Positions 1 to 64,000 of a stretch of 64,000 nt of DNA are shown here, piece after piece; positions within the stretch are counted from its first letter, which is position 1, and each line of letters opens with the position of its first letter. The notes under the pieces are model-generated. The model saw only the letters and a program-made list of their open reading frames with translations, made no database searches and was not told the DNA's origin. Source of the stretch: Loxodes magnus. Its lineage: Eukaryota > Ciliophora > Karyorelictea > Loxodida > Loxodidae. Location of the stretch: assembly GCA_946699065.1 (NCBI GenBank), contig CAMPDV010000120.1:1-64000 (forward strand). Reading direction: 5' to 3'. The translations under genes and the position numbers were made by a program.

Positions 1-283
1 GTAATTCTTCAACTATTTTATACCTTCTTTATTATTATGGAGCTACTTAACTATCCGATCTAAATGATATAACTGATTAAAACGTAGAAAGTATTGGAAT
101 ATAACCTGTTTAGTAAATTGTAAAAGTAAAATTTTATAAATGTTTTAATCAGCATAATCACAAGAAAAATCTATATTCAATGAAGTGAAATTAATTTTTC
201 CAAACCAACATAGATAGGACGAGAATTAAAACTCTTTATAGCAAAGCATCTTTTAATAGATTCACTCTCTTTAAGCAAAAACA

Positions 284-867
284 AAATTTAGAAGCAGCTA
301 AAAAAAACAGAATAACTAGAACTTATAAAAATATGACAAAACTATAAAGCTAATATTTGCATTAATCCATACTTATCAAAAGAATAAATATAATTATTTT
401 GAATTGGATTCTAAAATATTATCGGTCATTTAAGAGCATCATACAGAATAAACTTAAATTAAGATAAGCAGGATAAAGATAATAAATCATAATACATTAT
501 AAAGAAAAACTAGAGTAAGAGTTAATTTATGTATGTGAAGAAATTATATATTATAGTAGATAATTTTTTAATAAAGAACGCTATTTCAAGTTGAGAAAAA
601 GTTTATTATCTAAAAACAAAGGGAGATTACTAAGATGACTTGCTGAGTTGTTAACTTCTGAAGAGAGTAAAATAAAATATAAAAAATTTGAATTTGCTGA
701 AAAGATATTGAAGTTTTATTATTAGGCGACAGTAATAGCTACAGCAAACATACCATAATATGATAGTCTTCGTTTAGATCTTGTCTTAAGCTTTTTGGTA
801 TTTTACTATGAAGTAATGAAAATATTTCGAAAAAGCAAGCAGATTAGCAAGGAATGTGAATGCTGAA
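284..867 (+). pseudogene. 14-3-3 protein pseudogene, unit 1 copy
   Basis: Read with TAA/TAG as Gln, this stretch shows the middle of a 14-3-3 phosphoserine-binding adaptor. The segments resemble the family blocks NASxxESKVFYLK, KGDYYRYLAE, and the helix ending in an LNFSVFYYE-type motif. This copy is badly broken. Compared with the unit 2 copy it has an extra base near 552, a missing A near 630 (before the ATGACTTGC), an extra base near 822, and the shared in-frame TGAs. The last helix and the conserved STLIMQLLRDNLTLW block are absent, because the sequence runs straight into an antisense U2 fragment at about 870. It is a dead relic; the family call is firm, the exact 5' end is not. Confidence 0.8.
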
Positions 868-869
868 AT

Positions 870-991
870 ACCCTTCGTCCCCAAAGAAAAATTTGACTGC
901 GAAAATAACCCACTTCATGAGTGGATACCAGTTTTCACTCTGATAAGAACAGATACTACACTTGAGTTTAGCCAAAAGGGTGAGAAGATAT
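870..991 (-). pseudogene. Truncated U2 snRNA fragment (5' two-thirds), unit 1
   Basis: On the minus strand from 991 the sequence follows the full U2 genes of this window through the branch-point-pairing GTAGTA region, the CCACT/AGTGG hairpin and the Sm-like AATTTTTC site. It then stops near ACGAAGGG, so the two 3' stem-loops are missing. It carries substitutions such as CTCACCC for CTCGGCC in stem I. The U2-type upstream flank is kept to about 1050. It cannot make a normal U2 RNA. It is fused tail-to-tail with the 14-3-3 relic. Confidence 0.9.
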
Positions 992-1059
992 GTTTATATT
1001 TCCCTTTTTCCTATTTAAACTTCATTCCACTTATTTTATTAAGGTTTTTACCATTTTTT

Positions 1060-4000
1060 ATCTCAAAATTTGAAAGGTAAGCACATTATATTTATTTAGC
1101 GTAAAAATATAAAATTAAAATACATTTAAGATAATTTAAAATAATTAAATATTTGTTATTTTAAAAATAATATTAAAATCTTAAATAACTTATTTTCTAG
1201 ATTTAATAGGTAAGCAAAACTTATTTAAATTTTGCTAGACAGAAAGCTTTTATTCTATTGGATTGTATCTTAAAGTTATTTATAGTTGAAATAAATTAAG
1301 ATAAATATAATATTCTAACTCTTATTGCAGATTTAATTCTAAACTAACTTTATTAAATATTCTTATGAAGTTTACTAAATTTAAACAATTAAAATTTTTA
1401 TTTAATAAAATAAAAAGATAAAAGAAACTAAAAATTAACTTTAATAAAAACTTCAGGTATGAATATTATTGTAAATTATACACTATTAATTAGTTTATAT
1501 TTAATATACCTTTACTTTTTATCTATTTCTCATACAACTGTCTTTATTATAAATGAAAGACATTAGTAATAAATTTTAATTTTATTTCTGAACTGATTTA
1601 TATAAATTAATTTTTAGAGTTGAGAGTTTTAATATTTATATTAAAATTACTATAATTTACTTTGAGTAAAAAAACTGAGAATGTTTCTTCATTTAATTAA
1701 TAATATTTCATAATCAAATAACTATTTTTCTATTGTGCTTTAGTGTTACAGATTAAATTTTTTCGAATTTTATCTTTAAGCATAATTCAATTATTCAGAT
1801 TCTCTTTAATTCACTCTAAAAATTCCTTTATAATTTTTTATAATTAAAATTTATGATAAACATATTTATAGATCTTATTTATATTAAGAGTAATTAATCT
1901 TTCAAGGAATTTGCGTATATTTTTAATAAAACAAATATTTGAAAGAAATGCTTTTTTCTTTAATAAATTTAAGTAAGAAATTATTTATTTAGTTAATAAG
2001 TTTTTACTATCTTATTATGATTACTAATGATGAGCTATATTTATCTATATATTTTTTAGAAATTGCTTAAAATTAGATAACTAAAGAGTAAAACTAATTT
2101 AAATTTTGTTTATAAGCTGATAAACAAAAGAAAATACATTTGTTAATTATTTTAGCTTGTTTAGCTTAAATAAGCATTTGCAACATTTTTCATAAATTCT
2201 TAAGTTTAAAATATTTTTATTTATTTGCATTTGATTACGTCTTTATCTAGTTCTTTCTTTTTTCAATTGATTTGCTAAGATGAATTATTAAGGTTTGTTT
2301 AGTATCAAATAGATGCAAATATTTAAACTTTAGTATTAATAAAATTTATTTTTCTTAAATTATTTAATATTTTTAATTATATTCTTATTACAAAAAATTT
2401 CTATAAATCTGATTGTTACATTTCTATCAATTTATATTTCTCTTCTAACTAAATTTAATATTTTCAATAATATCTAAATTTTAAATGAGAATTTGGGAAT
2501 ATTATAATTAATTGATGATCTATAAAAATATAAGTGTATGCTTGAATATACAGTATTATATTTATTATAATTTATAAGAGTTGTATAGTTTTCATAATAC
2601 ATTTAATTTCTTCTTTTCATAATATTTCATTAAACTACCCCCTTAATTAGATAGCATTTTCAACCTAATTTATCTTATGAAATAACTAGTTATTAAGGGC
2701 AATTTCTATAACACCAAAAGTTAATCTATTTATTAATATCACTCTAAATTTCATTAGCAGCAAAGCTTATTGTATTTTTTAGATATTTTCTTAAATTTTA
2801 AAAACAATTTAGCTTTATCTCAATAATTTCCTGCTACTATACTAATAGGCTCCTGTAAATTATCGTTTAAGCAAATTATCATAAGATTCTAGCTGCTTTA
2901 AAAAAATTAATAGTTAATAAGTAATCAAAACTTTCCTTCATATTAATAGATTATTTTATTAAAAGGAGCAAAAAAATTAATTAAGAAAGAAAATCAGATT
3001 TAGTAATTATCTCTATCTAAAATTCTACAAATCAGTGTAATACAATTTTATGTTTTAAGTTTTATTACTAAACTAAAAACTAATGTTTAGTAATGATTAT
3101 AACACTTACTGTTATTTTCATTAATTTATAATTAAATCTTAATGTTTATTCTTCTAGCATTAAATAAAATTTTATTTTTAGTAATTAGATGATAGAATAT
3201 GTACAACTTTTTTCATTTGTGTTATTAAAATTTGATAAAATAACTTTTTAAGTGTATTCTGACAAACTAAGATTCTTTAATTTATTTTAATTTAGTTTTA
3301 TATACAAAAGAAGTTTTATATCTCTTATTTCATAAAACTTATAAGAACTTATTCATATTTTTTTATAGTTAATGTAAATTGATATACCAAATTAAGCAAT
3401 ATTTTTTTAATTTTTAATTTAATTGTATGAAGCATCTGTATACTCTAAGATATAATATATAGCAAATGTATTTAATAAGTTATTTGAATAATTAACTTTT
3501 AACTTGCTCTTATCTTAAATTTAATGATAATTTATTACTAAAGCTATTTATACACTACTAAGGTATTTTTATTAGTTTTAATATATTTATATTCTCTTAA
3601 GAAATGCTTTATAGATTTTAAATTTTTATTTTTTATTTCAAAAATTTTATTAACTTTGCATGTTTAGTATTTATAAATTCTTTAGAAAGCTCTTTTAGGC
3701 TAAATTTTCTTTTATATCTATTAAAAATTAGTAATTGTAATGAAAATTAAGTCATCAATTACTTCTATAATAGAATAGATTCTTTATCCTAAAATAGTTA
3801 TGAATTTAATTATTATATCCTTACATCAAACTAGGTAAATAATTTGGTTTGCTAATATTAAAGTAAGCTATTGTTTCCTTTATTTAATTATTAATGCTAA
3901 TAATTTATCTAAAAATGTGATTTTTAAGTATTGTTTTTAAGCAATATTCAACTATAAAATAATTATAATTTAAATACATACTTTTGACTGCTTAATTCCT

Positions 4001-4572
4001 CAAAAAAGAGATTTAATTATTATATTTAAATAGAATATATTGAGGAATCGCAAGCTTTAGCATATCTCAAAATTATTACATTAAAAATCACGATGAAGCT
4101 TCATAAACAAGAAGCCTCTTTTTAGTATAATCTAAAATTTAATTGAAATGTGTTTTCACTTTTGTAAATTATAACAAAAAACCTAAATCTAATAAGTCTA
4201 GAAATTTAAAATAAAAGAGAAATTAGTTGGAAATCTATAAATTTATTATTACTCTTTACTATTTCAAATTTTTTTAATTTAGCTATTATGTGATATTTAT
4301 TTTTTAAATATCATATACAAATATACTTCAGATGAAGTCAATTATATTCCTTAAGCTCCTTATTATTATTATATTTATATATTTTAGATATTTAAATTAA
4401 CATTGAAAGAAATAAGCTTGGCAATATTTTATATATCTACTTTAACTTTTAAACTAAGGTATAAAAACTTTCCAAAATTAAAAAATTAAATTTTCAATTT
4501 TTAGCAAAGAAATAAATATAAACTTTAACTTTATAATTAGATAGTTCATTTACCATTTTTCATAGATGATTA
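1060..4572. other. Very AT-rich gene-poor stretch
   Basis: I recognise no RNA or protein family here. Two weak TGA-free frames stand out. On the minus strand, about 2650-2940, there are slightly GC-richer codons around a GTAGCAGGAAAT run. On the plus strand, about 3990-4155, there is a short frame that is shifted by one base in unit 2. Both could be decayed exons. The rest is AT-rich sequence with no visible structure. Confidence 0.5.
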
Positions 4573-4805
4573 AATTTAGATAAGTAACTACTATTTTCAT
4601 GGTACTTAAATAAAAATAGCTTTGCTTATCATTTTTATTAATTTTATTAAATTTTATAAAACTAAATTTTATTATCAAACCATTTATTTAAATATACTTA
4701 GTTCTTTCATTTTACTTAGGAAATTATAGTTATTTCTTTGCTTAATCCTTTAATTCTTTTCATTAATACCATTTAAATTCAATTATTACGTGTTTAATAT
4801 AAAAT

Positions 4806-5315
4806 ATGAGTCTTCGTGTCCCCAACGTGTTTACTCAAATGCCAAGTCTTATTGTTTCTCCTTCCAAACTTTACTTCGGAAGTGAATGACCTCTAAATCT
4901 CGTCCTACCTCCTTTATAGATCAATTCTTCTTCAGGACTTGCCGAAGAACTGGCGGGCACTAGCAAGAAATAGTTTTAAAAAGAATTCTCAAGTCCGAGC
5001 TTGTCCTCATACTAATAAAAAGGCTTTCGCTAAGTCCATGTGTCATAGTTGCTATCAAAATAGAGGAAGAAACATAAAAGCGTGGAAATGTGAACATAAA
5101 TAAAAACCTCATTATGCAAAAGGAATGTGCTAAGTGTGCTACTTACAGAACTATTATAAAAGTAGAAAGGAAGTATAAATAAACGAAGATCAAGTGATAA
5201 AAGAAATTAGTAACGGAAGATAAGATTAAGGGAATATGAGTTCCAAAGGCAACTGTATTAATAAAAATGCAATGCAAGAGCTACAGAGAGTAAAAATTTC
5301 AAAGAAGCATACTGA
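4806..5315 (+). pseudogene. Double C-x-H...C-x2-C zinc-finger gene, frameshifted copy
   Basis: Same gene as the intact-looking copy at 36284-36790, recognisable from ATGAGTCTTCG to the stop in GCATACTGA. This copy has one extra T near 4975 (TTTT for TTT), which breaks the frame between the N-terminal part and the zinc-binding region. An extra AG near 5288 also makes it overrun the shared stop. The zinc-binding half itself is open: CPH...CHSC followed by CEH...CQVC, each a C-x-H-x10-C-x2-C unit. The in-frame TGA at codon 28 is present as in all copies. It is probably non-functional. The function of the family is unknown to me; similar double C-x-H repeats occur in ciliate proteins. Confidence 0.75.
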
Positions 5316-5589
5316 GTATGTTTAAAGACAATATGTTAAAATTTGATTATCATAAACACTTCAATCTTGATTGATCATTTAACTTTTACTCATTAATATG
5401 TTTTAAAATATTTTATAAAGTTAAACATATTTTTAATACTGATTAAGAGGTTCTGTATTAACATTAGTAATTATCTTATGAAAGATAGGATAAAGTTAAG
5501 TTATATAATAACTTTATCTAGTTAATTTATAATAAAATAGTTAACTTAGAAATAACCAATAACACTTAAGATTTGATTGAGGAAATGCT

Positions 5590-5830
5590 TAATCGAACAA
5601 ATTAAAGGATATATTTACGTAGAAGCATAGTATGAAGTAACTATGAAAGATAATTAATATTTAAAATAATTGGAAGAAAGAGATTATATTTATAAAAATA
5701 AAAGTGAATTTTATAAGTTTTAGCGTAAAAAGAGACTGATAATGATAAAATTAAGTGTATAGATATATATAAAAATTTAAAATAATATAGATGCTTAAAT
5801 AGTAAAATATATAAAATATTAATTTTATTT
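5590..5830 (+). pseudogene. Coding-like fragment downstream of the zinc-finger gene
   Basis: With the ciliate code one frame reads a charged, helix-like stretch starting near the CTTAATCGAACAAAT motif (LIEQIKGYIYVEA...), followed by an E/R/K/Y-rich segment. An alternative frame immediately upstream reads DLIEEMLNR, so a frame change lies at about 5590. In the unit 2 left arm the downstream part is open in a different frame, and in the right arms part of it is deleted. It may be a 3' exon of the zinc-finger gene or a separate decayed gene. I do not recognise the product. Confidence 0.4.
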
Positions 5831-5849
5831 ATTTAATATATAAGAGTAA

Positions 5850-7209
5850 CTAACTAAATATTATAATTTGTTAATATCTTTATTTTTAAAATTTTAATTT
5901 AAAATATATTATAAATTTAATGTATAAATTAAGCAGAACATCATAAAATGCTTAAATTTAATCTAAAATATTGAATTATTATTAGTTTCCTAATAAATAA
6001 TAAATAATTAATTTAATTTTGTTTGTTTATAATATTTTTGCTAGGTAATATATTAATAAATTATTAAAATAAGAAATATTCTCAAATTTTAATTCAAGAA
6101 ATATATGGTATTCATTAGATATCTTGAAAATGTTTACACCTGAAATTTTCTATGATTATAATGAAGTATAAAATCAGATGTAATTTTAAAATTTTATAAT
6201 ATTCCCATTTGATACTGTATAGCAAAAATATTTTTAAAGATAAAAACTTTCTTTCAGTTGATTTAGAAACATTTAAATTTTTAAAACTGTAAATAGATAA
6301 TTTTGGCTAAGGTATTTTATTCTGAATTTTACATTAATACATTTCATTGTATTTTATACTTTAATATTATAATTTTTCATGTTTAATATTTAAATTACAT
6401 TAGCTATTAACTTAATGGTAAAGGTTAGATTTAAGATATAATTATAGATATTAAAAATTTTTAGATTCATTTGACACAATCTAGAATTTTCAATTAATTT
6501 CAGATAAATTTATGTTTCATTCTAAAAGAATGTTTTACCATGAATTTTCTAAATGAAAGCAAATTTAAATTTTACGACTTTAAAAATGTAAATTATTTTT
6601 ATTTTTATTTAATTAAAATAAATCTTTAATTTTTTAATTATTTCTTTTAATATGCTCAATCTTTTAAATTAAATAAATGTAAATAAGGGATATATCCTTT
6701 TCTAATCTTAATCAGTCCAAGAGTAATTTATAAAATTGATAAAAACTGAATAATATTCATAACTTTGCAGAAGCTATGATATGCTTATTTAAAAAAGGAA
6801 TATTATATTTTATTCTTAAATGTTCTTTCTTAAAGCATAATGATATATTTATTTATGCATATACTCAATATACAAACATGAAACATTTTGAAAATATATT
6901 AATTATTTAATTTTAATACATTTATTTCAAATTTAACCTTTTATAATATCTCAAATGATTTAGATTTTAATAAATAATTTTAAGATTTATATTATATTCA
7001 ATCCTATATTCATACTTTTAAATTTTTTTATTTATTTTATCATTTCTAATTTTCTATTTTTTTTCAAAAAACACCTTTATTTTAAGTTCTACCATATCAA
7101 TTTTACCATATACTTGAAATGATTTTTTACAGCTGTATTAATAAATTTAGCTTATTTATTTGATATTTTTCTAAATTTTACCTTGCTATTTTTTAAATAT
7201 TGTTGATTT
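5850..7209. other. AT-rich gene-poor stretch
   Basis: Nothing nameable. The part from about 6600 to 6800 is more diverged from unit 2 than its surroundings. On the minus strand about 7000-7200 is purine-rich and TGA-poor, and may belong to the frame at 7210-7860. Confidence 0.5.
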
Positions 7210-7860
7210 TCAATTTATTTTATGAATTTTACAATCTACTTTTTCAGGTTTATTACATAAAAATATTTAATAAATCTACTTCTTTTAAAAATAATCAAAT
7301 TAAATTTACTATAATTGTAAGTTCTTATCCTTTTAATTTTAGTTGATGAAAGTAAATCTATTCCTACTAAATTTATTAAATTCTCTAGATAATAATTATG
7401 TCTTATTTATTTTTATATTCTTCATTTTTATAAATTTATTGACTTTTTTATTTCCTAGCAAATTAATAAATTTATATAAATAATTTGTCTAATATTTGAA
7501 TCTTTATTCAAATAAGGAGACTTTATATTCTTATAATTTAATTTTAATTCTCTTTAAATAATAACTTTTCTATTAAATACCTACTATCTTTTCTTATTTT
7601 TAAATATCTTTTTATTATAAAATTGTTTAATTCATAATATTTTGCTATTTATCCTTATCTTTTTCATTATTTTAATCAACAATCTTTCTATTTTTAATTT
7701 TTTTTTATATGAGTATATTTTAAATTTAGTTTGATCTAAAATTTTTAAAAAGTAGTTAACACTAAAATATCTTCTAATATACATATCTCTTCTTCTATAA
7801 CTTTTAAGTTTATTCTGCTTTTCGTTTTACTTAAATATGAATCATTTTCTTAATTTTCAT
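7210..7860 (-). CDS. Hypothetical protein, 216 codons (ciliate code)
   Basis: An ATG at 7860 opens 217 codons to TGA at 7210-7212, with TAA/TAG read as Gln. The product would be basic and rich in K, N, Q and I, with no signal peptide, membrane segment or family motif I can identify. The coding strand is purine-rich, as in other likely genes here. Expected chance spacing of TGA in such DNA is about 70 codons, so the frame is suggestive but not proof. In unit 2 a one-base deletion near 38986 breaks the frame. It lies about 280 bp downstream of, and on the same strand as, the gene ending at 8141. Confidence 0.35.
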
Positions 7861-8140
7861 ATTTTGAATTTATCTAAAAACATTAGAGTTATTAAAAATT
7901 TTTTTTTTTTTTATTTATTAAATACTTTAGTGAAATTATAACTACATAAGATATAAAGATAAATTTTTATTTTAAGATAACTATCTAAATTTAAACCTTT
8001 TAATTATTATAAAATAAAATGCATAATATAAAATACATGCTATTACTTAAAAGAATATTTTAGATTGGTATTAAATAGATAAATCTTTGATGGTTTATTT
8101 AAAACATTTAAAATATAACAGAATATTTTTATAGCTATAT

Positions 8141-9774
8141 TCATTAAGAGTAATATTAAGCTTACACAAATTATTAGGCTATGTAAGTTGTACTTCTGAA
8201 ATTATTCCATCCTACAATTAAAAACTTACTATCATTCATTAGCTAAAAGGCTTTATGTTTACTTTCTTCCCAATTTTCAAAAGTATTTATTTCTATTATA
8301 TCCTTGCTTTTTTCCCATATTTAGTTCCAGGAAAATTATTAAAATTTTTGGGAATTGTCTTTTACATTTTTTTTTCTTCTTCTGCTTTTTTTGTTTACTC
8401 TTTGCTTCTTGTTAATCCAAAAGAGAAGATATATCGACAACTTCTTGACCTTTCTACTTTATAATTTACTCTCTTTAATCATTTCAATCCTAAATATTCT
8501 GACTTAAAGACTTACCTTAGCTAACGCTTTTATTTTTTTTTGGAACATTGTACTATGCTTTTAACTTTTTAATAGTTATATTTGATAAACTTCTATTTCT
8601 TGTTTTGCCTTCTTTATATTTTCGTTCATATAAGAGAGTTTACTTTATTCTTCTTTTGAAAAATTTTGAATCTCTTATGCATCTAAGCTTTCAGATATTT
8701 TCTGAGCTTTTTCAATGAAAGGCTTTAAATTATTCTAAAAGGATGCTAATTTTTCGTTTCCTTTAAGAATTATACCTTAATTTCCTGCTTGTAAAGTTTG
8801 ATAAACGTAGATTTCTACCATCTTTCTGTTAATATCATCAGAATATTTTTATTTTCTTTCCTTTTACTTCTCTTCTTGTTATTCCTTTAACTTCTATTAT
8901 CTTTGCTCAAGCTTCATTTTACTTTTGCTTAACTTTTATTCTTCTTAGTTAGGCTTTTAATTTTCTTACGTTTTGAAACCTTCAATTTCAAAATCAGAAA
9001 ACAATGCCTGAGGGTTATCTTGGAAAATATTTTATTATAATTCGCAGCTTTAAGGTTCATTTGGATTTTCAATAAAGTTTTCTGCTTAAGTTCAATCTTA
9101 AAATGCTTAACTACCTTAATAGTCCTTAACCATAATTATCTTGATATTTTTACGTATCTTCAGGACAAATACCTTCAAAATCTATGTAGAAATTATCCTA
9201 TTGAGAAAGGCATGTAGAGAGATTTTCAGAAAAGGAATCTGTATTCTCACTAAGCTTGCTTAATTTTCTTTTTACATTGCTGAGTCCTTTTTAGACTTCT
9301 TAATTGATAGAAGGAGATTAATCTTACTCTTCTTAAGGAATAGGATTATCAGTTACAGAAATAACTTCACAAACATTTGGATTGAAAGTACATTAATATC
9401 TATATATTCCTGGCCTTTCAAATATCCACGATATTTGATTTTCTTAATTCAGAAAACTTTCAAAAATTACTTGATTTGACTTAAGTTCTGATTCTTCTTC
9501 ACATCTTAATTAAAACTCTTAAGGCTAATTTTAATTTATCTACTTCTAAACAATCCAAGTCACTTTTGTATTTACGGTCACATTTATCTAAACTTGGTAA
9601 TTTTATTGTAGTTGTATACAAATATTTGTGTTCTTTCCTTAGTTTCTTTTCATATTATTTAGTTTATATTAAAAAGTATTTTTCTTCAAAGTATAATCTT
9701 TTATGACAAAACATTTAGATTTTTAGTAATTTACAAGAAAAGAATCGTAAATGGTGTCTTATTTAAGAAGGCAT
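8141..9774 (-). pseudogene. Large unidentified ciliate gene with probable introns, frameshifted copy
   Basis: The minus strand carries the most gene-like long frame in the unit. From ATG 9774 a Lys/Asp/Leu-rich N-terminus runs to about 9500. There a one-base frame change, shared by both units, leads into a segment with a W-x-F-x-R-P-G-x-Y-x-Y-x-C run, weakly like the C-terminal strand of cupredoxins. Next comes a Ser/Asn-rich linker and a long Lys/Glu/Gln-rich region likely to form coiled coil. Two short introns are plausible: about 45 nt near 9110-9150 (donor GTAAGG in unit 2, GTTAAGG here) and 47 nt near 8475-8525 (GTAAGT...GAGAG). This copy has nine A's (unit 2 has eight) near 8370, which shifts the last 75 codons. 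No family call. Confidence 0.5.
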
Positions 9775-9789
9775 GTAAATTAAGTTGAT

Positions 9790-11560
9790 TTACTAATTTC
9801 TCTGCTATAATTTATATTTGCTAAATTTAAGTTACTTAAATATTAACAGAATAGTTTCTATGCTTTATAAGTTTTGATTATTTTAATAGTTTTAAGTTAT
9901 TTATACTAGAATTTTAGAATATTTAGAGAAGCCTTTATAAAAATATAGTTGAGTGTTCCAAGTTACTCTATAATTGTATTTATTTTATAAATATCTATTT
10001 AATATTTAATGGATATAAAGGGAAATATACTTAAGATACTTTTACTAGTTATTAATATAGAGTAAATTTGATTTATATTTATATTATATTTTTATAATTT
10101 TTTGATTATTTAGAACTATTAATAATTAACTTAAGATAGAAAAATTAAAAGTTTACTAAAAATTATATAATTACATTGTATAAATAAGATAAATAGCAAA
10201 ATAAATTAGCTCTATAAGAAACTTAATCATTATCCATCCTACATAGATCTTTATTTAGTTACAATTTACCTTTTCTTCTATTTATAAAATGTATCAAATT
10301 ATTAAAACTTCATAAAGACTAAAAAATTAATATAATTGTAAACAAATTTATTCATTTAGCTTAACAATCACATATGAAGAAAAATCTAAAAAAACTATTA
10401 AGGATGCTAAATTTCCTAATTTATAAAGATTGTTGCTAGCTAAAAATTAAACATTTCATTTTTTAACCTTAAAGCATCTTCTTAATTTAAATAATTATAT
10501 CAAATTTTTCATTCTTTGTTTAATTTAAAATTAAAGACAGAGAAATTTTAAATATACTCTAAACTTAGTAAAATATTTTTAATTTAAAATTTAATTATAC
10601 AGAATTATATAATATATACTAAACAAATTTATTAATTTAATATCCAGTTTTAATTTGGCTGATGCCAAAACTTAAAAATTGTTTTTGGAAAATGTTTGGA
10701 TATTTTAGAATATTTTTTGTATCATTTTAATTCTCTAAAATAAATAAAAATTCCTATTTCTAAAATTTAAATTAGAAATAATATAGCAATATTTTTAAGA
10801 TTTAACTATATGATTTATTACTTTTATTCTTTTTAAATAAGTAGATTTATCATTTATTTTTAATAAATTCATTTTATTTACTTTGCATATACAGATATAC
10901 AAATAAATATTTATAACTACTTATATAATAGAGTATATAATAACTTTTTATACAAAAAAATGTTTATAAAAAGGAAAAATTTGGGAAAAAAGGAGAAAAT
11001 TTATATATAAAAGCATCAAATATGAAAGGCATTTTAGCTTTATAAAAATATTAAAAAACAATTTAGTCAAAAATTGATAATATTTGCTATAAAACTTTAA
11101 AATCATCTAAACTTAAAAATTTCTACAAAGTAGAGTGATATATTTTTCTAAAAATTTGATTTTTTCCTCTTAGTAAAAAATTAAAAACTTTTCTAAATCT
11201 TGGAAATAAATTTAGTTTTTTAATAATTTAGAATATCTTTTATGAAATTAAAAAAATAGTGACATTTAGATTTTTTTCTTAAAGGATATGAAATTAAATT
11301 TTTATTAATTTAAAATGCTTTAATATATTTAAATTGTAATATATTTATAAATTAATAAATTTAATTATATGGAATCATTAATAAATTAAATTTTATAAAT
11401 TTTGCTTTAATTGTTAAGATTTTATATTAAAAATTAAATAATTTTAAAGGATAGACAAATTTATTTTAGTTAAATTTACCCATTAGCTTTTAGATTTTTT
11501 TAAATTATTTATTAATTTTATATAAAGCATTTATAAAATATTTTATTAATTAAGATAAAG
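9790..11560. other. AT-rich stretch with a long TGA-free minus-strand frame
   Basis: From ATG 10237 to TGA 9686 the minus strand is open for 184 codons (hydrophobic, Gln/Asn-rich). In unit 2 an extra A joins this frame to the next gene. Its composition is less protein-like than the overlapping frame starting at ATG 9774, so I think it is a chance frame. The rest to 11560 holds nothing I recognise. Confidence 0.4.
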
Positions 11561-12779
11561 CTAAAACAAATAAAATTAATATTTTATATATTTTACTTTT
11601 AAGCATCTATATTATTTTAAATTTTTATAATTATCTATACACTTAATTTTATCATTATCCGTCTCTTTTACGCGAAGCTTATAAAATTCTTATATTTTAA
11701 TTATCTTTCATAGTTACTTCATACTATGCTTCTACGTAAATATATCCTTTAATTTGTTCGATTAAGCATTTCCTCAATCAAATCTTAAGTGTTATTGGTT
11801 ATTTCTAAGTTAACTATTTTATTATAAATTAACTAGATAAAGTTATTATATAACTTAACTTTATCCTATCTTTCATAAGATAATTACTAATGTTAATACA
11901 GAAACCTCTTAATCAGTATTAAAAATATGTTTAACTTTATAAAATATTTTAAAACATATTAATGAGTAAAAGTTAAATGATCAATCAAGATTGAAGTGTT
12001 TATGATAATCAAATTTAACATATTGTCTTTAAACATACTCAGTATGCTTCTTTGAAATTTTTACTCTGTAGCTCTTGCATTGCATTTTTATTAATACAGT
12101 TGCCTTTGGAACTCATATTCCCTTAATCTTATCTTCCGTTACTAATTTCTTTTATCACTTGATCTTCGTTTATTTATACTTCCTTTCTACTTTTATAATA
12201 GTTCTGTAAGTAGCACACTTAGCACATTCCTTTTGCATAATGAGGTTTTTATTTATGTTCACATTTCCACGCTTTTTGTTGTTTCTTCCTCTATTTTGAT
12301 AGCAACTATGACACATGGACTTAGCGAAAGCCTTTTTATTAGTATGAGGACAAGCTCGGACTTGAGAATTCTTTTTAAACTATTTCTTGCTAGTGCCCGC
12401 CAGTTCTTCGGCAAGTCCTGAAGAAGAATTGATCTATAAAGGAGGTAGGACAAGATTTAGAGGTCATTCACTTCCGAAGTAAAGTTTGGAAGGAGAAATA
12501 ATAAGACTTGGCATTTGAGTAAACACGTTGGGGACACGAAGACTCATATTTTATATTAAGCACGTAATAATTGAATTTAAATGGTATTAATGAAAAAGAA
12601 ATTAAAGGATTAAGCAAAGAAATAACTATAATTTCCTAAGTAAAATGAAAGAACTAAGTATATTTAAATAAATGGTTTGATAATAAAATTTATTAAAATT
12701 TAATAAAATAAATAAAAATGATAAGCAAAGCTATTTTTATTTAAGTACCATGAAAATAGTAATTACTTATCTAAATTTA
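11560..12779 (-). repeat. Inverted repeat, right arm (zinc-finger locus), unit 1
   Basis: Reverse complement of the left arm at 4573-5830, including the zinc-finger gene and the same flanks. Similarity ends within the CTAAATTTA tract near 12779. Confidence 0.85.
12039..12547 (-). pseudogene. Double C-x-H...C-x2-C zinc-finger gene, second copy, frameshifted
   Basis: Opposite-strand copy of the gene at 4806-5315. ATG is at 12547 and the shared stop at 12039-12041. The TTT run is intact here, so the N-terminal part reads into the first C-x-H-x10-C-x2-C unit. Two extra bases near 12280 (AACAACAAAAAG for AACAAAAAAG) then shift the frame between the two zinc units, losing the second one. The length is 509 against 507 in the intact copies. 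The conserved in-frame TGA or intron near codon 28 is present. Probably a recent pseudogene. Confidence 0.75.
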
Positions 12780-13243
12780 ATATTAGATTGAGGAATAAAT
12801 AAAAGAATTCTGATTATAGTTATACGAATTATTAGTTAGATTCAGATGAATTAAATGCTAGTTTCCATTAGAGTGGTTGATGATTATATATATTTAACAG
12901 TATAAAATTTGGTAGAAAAATAATGAAATAAAATCTAAAATTTATTGAGTTATAATGATTGTGTTTATTTATTTAATTTTAAAGAATATTAATTATAAAA
13001 ATATTTGATAAAGCTTAATTAAGAAAATAAAAGAACAACAGAAAAATTAATTTTAGAAAATATTTAAAAATAAAATTAAAAGAAAAGATAATTTTAAGAT
13101 ACTTTACATGCAAGGAATAATTATAATAGCAACGAAGTATATTACATTTTGCAGTGGTATTTATTTCTAAGATATTACAATTTTAACTACTATTGTAATT
13201 ATTTTTAGTAATTGTTTCATATTTCATTTAGTTAATAAATTAT

Positions 13244-14250
13244 GCTTCTTATTTTATTACTAAACTCTTATATTTGTATAAATTAAAAAATTATAATTCA
13301 GTTCCTGAAAAAGATGATGGTTTTTATAAATTATAATAAAGCATATTTGATAAATTAAGTATATAGATAGATTTAAAATTAATTAGTTATAATGATAGAG
13401 ATAAAGCATTATATAGCAAGAAACGATATAACATGGAATAAGATACTAAAATTAAATTTAATATAAGGAAAATATTTAATTAAATGTATGAAATTTGTAA
13501 ATTATAGTGATTAATAAATTTTATTGCATCTACCTACATTAATCTAAAAGTAATTGAAGCAAATAATTCAGATCATGTTTATCCAAATCAATTTGAATTT
13601 GCTAGAGAAATAATTTTACTTGAAGCAAAAAACAATTATTAATAAATCTTTATTAAATATAAGAGTTTATAAGAAGAGATAATATCAAATTTACATTAAA
13701 TCAATTATTATCAAATTAATTCTTATTCAGTCTATTTGTCTGCAAATTTTTTTTAAATTAAGTTAAAAAATTTCAAATATAGTATTTATAAAATAAGGAT
13801 TGCTTCTAAAGTAAATATTGGATGGCTTCTTCATTTAACTTTAAAGAAATCGAAAATAAATAGCTAATTTCAGTATAAAAAATCTAATTATTTGATTAAA
13901 TAAAATAATTTATCAACTCTAGCAAATAAATTATCTTATATAAGTTAAAATCTATTTAAGTTGTTCAAAGATAATTTTAATCTTAAAAAATAAACTAAAT
14001 TATAAAATATAAGCACAATTATTAAAAAAATTTATAAATATAGATAAATTAGTAGATCAATATAAAAAATTGAATGCTGTAGATAATTAAAATAGATAGA
14101 AAATATAATTAGAAAAAATGCTAAATCATGAAATATAAATTTAGTTTTTTATATTTATTTAAAAATAAACGGAAGCATATATGCATAGGAATATTATATC
14201 AGAATCTTTTATAATTTAAGAATAAATGAGTGATTAAAGATATTTATGAT
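13244..14250 (+). pseudogene. Decayed ciliate gene of unknown function
   Basis: One plus-strand frame stays open for 296 codons (13244-14131) apart from a single TGA at 13508-13510. It reads like a globular protein, with charged helices and blocks such as VPEKDDGFYKL, NDRDKALYSKKRYN and FEFAREIILLEA. The FIAS...FEFAREIILLE segment faintly recalls the middle helices of a cyclin box, but I would not name it. After about 14080 protein-like sequence continues in another frame (LNAVDNQNRQKIQLEKML) to about 14250. The internal TGA is in both units; unit 2 adds further frame changes. No start was fixed, as the frame is open upstream. Most likely a pseudogene older than the duplication. Confidence 0.5.
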
Positions 14251-14488
14251 TTTATAATCTGATTATTTAATGATAATTTTATAAAATTTTTATTTTGAAA
14301 TTTTTTTGAAAAGGAGATTCTAAGAATTTTTTCATTAAACTTACAACTTCAATCAAACATAAAAAATGTGTAAAAATATTTAATTATTTTCAATCAATAA
14401 ATTTGTATTATCTTAAAATGAATTTATCAAAATTAAAGTAGAAACAATTTGAATGGTTTAAATTAAAAAAGAATAAATATAATAGCTT

Positions 14489-14506
14489 TTATTAATGTAA
14501 AGTAAT
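14489..14506. other. Empty target site of retroelement copy 1
   Basis: A single TTATTAATGTAAAGTAAT here corresponds to the two near-identical 18-bp copies flanking the insertion in unit 2 (45978-45995 and 46852-46869). Unit 1 therefore represents the pre-insertion state. Confidence 0.85.
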
Positions 14507-14839
14507 GAATGTCAATAACTACACTAATAATTTATAAATGCTTTAATAAATTATTTCTTTAAATTTTAAATTTTTTAATTTTCTATTAAAGTTAAATTAA
14601 TTTTTACTAAAATCCACATCAATTTATTTAAAAAATAACAATTTAAAAAGATAAAATATTATAGTACAAAAAAGCATTGTATTTTGTATTAAAAATATAA
14701 TAATCTATATCTATTTTAATTTAAAACATAAAGCTATTAAATATATTATAATTATTATAAAATAATTATAATATAAATAAAGAGATTATTTTCATTTCCA
14801 AAAACAATATTAAAAAAGGAAAATATGCAAATAATTTAT

Positions 14840-14853
14840 TATAGAGTTATTTT
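14840..14853. other. Empty target site of retroelement copy 2
   Basis: A single TATAGAGTTATTTT is present here. In unit 2 it is duplicated on each side of the second insertion (47204-47217 and 48072-48085). Confidence 0.85.
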
Positions 14854-15654
14854 TATTAAATAGATATTTGTAAGAAAAATATTTTAATAATAATGAGAAG
14901 TCTCCTCTTAATCTTTTGAATTATGATATCTGAAATTATGATTTTTTGTCTAATAGTTTATTTTCCAATTAAAAAATATATTCTTAAGAAATAGGAACTC
15001 TGTAAATAATTTTCATTATTGCTACTTGTTTCTAGGAAATTTTTCTTTTGAAAAATATGAAATAGCTTTAGATTTAATAATTAAGGTATTAAATAATTCT
15101 ATTATTCTTAATACTAAATAAATAATTTAAATTTAACTAAAATTATGATCTTATTAATTACTTTAAAGAATATAATTTAATTTAATTTAAAATTTAATTG
15201 ATATTATAAATATTTATAATTATCAAATAAGAAAGATTTACCTAATAAATAATTTATATAGCTTAATTAAATTATATATACTTATTCTTGCTAGAAAAAT
15301 CTAAAGCACACTTTTAAAATAAATGTTTTTATGCAAAATTTTAAAATTATTATTAAGTAAAATCCTTAAAAAAAAACAACTACAGAATACTCAAAATAAT
15401 TTTTCGCTTGTAATATGCATCAATTATGCAATCAAGATTCTTTTAAATATTCTAAAGAGAAATTATTTATTTTTCAATTAGTTTTACAATTTTAATTTAG
15501 AGAAATTTCTAAGAATGTTTCATAACTCTTATTATCTTGTAAATAATATTTAAAAATTAATTATATCTAGCTATTATAATATAAACTACTGTTATATCTT
15601 GTATTTTAAAAACATTTCTAATTTATAAAGTTTAAATAATTTTATAAATTTAAA

Positions 15655-15722
15655 TATTTAAAGGAAAAACCTTAATAAAATAAGTGGAATGAAGTTTAAA
15701 TAGGAAAAAGGGAAATATAAAC
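15655..15722 (+). promoter_or_regulatory. Probable U2 snRNA upstream (promoter) region
   Basis: The segment just before U2 (CCTTAATAAAAT... through GGAAAAAGGGAAATATAAAC) is nearly identical before all four full U2 genes and the two U2 fragments. snRNA genes carry a proximal element about 50-70 bp upstream, so this is the likely place. Conservation here may simply reflect recent duplication. Confidence 0.4.
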
Positions 15723-15930
15723 ATACCTTCTCGGCCTTTTGGCTAAGATCAAGTGTAGTATCTGTTCTTATCAGTGTGAAAACTGGTATCCACTCATGAA
15801 GTGGGTTGTTTTCGCAGTCCAATTTTTCTTTGGGGACGAAGGGTAGCTCGGCATGCCGAGTCCTTTGTCGAAGGTCGCCTTAGCATTACACTCAAGCTTT
15901 GTGTGGCCTACCCAATCCCCTCCGGGGATA
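15723..15930 (+). ncRNA. U2: U2 spliceosomal snRNA
   Basis: U2 pairs with the intron branch point in the spliceosome. The 5' end ATACCTTCTCGG begins stem I (CGGCC-TTTT-GGCT...), followed by the invariant GTGTAGTATCTGTTCTTATC that contains the branch-point-pairing GTAGTA. Next are a CCACT-CATGA-AGTGG hairpin, the Sm site CAATTTTTC, a long stem III whose tip is the palindrome CTCGGCATGCCGAG, a stem-loop with ACAC/GTGT, and a terminal CCCC-TCC-GGGG hairpin. The 3' end is uncertain by some bases; about 208 nt is rather longer than human U2 (188 nt). It is convergent with the copy at 17217-17424. All core elements are intact, so it may be functional. Confidence 0.95.
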
Positions 15931-15972
15931 TAATTTAAACAGAATAAAATTTAGATAAAATAATTAAAAAAT

Positions 15973-17177
15973 TGAAATATAATGTAAATTAATCCATATT
16001 TTTAATAAAAATAATTCTATTTAGCTTTAATTATTTATATCAGCTATAATTATATTAGACTAAAAGTTATAATAAATTAAATTGAAAGGAAAATTTTCTT
16101 AAATGTCTCAATTTTAAGATTTTTTATCTTTTTTTTACAAAAGTTACTTTCCTATTCTTTTATCTTAAACATTTTTATCTTATTCATCTCCATTAATAAA
16201 TGCCAATCTCCAATATTTAAAAAAAAACGAATCCATCAGTCTAAATTTTTATTAAAAAGAGAACCATAAATTACAAATACTTGATTGAGAGGAATTAATT
16301 TAGAGATTAAGTAATTATTTTTGGATAAAAATATAATTTCTTAAGATGGAAAAACTTTTAAATGCTAGTAAAATAAAAAAATATCCTCCTTATTTTAAAT
16401 GATAAAGTATAATAAATCACATTCTATAAAATTTAATAATTATAAACTTTAAAAATTCTAAAGTTATAAAAATTTACATCATAATTATTAAATTCATATT
16501 AATGATGCTAATAATGTAATTTTAAACTTTCCTAGATTTTTTATTTATCTCTCATAGATATTTTTAATTATTTTATTTATTTATTTTTTCCATATTAAAT
16601 ATTTTAATTATATTTCTAAATTTGAAAAATTTTAATCTTGTTAACATATTGCTATGAAATAGCTGTATGGAATTCTCTACTTAAGAGTATTATCTAACTA
16701 AAAGTAAATATTTTCCTACTATCATAGTATAAGGATTTTATTAATTATATTTAAAGTTAAAAATTTATAAATTTATATTTCAATAATTCTATTTTATATA
16801 TTATATGCTTATTAAACTACGAATTAGTTTGTCTTATTCTTACTGTATTCAGATTATTTGTATTAAGATTGAAAGATATTCTTATAAACTCTGTAATAGC
16901 CCCAAATATCAAGGGTGCTTTAAATTTAAAGAAAATTTTTAAAAACCATCTTAATTCATATAATAAAGAATTTTAATATTTAATAAATTTAAAAATTAAT
17001 TATTTCATCTGAAAGGTTTTATAGAATCTTTTTTATAACTTTTCAAACATTCTAAAATATTAACATTCAAGTAATTTGATTTAATTATATTTTCTCACCT
17101 TTCCAAAATTAAAAAATTTCTATTACATTTTAAAGAAAATAAAGAGAGAAATTATATTCAATTTTTTAATATTTAAG
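15973..17177. other. Unit-1-specific spacer between convergent U2 genes
   Basis: These ~1.2 kb have no visible similarity to the ~0.45 kb spacer at the same place in unit 2. A minus-strand open stretch near 16750-16930 (around CCCTTGATATTTGGGGC) is a little GC-richer and may be a fragment of a gene; otherwise nothing is recognisable. Confidence 0.7.
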
Positions 17178-17548
17178 TTAAATTTTTATAGATAAAATTT
17201 TATTCTGTTTAAATTATATCCCCGGAGGGGATTGGGTAGGCCACACAAAGCTTGAGTGTAATGCTAAGGCGACCTTCGACAAAGGACTCGGCATGCCGAG
17301 CTACCCTTCGTCCCCAAAGAAAAATTGGACTGCGAAAACAACCCACTTCATGAGTGGATACCAGTTTTCACACTGATAAGAACAGATACTACACTTGATC
17401 TTAGCCAAAAGGCCGAGAAGGTATGTTTATATTTCCCTTTTTCCTATTTAAACTTCATTCCACTTAGTTTATTAAGGTTTTTCCTTTAAATATTTAAATT
17501 TATAAAATTATTTAAACTTTATAAATTTAGAAATGTTTTAGAAAAAAT
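17178..17548 (-). repeat. Inverted repeat, right arm (U2 locus), unit 1
   Basis: Mirror copy of 15605-15972 carrying the second U2 gene and its upstream flank. Confidence 0.88.
17217..17424 (-). ncRNA. U2: U2 spliceosomal snRNA, inverted copy
   Basis: The reverse complement is identical by eye to the U2 gene at 15723-15930 over the RNA itself, with the same stem I, GTAGTA, Sm site, palindromic stem III tip and terminal hairpin. It is transcribed toward the other U2 gene, 3' end to 3' end. The identity suggests gene conversion or a recent inverted duplication. Confidence 0.95.
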
Positions 17549-17549
17549 T

Positions 17550-19100
17550 AAGTTTTATTTAAAAAATTAAAAAATAATATATTTTAAAGCTAGATAACTA
17601 ATAGCTAAAATAAAAATTTAGAGAAAATAAATTTAACTTTACCAAAATATTTTTTATTTAATAATATGTTAAATTTATTTAGAATGCTAGTTAAAAATAA
17701 ATTGGCTATTAAAATGAAAATTTTATTTATAATTTTAAAATATTGAAGGAATATATTTAAATATTTGAGTAAAATCTGAAGATTTAAATTATTGTTAAAT
17801 GGTTTTTATTTAAATCTTTTCTAAATAAGATCATTATTATTTGAAAAATTAATAAAAAGAAAATTAGAAAAGTAAATAATAGAATCTATAAAATTAAATC
17901 CAAAAATTACATCAGAAAATCTTTTCTATCAAGATAAACCTAGAAATTATTAGTTTATTTTATATTTATGATTTTTTTAATTTATTTTAATATAAGATTG
18001 TTTCAGAATTTCTTTAACCTTTTCCTCTTCATTATTTAAAAAATGAACTTAAAAATTTATTTTAATTAAAAGATGCTATTTTATAAACTTCTAGATATAG
18101 TTACTATTTAGCTTTAAGGAAATATATGAATTCAATTTTTGCAATTATAAAATAAATTTAATTTTTAATAATTTTTAATAAATTTTTAAATGTTTAATCT
18201 ATAATTAAAGAGCATAAGGATATTAAAAAAACTATTTTGTGTATAGTTATATTTAAAATTATTTATATAATTTAATTATCTAAAGAAAGTTTTTTCTAAA
18301 AATAAGCATATAAAATAACTTTTATTTATTAATTATTTATTTTAATTTTTTAATAGATTTAAACTCTTTAAATTTAGTTGAAAAATTAGAAAAATATTTT
18401 TACTTTAATTTAAACAAATTTATCTTAAGATTTTAATTAATAAAGCTAAATAAAATTAATAAGCTACGAAAAATCAAAAATATGCATATAATCTGAAAAT
18501 TTGAATATTAGAACTATATCAATTTCGTTTACACTGTTTGAAACTTTCTTAAAAATATTGTAAGCATTTATAAATACTAAATGATTTGTATAAATAGATA
18601 AAAATTTAATTTAATAAATTTAAATTAAATTTAGATACTAGCATTCATTTTCAATTATAAATCCTTTTATTTCTTATTCTAACTAAATATACTTTCTCAG
18701 TTTTTTTAAATAAATAGGAATAAAAAGAGTAAGCATAATTATTTGCTTGAATACTTTTAATATCGATCTCAAGCAATAATTTTCCAAAATGCTAGTCATT
18801 TATTAATTAGAATATCTAAAATTATTTTAATGCTGTTTCAATTATCTAAAGTATTTAATAAATTGAAGAATTTGTAAATTATCTCTTTTAAAAACATCTA
18901 AAAGCAAAAGATTTTCTTATTTAAAATCTATTTTATTTTAATTTTAACTAATTTCTATTTGAAGTCTCAATTATAAAATTTTCATATAAAACAGAATAAA
19001 AATTATGTATTTATATTTTTTAATTCATAAAATATCTTTGATTATTAAATGAATTAGCACTTGACTGATTGAACAAAGTAAAATATTAAATTTAATTAAA
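17550..19100. other. AT-rich stretch with one weak plus-strand frame
   Basis: 18665-19072 (+) is free of TGA for 135 codons and contains a helix-like run near HNYLLEYFQYRSQA. It has no motif and several differences from unit 2, so it is at best a decayed exon. Elsewhere nothing is recognised. Confidence 0.4.
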
Positions 19101-19103
19101 AAA

Positions 19104-19613
19104 TCAGAAGTTTTGAATAAAATTTAAATTCATCTATAAATAGAATAGTTAAAAAATTAGCAAGTTCATATCAACAATTGAAATTATACAATGAATTTTT
19201 TTATTTTACATCTTTTCTTCTGTTTAACATTTTATCTAAATTTTTAAAATTTGATGTTGTTCATTATTTAAATTAAAACTTGGAAATTCTTCTAAAGCTA
19301 ATTTTATTAAAATGTCTTAATCTAAATTTCTTGTAAAGGTTCTTAGCTTAGTATGAATTTTTTCCTTTTTAATATTTTTGTATTTTATAAGGAATTATAT
19401 TTAGAATTTATCTATTTTTCATTTCTTCTGGAATTAATTAAATAACTTCTTGTTCCTCATTATCTTATAATAAAAAAAAATTGTTCTATTTATTTTTGTT
19501 TCTATTCTTTTTTTTAAATAAACTACCACTGACAAAGACACTGAGCGCTTATTTTTTACTGATAATTCTAAATTTAGTTCTTTTTTAATAATACTCTACT
19601 CTCTTTTGTGCAT
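19104..19613 (-). pseudogene. Decayed unidentified gene
   Basis: On the minus strand, ATG 19613 starts a basic segment (MHKREQSIIKKELN). After a T-run that differs by one base between units, protein-like sequence continues in another frame with an acidic DNEEQEVIQLIPEE block. It then switches again to a frame reading TKLRTFTRNLDQDILIKLALEEF before a TGA at 19104. Unit 2 adds a premature TGA in that last block. The pieces look like one former protein-coding gene with several frameshifts; no family is recognised. Confidence 0.4.
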
Positions 19614-19619
19614 CTTATA

Positions 19620-22600
19620 ATGTTTTTTAAATTAAAAATTTCTTAATTTGATCACTAAATTTCGTAAATAATGTTATGATTTATTTACTAAATATAAAAG
19701 ATTATAAAACTAAGATTATTTAATTAATAAACTTTATTTTAATTTTATTAAAAAATTATTAGAAAGCATTAATAACCTAAGACAAAAAATTAATTTATAA
19801 TTCTATAATCTTTATAGTAATCGTAATTTAGATAATTGAAAAAAGCTTTAAAGCAATGAATAAATATATTAGATTAAATGTTTAAAGCTATAAAAGGATT
19901 AATAATTATAATAGTTCAGATTCCTAGATTATTTTAATGATAAAGTCATTCATAAATATAGGGCCTTTATTTTATTTATCTAATTTTTATATCAATTAAA
20001 AATAAAAATATTTAATAATTATCAATTACTAATTTAAAAATTACTTGCAAGTGAAATTGTATAAATTACATTAAAGTAATAAAAAGAAATTGAGGTTACT
20101 CTAGTAAATTTACAATCTCTTTCACTTAAATAAAAAAGAGATTAAATTAATTTTAAAAATATCTATTTATTTAAAGATATTATATTCGATAAGATTATTT
20201 TATAATAACCAAACATTGCTAAACATGCTTATATCAGTTGTATAATTTTAATATTTATAAAAAAGAAACAAGTTAGAATTAAAAAGTGTTTGAATCTATA
20301 TTAACTAAATTTGTAAAAGTCTTCATAACATAAAATGATATTTAAGAAATCATACAAAGCGTAAAATATCTTAAAATAAAATAGTATGGTTATTTTTCTA
20401 TTTCAAACTTTACTCTGTAAAATAATATTTTAAAAAGAATTTCTATAATTTTTATCTTTGTAAATAAAAATTAATCAAATAAAATGTTTTTTATTAATTA
20501 ACATTTATAAATTTTTCCGAATGTATTTATTGATGAATTTTATTATATTTTAAACTGCGATTTGATATTTAATATCTAGCCCTTGATTTAATTATCAAGC
20601 TAATGGATGAATAGTATAATTTGATACAAAGGTTGTAATATAAAACATACTATATAATGAAATTAAAAAGTTTGAATATAAGTTTTTATTTGATCAGCGA
20701 ATGAATGAGTATTTTATAAGATATTTTAAAATTCGCTTATCTTTTTAAGTTAAATTAAATAATTTATGAATGACTTTATAAAAACCTAATATTTCCTTAA
20801 TTCTAATATAAGCGAATATAATTAGTTATTAAAGAAATTAAGTTTATCAGTAAAAAGTATAGATAAATCTTTAAAATAACTATTATAAAGCTATTGCTTA
20901 TTTGGTCTAAAATATTTAAAAGCTGGAAATATTTGTAATTTAATTGAAAATAACGAGAAATACAATTCTATTCTGTAATATTATATCATAATTCCTCATG
21001 ATATGAAAATTGAAATGACATAATTAGATAATAATAGCTTCTTCTAATTATTTAATTAAACTAAACTTTATAATTTTTAGTAAATAGGTATATTATTTTA
21101 AGTTATTGTTCCTATTATTTCATATATCTGATTATAGTCTATTTTATAGTTTATATAATACTTTATATACAAATCTAAATTTTCTTATTTAATAGCATTC
21201 TTCTACTTTTAATATTTCTCTTATTTTATATTAAATAGCTTAATGAATATTTTAAATAATTAAAGTCAAAATCATTATAAATAGTAGCTTTAGAAATATA
21301 TTCGTAAAGTAGAACAGAAAATAGATAAATTTAATTAAAAAATCTCAAAGAAAAATAAATAAAAATAATGTAAAAATTAGTATTTTTTCATATTATCATT
21401 ATTCAACCTAAGTATGTAATAATAATCTATTATTTTATCAGATTGCTATAAATCTTATTAAATTTAGAGCTTATTTTTTCGTAATCATTTTTAAATAAAA
21501 AAGACATCTAAGAGATAAAGCTTTAAATATATTTATATACTTAAAACAAATAACTAAATTATTTAAAGCTAGATATTAATTTACTATATACCCCTATAGT
21601 TAAATCTCTAAATTAATTTAATAGAATCTATTAATAAACTTCCTAATTTTATTAAACAAACTAAATTTAGATTTATGTGCTTTTTACTTTACTAGAAATT
21701 TAAATATATTATAACCAAGTTTCTAAAATGAGCATTGATAGAGCAACCATCTAAATAAATACATAATTGTACGAAAATGGATTAATATTATATAAAAAAT
21801 AGTAAAGACTTAAAATATATAGCAGTACTATATTAGTAAATGTATAAATGTATACTTAGAAATATATATTAAACTTAATTAAAATTATATTCCTTTAACT
21901 TTATATCTCTATAATTATTTTAATTCTATTTTATTCTTGCACTAAATTTATTAGCTATTTGTTCGAAATATCATTCAAATGCAGTTTCTAAGAAAAACAT
22001 TTTAACGCTTATTTCTAAATTTTATAATTGAGATATAGCTATAAATAGTACTTGAGTTAAAGATATTTGAATTATTTAAAATTCCTTTTAGTTTTATAAA
22101 GAATTAATTATTAAAAGATTATTATATTTATTTTTGGAATTTCACCTAATTATTCATTTTTACCTTATAGCTTTTTTCATCAAGCTATAATCTAAAATCC
22201 TATCTAAACTGGAACAACTATTGGTTTTAAAGAGAATGGAATATAAAGTACTAAAATAAATAAAATTAAGTTTTGTTTAATGATATACAATAATTGTATA
22301 TCCTAAATAATTATAAACTCCTCATATAGTTTATTATGAGTAATCATATATCTTTTAATATTAATTATATTTAAATCACAAATAAAAAATACTATTTCTT
22401 TATATAAGACAGATAAAACTTATCCTATTAAAAATAGATCATTGCAAACCTTATCTAATATAAATCAAATAATAACACTTATTTCATATGCAAATTAACT
22501 ATTAAATCATTTATATTCAATTTTAATCATATAATTGTTAGTTATCTTAATATAAGATAAACCCTTCCAAATTGCTAGTTTATTTTCAGTTAAAGGTAAA

Positions 22601-22672
22601 CTAAATTAAAAATCTAAACAAATTTGAACATTTTTTTATCTTTAAATTATTTAAACTAACACTCATCATAAA
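19620..22672. other. Stretch almost identical between the two units
   Basis: No gene identified. From about 19815 to 22880 the offset to unit 2 stays exactly 32415, and I see essentially no substitutions. Short hairpins occur, for example CTTGAT-TTAATT-ATCAAG near 20582-20600. Confidence 0.6.
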
Positions 22673-23580
22673 ATGAAAAAATAAAAATGTCATTTAGAAG
22701 AAATAGATTTAAGTCAAATAAAATTAAGTAACTTAATATAAAATGAATAAAACTTGATAAAATTAAAAGGATTAAACTAAGATATAGCAAAGGGTCAGAT
22801 AAAGAGTCTTTGGCTACTAAAAGTTAAAAAATTAAAAATATGAAATATAAATTTTATTTATTATAAGATTGTTCCTAAAACAAGTTTAAATTTTATTAGA
22901 ATTAAATTTAGCCTTCAAAAGCGTTAACTCTAATCTAATTAAAGCCATAAATTTTTAAAGCTATATATCAATAAATGGAAAGTCAATGAATGTCTTTACT
23001 TTTTAATTCACAAACAAAAAGATATAAATCTTATATGATCTTCACTAAAAGGGATCTGAGAGTCTAAGAAAATCACTTGTTGTTTAAAATCTTGTGTAGT
23101 AAATTAGAGACTCAGGTAAAAAGTATTTAAACTATTCACTAGAATGGCAAAACTAAAATAAAGCAAGTTAATAATCCGAAATTTAAATTGCTTTCAGTTA
23201 TCCTACGATTAATTAATCTTAAATTCCAACTTGCAGCATAAAAAGAAAGAGGCTTAAGAGATACTGCTATTGCATCAAAATAAGACACCAAGCAAGAAAC
23301 AGCAGGTCTTTAAAAGAAATTAAAGACTAGAGAAAAAAGATGTATCTTCTATGTAAAATTATTGAGAAGTTGTTATGAATATATAGGAAAAACAAATTTT
23401 AAAACATTTTTTTTCATAAAAGTTATGTGTATAATCAAAAAACATAAAGATATAACACTTTGAGATTAACCAGGTAAAAGAATGATAGTTTACAGAGCTT
23501 TATAAGAAGAATGTGATATTTTCAAGTACTTATTGAAAGAACTTGCAATCTCAGTAAAAAGGAAAATTTTAAGAAATTTT
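22673..23580 (+). pseudogene. Probable ciliate gene or pseudogene, frame uncertain
   Basis: This ~0.9-kb block is less AT-rich than its surroundings. ATG 22673 opens 56 codons (MKKQKCHLEEIDLSQIKLSN...) to TGA 22841. Beyond it, two frames compete. One is open 22869-23378 and includes INGKSMNVFTFQFTNKK. The other runs from ATG 22990 to TGA 23461 and includes LINLKFQLAAQKERGLRD; it continues protein-like after the stop (QPGKRMIVYRALQEEC). The two unit differences near 23303 and 23347 are silent in the second frame. I cannot tell whether introns or frameshifts join them. No known domain seen. Confidence 0.4.
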
Positions 23581-23599
23581 AGAAATAAAATTAATAATA

Positions 23600-24984
23600 T
23601 TTATCTATTAATGTTTGAAACCATTATAATAATAAATCCTTATGATTAAGACATCTAATCCCTTTTCATATTTATACATTTTTTGCTTTTCCTCCTTTAG
23701 TTATCTAATATATCAATGATTTACATAAAATAATGACGAAAGTTAATTTATAATTTCTTCATAATAATTTTCTTCAGTTTAATTCTATTGGAATAATTTT
23801 CTCAAATCTTCTTTGTTTCTTAGAATTTATGAGCGTATGTATTTAAGATTCTCCTATTTCTAAGTACTTTTCATTAACTGCTAGCTACAATATTTTTCGC
23901 TAGAATTAAATTTTATATTACCTAAATATGTTTCTAAATATTCGAATAAAGGTATAAATTTAAAAAATCAAAACAAACTTGAAAAGCTTTATTATTCTTA
24001 ATTGTTTACAATATAAATTTTAGCTATAAAGGATAATATTATTTTTAATTTCCCATAATTTAAAATAAAGATAAAATAAAAAGTTTAACTAATACTCTTA
24101 TGCTTTGTTTAAGAAATAAATTAATATAGTAATTTTATCATATAACCTTTTGCAGATATAAAGATTAAATAAAAAAGGGTATATTAGAGTTAAATAGCAT
24201 GTATTAAAAATAACTATATTTAATATAAAATTATTTTCACTTAGAAAATTTAGGATTAAAGGTTAAGAACTTATAACTAAGTTATAATTATTATCTTTTA
24301 TATTTCAATGCTGTAATATATAATATTTCTATATTTTTATTTAAAATTTTTAGTAAAATCTTCTAAATAACTCACTGAAATATATTATTAGCATAAATCT
24401 TTTGCTAAAGTTTTGTCTTATAAAATTTAAAAAATTGATAGATAACTAAAATTAATCTGGGAGATCTTAAAAATTATTTGGGATTAAATAAAATTATGCT
24501 ATTTGAACAGCAAAGCAAACTTGATTTTCTAGCTGGAAATGTACTTTTAAGAAGAAAATTAAAGGGTAATTTAAAGTTTTATTGCATTATATCTACAAAT
24601 TAAAATTTAAATCCAAATCTTGAAAATATTGCTTATATACCTAAATAATTTTTTATTTCTAAAGTTTTAAAATATTAATATTCACATGAATTCCCTTCAA
24701 AAATAAAAAGCTATATTTATAGATAATTTTGCATAATGTCTTATTGATTATTATATAATTTCTCAATTTAAATTTCCTCAAATTTTTCTTATAAACCTAA
24801 TTATCTAAATTATATTAATAATCAAAAGCAAACTTAATCCTAATACATCCCACTTTGAAAGTTTAGTTATAAAATGCCTAAATATTTTTATTATTTTTCA
24901 GACTCTGATTTAAGTTTATTATAAAATAAAAAAGTGTTCGAACGAAGATCCAAGATATTTAATTATAATTGAACTTTTAATTTA
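23600..24984. other. AT-rich stretch, nothing identified
   Basis: Only T-rich or A-rich tracts and short open frames; no motif. A small GTTCGAAC palindrome lies near 24936. Confidence 0.5.
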
Positions 24985-25062
24985 AGTTATTAAATATATT
25001 AAATATATTAAATATATTAAATATATTAAAATAATAATAATAATAATAATAATAATAAGTGT
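24985..25062. repeat. Microsatellite: (ATATTAA)n then (AAT)n
   Basis: About five ATATTAAAT-type repeats are followed directly by about ten AAT triplets. The repeat number differs in unit 2 (57395-57466), where the join between the two arrays is also shifted. Confidence 0.85.
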
Positions 25063-25083
25063 ATAAATGTATAAATAAAAGTA

Positions 25084-25584
25084 TCAAACTTTGAAGTCAT
25101 TTAATATGAATTTTATTTCTCTTTTCATCTAATTTTGTATATTTGGTAGTCCAGGTGCCATTTAGTTCATACATTAAAAACTTGTTATCTATTTTAAAAC
25201 CTTTTGTAATTAAACTATCTTTATTCATATTTCTTATTCCTTTTCTTCTTTTAACTGTTTATTTATTCTTTCGTATATTTCAGAGTTTATTAACTAGTTA
25301 TATTTTGCTTTTAGTTAGATTTCTTTTCTCCCTGGGAATAAATATGCTATTTCACTCCATTCTGTTCCTATTAATCTCTTAAATATAAGAAGTTCTATAT
25401 CCTTTTATTTCCATTCTTTATTAATTCTAATGAATTAATAACGACATTGAGCATTTGTTCTGTTATTATTAAACTCTTTGTTAAGCTCCTTAGCTATAAT
25501 GCTCCACTATTTTTTGTATAGTTTTTAAAGTTTCTAAAGGTTTAGAACTTCTTCATATGACCACTCAACAGTGTTAATCTTCAT
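25084..25584 (-). pseudogene. Two-repeat Myb/SANT protein, copy A (premature TGA)
   Basis: ATG at 25584. With TAA/TAG as Gln, the first half holds two tandem Myb/SANT helix-turn-helix repeats, a DNA-binding fold. The tryptophans and third-helix residues match: EWSYEE...KQWSIIAKEL...CRYQF, then KEWKQKDIELL...TEWSEIAYLFPGR...LKAKY. A TGA at 25225-25227 ends the frame after 119 codons, where paralogue B (29077-29568) has TAA (Gln). If read past it, the frame continues to 25084 with a tail matching copy B, 166 residues in all. So it is either a shortened but still DNA-binding protein or an early pseudogene. The same stop is in unit 2. About 3.5 kb of other sequence separates the paralogues. Confidence 0.8.
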
Positions 25585-25589
25585 TCCGT

Positions 25590-26754
25590 AATGATTTAGA
25601 AAATTAAATGTATATTAAATTATAAATAAAGTAAATTTAATTATAAAATATATTCGTTTTTTATTTAGTCAGAATATTTCAGTTATTAATATTAAAAAAT
25701 TTAATTACTAAGGTTTTTATTTAGTTAAAATAACTATAACTTAATAATATCAAATCTTTAATAAATGTATATAGTAGAATTTCAGAAAACATTTAAAACT
25801 AAATTAATATATCATCACATGAAGCTAAAATAACTTAAGATTGAGAAAGAAAATTTAAAAATTCTTATTTTTTCTTTAAATATATCTATTTGTTTGATTA
25901 TATAGATTAAATCTTTTTTAATTTTCATTTAATGAAAAATAAAATTTTTAATTTTAAAAGTATTAGTCATTTGAGCATTATATCTCATTAAAAATAATTC
26001 TAATTTTCACAGCTTTAATTACTAAAAGAAGATTTATCTTCTGAATGCTTATGCAATTAATTTTATAATAAATCCCATAATTATCTATATATTTATAAAA
26101 TACCTTAATTTATTTTTTATATTGCTTAAATAATAATTATTTTTAAAAGGCAACTTAAGTTTTTTATTTTCTTCTTTAATAAAAATTAAAAAATTAAATT
26201 TTAAGAAAGTCATATTAATGTAAAATACTTATATATTTATTTAATTTTTAGTTCCTAAAATTTTATTAAAATAATTTTATCTTTCGCATAACTGTGATAA
26301 ATAGATTCTATATGCTATTTTCTTTTCTTTTACTATTATTAAGGAATAACTAATAGACCTTTAAATGATTATTTTTGTATAGAGTAACTTGCTAATTTTT
26401 TAAGAACTCTTAATTTTCAAATTCTACAAATTGAATGAGTCTAATAATCTATTAATAAATTAATATTTCGGGAGTCAAAACTTAAATAATTGAAAATTTT
26501 AGTTTAAGTTAATTTTAAGATTTATTAATTAAAAATGTAATTATTTTAATTATTTATTAAGTTTTAATTTATTTAGCTAAGCAGAATGATGTTTTATTAA
26601 TTAAATAAGGAGAATTATCATTTCATCTTCTCATTTTAAAGAAATTAAAAATCTATTTACTAAAAGATTTAATTTTTAATATAATTCATATTGCTGTAAG
26701 ATTTCTTTCTTATTTTCATATGTAAGTTTTTAAATATTAGAGAAATGATATATT
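25590..26754. other. AT-rich stretch, nothing firm
   Basis: A plus-strand open stretch at about 26560-26755 is protein-like but short. Otherwise no recognisable feature. Confidence 0.45.
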
Positions 26755-27252
26755 ATGAAAATAATCAAATAGCTATATGAAATAGAGTTTTATGGAAATG
26801 TATTTGAAATTTATTAAAAATAGGAGTTTATCTTATTAAGAAAATAAAAAGAAAGAATGTATTAATATTCTTAATAAAATACCAAATATATAAAAATAAT
26901 ATATTTGTTTATTATTTCCTAATTATTTCTATTTATGTGTTCCTTACTTTTCAGCTAATATTGCTAATTTAAACTATTAGAGTATATTAATTTATTATAA
27001 AGGGGAATATTTTATAATTATTAATTTCTTAAGTTTAAATTTATGATCTAGAGTACTTTTAATTAACACTGTTTATAAATTTCACAGTTCTTAAGGTATT
27101 TAAAATAAATGCTTCATAAAAATATAATAGCTAGATATAATTATGAGTAAGACGATTGTAATAAACCTATCTTCATAGTAATTAGCATTTATTACATTTC
27201 ATAGCAAACTAAAAGTATTTTTATTAAAACTTAATAGTTTAACCATTTTTGA
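26755..27252 (+). CDS. Hypothetical protein, 165 aa (ciliate code)
   Basis: ATG 26755 opens 166 codons to TGA 27250. It reads a charged N-terminus (MKIIKQLYEIEFYGNVFEIY), a hydrophobic patch of about 20 residues that might be one membrane segment, and a Gln-rich C-terminal half. No family motif is visible. Unit 2 has a one-base deletion in the hydrophobic patch and several amino-acid-changing differences, so this is likely not under selection now. Confidence 0.3.
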
Positions 27253-27259
27253 TTATTAG

Positions 27260-29070
27260 TTTAGTTATAAAATTAAGAGAATTAAAAGGTTTTAATTTTA
27301 TTATTTATCTTTATTAGAAAGAGATATATATCTTAATTAGGTTATTCATTTTAAATAATTTAAAGTATTAAGTTTAAAGAGCTGTATATCTTCAAATCAC
27401 TTTACAATATCCTTTTTTACTATAGATAATAGGCTTATATATCTAGCTTTAATTTCTATCCTGTATTTAATTAAATTCTAAGTGGCAATTTTGGGAAAAA
27501 ATAAACTGAATTATAGGTTGTTGTTTTTAAGTAGATAGTGTAAATGAATTGTAAGGGAATATAATTTAAAGTATTAAGGTACTTAGATTAAAATAAATAA
27601 ATGTTGATAATAGCAATATTTAACTATTATTATACATTTATACAATTAAAATGAAATAACTTTAAGGGTTGCTTTAGTTATATCTCTATTTCTTAGGTAT
27701 ATTAATACATTTATATAAAATATTTAGAGAAAGTTATTTTATAAACTTTTAGCACTATATTTATTATTTTCTTTTATGATTTAATTCAATTACTTTAAAA
27801 AGGGATATGCAATTCATTTAAGATTTTAATTATAAAATAAATTTAAGGATAAATTAAATTTTGTAGCTTAAACTAAAAATTATAGAAATTAATTTTAAAT
27901 ACAAATCTTTAAAAAGGAAATTCATCCTATAAAGTAGATGCATTTTTAATTATATAACTAAACTTAGAATTTATTAAGGAAAATTACATTGTTAGTGATA
28001 TCCATTTTTTAATGTATTTAGAATCTATTTAAAATTATTAATTTCTTATTTTTAAGAATTTCTACAATTTTTTATTTTTTAAAACCTTTTAAAAACTAAG
28101 ATCAACATCCACATATCCTATAATTGCAAAAAAGAGTGATTTATCTTTAAAAGGGAAAAATTTAAATTTGTATGTTAGATAAAACATTTTAATTCATTCA
28201 TTCTAAAGGTATATAAAAAAGGAGTCTATTTTTTATTAATTTAAATTTGTCAATAGTGAAAATTATAATTAGAAGCCAAAACACATTTAAAAATTAGGAA
28301 TTATTAAATTAAGTTATTTACAAGCAATCAAATAAAATTAATAAAGCCATTTAGATTATTTAGATTTAAATTAAATCAATTTTTTCTTTGCTTAATTAAT
28401 AAAATAATTTATTATATTAGTTAAATATAAAAAATAAGGAAACAATTATTTAAGCATTCTAAATTTTGGAAAAAAATTATTATTAATTTAAAATGTAGAA
28501 TGAAAAGATAAAGAGATACTCTTTGATTGAACTCATAAAATTTCATAGATTGCTAAATTATTCTTCTTATTTCATTTTTTATTTAAAAATCATAAGTTCG
28601 TTAAAAAATTCTGTTTAAATTATGTAATAATAGAAATAATAATTTTTCATGGGAATTTATAGGTTTTGATAATCATATAACTAAATTAGATAAAAAATTT
28701 AGAAAAAAATCTAAAGAAATCAAATTCCTTTATGATTTTATAAATCTTCGCAAATAATCATAACCTAAAAATAAATTTTTTTTTCTAAAATTTAAAAGAG
28801 ATAAGTGTACTAAAGCAAAACATTTTTGTTTAAAAATAAAAAGTTTTCTTAAAATTTAAAATAATTTTATAATATATAAAATAATAAAAAATTAACTTAA
28901 GAAAATTAATTTAATACAAATAGCTATAATTATTTATCCTCTAAAATTTATTATTTAAAAATAATTTTCATTTATTTTTATCTATTTATTAATTATTTAA
29001 TGACAAATCAATAAAATATATCAAATTTAAACACTAAAAACATAAAATAAAAATAGTTATCTAATATAAG
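27260..29070. other. AT-rich stretch, nothing identified
   Basis: No motif, RNA or convincing frame. Unit 2 lacks about 45 bp near 28450-28490. Confidence 0.5.
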
Positions 29071-29076
29071 CATATC

Positions 29077-29568
29077 TCACACATTGAACTCGTTTAGTAT
29101 TTCTTTTCTACTACTAGTTATTATATCGAAATTTTATAAATGAGGAGTTTATATATGCTTGTATTTTAAACTTGCTATCTTTTCCACAGTTAAAACTTAT
29201 TTAACTGTCTTTATTTATATTTCTTATTCCTTTTCTTCTTTTAACTGTTTATTTATTCTTTCGTATATTTCAGAGTTTATTAACTAGCTGTATTTCGCCT
29301 TTAATTAAATTTCTTTTCTCCCTGGGAATAAATATACTATTTCACTCCATTCCATTCCTTATAATCTCTTAAATATAAGCAGTTCTATATCCTTTTATTT
29401 CCATTCCTTATTAATTTTAATGAATTGATAACGACATTGAGCACTTGTTCTGCTATTATTAAACTCTTTGCTAAGTTCCTTAGCTATAATGCTCCACTCT
29501 CTTTTATATAGCTTGTAAAGTTTCTAAAGCTTTATCTTCTCATCTTACGACCACTAAGCTGTTTTCAT
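29077..29568 (-). CDS. Two-repeat Myb/SANT DNA-binding protein, copy B
   Basis: ATG 29568 to TGA 29077 gives 163 codons. Repeat 1 has W6, W25 and the recognition-helix run AQCRYQF around C45-Y47. Repeat 2 has W56, W74 and FPGRKEIQLKAKY (residues 81-93). The W spacing of 18-19 residues is that of Myb/SANT repeats, so nuclear DNA binding, or chromatin binding, is likely. A Lys/Glu/Gln-rich linker and a ~45-residue tail follow; the tail is also recognisable past the early stop of copy A. No activation or other domain is seen. All Gln codons TAA/TAG would be stops in the standard code. It is intact in both units and is the best-supported protein gene here. Confidence 0.85.
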
Positions 29569-29574
29569 TTTATT

Positions 29575-30160
29575 AATGAAATATAAAAGCTTGATTATAT
29601 AAACAGCATATTTAAATTAAAAAAGATAGCGTTTTGAGTTAAAATAATCACTGAAAAGTTATTGATTTACTGATTAAATAACTATGGTAAACTATTTAAA
29701 TTATTTATTTAAACTTATTTTATTTTAAACTTAAAGAAATTATAAATAATTTAAATTAAATTATTTCCTTTTAGTCATTATATTATATTATATTAGAATT
29801 TGCATAATATTAAACCTAGCAAGCAGCTTATTTAAGAAATATAAAATTTAAATATTTTTTAACTAGTAAATAATAAATTAAAATAATAACTTAAAGCATA
29901 ACAAATAATTTAGTTTTATATAATTTAAGCATACAAATTAAGCCTAAAATTTAAATAAGAACATTTCATTTATGCCTCTCTTTAAAATGTTTTAGTAATA
30001 AAACTATTAAATTAGATAAAATGCTTAAATAAATTTATCATCTTAAGAAAGCATTTAAATTAAAGTTCCTAAATATTTAAATTTATTAAATTAAAATAAA
30101 TATAGTGTTTGCTTAATAGTTAAATTAAATATTTTATTTAACTTTTTCAAGAAATTCTTA
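29575..30160. other. AT-rich stretch, nothing identified
   Basis: It contains an ATATT pentamer run near 29781-29803, longer by one or two units in unit 2. No gene seen. Confidence 0.5.
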
Positions 30161-30162
30161 TT

Positions 30163-30663
30163 ATGTACAGACTTACATTAGATAATAAACAAGCAAGAAA
30201 AAGTTAATAATAGATATTTAATTTCAATACATTTAGGAAAACTTTAAGATTCTAGTTAAAATTAAGTTGCATGCTTCAAAATTTAAAAGAAATTAAATTG
30301 AAAAATTAAGTTAATAAGTTTGGATAAACTTTACTCTTTGTAACTTTAAACAGTGACTCTGTAGGTATTATTTAGTTTTTGTATCTGGTTAAAATAGAAA
30401 CCAATCATTTTAAAATAATTAATAATCCCATATGGTAATATTTTTAGTTTCAAAGAAAATTGCTTAAAAATCAGCATTGTTTCTTTAAAGAAAGAGAAAG
30501 AATATATTTAAGCATTATAAATTTATATGGACTATAAATAAAAAAATAAATCACTTTAGTTATTTAAATAATATATTTGATTTCTTTAAAAATTTCTTTT
30601 TTTTTAATAATTTCATTAAAGAATAATTTTAATTAAATAATTTAAATATTTAGTTTAAAATGA
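30163..30663 (+). CDS. Hypothetical protein, 166 aa (ciliate code)
   Basis: ATG 30163 to TGA 30661 is open for 167 codons. The product starts MYRLTLDNKQARKS, has a basic N-terminal half, and a middle segment (VKIETNHFKIINNP, KERERIYLSIINLYG) that looks like a globular protein. No family recognised. Unit 2 has one extra G near 62758, which shifts the frame. The shifted frame then stays open beyond the stop used here and reads LMESLRDIQFNILNYIFLC, so unit 1 may be the mutant copy instead. Confidence 0.4.
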
Positions 30664-30669
30664 TTAATA

Positions 30670-31476
30670 AATAAAAATTTAAATAAGTTTTGATGGAATC
30701 TTTAAGAGATATTTAATTTAATATTCTAAATTATATATTTTTATGCAAATGTAGTTTAGTTATTTTACAAATTATAAAAGATTTTTAATAATTTTAATGA
30801 AGAAAAAATATTTTTATTTGAATATTAATATTCAGAAATATAATGTTTATGCTAAGTATTTTTATCTTAAATTAATTTTGATTTATAATTTTAAACATTT
30901 TTAGTAAAAGGATTATATTAAAAATAGCTTAGCTAAGATTTTTTTTAATTTAAAAAACATAAAAAATGATTGAATAATCAAATGTATACAAACTTTGATT
31001 CAATTTTAATAAAGGAAAAATAAATTATTAATCTAATTTATAGTAAATTTAAATAAATAGTAATTGTAAATTTATTTAATTAAATTTATTTAAATATAAA
31101 GTAAATAAATTTAGAATCTTCATTTTTCAATAAATAGAAAATAAGTCTTAAAATATTTAGTATTCTTATTCTATAATTATAAATTAAATTAAATTTTATA
31201 TATAATAATATAATTTTCTAAAAATTTAATTAATGATAGATGAATATTAACTTAATTTATATTTTAAATTAGTTAGTTGTTTATATTATATTAATTAATA
31301 TAAATAAATTATAGTAACTTTAGTTAAGTATATATTATAATTAAACCATAATTTTAATTTATTATTTATCTAAAAGATTAAGTTAAACTTTATTTGTTAT
31401 ATAAATAGAAAATAGAAATAATTTAATGCAAGAATATTTTAAACCTTTTGTTTTTAAACTTTTTAAAATAGTTCAT
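30670..31476. other. Extremely AT-rich end of unit 1
   Basis: Almost only A/T with many TTTAAATT-like motifs. No gene. The unit junction lies at 31476/31477 with no visible target duplication. Confidence 0.55.
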
Positions 31477-31764
31477 GTAATTCTTCAACTATTTTATACC
31501 TTCTTTATTATTATGGAGCTACTTAACTATCCTATCTAAATGATTTAACCGATTAAAACGTAGAAAGTATTGGAATATAACCTGTTTAGTTATAATTGTA
31601 AAAGTAAAATTTTATAAATGTTTAACCAGCATAATCACAAGAAAAATCTATATTCAATGAAGTGAAATTAATTTTTCCAAACCAACATAGATAGGACGAG
31701 AATTAAAACTCTTTATAGCAAAGCATCTTTTTAATAGATTCACTCTCTTTAAGCAAAAACAAAA

Positions 31765-32345
31765 TTTAGAAGCAGTTAAAAAAACAGAATAACTAGAACT
31801 TATAAAAATATGACAAAATTATAAAAGCTAATATTTGCATTAATCCATACTTATCAAAAGAATAAATATAATTATTTTGAATTGGATTCTAAAATATTTT
31901 CGGTCATTTAAGAGCATCATACAGAATAAACTTAAATTAAGATTAAGCAGGATAAAGATAATAAATCATAATACATTATAAAGAAAAACTAGAGTAAGAG
32001 TTAATTTAAGTATGTGAAGAAATTATATATATAGTAGATAATTTTTTAATAAAGAACGCTATTTCAAGTTGAGAAAAAGTTTATTATCTAAAAACAAAGG
32101 GAGATTACTAAAGATGACTTGCTGAGTTGTTAACTTCTGAAGAGAGTAAAATAAAATATAAAGAATTTGAATTTGCTGAAAAGATATTGAAGTTTTATTA
32201 TTAGGCGACAGTAATAGCTACAGCAAACATACCATAATATGATAGTCTTCGTTTAGATCTTGTCTTAAACTTTTCGGTATTTTACTATGAAGTAATGAAA
32301 GATTTCGAAAAAGCAAGCAGATTAACAAGGAATGCGTATGTTGAA
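31765..32345 (+). pseudogene. 14-3-3 protein pseudogene, unit 2 copy (better preserved)
   Basis: From about 31977 to 32343 one frame is continuous for over 120 codons, apart from two TGAs. It matches the 14-3-3 core: VDNFLIKNA (family: ...FLIPNAS), VYYLKTKGDYQR followed by TGA at the invariant Tyr of KGDYYRYLAE, and LNFSVFYYEVMKDFEKASRLTRNA-like helix residues. Upstream, an AVKKTEQLE block resembles the N-terminal EQAERYE region, and a W...IFSVIQE region resembles WRIISSIEQ. The protein is cut off at the U2 fragment, so the last helix is lost. The family is certain; it cannot make a full 14-3-3. Two TGAs in a gene that uses TGA as its only stop mark it as dead. Confidence 0.88.
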
Positions 32346-32347
32346 AT

Positions 32348-32469
32348 ACCCTTCGTCCCCAAAGAAAAATTGTACTGCGAAAACAACCCACTTCATGAGT
32401 GGATACCAGTTTTCACTCTTATAAGAACAGATACTACACTTGAGTTTAGCCAAAAGGGTGAGAAGATAT
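32348..32469 (-). pseudogene. Truncated U2 snRNA fragment, unit 2
   Basis: Same truncated U2 as 870-991, with the 5' end at 32469 and the break after ACGAAGGG. It shares the stem I changes, so the truncation and decay predate the tandem duplication. The upstream U2 flank is kept. Confidence 0.9.
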
Positions 32470-32544
32470 GCTTATATTTCCCTTTTTCCTATTTAAACTT
32501 CATTCCACTTATTTTATTAAGGTTTTTACCATTTTTTATCTCAA

Positions 32545-35500
32545 AATTTGAAAGGTAAGCACATTATATTTATTTAGCGTAAAAAATATAAAATAAAATA
32601 CATTTAAGATAATTTAAAATAATTAAATATTTGTTATTTTAAAAATAATATTAAAATCTTAAATAACTTATTTTCTAGATTTAATAGGTAAGCAAAACTT
32701 ATTTAAATTTTGCTAGACAGAAAGCTTTTATTCTATTGGATTGTATCTTAAAGTTATTTATAGTTGAAATAAATTAAGATAAATATAATATTCTAACTCT
32801 TATTGCAGATTTAATTCTAAACTAACTTTATTAAATATTCTTATGAAGTTTACTAAATTTAAACAATTAAAATTTTTATTTAATAAAATAAAAAGATAAA
32901 GAAACTAAAAATTAACTTTAATAAAAACTTCAGGTATGAATATTATTGTAAATTATACACTATTAATTAGTTTATATTTAATATACCTTTACTTTTATCT
33001 ATTTCTCATACAACTGTCTTTATTATAAATGAAAGACATTAGTAATAAATTTTAATTTTATTTCTGAACTGATTTATATAAATTAATTTTTAGAGTTGAG
33101 AGTTTTAATATTTATATTAAAATTACTATAATTTACTTTGAGTAAAAAAACTGAGAATGTTTCTTCATTTAATTAATAATATTTCATAATCAAATAACTA
33201 TTTTTCTATTGTGCTTTAGTGTTATAGATTAAATTTTTTAGAATTTTATCTTTAAGTATAATTCAATTATTCAGATTCCCTTTAATTCGCTCTAAAAATT
33301 CCTTTATAATTTTTTATAATTAAAATTTATGATAAACATATTTATAGATCTTATTTATATTAAGAGTAATTAATCTTTCAAGGAAATTTGCGTATATTTT
33401 TAATAAAACAAATATTTGAAAGAAATGCTTTTTTCTTTAATAAATTTAAGTCAGAAATTATTTATTTAGTTAATAAGTTTTTACTATCTTATTATGATTA
33501 CTAATGATGAGCTATATTTATCTATATATTTTTTAGAAATTGCTTAAAATTAGATAACTAAAGAGTAAAGCTAATTTAAATTTTGTTTATAAGCTGATAA
33601 ACAAAAGAAAATACACTTTTTAATTATTTTAGCTTGTTTAACTTAAATAAGCATTTGTAACATTTTTCATAAATTCTTAAGTTTAAAATATTTTTATTTA
33701 TTTGCATTTGATTACGTCTTTATCTAGTCCTTTCTTTTTTCAATTGATTTGCTAAGATGAATTATTAAGGTTTGTTTAGTTATCAAATAGATGCAAATAT
33801 TTAAACTTTAGTATTAATAAAATTTATTTTTCTTAAATTATTTTAATATTTTTAATTATATTCTTATTACAAAAAATTTCTATAAATCTGATTGTTACAT
33901 TTCTATCAATTATATTTCTCTTCTAACTAAATTTAATATTTTCAATAATATCTAAATTTTAAATGAGAATTTGGAATATTATAATTAATTGATGATCTAT
34001 AAAAATATAAGTGTATGCTTGAATATACAGTATTATATTTATTATAATTTATAAGAGTTGTATAGTTTTCATAATACATTTAATTTCTTCTTTTCATAAT
34101 ATTTCATTAAACTACCCCCTTAATTAGATAGCATTTTCAACCTAATTTATCTTATGAAATAACTAGTTATTAAGGGCAATTTCTATAACACCAAAAGTTA
34201 ATCTATTTATTAATATCACTCTAAATTTCATTAGCAGCAAAGCTTATTGTATTTTTTAGATATTTTCTTAAATTTTAAAAACAATTTAGCTTTATCTCAA
34301 TAATTTCCTGCTACTATACTAATAGGCTCCTGTAAATTATCGTTTAAGCAAAATTGTCATAAGATTCTAGCTGCTTTAAAAAAATTAATAGTTAATAAGT
34401 AATCAAAACTTTCCTTCATATTAATAGATTATTTTATTAAAAGGAGCAAAAAAATAATTAAGAAAGAAAATCAGATTTAGTAATTATCTCTATCTAAATT
34501 TATACAAATTAGTGTAATACAATTTTATGTTTTAAGTTTTATTACTAAACTAAAAACTAATGTTTAGTAATGATTATAATACTTACTGTTATTTTCATTA
34601 ATTTATAATTAAATCTTAAATGTTTATTCTTCTAGATTAAATAAAATTTTATTTTTAGTAATTAGATGATAGAATATGTACAACTTTTTTCATTTGTGTT
34701 ATTAAAATTTGATAAAATAGCTTTTAAGTGTATTCTGACAAACTAAGATTCTTTAATTTATTTTAATTTAGTTTTATATACAAAAGAAGTTTTATATCTC
34801 TTATTTCATAAAACTTATAAGAACTTATTCATATTTTTTTATATTTAATGTAAATTGATATACCAAATTAAGCAATATTTCTTTCTTTTTTTAATTTAAT
34901 TGTATAAAAGCATCTGTATACTCTAAGATGTAATATATAGCAAATATATTTAATAAGTTATTTGAATAATTAACTTTTAACTTGCTCTTATCTTAATTTT
35001 AATGATAATTTATTACTAAAGCTATTTATACACTACTAAGGTATTTTTATTAGTTTTAATATATTTATATTCTCTTAAGAAATGCTTTATAGATTTTAAA
35101 TTTTTATTTTTTATTTCAAAAATTTTATTAACTTTGCATGTTTAGTATTTATAAATTCTTTAGAAAGCTCTTTTAGGCTAAATTTTCTTTTATATCTATT
35201 AAAAATTAGTAATTGTAATTAAAATAAAGTAATTAATTACTTCTATAATAGAATAGATTCTTTATCCTAAAATAGTTATGAATTTAATTATTATATCCTT
35301 ACATCAAACTAGGTAAATAATTTGGTTTGCTAATATTAAAGTAAGCTATTGTTTCCTTTATTTAATTATTAATGCTAATAATTTATCTAAAAATGTGATT
35401 TTAAGTATTGTTTTTAAGCAATATTCAACTATAAAATAATTATAATTTAAATACATACTTTTGACTGCTTAATTCCTCAAAAAAGAGATTTAATTATTAT

Positions 35501-36050
35501 ATTTAAATAGAATATATTGAGAATCGCAAGCTTTAGCATATCTCAAAATTATTACATTAAAAATCACGATGAAGCTTCATAAACAAGAAGCCTCTTTTAA
35601 GTATAATCTAAAATTTAATTGAAATGTGTTTTCATTTTTGTAAATTATCAACAGAAACCTAAATCTAATAAGTCTAGAAATTTAAAATAAAAGAGAAATT
35701 AGTTGGAAATCTATAAAATTATTATTACTCTTTACTATTTCAAATTTTTTAAATTTAGGTTTATGTGATATTTATTTTTTAAATATCATATACAAATATA
35801 CTTCAGATGAAGTCAATTAAATTCCTTAATCAACTTATTATTGTTATATTTATACATTTTAGATATTTAAATTAACACAAAGAAAGGCATATGCTTTGAA
35901 GTATTTTATATATCTACTTTAACTTTTTAACTAAGGTATAAAAACTTTCCAAAATTAAAAAATTAAATTTTCAATTTTTAGCAAAGAAATAAATATAAAC
36001 TTTAACTTTATAATTAGATAGTTCATTTACCATTTTTCATAGATGATTAA
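32545..36050. other. AT-rich stretch, equivalent of 1060-4572
   Basis: Same gene-poor content as in unit 1, with scattered substitutions and small indels. The weak plus-strand frame near 35465-35630 has lost one base here. Confidence 0.5.
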
Positions 36051-36283
36051 ATTTAGATAAGTAACTACTATTTTCATGGTACTTAAATAAAAATAGCTTT
36101 GCTTATCATTTTTATTTATTTTATTAAATTTTATAAACTAAATTTTATTATCAAACCATTTATTTAAATATACTTAGTTCTTTCATTTTACTTAGGAAAT
36201 TATAGTTATTTCTTTGCTTAATCCTTTAATTCCTTTTTCATTAATACCATTTAAATTCAATTATTACGTGCTTAATATAAAAT

Positions 36284-36790
36284 ATGAGTCTTCGTGTCCC
36301 CAACGTGTTTACTCAAATGCCAAGTCTTATTGTTTCTCCTTCCAAACTTTACTTCGGAAGTGAATGACCTCTAAATCTCGTCCTACCTCCTTTATAGATC
36401 AATTCTTCTTCAGGACTTGCCGAAGAACTGGCGGGCACTAGCAAGAAATAGTTTAAAAAGAATTCTCAAGTCCGAGCTTGTCCTCATACTAATAAAAAGG
36501 CTTTCGCTAAGTCCATGTGTCATAGTTGCTATCAAAATAGAGGAAGAAACAAAAAAGCGTGGAAATGTGAACATAAATAAAAACCTCATTATGCAAAAGG
36601 AATGTGCTAAGTGTGCTACTTACAGACCTATTATAAAAGTAGAAAGGAAGTATAAATAAACGAAGATCAAGTGATAAAAGAAATTAGTAACGGAAGATAA
36701 GATTAAGCGAGTGTGAGTTCCAAAGGCAACTGTATTAATGAAAATATAATGCAAGAGCTACAGAGTAAAAGTTTCAAAGAAGCATACTGA
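36284..36790 (+). CDS. Double C-x-H-x10-C-x2-C zinc-finger protein
   Basis: ATG 36284 to TGA 36788 is one frame of 169 codons, with a single TGA at codon 28 (36365-36367). Two identical-spacing zinc units follow: C66-x-H68-x10-C79-x2-C82 and C95-x-H97-x10-C108-x2-C111, each ending CY. The second contains HYAKGMC, a pattern I know from ciliate proteins of unknown function. The N-terminus (MSLRVPNVFTQMPSLIVSPS) is Ser/Pro-rich. The TGA may lie in a 54-nt intron at 36360-36413 (GTGAAT...TTCTTCAG), which keeps the frame and gives 150 residues. Its donor is atypical and it is GC-richer than expected for a ciliate intron, so read-through or decay are alternatives. All other frameshifts seen in unit 1 are absent. 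Confidence 0.75.
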
Positions 36791-37059
36791 GTATGTTTAA
36801 AGACAATATGTTAAAATTTGATTATCATAAACACTTCAATCTCTATTGATCATTTAACTTTTACTCATTAATATGTTTTAAAATATTTTATAAAGTTAAA
36901 CATATTTTTAATACTGATTAAGAGGTTTCTGTATTAACATTAGTAATTATCTTATGAAATAAGGATAAAGTTAAGTTATATAATAACTTTATCTAGTTAA
37001 TTTATAATTAAATAGTTAAACTTAGAAATAACCAATAACACTTAATATTTTGAATGAGG

Positions 37060-37300
37060 AAATACTTAATCGAACAAATTAAAGGATATATTTACGTAGA
37101 AGCATAGTATGAAGTAACTATGAAAGATAATTAATATTTTAAAATAAATGGAAGAAAGAGATTATATTTATAAAAATAAAAGAGAATTTTATAAGTTTAG
37201 CGTAAAAGAAACTGATAATGATAAAATTAAGTATATAGATAATTATAAAAATTTAAAATAATATAGCCGCTTAAATAGTAAAATATTTAAAATATTTATT
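37060..37300 (+). pseudogene. Coding-like fragment downstream of the zinc-finger gene, unit 2
   Basis: The same region as 5590-5830. Here a frame beginning near 37058 reads MRKYLIEQIKGYIYVEA. A second frame from about 37145 reads EERDYIYKNKREFYKFSVKE and stays open past 37300. Indels in poly-A tracts separate them. It may be a distal exon or a separate relic. Confidence 0.4.
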
Positions 37301-37309
37301 TTATTTATT

Positions 37310-38694
37310 TAATATATAAGAGTAACTAACTAAACATTATAATTTGTTAATATCTTTATTTTTAAAATTTTAATTTAAAATATATTATAAATTTAATGTA
37401 TAAATTAAGCAGAACATCATAAAATGATTAAATTTAATCTAAAATAATGAATTATTATTAGTTTCCTAATAAATAATAAATAATAAATAATTAATTTAAT
37501 TTTGTTTGTTTATAATATTTTTGCTAGGTAATACATTAATAAATTATTAAAATAAGAAATATACACAAAATTTAATTCAAGCATAAGATACTCCTTAGAT
37601 ATCTTGAAAACCCTTATATCAAGAACTTTCTAATCTTATAATAAAGTATTAAATCAGATGTAAATTTTAAAATTTTATAATTATTCCCATTTGATACTGT
37701 ATAGCAAAAATATTTTTAAAGATAAAAACTTTCTTTCAGTTGATTTAGAAACATTTAAATTTTTAAAACTGTAAATAGATAATTTTGGCTAAGGTATTTT
37801 ATTCTGAATTTACATTAATACATTTCATTGTATTTATACTTTAATATTATAATTTTTCATGTTTAATATTTAAATTACATTAGCTATTAACTTAATGGTA
37901 AAGGTTAGATTTAAGATATAATTATAGATATTAAAAATTTTTAGATTCATTTGACACAATCTAGAATTTTCAATTAATTTCAGATAAATTTATGTTTCAT
38001 TCTAAAAGAATGTTTTATCATGAATTTTCTAAATGAAAACAAATTTAAATTTACGACTTTAGAAATGTAAATTATTTTATTTTTAATTTAATCACTTTCG
38101 GAGTTATTAAGATAAGAAAAAGCTATATCTCTTATTTATATTTATTTCAGTTAAAACATTATGCATATTAAAGGAGTTATTCTAAATTTATAAATGCATT
38201 TTAATTTTTAAAATTGATAAAAAAACTGAAAAATATTCCTAATTTTGCAAAAGCTATATCATGCTTATTTAAAAGAAGGAATATTACACCTATTCTTAAA
38301 TGTTCTTTCTTAAAGTATAAATATATAGAAGTTATTTATGTATATCGAATATGCAAACATGAAACATTTTGAAAAAATATTAATTATTTAATTTTATCAC
38401 ATTTATTTCAAATTTAACCTTTTTATAATATCCCAAATGATTTAGATTTAAATAAATAATTTAAAGATTTTATATTATATTCAATCTTATATTCATACTT
38501 TTAAATTTTTTGATTTATTTTATCATTCTAATTTTCTTTTCTTTTTTCAAAAAAACACCTTTATTTTAAGTTCTACCATATAAATTTTACCATATACTTG
38601 AAATGATTTTTTACAGCTTTATTTATAAATTTAGCTTATTTATTTGATATTTTTCTAAATTTTACCTTGCTATTTTTTTAAATATTGTTGATTT
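37310..38694. other. AT-rich stretch, equivalent of 5850-7209
   Basis: No gene. The parts at about 37560-37640 and 38090-38230 are markedly diverged from unit 1, unlike their flanks. Confidence 0.5.
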
Positions 38695-39344
38695 TCAATT
38701 TATTTTATGAATTTTACAATCTACTTTTTCAGGTTTATTACATAAAAATATTTAATAAATCTACTTCTTTTAAAAATAATCAAATTAAATTTACTATAAT
38801 TGTAAGTTCTTATCCTTTTAATTTTAGTTGATAAAAGTAAATCTATTCCTACTAAATTTATTAAAAACTCTAGATAATAATTATGTCTTATTTATTTTTA
38901 TATTATTCATTTTTATAAATTTGTTGATTTTTTTATTTCCTAGCAAATTAATAAATTTATACAAATAATTTGTCTAATTTTGAATCTTTATTCAAATAAG
39001 GAGACTTTATATTCTTATAATTTAATTTTAATTCTCTTTAAATAATAACTTTTCTATTAAATACCTACTATCTTTTCTTATTTTTAAATATCTTTTTATT
39101 ATAAAATTGTTTAATTCATAATATTTTGCTATTTATCCTTATCTTTTTCATTATTTTAATCAACAATCTTTCTATTTTTAATTTTTTTTTATATGAGTAT
39201 ATTTTAAATTTAGTTTGATCTAAAATTTTTAAAAAGTAGTTAACACTAAAATATCTTCTAATATACATATCTCTTCTTCTATAACTTTTAAGTTTATTCT
39301 GCTTTTCGTTTTACTTAAATATGAATAATTTTCTTAATTTTCAT
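38695..39344 (-). pseudogene. Frameshifted copy of the 216-codon frame
   Basis: Equivalent of 7210-7860. A one-base deletion near 38986 (AATTTTG for AATATTTG) shifts the frame, and the second codon block also differs. If the unit 1 frame is a real gene, this copy is broken. Confidence 0.35.
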
Positions 39345-39630
39345 ATTTTGAATTTATCTAAAAACATTAGAGTTATTAAAAAAGTTTTTTTATTTTTTAT
39401 TTATTAAATACTTTAGTGAAATTATAACTACATAAGGTATAAAGATAAATTTTATTTTAAGATAACTATCTAAATTTAAACCTTTTAATTATTATAAAAT
39501 AAGATGCATAATATATTTAAAAAATACATGCTATTACTTAAAAGAATATTTTAGATTGGTATTAAATAGATAAATCTTTGATGGTTTATTTAAAACATTT
39601 AAAATATAACAGAATATTTTATAATTATAT

Positions 39631-41263
39631 TCATTAAGAGTAATATTAAGCTTACACAAATTATTAAGCTATGTAAGTTGTACTTCTGAAATTATTCCAT
39701 CCTGCAATTAAAAACTTACTATCATTCATTAACTAAAAGGCTTTATGTTTACTTTCTTCCCAATTTTCAAAAGTATTTATTTCTATTATATCCTTGCCTT
39801 TTTCCCATATTTAGTTCCAGGAAAATTATTAAAATTTTTGGGAATTGTCTTTTACATTTTTTTTCTTCTTCTGCTTTTTTTGTTTACTCTTTGCTTCTTG
39901 TTAATCCAAAAGAGAAGATATATCGACAACTTCTTGACCTTTCTACTTTATAATTTACTCTCTTTAATCATTTCAATCCTAAATATTCTGACTTAAAGAC
40001 TTACCTTAGCTAACGCTTTTATTTTTTTTTGGAACATTGTACTATGCTTTTAACTTTTTAATAGTTATATTTGATAAACTTCTATTTCTTGTTTTGCCTT
40101 CTTTATATTTTCGTTCATATAAGAGAGTTTACTTTATTCTTCTTTTGAAAAATTTTGAATCTCTTATGCATCTAAGTTTTCAGATATTTTCTGAGCTTTT
40201 TCAATGAAAGGCTTTAAATTATTCTAAAAGGATGTTAATTTTTCGTTTCCTTTAAGAATTATACCTTAATTTCCTGCTTGTAAAGTTTGATAAACGTAGA
40301 TTTCTACCATCTTTCTGTTAATATCATCAGAATATTTTTATTTTCTTTCCTTTTACTTCTCTTCTTGTTATTCCTTTAACTTCTATTATCTTTGCTCAAG
40401 CTTCATTTTACTTTTGCTTAACTTTTATTCTTCTTAGTTAGGCTTTTAATTTTCTTACGTTTTGAAACCTTCAATTTCAAAATCAGAAAACAATGCCTGA
40501 GGGTTATCTTGGAAAATATTTTATTATAATTCGCAGCTTTAAGGTTCATTTGGATTTTCAATAAAGTTTTCTGCTTAAGTTCAATCTTAAAATGCTTAAC
40601 TACCTTAATACTCCTTACCATAATTATCTTGATATTTTTACGTTTCTTCAGGACAAATACCTTCAAAATCTATGTAGAAATTATCCTATTGAGAAAGGCA
40701 TGTAGAGAGATTTTCAGAAAAGGAATCTGTATTCTCACTAAGCTTGCTTAATTTTCTTTTTACATTGCTGAGTCCTTTTTAGACTTCTTAATTGATAGAA
40801 GGAGATTAATCTTACTCTTCTTAAGGAATAAGATTATCAGTTACAGAAATAACTCCACAAACATTTGGATTGAAAGTACATTAATATCTATATATTCCTG
40901 GCTTTTCAAATATCCACGATATTTGATTTTCTTAATTAAGAAAACTTTCAAAAATTACTTGATTTGACTTAAGTTCTGATTCTTCTTCACATCTTAATTA
41001 AAACTCTTAAGGTTAATTTTAATTTATCTACTTCTAAACAATCCAAGTCACTTTTGTATTTACGGTCACATTTATCTAAACTTGGTAATTTTATTGTAGT
41101 TGTATACAAATATTTGTGTTCTTTCCTTAGTTTCTTTTCATATTATTTAGTTTATATTAAAAAGTATTTTTCTTCAAAAGTATAATCTTTTATGACAAAA
41201 CATTTAGATTTTTAGTAATTTACAAGAAAAGAATCGTAAATGGTGTCTTATTTAAGAAGGCAT
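39631..41263 (-). CDS. Large unidentified ciliate gene with probable introns
   Basis: Equivalent of 8141-9774, with the better 3' half. With eight A's near 39870 the frame runs unbroken through a Lys-rich tract and a final 75-codon segment (QKFQQFSWNQIWEKSKDIIEIN...) to TGA 39631. From ATG 41141 the total minus a 45-nt intron (donor GTAAGG) and a 47-nt intron (donor GTAAGT) is divisible by three, which supports both introns. The N-terminal Lys/Asp-rich frame (from ATG 41263) is cut here by an extra A near 41180 that gives TGA, and the frame change near 40987 is shared with unit 1. Features: RPGIYRYQC-like strand, Ser/Asn linker, long K/E/Q coiled-coil region. I do not recognise it. Confidence 0.5.
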
Positions 41264-41269
41264 GTAAAT

Positions 41270-43050
41270 TAAGTTGATTTACTAATTTCTCTGCTATAAT
41301 TTATATTTGCTAAATTTAAGTTACTTAAATATTAACAGAATAGTTTCTATGCTTTATAAGTTTTGATTATTTTAATAGTTTTAAGTTATTTATACTAGAA
41401 TTTTAGAATATTTAGAGAAGCCTTTATAAAAATATAGTTGAGTGTTCCAAGTTACTCTATAATTGTATTTATTTTATAAATATCTATTTAATATTTAATG
41501 GATATAAAGGGAAATATACTTAAGATACTTTTACTAGTTATTAATATAGAGTAAATTTGATTTATATTTATATTATATTTTTATAATTTTTTGATTATTT
41601 AGAACTATTAATAATTAACTTAAGATAGAAAAATTAAAAGTTTACTAAAAATTATATAATTACATTGTATAAATAAGATAAATAGCAAAATAAATTAGCT
41701 CTATAAGAAACTTAATCATTATCCATCCTACATAGATCTTTATTTAGTTACAATTTACCTTTTCTTCTATTTATAAAATGTATCAAATTATTAAAACTTC
41801 ATAAAGACTAAAAAATTAATATAATTGTAAACAAATTTATTCATTTAGCTTAACAATCACATATGAAGAAAAATCTAAAAAAACTATTAAGGATGCTAAA
41901 TTTCCTAATTTATAAAGATTGTTGCTAGCTAAAAATTAAACATTTCATTTTTTAACCTTAAAGCATCTTTTTGATTTAAATAATTATATCAAATTTTTCA
42001 TTCTTTGTTTAATTTAAAATTAAAGACAGAGAAATTTTAAATATACTCTAAACTTAGTAAAATATTTTTAATTTAAAATTTAATTATACAGAATTATATA
42101 ATATATACTAAACAAATTTATTAATTTAATATCCAGTTTTAATTTGGCTGATGCCAAAACTTAAAAATTTTTTTTGGAAAATGTTTGGATATTTTAGAAT
42201 ATTTTTTGTATCATTTTAATTCTCTAAAATAAATAAAAATTCCTATTTCTAAAATTTAAATTAGAAATAATATAGCAATATTTTTAAGATTTAACTATAT
42301 GATTTATTACTTTTATTCTTTTTAAATAAGTAGATTTATCATTTATTTTTAATAAATTCATTTTATTTACTTTGCATATACAGATATACAAATAAATATT
42401 TATAACTACTTATATAATAGAGTATATAATAACTTTTTATACAAAACAATTTTTATAAAAAGGAAAAATTTGAGAAAAAGGAGAAAATTTATATATAAAA
42501 GCATCAAATATGAAAGGCATTTTAGCTTTATAAAAATATTAAAAAACAATTTAGTCAAAAATTGATAATATTTGCTATAAAACTTTAAAATCATCTAAAC
42601 TTAAAAAATTTCTACAAAGTAGAGCGATATATTTTTCTAAAAATTTGATTTTTTCCTCTTAGTAAAAAATTAAAAACTTTTCTAAATCTTGGAAATAAAT
42701 TTAGTTTTTTAATAATTTAGAATATCTTTTATGAAATTAAAAAAATAGTGACATTTATATTTTTTTCTTAAAGGATATGAAATTAAATTTTTTTTAATTT
42801 AAAATACTTTAATATATTTAAATTGTAATATATTTATAAATTAATAAATTTAATTATATGGAATCATTAATAAATTAAATTTTATAAATTTTGCTTTAAT
42901 TGTTAAGATTTTATATTAAAAATAAAATAAATTTAAGTGATAGACAAATTAATTTTAGTTAACTTTTACCGTTAGCTTTTTAGATTTTTTTAAATTATTT
43001 ATTAATTTTATATAAAGCATTTATAAAATATTTTAATAATTAAGATAAAG
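41270..43050. other. AT-rich stretch, equivalent of 9790-11560
   Basis: A TGA-free minus-strand run from ATG 41726 is in frame with ATG 41141 in this unit, but it is hydrophobic and Gln/Asn-rich and I regard it as chance. Nothing else is recognised. Confidence 0.4.
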
Positions 43051-44270
43051 CTAAAACAAATAAAATTAATATTTTATATATTTTACTTTTAAGCATCTAT
43101 ATTATTTTAAATTTTTATATATATCTATACAAAAAATTTTATCATTATCCGTCTCTTTTACGCGAAGCTTATAAAATTCTCATATTTTAATTATCTTTCA
43201 TAGTTACTTCATACTATGCTTCTACGTAAATATATCCTTTAATTTGTTCGATTAAGTATTTCCTCAATCAAATCTTAAGTGTTATTGGTTATTTCTAAGT
43301 TTAACTATTTAATTATAAATTAACTAGATAAAGTTATTATATAACTTAACTTTATCCTATCTTTCATAAGATAATTACTAATGTTAATACAGAAACCTCT
43401 TAATCAGTATTAAAAATATGTTTAACTTTATAAAATATTTTAAAACATATTAATGAGCAAAAGTTAAATAATCAATAGAGATTGAAGTGTTTATGATAAT
43501 CAAATTTTAACATATTGTCTTTAAACATACTCAGTATGCTTCTTTGAAATTTTTACTCTGTAACTCTTGCATTATATTTTCATTAATACAGTTGCCTTTG
43601 GAACTCATATTCCCTTAATCTTATCTTCCGTTACTCATTTCTTTTATCACTTGATCTTCGTTTATTTATACTTCCTTTCTACTTTTATAATAGGTCTGTA
43701 AGTAGCACACTTAGCACATTCCTTTTGCATAGTGAGGTTTTTATTTATGTTCACATTTCCACGCTTTTTTGTTTCTTCCTCTATTTTGATAGCAACTATG
43801 ACACATGGACTTAGCGAAAGCCTTTTTATTAGTATGAGGACAAGCTCGGACTTGAGAATTCTTTTTAAACTATTTCTTGCTAGTGCCAGCCAATTCTTCG
43901 GCAAATCCTGAAGAAGAATTGATCTATAAAGGAGGTAGGACGAGATTTAAAGGTCATTCACTTCCGAAGTAAAGTTTGGAAGGAGAAATAATAAGACTTG
44001 GCATTTGAGTAAACACGTTGGGGACACGAAGACTCATATTTTATATTAAGCACGTAATAATTGAATTTAAATGGTATTAATGAAAAAGAAATTAAAGGAT
44101 TAAGCAAAGAAATAACTATAATTTCCTAAGTAAAATGAAAGAACTAAGTATATTTAAATAAATGGTTTGATAATAAAATTTATTAAAATTTAATAAAATA
44201 AATAAAAATGATAAGCAAAGCTATTTTTATTTAAGTACCATGAAAATAGTAATTACTTATCTAAATTTAA
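43050..44270 (-). repeat. Inverted repeat, right arm (zinc-finger locus), unit 2
   Basis: Equivalent of 11560-12779 and mirror of 36051-37300. Confidence 0.85.
43531..44037 (-). CDS. Double C-x-H-x10-C-x2-C zinc-finger protein, inverted copy
   Basis: ATG 44037 to TGA 43531, 507 bp, the same length as the copy at 36284-36790 and likewise without frameshift. Both zinc units are complete. It differs by a few substitutions, including a Leu-to-Phe change at the start of the second exon if the 54-nt intron is real. It keeps the TGA at codon 28. Both unit 2 copies are intact while both unit 1 copies are broken. Confidence 0.75.
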
Positions 44271-44732
44271 TATTAGATTGAGGAATAAATAAAAGAATTC
44301 TGATTATAGTTATACGAATTATTAGCTAGACTCAGTGAATTAAAAGCTAGTATCCACTAGAGTGGTTGATGATTATATATATTTAAAAGTATTTAATTTG
44401 GTAGAAAAATAATGAAATAAAATCTAAAATTTATTGAGTTATAATGATTGTGTTTATTTATTTAATTTTAAAGAATATTAATTATAAAAATATTTGATAA
44501 AGCTTAATTAAGAAAATAAAAGAACAACAGAAAAATTAATTTTAGAAAATATTAAAAAATAAAATTAAAAGAAAACATAATTTTAATATACTTTACATGC
44601 AAGGAATCATTATAATAGCAACGAAGTATATTACTTTTTGCAGTGGTATTTATTTCTAAGATATTACAATTTTAACTACTATTGTAATTATTTTTAGTAA
44701 TTGTTTCATATTTCATTTAGTTAATAAATTAT

Positions 44733-45738
44733 GCTTCTTATTTTATTACTAAACTCTTATATTTGTATAAATTAAAAAATTATAATTCAGTTCCTGAAAA
44801 AGATGATGGTTTTTATAAATTATAATAAAGCATATTTGATAAATTAAGTATATAGATAGATTTAAAATTAATTAGTTATAATGATAGAGATAAAGCATTA
44901 TATAGCAAGAAACGATATAACATGGAATAAGATACTAAAATTAAATTTAATATAAGGAAAATATTTAATTAAATGTATGAAATTTGTAAATTATAGTGAT
45001 TAATAAATTTTATTGCATCTACCTACATTAATCTAAAAGTAATTGAAGCAAATAATTCAGATCATGTTTATCCAAATCAATTTGAATTTGCTAGAGAAAT
45101 ATTTTTACTTGAAGCAAAAAATAATAACTAATAAATCTTTATTAAATATAAGAGTTTATAAGAAGAGATAATATCAAATTTACATTAAATCAATTATTAT
45201 CAAATTAAGTCTTATTCAGTCTATTTGTCTGCAAATTTTTTTAAAGTTAAGTTAAAAAATTTCAAATATAGAATTTATAAAATAAGGATTGCTTCTAAAG
45301 TAAATATTGGATGGCTTCTTCATTTAATTTTAAAGAAATTGAAAATAAATGCTTGATTTCAGTATAAAAAATCTAATTATTTGATTAAATAAAAATAATT
45401 TATCAACTCTAGCAAATAAATTATCTTATATAAGTTAAAATCTATTTAAGTTGTTCAAAGATAATTTTAATCTTAAAAAATAAACTAAATTATAAAATAT
45501 AAGCACAATTATTAAAAAAATCTATAAATATAGAAAAATTAGTAGATCAATATAAAAATTGAATGCTGTAGATAATTAAAATAGATAGAAAATATAATTA
45601 GAAAAAATGCTAAATCATGAAATATAAATTTAGTTTTTTATATTTATTTAAAAATAAACGGAAGCTTATATGCATAGGGATATTATATCAGAATCTTTTA
45701 TAATTTAAGAATAAATGAGTGATTAAAGATATTTATGA
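44733..45738 (+). pseudogene. Decayed ciliate gene of unknown function, unit 2 copy
   Basis: Equivalent of 13244-14250. It shares the internal TGA and adds a TGA after about 45350, plus an extra A near 45393. A missing A near 45555 puts the 3' part (LNAVDNQNRQKIQLEKML...EAYMHRDIISESF) into a long frame ending at TGA 45736. Comparing both units shows the coding-like signal extends over about 1 kb. Confidence 0.5.
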
Positions 45739-45977
45739 TTTTAAAATCTGATTATTTAATGATAATTTTATAAAATTTTTATTTTGAAATTTTTTCGAAA
45801 AGGAGATTCTAAGAATTTTTTCATTAAACTTACAACTTCAATCAAACATAAAAAATGTGTAAAAATCTTTAATTATTTTCAATCAATAAATTTGTATTAT
45901 CTTAAAATGAATTTATCAAAATTAAAGTAGAAACAATTTGAATGGTTTAAATTAAAAAAGAATAAATATAATAGCTT

Positions 45978-45995
45978 TTATTAATATAATGTAAT
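45978..45995. repeat. Target-site duplication, copy 1, left
   Basis: TTATTAATATAATGTAAT; it matches 46852-46869 at 17 of 18 positions. Confidence 0.85.
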
Positions 45996-46039
45996 AATAA
46001 TAATAATATACTTAAAGTTAGTAGAGTTTTGCATTCTCT

Positions 46040-46150
46040 GGAATTGCAACCAGTTCCTGCGGACAGTTTTTTTAACGTGGGTGTGATCCACGACCTTTTT
46101 ATTAAGTGGAAGGTTACCACTGTAACCGTTCAAGTGGTCTTGCAAAAAGC
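46040..46150 (-). other. GC-rich structured 3' region of the retroelement
   Basis: On the element strand this part contains potential hairpins ACCACT...AGTGGT and CGTGG...CCACG and the near-palindrome CTGTCCGCAG, just before the TTA tail. It may be a structured 3' recognition region. Both copies are identical here (second copy near 47265-47370). Confidence 0.5.
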
Positions 46151-46470
46151 TTTTATTTGTAGATCCCTGTTGGAGTTATTCATAGTTTATTGAGTTGTTT
46201 CCATGTTCTTTTCTGCTCTTATTCGTTTATTTTCTTTCATTATCAACAGTTTTTTAAAATATGTTGATTTGATTTGCAACATCAACAAAGTTTGTATTAT
46301 TGTCTTTATTTCGTTCTTTTTTATGATAATTTATTTTCTATATTTTCTAATCTTTTAATGAAACTTGTAGCAATCATTTCTTTTTCTGGATTCAATTCTG
46401 TTTTTAATTCTATTGGTATTTTTTCTATTTCCATTTTTGTGTCGCATTTAAAATTTTATTATGATTAAGT

Positions 46471-46821
46471 TCAGAGTTATTCTTCCGTTATTAATTTGCT
46501 ACAAATAAGTTATCTTCTAAGTATTAGTAATTCGTTGTTCTAATCTTCTATATTACTCATTAGTTCCCGTATTTTTTCGCCTAAGTTGTAAGTTGTTTCT
46601 TCATAATTTGAGATTACTTTTTACATTTGGTCTAATTAAATTTAAAGTTTTTGATTAGTTTCGTTTTTAGGTTAACTTATCTCTATTTATCCTACCATAA
46701 CTTTACCTTCTGAAGAAGAGCTTGACTCCTCCTATTGTTATTATTTTTTCTAAATTTCTTTTGCCGCTTTTCTCTTTAGGTTTCTAAGTTAATTTTTTGA
46801 GAGTCGAAGAGATTAATCCAT
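46471..46821 (-). CDS. Element-encoded protein, 116 aa, coiled-coil-like (copy 1)
   Basis: ATG 46821 to TGA 46471 with TAA/TAG as Gln. It starts MDQSLRLSKNQLRNLKRKAA (basic), then a Gln/Glu/Ser stretch ending EGKVMVG, then a ~60-residue K/E/Q/L heptad-like region (QKLQIQLDQMQKVISNYEE...EKIRELMSNIEDQNNELL) likely to form a coiled coil. This resembles the layout, not the sequence, of LINE ORF1 proteins. Copy 2 has exactly the same length, despite about 12% nucleotide divergence over the first 260 bp, with many silent changes. Past the TGA the same frame continues about 65 codons (from a second ATG, MEIEKIPIELKTEL), and a third frame runs to the tail. Confidence 0.7.
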
Positions 46822-46851
46822 TTTTTTGCTTCTAGATAAACTTTATTTTTT

Positions 46852-46869
46852 TTATTAATGTAATGTAAT
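46852..46869. repeat. Target-site duplication, copy 1, right
   Basis: TTATTAATGTAATGTAAT, partner of 45978-45995. Confidence 0.85.
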
Positions 46870-47203
46870 GAATGTCAATAACTACACTAATAAATTATAA
46901 ATGCTTTAATAAATTATTTCTTTAAATTTTAAATTTTTAAATTTTCTATTAAAGTTAAATTAATTTTTACTAAAATCCACATCAATTTATTTAAAAAATA
47001 ACAATTTAAAAAGATAAAATATTATAGTACAAAAAAGCATTGTATTTTGTATTAGAAATATAATAATCTATATCTATTTTAATTTAAAACATAAAGCTAT
47101 TAAATATATAATAATTATTATAAAATAATTATAATAAAAATAAAGAGATTATTTTCATTTCTAAATAACAATATTAAAAAGGGAAAATATGTAAATAATT
47201 TAT
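46870..47203. other. Unit DNA between the two retroelement copies
   Basis: Collinear with 14507-14839 of unit 1; no gene seen. Confidence 0.7.
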
Positions 47204-47217
47204 TATAGAGTTATTTT
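47204..47217. repeat. Target-site duplication, copy 2, left
   Basis: TATAGAGTTATTTT, identical to 48072-48085. Confidence 0.82.
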
Positions 47218-48071
47218 AATAATAATAATAATATACTTAAAGTTAGTAGAGTTTTGCATTCTCTGGAATTGCAACCAGTTCCTGCGGACAGTTTTTTTAA
47301 CGTGGGTGTGATCCACGACCTTTTTATTAAGTGGAAGGTTACCACTGTAACCGTTCAAGTGGTCTTGCAAAAAGCTTTTATTTGTAGATCTCTGTTGGAG
47401 TTATTCATAGTTTATTGAGTTGTTTCCATGTTCTTTTCTGCTCTTATTCGTTTATTTTCTTTCATTATCAACAGTTTTTTAAAATATGTTGATTTGATTT
47501 GCAACATCAACAAAGTTTGTATTATTGTCTTTATTTCGTTCTTTTTTATGATAATTTATTTTCTATATTTTCTAATCTTTTAATGAAACTTGTAGCAATC
47601 ATTTCTTTTTCTGGATTCAATTCTGTTTTTAATTCTATTGGTATTTTTTCTATTTCCATTTTTGTGTCGCATTTAAAATTTTATTATGATTAAGTTCAGA
47701 GTTATTCTTCCGTTATTAATTTGCTACAAATAAGTTATCTTCTAAGTATTAGTAATTCGTTGTTCTAATCTTCTATATTACTCATTAATTCCCTTATTTT
47801 TTCTCCTTAGTTATAAGCTATTTCTTCATACTTTGAAATTAATTTTTACATTTGATCTAGTTAAATTTAAAGTTTTTGATCATATTTGTTCTTAGGTTAT
47901 CTTATCTCTATAGATCCTACCATCACTTTACCTTCTGATGACGAACTTAACTCCTCTCGTTGCTATTGTTTTTTCTAAATTTCTTTTGCCGCTTTTCTCT
48001 TTAGGTTTCTAAGTTAATTCTTTGGGAGTCGAAGAGATTAATCCATTTTTTTTAAGCTTTTACAATTATTT
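47218..48071 (-). mobile_element. Short non-LTR-type retroelement, copy 2
   Basis: An 854-bp insertion, same orientation as copy 1 and only about 370 bp from it, with a 14-bp target-site duplication and a TTA-repeat tail. The tail-proximal ~570 bp (47218-47787) match copy 1 with a single difference. The 5' ~280 bp differ at about 12% of positions. The sharp change suggests recombination, gene conversion or template switching between element lineages. Confidence 0.8.
47696..48046 (-). CDS. Element-encoded protein, 116 aa, coiled-coil-like (copy 2)
   Basis: ATG 48046 to TGA 47696, 351 bp as in copy 1. Protein changes are fewer than nucleotide changes: for example, the four-Ser run is kept with different codons, and RELMSN is kept though CGG/CTA became AGG/TTA. 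By eye, roughly half of about 32 differences are silent, where about a quarter would be expected without selection. This points to a protein that mattered for spread of the element. Confidence 0.7.
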
Positions 48072-48085
48072 TATAGAGTTATTTT
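48072..48085. repeat. Target-site duplication, copy 2, right
   Basis: TATAGAGTTATTTT, partner of 47204-47217. Confidence 0.82.
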
Positions 48086-48089
48086 TATT

Positions 48090-48830
48090 AAATAGATATT
48101 TGTAAGAAAAATATTTTAATAATAATGAGAAGTCTCCTCTTAATCTTTTGAAATATGATATCTGAAATTATGATTTTTTTCTAATAGTTTATTTTCCAAT
48201 TAAAAAATATATCCTTAAGAAATAGGAACTCTGTAAATAATTTTCATTATTGCTACTTGTTTCTAGGAAATTTTTCTTTTGAAAAATATGAAATAGCTTT
48301 AGATTTAATAATTAGGGTATTAAATAATTCTATTATTCTTAATACTAAATAAATAATTTAAATTTAACTAAAATTATGATCTTATTAATTACTTTAAAGA
48401 ATATAATTTAATTTAAAATTTAATTGATATTATAAATAATTATAATTATCAAATAAGAAAGATTTACTTAATAAATAATTTATAAAGCTTAATTAAATTT
48501 ATATATACTTATTCTTGTTAGAAAAATCTAAACCACACTTTTAAAATAAATGTTTTTATGCAAAATTTTAAAATTATTATTAAGTAAAAATCTTAAAAAA
48601 GACAACTACAGAATACTCAAAATAATTTTTCGCTTGTTATATACATCAGATTCTACAATAAAGCTTCTTTTAAGCGACCTAAGTGAAATTATTTATTTTT
48701 CAATAAGTTTTACAATTTTAATTTAGAGAAATTTCTAAGAATGTTTCATAACTCTTATTATCTTGTAAATAATTAATTATATCTAGCTATTATAATATAA
48801 ACTACTGTTATATCTTGTATTTTAAAAACA
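48090..48830. other. AT-rich stretch, equivalent of 14860-15600
   Basis: No gene recognised. About 48640-48690 is diverged from unit 1. Confidence 0.5.
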
Positions 48831-49166
48831 TTTCTAAATTTATAAAGTTTAAATAATTTTATAAATTTAAATATTTAAAGGAAAAACCTTAATAAAATAA
48901 ATGGATTGAAGTTTAAATAGGAAAAAGGGAAATATAAACATACCTTCTCGGCCTTTTGGCTAAGATCAAGTGTAGTATCTGTTCTTATCAGTGTGAAAAC
49001 TGGTATCCACTCATGAAGTGGGTTGTTTTCGCAGTCCAATTTTTCTTTGGGGACGAAGGGTAGCTCGGCATGCCGAGTCCTTTGTCGAAGGTCGCCTTAG
49101 CATTACACTCAAGCTTTGTGTGGTCTACCCAATCCCCTCCGGGGATATAGTTTTAACAGAAAATTT
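48831..49166 (+). repeat. Inverted repeat, left arm (U2 locus), unit 2
   Basis: Equivalent of 15605-15972; mirrored at 49618-49960. Confidence 0.88.
48940..49147 (+). ncRNA. U2: U2 spliceosomal snRNA, unit 2
   Basis: Full-length U2 as at 15723-15930, with all core elements: stem I, GTAGTA, CCACT/AGTGG hairpin, Sm site AATTTTTC, CTCGGCATGCCGAG stem tip, terminal CCCC/GGGG hairpin. One difference from unit 1: GTGGTCTACC for GTGGCCTACC, in the 3' region. The same upstream flank is present. Confidence 0.95.
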
Positions 49167-49617
49167 TAGTGTTTTTTTAAAATGTACTTTAGAGCCAATA
49201 ATTTTTATTAATCTTTATAAAAATAACTTTTAATTATTTTAATAGTAATTCATAAAAGGGCTATTTAACTTTATAAAATAGAATTAATTATTATAGTTAT
49301 TATATTAAAAATTTGCTTAAAGCATTTATTTATTAAGATGAATTTCAATGATTTTAACTTTGTTCGTATCTAAATTATGTTACTTTAAATTAATGAATAA
49401 AATATAAATTTATTTTAATAATTTAAAGTTTTAGGTTAATAAAATTTATGATATATTATAAAAGAAGAAAATGTAAAATCTATCAAATAATTTGAATTTT
49501 TAATTTTTTTAATTTTTATATAAATAAAGTAATTATATTATTTAATATAGAAGTAAAAGTATATCTAAAATAAGTTTTAGAAACATATTATTGCTAACTT
49601 AAAGTTAAAAGATAAAA
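49167..49617. other. Unit-2-specific spacer between convergent U2 genes
   Basis: About 450 bp, unrelated to the 1.2-kb spacer of unit 1. The loss of similarity starts just past the U2 terminal hairpin on both sides. No gene seen. Confidence 0.75.
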
Positions 49618-49960
49618 TATTTTCTGTTAGAGCTATATCCCCGGAGGGGATTGGGTAGGCCACACAAAGCTTGAGTGTAATGCTAAGGCGACCTTAGACA
49701 AAGGACTCGGCATGCCGAGCTACCCTTCGTCCCCAAAGAAAAATTGGACTGCGAAAACAACCCACTTCATGAGTGGATACCAGTTTTCACACTGATAAGA
49801 ACAGATACTACACTTGATCTTAGCCAAAAGGCCGAGAAGGTATGTTTATATTTCCCTTTTTCCTATTTAAACTTCATTCCATTTATTTTATTAAGGTTTT
49901 TCCTTTAAATATTTAAATTTATAAAATTATTTAAACTTTATAAATTTAGAAATGTTTTTA
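49618..49960 (-). repeat. Inverted repeat, right arm (U2 locus), unit 2
   Basis: Mirror of 48831-49166. Confidence 0.88.
49636..49843 (-). ncRNA. U2: U2 spliceosomal snRNA, inverted copy, unit 2
   Basis: Full-length U2 on the minus strand, 5' end 49843. It differs from the other copies by one base in the linker after stem III (GTCTAAGG for GTCGAAGG in the RNA sense). Core elements are unchanged. Confidence 0.95.
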
Positions 49961-49964
49961 AAAT

Positions 49965-51515
49965 TAAGTTTTATTTTAAAAATTTAAAAATAATATATTT
50001 TAAAGCTAGATAACTAATAGCTAAAATAAAAATTTAGAGAAAATAAATTTAACTTTACCAAAATATTTTTTTATTTAATAATATGTTAAATTTATTTAGA
50101 ATGCTAGTTAAAAATAAATTGGCTATTAAAATGAAAATTTTATTTAAAATTTGAAAATATTGAAGGAATATATTTAAATATTTGAGTAAAATCTGAAGAT
50201 TTAAATTATTGTTAAATGGTTTTTATTTAAATCTTTTCTAAATAAGATCATTATTATTTGAAAAATTAATAAAAAGAAAATGAGAAAAGTAAATAATAGA
50301 ATCTATAAAATTAAATCCAAAAATTACATCAGAAAATCTTTTCTATCAAGATAAACCTAGAAATTATTAGTTTATTTTATATTTATGATTTTTTTAATTT
50401 ATTTTAATATAAGATTGTTTCAGAATTTCTTTAACCTTTTCCTCTTCATTATTTAAAAAATGAACTTAAAAATTTATTTTAATTAAAAGATGCTATTTTA
50501 TAAACTTCTAGATATAGTTACTATTTAGCTTTAAGGAAATATATGAATTCAATTTTTGCAATTATAAAATAAATTTAATTTTTAATAATTTTTAATAAAT
50601 TTTTAAATGTTTAATCTATAATTAAAGAGCATAAGGATATTAAGAAAACTATTTTATGTATAGTTATATTTAAAATTATTTATATAATTTAATTATCTAA
50701 AGAAGTTTTTTCTAAAGATAAGCATATAAAATAACTTTTATTTATTAATTATTTATTTTAATTTTTTAATAGATTTAAACTCTTTAAATTTAGTTGAAAA
50801 ATTAGAAAAATATTTTTACTTTAATTTAAACAAATTTATCTTAAGATTTTAATTAAAAAAGCTAAATAAAATTAATAAGCTACGAAAAATCAAAAATATG
50901 CATATAATCTGAAAATTTGAATATTAGAACTAAATCAATTTCGTTTACACTGTTTGAAACTTTCTTAAAAATATTGTAAGCATTTATAAATACTAAATGC
51001 TTTGTATAAATAGATAAAATTTTAATTTAATAAATTTAAATTAAATTTAGATACTAGCATTCATTTTCAATTATAAATCCTTTTATTTCTTATTCTAACT
51101 ATATACAATTTCTAAATTTTTTTAAATAAATAGGAATAAAAAGAGTATGCATAATTATTTGCTTGAACACTTTTAATATCGATCTCAAGCAATAATTTTC
51201 CTAATGCTAGTCCTTTATTAATTAGAATATCTAAAATAAATTTAATGCTGTTTCAATTATCTAAAGTATTTAATAAATTGAAGAATTTGTAAATTATCTC
51301 TTTTAAAAACATCTAAAAGCAAAAGATTTTCTTATTTAAAATCTATTTTATTTTAATTTTAACTAATTTCTATTTGAAGTCTCAATTATAAAATTTTCAT
51401 ATAAAATAGAATAAAAATTATGTATTTATATTTTTTTAATTCCTAAAATATCTTTGATTATTAAATGAATTAGCACTTGACTGATTGAACAAAGTAAAAT
51501 ATTAAATTTAATTAA
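49965..51515. other. AT-rich stretch, equivalent of 17550-19100
   Basis: No gene recognised; the weak plus-strand frame near 51080-51488 differs at several sites. Confidence 0.4.
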
Positions 51516-51519
51516 AAAA

Positions 51520-52028
51520 TCAGAAGTTTTGAATAAAATTTAAATTAATCTATAAATAGAATAGTTAAAAAATTAGCAAGTTCATATCAACAATTGAAAT
51601 TATACGATGAATTTTTTTATTTTATATCTTTTCTTCTGTTTAACATTTTATCTAAATTTTTCAAATTTGATGTTGTTCATTATTTAAATTAAAACTTGGA
51701 AATTCTTCCAAAGCTAATTTTATTAAAATGTCTTAATCTAAATTTCTTGTAAAGGTTCTTAGCTTAGTATGAATTTTTTCCTTTTGAATATTTTTGTATT
51801 TTATAAGGAATTATATTTAGAATTTATCTATTTTTCATTTCTTCTATAAATAATTAAATAACTTCTTGTTCCTCATTATCTTATAATTTAAAAAAATTGT
51901 TCTATTTATTTTTGTTTCTATTCTTTTTTTAAATAAACTGCCACTGACAAAGACACTGAGCGCTTATTTTTTACTGATAATTCTAAATTTAGTTCTTTTT
52001 TAATAATACTCTACTCTCTTTTGTGCAT
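51520..52028 (-). pseudogene. Decayed unidentified gene, unit 2 copy
   Basis: Equivalent of 19104-19613. The T-run is one base shorter, and a TGA replaces a Leu codon in the last block near 51665. TTA-to-TTG in the LALEEF block is silent. Confidence 0.4.
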
Positions 52029-52029
52029 C

Positions 52030-55000
52030 TTATAATGTTTTTTAAATTAAAAATTTCTTAATTTGATCACTAAATTTCGTAAATAATGTTATGATTTATT
52101 TACTAAATATAAAAGATTATAAAACTAAGATTATTTAATTAATAAACTTTATTTTAATTTTATTAAAAAATTATTAGAAAGCATTAATAACCTAAGACAA
52201 AAAATTAATTTATAATTCTATAATCTTGATAGTAATCGTAATTTAGATAATTGAAAAAAGCTTTAAAGCAATGAATAAATATATTAGATTAAATGTTTAA
52301 AGCTATAAAAGGATTAATAATTATAATAGTTCAGATTCCTAGATTATTTTAATGATAAAGTCATTCATAAATATAGGGCCTTTATTTTATTTATCTAATT
52401 TTTATATCAATTAAAAATAAAAATATTTAATAATTATCAATTACTAATTTAAAAATTACTTGCAAGTGAAATTGTATAAATTACATTAAAGTAATAAAAA
52501 GAAATTGAGGTTACTCTAGTAAATTTACAATCTCTTTCACTTAAATAAAAAAGAGATTAAATTAATTTTAAAAATATCTATTTATTTAAAGATATTATAT
52601 TCGATAAGATTATTTTATAATAACCAAACATTGCTAAACATGCTTATATCAGTTGTATAATTTTAATATTTATAAAAAAGAAACAAGTTAGAATTAAAAA
52701 GTGTTTGAATCTATATTAACTAAATTTGTAAAAGTCTTCATAACATAAAATGATATTTAAGAAATCATACAAAGCGTAAAATATCTTAAAATAAAATAGT
52801 ATGGTTATTTTTCTATTTCAAACTTTACTCTGTAAAATAATATTTTAAAAAGAATTTCTATAATTTTTATCTTTGTAAATAAAAATTAATCAAATAAAAT
52901 GTTTTTTATTAATTAACATTTATAAATTTTTCCGAATGTATTTATTGATGAATTTTATTATATTTTAAACTGCGATTTGATATTTAATATCTAGCCCTTG
53001 ATTTAATTATCAAGCTAATGGATGAATAGTATAATTTGATACAAAGGTTGTAATATAAAACATACTATATAATGAAATTAAAAAGTTTGAATATAAGTTT
53101 TTATTTGATCAGCGAATGAATGAGTATTTTATAAGATATTTTAAAATTCGCTTATCTTTTTAAGTTAAATTAAATAATTTATGAATGACTTTATAAAAAC
53201 CTAATATTTCCTTAATTCTAATATAAGCGAATATAATTAGTTATTAAAGAAATTAAGTTTATCAGTAAAAAGTATAGATAAATCTTTAAAATAACTATTA
53301 TAAAGCTATTGCTTATTTGGTCTAAAATATTTAAAAGCTGGAAATATTTGTAATTTAATTGAAAATAACGAGAAATACAATTCTATTCTGTAATATTATA
53401 TCATAATTCCTCATGATATGAAAATTGAAATGACATAATTAGATAATAATAGCTTCTTCTAATTATTTAATTAAACTAAACTTTATAATTTTTAGTAAAT
53501 AGGTATATTATTTTAAGTTATTGTTCCTATTATTTCATATATCTGATTATAGTCTATTTTATAGTTTATATAATACTTTATATACAAATCTAAATTTTCT
53601 TATTTAATAGCATTCTTCTACTTTTAATATTTCTCTTATTTTATATTAAATAGCTTAATGAATATTTTAAATAATTAAAGTCAAAATCATTATAAATAGT
53701 AGCTTTAGAAATATATTCGTAAAGTAGAACAGAAAATAGATAAATTTAATTAAAAAATCTCAAAGAAAAATAAATAAAAATAATGTAAAAATTAGTATTT
53801 TTTCATATTATCATTATTCAACCTAAGTATGTAATAATAATCTATTATTTTATCAGATTGCTATAAATCTTATTAAATTTAGAGCTTATTTTTTCGTAAT
53901 CATTTTTAAATAAAAAAGACATCTAAGAGATAAAGCTTTAAATATATTTATATACTTAAAACAAATAACTAAATTATTTAAAGCTAGATATTAATTTACT
54001 ATATACCCCTATAGTTAAATCTCTAAATTAATTTAATAGAATCTATTAATAAACTTCCTAATTTTATTAAACAAACTAAATTTAGATTTATGTGCTTTTT
54101 ACTTTACTAGAAATTTAAATATATTATAACCAAGTTTCTAAAATGAGCATTGATAGAGCAACCATCTAAATAAATACATAATTGTACGAAAATGGATTAA
54201 TATTATATAAAAAATAGTAAAGACTTAAAATATATAGCAGTACTATATTAGTAAATGTATAAATGTATACTTAGAAATATATATTAAACTTAATTAAAAT
54301 TATATTCCTTTAACTTTATATCTCTATAATTATTTTAATTCTATTTTATTCTTGCACTAAATTTATTAGCTATTTGTTCGAAATATCATTCAAATGCAGT
54401 TTCTAAGAAAAACATTTTAACGCTTATTTCTAAATTTTATAATTGAGATATAGCTATAAATAGTACTTGAGTTAAAGATATTTGAATTATTTAAAATTCC
54501 TTTTAGTTTTATAAAGAATTAATTATTAAAAGATTATTATATTTATTTTTGGAATTTCACCTAATTATTCATTTTTACCTTATAGCTTTTTTCATCAAGC
54601 TATAATCTAAAATCCTATCTAAACTGGAACAACTATTGGTTTTAAAGAGAATGGAATATAAAGTACTAAAATAAATAAAATTAAGTTTTGTTTAATGATA
54701 TACAATAATTGTATATCCTAAATAATTATAAACTCCTCATATAGTTTATTATGAGTAATCATATATCTTTTAATATTAATTATATTTAAATCACAAATAA
54801 AAAATACTATTTCTTTATATAAGACAGATAAAACTTATCCTATTAAAAATAGATCATTGCAAACCTTATCTAATATAAATCAAATAATAACACTTATTTC
54901 ATATGCAAATTAACTATTAAATCATTTATATTCAATTTTAATCATATAATTGTTAGTTATCTTAATATAAGATAAACCCTTCCAAATTGCTAGTTTATTT

Positions 55001-55087
55001 TCAGTTAAAGGTAAACTAAATTAAAAATCTAAACAAATTTGAACATTTTTTTATCTTTAAATTATTTAAACTAACACTCATCATAAA
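52030..55087. other. Stretch almost identical to 19620-22672
   Basis: No gene. Constant offset, and almost no substitutions for about 3 kb. Confidence 0.6.
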
Positions 55088-55995
55088 ATGAAAAAATAAA
55101 AATGTCATTTAGAAGAAATAGATTTAAGTCAAATAAAATTAAGTAACTTAATATAAAATGAATAAAACTTGATAAAATTAAAAGGATTAAACTAAGATAT
55201 AGCAAAGGGTCAGATAAAGAGTCTTTGGCTACTAAAAGTTAAAAAATTAAAAATATGAAATATAAATTTTATTTATTATAAGATTGTTCCTAAAACAGGT
55301 TTAAATTTTATTAGAATTAAATTTAGCCTTCAGAAGCGTTAACTCTAATCTAATTAAAGCCATAAATTTTTAAAGCTATATATCAATAAATGGAAAGTCA
55401 ATGAATGTCTTTACTTTTTAATTCACAAACAAAAAGATATAAATCTTATATGATCTTCACTAAAAGGGATCTGAGAGTCTAAGAAAATCACTTGTTGTTT
55501 AAAATCTTGTGTAGTAAATTAGAGACTCAGGTAAAAAGTATTTAAACTATTCACTAGAATGGCAAAACTAAAATAAAGCAAGTTAATAATCCGAAATTTA
55601 AATTGCTTTCAGTTATCCTACGATTAATTAATCTTAAATTCCAACTTGCAGCATAAAAAGAAAGAGGCTTAAGAGATACTGCTATTGCATCAAAATAAGA
55701 CACCAAGCAAGAAACTGCAGGTCTTTAAAAGAAATTAAAGACTAGAGAAAAAAGATGTATATTCTATGTAAAATTATTGAGAAATTGTTATGAATATATA
55801 GGAAAAACAAATTTTAAAGCATTTTTTTTCATAAAAGTTATGTGCGTAAACAAAAAACATAAAGATATAACACTTTGAGATTAGCCAGGTAAAAGAATGT
55901 TAGTTTACGGAGCTTTATAAGAAGAATGTGATATTTTCAAGTACTTATTGAAAGAACTTGCAATCTCAGTAAAAAGGAAAATTTTAAGAAATTTT
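55088..55995 (+). pseudogene. Probable gene or pseudogene, frame uncertain, unit 2 copy
   Basis: Equivalent of 22673-23580. Almost identical to 22925-23302 of unit 1, then several differences follow, most of them after 55780. The competing frames are the same as in unit 1. Confidence 0.4.
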
Positions 55996-55999
55996 AGAA

Positions 56000-57394
56000 A
56001 TAAAATTAATAATATTTATCTATTAATGTTTGAAACCATTATAATAATAAATCATTATGATTAAGACATCTAATCCCTTTTCATATTTATACATTTTTTG
56101 CTTTCCCTCCTTTAGTTATCTCATATATCAATGATTTACATAAAATAATGACGAAAGTTAATTTATAATTTCTTCATAATAATTTACTTCAGTTTAATTC
56201 TATTGGAATAATTTTCCCAAATCTTCTTTGTTTCTTAGAATTTATAAGCGTATGCCTTTAAGATTCTCCTATTTCTAAGTACTTTTTATTAACTGTTAGC
56301 TACAATATTTTTCGCTAGAATTAAATTTTATATTACCTAAATATGTTTCTAAATATTTGAATAAAGGTATAAATTTTAAAAATCAAAATAAACTTGAAAA
56401 GCTTTATTATTCTTAATTGTTTACAATATAAATTTTAGCTATAAAGGATAATATTATTTTTAATTTTCCCATAATTTAAAATAAAGATAAAATAAAAAGT
56501 TTAACTAATACTCTTATGCTTTGTTTAAGAAATAAATTAATATAGTAATTTTATCATATAACCTTTTGCAGATATAAAGATTAAATAAAAAAGGGTATAT
56601 TAGAGTTAAATAGCATGTATTAAAAATAACTATATTTAATATAAAATTATTTTCACTTAGAAAATTTAGGATTAAAGGTTAAGAACTTATAACTAAAGTT
56701 ATAATTATTATCTTTTATATTTCAATGCTGTAATATATAATATTTCTATATTTTTATTTAAAATTTTTAGTAAAATCTTCTAAATAACTCACTGAAATAT
56801 ATTATTAGCATAAATCTTATGCTAAAGTTTTGTCTTATAAAATTAAAAAAATTGATAGATAACTAAAATTAATCTGGGAGATCTTAAAAAAATATTTGGG
56901 ATTAAATAAAATTATGCTATTTAAACAGCAAAGCAAACTTGATTTTCTAGCTGGAAATGTACTTTTAAGAAAAAATGTAAAGGGTTATTCAAAGTTTTAT
57001 TGCATTATATCTACAAATTAAAATTTAAATCCAAATCTTGAAAATATTGTTTATATACCTAAATAATTTTTTATTTCTACAGTTTTAAAATATTCATATT
57101 CACATGAATTCCCTTCACAAATAAAAAGCTATATTTATAGATAATTTTGCATAATGTCTTATTGATTATTATATAATTTCTCAATTTAAATTTCCTCAAA
57201 TTTTTCTTATAAACCTAATTATCTAAATTATATTAATAATCAAAAGCAAACTTAATCCTAATACATCCCACTTTGAAAGTTTAGTTATAAAATGCCTAAA
57301 TATTTTTATTATTTTTCAGACTCTGATTTAAGTTTATTATAAAATAAAAAAGTGTTCGAACGAAGATCCAAGATATTTAATTATAATTGAACTT
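56000..57394. other. AT-rich stretch, equivalent of 23600-24984
   Basis: Nothing identified. Confidence 0.5.
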
Positions 57395-57466
57395 AATTTA
57401 AGTTATTAAATATATTAAATATATTAAATATATTAAATATATAATAATAATAATAATAATAATAAG
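57395..57466. repeat. Microsatellite, unit 2
   Basis: Same ATATTAAAT and AAT arrays as 24985-25062, with fewer triplets. Confidence 0.85.
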
Positions 57467-57490
57467 TGTATAAATGTATAAATAAAAGTA

Positions 57491-57991
57491 TCAAACTTTG
57501 AAGTCATTTAATATGAATCTTATTTCTCTTTTCATCTAATTTTGTATATTTGGTAGTCCAGGTGCCATTTAGTTCATACATTAAAAACTTGTTATCTATT
57601 TTAAAACCTTTTGTAATTAAACTGTCTTTATTCATATTTCTTATTCCTTTTCTTCTTTTAACTGTTTATTTATTCTTTCGTATATTTCAGAGTTTATTAA
57701 CTAGTTATATTTTGCTTTTAGTTAGATTTCTTTTCTCCCTGGGAATAAATATGCTATTTCACTCCATTCTGTTCCTATTAATCTCTTAAATATAAGAAGT
57801 TCTATATCCTTTTATTTCCATTCTTTATTAATTCTAATGAATTAATAACGACATTGAGCATTTGTTCTGTTATTATTAAACTCTTTGTTAAGCTCCTTAG
57901 CTATAATGCTCCACTATTTTTTGTATAGTTTTTAAAGTTTCTAAAGGTTTAGAACTTCTTCATATGACCACTCAACAGTGTTAATCTTCAT
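57491..57991 (-). pseudogene. Two-repeat Myb/SANT protein, copy A, unit 2 (premature TGA)
   Basis: Equivalent of 25084-25584: ATG 57991, early TGA at 57632-57634 after 119 codons, tail recognisable to 57491. Both Myb repeats are complete, and the early stop is shared between units. Confidence 0.8.
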
Positions 57992-57994
57992 TCC

Positions 57995-59160
57995 GTAATG
58001 ATTTAGAAAATTAAATGTATATTAAATTATAAATAAAGTAAATTTAATTATAAAATATATTCGTTTTTTATTTAGTCAGAATATTTCAGTTATTAATATT
58101 AAAAAATTTAATTACTAAGGTTTTTATTTAGTTAAAATAACTATAACTTAATAATATCAAATCTTTAATAAATGTATATAGTAGAATTTCAGAAAACATT
58201 TAAAACTAAATTAATATATCATCACATGAAGCTAAAATAACTTAAGATTGAGAAAGAAAATTTAAAAATTCTTATTTTTTCTTTAAATATATCTATTTGT
58301 TTGATTATATAGATTAAATCTTTTTTAATTTTCATTTAATGAAAAATAAAATTTTTAATTTTAAAAGTATTAGTCATTTGAGCATTATATCTCATTAAAA
58401 ATAATTCTAATTTTCACAGCTTTAATTACTAAAAGAAGATTTATCTTCTGAATGCTTATGCAATTAATTTTATAATAAATCCCATAATTATCTATATATT
58501 TATAAAATACCTTAATTTATTTTTTATATTGCTTAAATAATAATTATTTTTAAAAGGCAACTTAAGTTTTTTATTTTCTTCTTTAATAAAAATTAAAAAA
58601 TTAAATTTTAAGAAAGTCATATTAATGTAAAATACTTATATATTTATTTAATTTTTAGTTCCTAAAATTTTATTAAAATAATTTTATCTTTCGCATAACT
58701 GTGATAAATAGATTCTATATGCTATTTTCTTTTCTTTTACTATTATTAAGGAATAACTAATAGACCTTTAAATGATTATTTTTGTATAGAGTAACTTGCT
58801 AATTTTTTAAGAACTCTTAATTTTCAAATTCTACAAATTGAATGAGTCTAATAATCTATTAATAAATTAATATTTCGGGAGTCAAAACTTAAATAATTGA
58901 AAATATTAGTTTAAGTTAATTTTAAGATTTATTAATTAAAAATGTAATTATTTTAATTATTTATTAAGTTTTAATTTATTTAGCTAAGCAGAATGATGTT
59001 TTATTAATTAAATAAGGAGAATTATCATTTCATCTTCTCATTTTAAAGAAATTAAAAATCTATTTACTAAAAGATTTAATTTTTAATATAATTCATATTG
59101 CTGTAAGATTTCTTTCTTATTTTCATATGTAAGTTTTTAAATATTAGAGAAATGATATAT
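57995..59160. other. AT-rich stretch, equivalent of 25590-26754
   Basis: Nothing identified; nearly identical to unit 1. Confidence 0.5.
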
Positions 59161-59161
59161 T

Positions 59162-59658
59162 ATGAAAATAATCAAATAGCTATATGAAATGGGGTTTTAT
59201 GGAAATGTATTTGAAGTTTATTAAAAATAGGAGTTTATCTTATTAAGAAAATAAAAAGAAAGGATGTATTAATATTCTTAATAAAATACCAAATATATAA
59301 AAATAATATATTTGTTTACTATTTCTTAATTATTTCTACTTATGTATTCCTTACTTTCAGCTAATATTGCTAATTTAAGCTATTAGAGTATATTAATTTA
59401 TTATAAAGGGGAATATTTTATAATTATTAATTTCTTAAGTTTAAATTTATGATCTAGAGTACTTTTAATTAGCACTCTTTATAAATTTCACAGTTCTTAA
59501 GGTATTTAAAATAAATGCTTCATAAAAATATAATAGCTAGATATAATTATGAGTAAGATGATTGTAATAAACCTATCTTCATAGTAATTAGCATTTATTA
59601 CATTTCATAGCAAACTAAAAGTATTTTTATTAAAACTTAATAGTTTAACCATTTTTGA
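59162..59658 (+). pseudogene. Frameshifted copy of the 165-aa frame
   Basis: Equivalent of 26755-27252. One base is missing near 59353 (TTACTTTCAG for TTACTTTTCAG). Most of the other differences here change amino acids. Confidence 0.3.
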
Positions 59659-59659
59659 T

Positions 59660-61450
59660 TATTAGTTTAGTTATAAAATTAAGAGAATTAAAAGGTTTTA
59701 ATTTTATTATTTATCTTTATTAGAAAGAGATATATATCTTAATTAGGTTATTCATTTTAAATAATTTAAAGTATTAAGTTTAAAGAGCTGTATATCTTCA
59801 AATCACTTTACAATATCCTTTTTTACTATAGATAGTAGGCTTATATATCTAGCTTTAATTTCTATCCTGTATTTAATTAAATTCTAAGTGGCAATTTTGG
59901 GAAAAAATAAACTGAATTATAGGTTGTTGTTTTTAAGTAGATAGTGTAAATGAATTGTAAGGGAATATAATTTAAAGTATTAAGGTACTTAGATTAAAAT
60001 AAATAAATGTTGATAATAGCAATATTTAACTATTATTATACATTTATACAATTAAAATGAAATAACTTTAAGGGTTGCTTTAGTTATATCTCTATTTCTT
60101 AGGTATATTAATACATTTATATAAAATATTTAGAGAAAGTTATTTTATAAACTTTTAGCACTATATTTATTATTTTCTTTTATGATTTAATTCAATTACT
60201 TTAAAAAGGGATATGCAATTCATTTAAGATTTTAATTATAAAATAAATTTAAGGATAAATTAAATTTTGTAGCTTAAACTAAAAATTATAGAAATTAATT
60301 TTAAATACAAATCTTTAAAAAGGAAATTCATCCTATAAAGTAGATGCATTTTTAATTATATAACTAAACTTAGAATTTATTAAGGAAAATTACATTGTTA
60401 GTGATATCCATTTTTTAATGTATTTAGGATCTATTTAAAATTATTAATTTCTTATTTTTAAGAATTTCTACAATTTTTTATTTTTTAAAACCTTTTAAAA
60501 ATCTAAGATCAACATCCACATATCCTATAATTTGGAAAAAAATTATTTATCTTTAAAAGGGAAAAAATTTAAATTTGTATGCTAGGTAAAACATTTTAAT
60601 TCATTCATTCTAAAGGTATATAAAAAAGGAGTCTATTTTTTATTAATTTAAATTGGTCAATAGTGAAAATTATAATTAGAAGCCAAAACAAAATTAAAAA
60701 TTAGGAATTATTAAATTAAGTTATTTACAAGCAATCAAATAAAATTAATAAAGCCATTTAGATTATTTAGATTTAAATTAAATCAATTTTTTCTTTGCTT
60801 AATTAATAAAATAATTTATTATATTAGTTAAATATAAAAAATAAGGAAACAATTATTATTAATTTAAAATGTAGAATGAAAAGATAAAGAGATACTCTTT
60901 GATTGAACTCATAAAATTTCATAGATTGCTAAATTATTCTTCTTATTTCATTTTTTATTTAAAAATCATAAGTTCGTTTAAAAATTCTGTTTAAATTATG
61001 TAATAATAGAAATAATACTTTTTCATGGGAATTTATAGGTTTTGATAATCATATAACTAAATTAGATAAAAAATTTAGAAAAAAATCTAAAGAAATCAAA
61101 TTCCTTTATGATTTTATAAATCTTCACAAATAATCATAACCTAAAAATAAATTTTTTTTCTAAAATTTAAAAGAGATAAGTGTACTAAAGCAAAACATTT
61201 TTGTCCTAAAATAAAAAGTTTTCTTAAAATTTAAAATAATTTTATAATATATAAAATAATTAAAAATTAACTTAAGAAAATTAATTTAATACAAATAGCT
61301 ATAATTATTTATCCTCTAAAATTTATTATTTAAAAATAATTTTCATTTATTTTTATCTATTTATTAATTATTTAATGATAAATCAATAAAATATATCAAA
61401 TTTAAACACTACAAACATAAAATAAAAATAGTTATCTAATATAAGCATAT
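59660..61450. other. AT-rich stretch, equivalent of 27260-29070
   Basis: Nothing identified; about 45 bp present in unit 1 near 28450 are missing at about 60855. Confidence 0.5.
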
Positions 61451-61451
61451 C

Positions 61452-61940
61452 TCACACATTGAACTCGTTTAGTATTTCTTTTCTACTAGTTATTATATCG
61501 AAATTTTATAAATGAGGAGTTTATATATGCTTGTATTTTAAACTTGCTATCTTTTCCACAGTTAAAACTTATTTAACTGTCTTTATTTATATTTCTTATT
61601 CCTTTTCTTCTTTTAACTGTTTATTTATTCTTTCGTATATTTCTGTATTTATTAACTAGCTGTATTTCGCCTTTAATTAAATTTCTTTTCTCCCTGGGAA
61701 TAAATATACTATTTCACTCCATTCCATTCCTTATAATCTCTTAAATATAAGCAGTTCTATATCCTTTTATTTCCATTCCTTATTAATTTTAATGAATTGA
61801 TAACGACATTGAGCACTTGTTCTGCTATTATTAAACTCTTTGCTAAGTTCCTTAGCTATAATGCTCCACTCTCTTTTATATAGCTTGTAAAGTTTCTAAA
61901 GCTTTATCTTCTCATCTTACGACCACTAAGCTGTTTTCAT
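61452..61940 (-). CDS. Two-repeat Myb/SANT DNA-binding protein, copy B, unit 2
   Basis: Equivalent of 29077-29568: ATG 61940 to TGA 61452, 162 codons. It differs by an in-frame 3-bp deletion in the C-terminal tail and a Ser-to-Thr change after repeat 2. Both Myb repeats and the full tail are intact. Indels that keep frame suggest the gene may still be under selection. Confidence 0.85.
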
Positions 61941-61944
61941 TTTA

Positions 61945-62535
61945 TTAATGAAATATAAAAGCTTGATTATATAAACAGCATATTTAAATTAAAAAAGATA
62001 GCGTTTTGAGTTAAAATAATCACTGAAAAGTTATTGATTTACTGATTAAATAACTATGGTAAACTATTTAAATTATTTATTTAAACTTATTTTATTTTAA
62101 ACTTAAAGAAATTATAAATAATTTAAATTAAATGCTTTCCTTTTAGTCATTATATTATATTATATTATATTAGAATTTGCATAATATTAAACCTAGCAAG
62201 CAGCTTATTTAAGAAATATAAAATTTAAATATTTTTTAACTAGTAAATAATAAATTAAAATAATAACTTAAAGCATAACAAATAATTTAGTTTTATATAA
62301 TTTAAGCATACAAATTAAGCCTAAAATTTAAATAAGAACATTTCATTTATGCCTCTCTTTAAAATGTTTTAGTAATAAAACTATTAAATTAGATAAAATG
62401 CTTAAATAAATTTATCATCTTAAGAAAGCATTTAAATTAAAGTTCCTAAATATTTAAATTTATTAAATTAAAATAAATATAGTGTTTGCTTAATAGTTAA
62501 ATTAAATATTTTATTTAACTTTTTCAAGAAATTCT
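61945..62535. other. AT-rich stretch, equivalent of 29575-30160
   Basis: Contains a longer ATATT run near 62149-62170. No gene. Confidence 0.5.
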
Positions 62536-62539
62536 TATT

Positions 62540-63041
62540 ATGTACAGACTTACATTAGATAATAAACAAGCAAGAAAAAGTTAATAATAGATATTTAATT
62601 TCAATACATTTAGGAAAACTTTAAGATTCTAGTTAAAATTAAGTTGCATGCTTCAAAATTTAAAAGAAATTAAATTGAAAAATTAAGTTAATAAGTTTGG
62701 ATAAACTTTACTCTTTGTAACTTTAAACAGTGACTCTGTAGGTATTATTTAGTTTTTGGTATCTGGTTAAAATAGAAACCAATCATTTTAAAATAAGTAA
62801 TAATCCCATATGGTAATATTTTTAGTTTCAAAGAAAATTGCTTAAAAATCAGCATTGTTTCTTTAAAGAAAGAGAAAGAATATATTTAAGCATTATAAAT
62901 TTATATGGACTATAAATAAAAAAATAAATCACTTTAGTTATTTAAATAATATATTTGATTTCTTTAAAAATTTCTTTTTTTTTAATAATTTCATTAAAGA
63001 ATAATTTTAATTAAATAATTTAAATATTTAGTTTAAAATGA
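62540..63041 (+). pseudogene. Frame-shifted version of the 166-aa frame (+1 G)
   Basis: Equivalent of 30163-30663 with an extra G near 62758. The shifted frame is open beyond 63041 and reads a protein-like LMESLRDIQFNILNYIFLC stretch. Which unit carries the original sequence is unclear. Confidence 0.35.
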
Positions 63042-63044
63042 TTA

Positions 63045-63854
63045 ATAAATAAAAATTTAAATAAGTTTTGATGGAATCTTTAAGAGATATTTAATTTAAT
63101 ATTCTAAATTATATATTTTTATGCAAATGTAGTTTAGTTATTTTACAAATTATAAAAGATTTTTAATAATTTTAATGAAGAAAAAATATTTTTATTTGAA
63201 TATTAATATTCAGAAATATAATGTTTATGCTAAGTATTTTTATCTTAAATTAATTTTGATTTATAATTTTAAACATTTTTAGTAAAAGGATTATATTAAA
63301 AATAGCTTAGCTAAGATTTTTTTTAATTTAAAAAACATAAAAAATGATTGAATAATCAAATGTATACAAACTTTGATTCAATTTTAATAAAGGAAAAATA
63401 AATTATTAATCTAATTTATAGTAAATTTAAATAAATAGTAATTGTAAATTTATTTAATTAAATTTATTTAAATATAAAGTAAATAAATTTAGAATCTTCA
63501 TTTTTCAATAAATAGAAAATAAGTCTTAAAATATTTAGTATTCTTATTCTATAATTATAAATTAAATTAAATTTTATATATAATAATATAATTTTCTAAA
63601 AATTTAATTAATGATAGATGAATATTAACTTAATTTATATTTTAAATTAGTTAGTTGTTTATATTATATTAATTAATATAAATAAATTATAGTAACTTTA
63701 GTTAAGTATATATTATAATTAAACCATAATTTTAATTTATTATTTATCTAAAAGATTAAGTTAAACTTTATTTGTTATATAAATAGAAAATAGAAATAAT
63801 TTAATGCAAGAATATTTTAAACCTTTTGTTTTTAAACTTTTTAAAATAGTTCAT
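63045..63854. other. Extremely AT-rich end of unit 2
   Basis: As 30670-31476; leads into the third unit at 63855. Confidence 0.55.
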
Positions 63855-64000
63855 GTAATTCTTCAACTATTTTATACCTTCTTTATTATTATGGAGCTAC
63901 TTATTTATCCTATCTAAATGATTTAACCGATTAAAACGTAGAAAGTATTGGAATATAACCTCTTTAGTTATAATTGTAAAAGTAAAATTTTATAAATGTT
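63855..64000. repeat. Start of a third tandem repeat unit (partial)
   Basis: The last 146 bases repeat the opening of unit 1 (bases 1-145) and of unit 2 (31477 on). They share with unit 2 the variants that distinguish it from unit 1, for example TTTAACCG near 63923. The array therefore continues past the window, in at least three units. Confidence 0.9.

Follow-up and report, generated by a model that had tools for sequence, protein, structure and literature searches.

A young, abundant family of short retroelements in Loxodes magnus, most probably ORF1-only and copied in trans

Introduction

How does a sequence of about 0.85 kb that carries no reverse transcriptase (RT) come to be inserted twice, 0.37 kb apart and in the same orientation, in a single unit of a tandem duplication? 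This question is raised by the window analysed here, i.e., a 64,000-nucleotide stretch of contig CAMPDV010000120.1 from the ciliate Loxodes magnus. From the letters alone, a first-pass annotation had proposed that the two copies represent a recent, short, non-autonomous and possibly undescribed retroelement family encoding a small protein. The macronuclear assembly of this species has been reported as 706 Mbp with about 2,700 RVT_1 copies (PMC11441545). The host assembly searched in our analysis holds 705,730,643 bases in 7843 contigs.

Results

Two insertions peculiar to one unit of a tandem duplication

The window is AT-rich (14.7–24.5% GC per 2 kb) and holds a tandem duplication, in which positions 1–31476 match positions 31477–64000 in pieces of 95.3–98.6% identity. 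A third unit starts at the window end, where the 6 kb that follow are 96.9–97.2% identical; two more stretches of the contig, at 108 and 140 kb, gave no match to the window. Other repeated features are present in these ~32-kb units. Six U2 snRNA matches were detected in the window (830–991, 15723–15916, 17231–17424, 32308–32469, 48940–49133, and 49650–49843), four of which score 144–146 bits and form inverted pairs, with the two weaker matches scoring 74 and 61 bits; the starts within a pair lie ~1.5 kb apart in unit 1 and ~0.7 kb apart in unit 2. A sequence of ~1.1 kb also occurs as inverted copies within each unit (43184–44271, 36046–37137, 4569–5667, and 11686–12781; 96.8–97.9% identity).

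The two element copies lie in unit 2, with the minus strand as the sense strand of both. Copy 1 (45996..46849, 854 bp) belongs to the alpha subfamily and begins with the longest 5' end seen, in which ATAAAGTTTATCTAGAAGC stands upstream of AAAAAAATGG. Copy 2 (47218..48070, 853 bp) is of the beta subfamily in its 5' part and of alpha type in its 3' part. The starts of the two copies are 1225 bp apart, and the copies are 96% identical over an 832-bp core. Insertion 1 is flanked by a target duplication of 20 bp with one mismatch (TTTTATTAATATAATGTAAT at 45976..45995 and TTTTATTAATGTAATGTAAT at 46850..46869), and insertion 2 by one of 15 bp (TTATAGAGTTATTTT at 47203..47217 and again at 48071..48085). 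In unit 1, the same targets are single and without insert, at 14487..14506 (one base different) and 14839..14853, and both target sites are also uninterrupted in unit 3 (locus L049). As both sites are empty in units 1 and 3, the inserts are peculiar to unit 2 and are younger than the unit duplication. The first-pass annotation thus described the size, orientation, spacing, empty unit-1 sites, and relative age of these insertions correctly; it was also right about the presence of target duplications, the lengths of which (given as 18 and 14 bp) are corrected here.

Each copy ends in a TA(TTA)n tail (45996..46008, minus strand, in copy 1), in keeping with the TTA-repeat tail proposed initially, and no terminal inverted or long terminal repeats were seen in the window copies. 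A 3' hairpin, CGTGG-N7-CCACG, is present at 46076..46092 (minus strand) of copy 1. Its stem is kept, with another loop, in one of two old relatives found at locus L090 (hereafter L090 plus), and in the second relative (L090 minus) one side of it reads CGGGG. The element 3' end also contains CTGG-loop-CCAG. As the 3' 168 nt of the element fold no better than shuffled sequences (z 0.01), any structure for recognition would have to consist of two small stems.

A young and abundant family with defined ends

With up to 3 mismatches allowed, motifs for the 3' and 5' ends were matched 1343 and 1431 times, respectively, across 705.7 Mb, with contigs or haplotypes held twice being counted twice. Reversed control patterns gave 0 matches, hence the copies are not due to chance, and the two counts reveal no deficit of 5' ends. 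A looser 3' pattern matched 96 places (controls 0), and among 87 places with printed letters, the hairpin loop was of the alpha type in 10 and of other types, mostly GAACAA, in 77. A scan of viral contigs for the 3' hairpin gave 0 matches.

A DNA search (40 candidates scored of 1704) listed 41 matches of 98–100% identity and at least 829 bp. We read 42 copies, namely the two in the window and 40 outside it (in 39 stretches); four of the 42 had twin flanks and were dropped, leaving 38 distinct copies. Since they were chosen by similarity, the copies read are the youngest. A target duplication of at least 11 bp net of mismatches flanks 35 of the 38, with three lacking a clear one. Target-duplication scores over all 42 rows had quartiles of 10.6, 12.9, and 14.4 (lowest 2.55). 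The 210 mispaired flanks scored lower: their median was 2.5, their 95th percentile 5.8, and their highest value 10.75. Assigned lengths are 13–20 bp in 31/38, and the assigned duplications often start with ATT, TAT, or TTA. Tails measure 11–25 nt, with TATTATTA beginning 35/38. Copies from elsewhere in the genome thus carry the tails and duplications that the first-pass annotation would expect of a short, recent, non-autonomous retroelement family. The longest 5' end is found in five of the 38, i.e., window copy 1 and those at L009, L010, L011, and L012, the duplication of the last being ambiguous. Taken together, the family is young and abundant.

Certain copies have unusual surroundings. At locus L022 (contig C10, 1109779–1111465), two copies meet at their tails, and one of them has apparently landed in the tail end of its neighbour. 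On contigs C22 (1425462–1459410) and C81 (226054–264365), element 5' ends recur at intervals of ~17 and ~19 kb, respectively; these are possibly tandem units that already held the element when they were multiplied, an order of events opposite to that in the window.

A frame readable only with reassigned stop codons

In NCBI translation table 27, UAA and UAG encode Gln. Two other codes were tried and dropped: under the standard code, the 64 kb contain no frame of 150 aa, and when UGA is kept as a stop (code 6), only pieces of 116 aa (from an ATG) and 62 aa result. Both were abandoned because the RT frames of this genome contain all of TGA, TAG, and TAA, each at near-constant numbers. The code of Loxodes magnus has been reported to use UGA as Trp or as the only stop (PMC11441545). 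The small protein of the element becomes visible in full only if TGA, too, is translated as Trp in the ciliate code, and such frames escape standard ORF finders.

In this code (TAA/TAG=Q, TGA=W), 213 codons are open on the minus strand of copy 1 (46183..46821) and of copy 2 (47408..48046), with the ATG six bases inside the common 5' end of the core in each. The copy 1 frame runs up to a TGA at 46180–46182, which may be its stop, and no further in-frame TGA follows codon 214 in this copy. Codon 214 is TGA in 38/38 distinct copies; it is TGG in L090 minus, and the sequence past it is alike in L090 minus and the element (WITENGVYRQKL vs WITPTGIYKQKL; WIT..G.Y.QKL), such that 213 aa would be a lower bound if this TGA is not the stop. 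The frame is in register to codon 213 in 37 of the 38 copies, one of these with a substitution inside the knuckle described below, and is shifted in one, the second copy at L022. In a protein search (150 places scored of 10,609 first-look candidates), matches span residues 1–213, or 2–213 in one case. In a code where each of the three stop codons can stand for a residue, openness of a frame does not by itself argue for coding; the case for coding rests instead on selection and on the conserved knuckle.

The protein looks ORF1-like from its architecture, i.e., a helical part followed by a zinc knuckle. A long helix is predicted at residues 54–120, in an AlphaFold model of poor confidence (mean pLDDT 60.5). 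The knuckle, assigned by motif (CWCCKSNQHILKNC, CX2CX4HX4C; 46246..46287, minus strand), is kept in L090 plus (CWYCQSWYHLLRYC) and lost in L090 minus. Pfam gave no match for the 213-aa protein, knuckle included, nor was a significant relative of the frame detected in the protein database or among PDB sequences. The 116-aa piece had no match in the protein search, and its seven Pfam matches all fell below the cut-offs; the protein search of the Myb-like gene of the window was also without match. At 0.85 kb and 213 aa, with no Pfam family of any kind, the element lacks a reverse transcriptase and an endonuclease, in agreement with the small protein without RT noted at first.

Purifying selection between subfamilies

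Copy 2 is of the beta type over its first 283 bases, a stretch matched at 39 other places with 97–98% identity (40 scored of 2198 candidates). Alpha and beta differ by 32 changes over codons 1–90, with a dN/dS of 0.19, and random placement of the same changes gave an equally low non-synonymous fraction in 3 of 1000 trials. The protein is thus under purifying selection between the alpha and beta subfamilies. In gap-rich alignments of the two old relatives at L090 with copy 1, third codon positions differ most (0.363 and 0.350), with values of 0.165–0.246 at the other codon positions.

Mosaic structure of copy 2

Along the sense strand, the two window copies differ at 32 of the first 265 positions and at only one of the remaining 567. 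The alleles at positions 382 and 628 are G and A in both, and A and G in the remaining 36 of the distinct copies. By an estimate from bit scores, a typical beta copy differs from copy 2 at about 8 of its first 281 bases and at about 22 in the rest, meaning that copy 2 is beta in front and alpha behind. The proposed conversion tract in copy 2 (47221..47787, minus strand) equals copy 1 but for one base and includes the two private alleles; this pattern of shared sites probably reflects gene conversion between the neighbouring copies 1 and 2 after insertion. An RT switching templates between a beta RNA and a copy 1 RNA, so that copy 2 was chimeric at birth, would leave the same sequence pattern, and beta-like places of intermediate identity do occur (98% for those on C411, C913, and C42). 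We nevertheless consider this unlikely: the G382/A628 alleles are confined to two neighbours 1.2 kb apart (2/38 distinct copies) and the tails of copies 1 and 2 are equal in length, which makes a local exchange the simpler account.

LINEs of the genome and the search for a parent

An RVT_1 search of the genome scored 150 places of 3403 candidates, and LINEs with ORF1, endonuclease, and RT do occur. Eight LINE loci were assigned to families A (L082, L085, L087, and, in part, L089), B (L083), C (L084 and L088), and D (L086). When the element was compared by BLAST with L082–L089, only short matches were returned and no LINE with a common 3' end or ORF1 was revealed; at L086, the end of an old element relative was found on the other strand. 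Unlike the element, LINEs A and C have their own GC-rich 3' hairpins followed by ATTT or T-run tails; for LINE D, the end appears to be a TTAA repeat. Two Loxodes magnus LINEs of ~5.3–5.5 kb with RT have been reported as rnd-1_family-27 and rnd-1_family-19 (PMC11441545), and these are perhaps our families A and C. Within 5 kb of the 150 RT places, no element 3' end was seen on the same strand by eye among the 100 listed of 1343 matches and the 96 from the looser pattern; on the other strand, one alpha element (C5) and one old relative (C910) lie near an RT. The full-length, RT-bearing relative sharing the element 3' end that the first-pass annotation suggested looking for was hence not found among the LINEs examined.

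Several features of these loci stand apart from the element. RT matches on one strand recur in steps of 2532 bp on contig C5131 (5395–26349) and 2504 bp on C20 (2028–7877); these are LINE pieces in tandem arrays, that on C20 being near the contig start. Positions ~3970–4390 of L090 contain another short sequence, richer in GC, that terminates in the 3' hairpin and ATTT tail of LINE A; no LINE A coding sequence was seen before it, and it is perhaps a non-autonomous parasite of LINE A. A further ORF1-like frame (MASKKQQNFEQ...), which includes a knuckle (CYVCNKQHQWKYC), lies on the reverse strand of L082, about 90 bp past the tail of LINE A, and perhaps marks another solo-ORF1 family.

Discussion

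The element unites defined ends, a short-repeat tail, target duplications, empty sites, and genome-wide abundance with a protein under selection, and the features expected of a solo-ORF1 element are all found, i.e., one ORF1-like frame under selection, an in-frame CCHC motif, and no RT or endonuclease. We are therefore largely confident that the element belongs to the ORF1-only (solo-ORF1) kind of non-autonomous, non-LTR retroelement, with a LINE probably copying it in trans. Element RNA of ~0.85 kb would be translated under the ciliate code to yield an ORF1-like protein with its helical part and CCHC knuckle, which would most likely bind the element's own RNA. The endonuclease and RT of a LINE would then copy this RNA from its 3' end via target-primed reverse transcription, a process with which target duplications of variable length and a 3' tail of short repeats are consistent. 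Annealing of the TA(TTA)n tail to an ATT-rich target may give rise to the duplications of mostly 13–20 bp. Following insertion, the two window copies would have exchanged sequence, most simply through gene conversion.

Other origins need to be weighed against this one. LINEs are abundant in this genome, as the RVT_1 search attests, and most Loxodes magnus LINE copies are reported to be incomplete (PMC11441545), which might suggest that the copies are ordinary 5'-truncated LINE 3' ends, with the frame being the end of an ORF2 or a product of chance. Truncation would, however, sit poorly with a 5'-motif count that does not fall below the 3' count, with a start codon placed six bases inside the common 5' end, and with the other 3' ends of the LINE loci examined; the lack of same-strand element ends near the RT places, among those listed, argues weakly in the same direction. 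We thus regard such an origin as highly improbable. The size, the tail, and the missing RT would equally suit a SINE derived from an RNA polymerase III transcript, its open frame being accidental, and the short sequence at L090 that ends in the LINE A hairpin and tail behaves as SINE-like parasites do. Yet selection of the coding type and a knuckle kept in a distant relative speak against an accidental frame, and the window contains neither a tRNA nor any Rfam family except U2, although divergent Pol III heads could escape such a search; a SINE thus appears improbable. An mRNA-like layout, with a very short 5' leader, an ATG, a frame, and a 3' untranslated part, could be expected of retrocopies of a host gene mRNA mobilised in trans, as for processed pseudogenes. 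Such retrocopies are the least probable of these alternatives given that the tails are of TTA type with no poly(A), and that alpha, beta, and further loop types (77/87 places) share the 3' core, by which copies themselves seem to be sources of copies.

For the ORF1-only element copied in trans, one tentative and rather doubtful extension is that its lineage has long existed without a LINE of matching 3' end, with its own RNA-binding protein selected in cis and RT drawn from other LINEs. If true, the ORF1 protein, and not a common tail, would decide which RNA gets copied. With its more than 1300 end-motif matches, a protein still under selection, and no parent found so far, this young family allows one to ask what an ORF1 protein does for a parasite lacking an RT. 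As to whether the element is undescribed, the family itself seems unnamed but its ORF1-only kind is already known, such that the initial suggestion of novelty may hold for the former alone. The account of the Loxodes magnus genome reports LINEs, but the terms ORF1, SINE, solo, and non-autonomous are absent from its main text; it annotates 915 interspersed repeat families (PMC11441545), among which the element family may be present under a number.

Parallels are known from several lineages. In mammals, HAL1 (half-L1) is a non-autonomous element that, like the one described here, encodes only ORF1p; it is derived from L1 (PMC5753468), whereas no parent was found for the Loxodes element. TRE5-A.2 of Dictyostelium keeps ORF1, lacks ORF2, and depends for its mobility on ORF2 protein that the full element supplies in trans; it derives from a known autonomous parent, one of which was not found for our element among the LINEs examined, and its family targets tRNA genes (PMC5391098). 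The germline of Paramecium tetraurelia has been reported to contain seven solo-ORF1 elements (A–G), likely mobilised in trans (PMC5405496). Those are germline elements, whereas ours was found in a macronuclear-type assembly; of note, Loxodes magnus is reported to be without extensive DNA elimination, with retrotransposon domains in both nuclei (PMC11441545). The element frame also needs UGA to be read as Trp, unlike those of Paramecium, and the likeness is one of layout. Some Paramecium solo-ORF1 elements share with ours a short 3' repeat, which is TAAA in three Paramecium cases and TTA here. In both ciliates, a single ORF1-like frame with a zinc finger end is present and RT is absent (PMC5405496).
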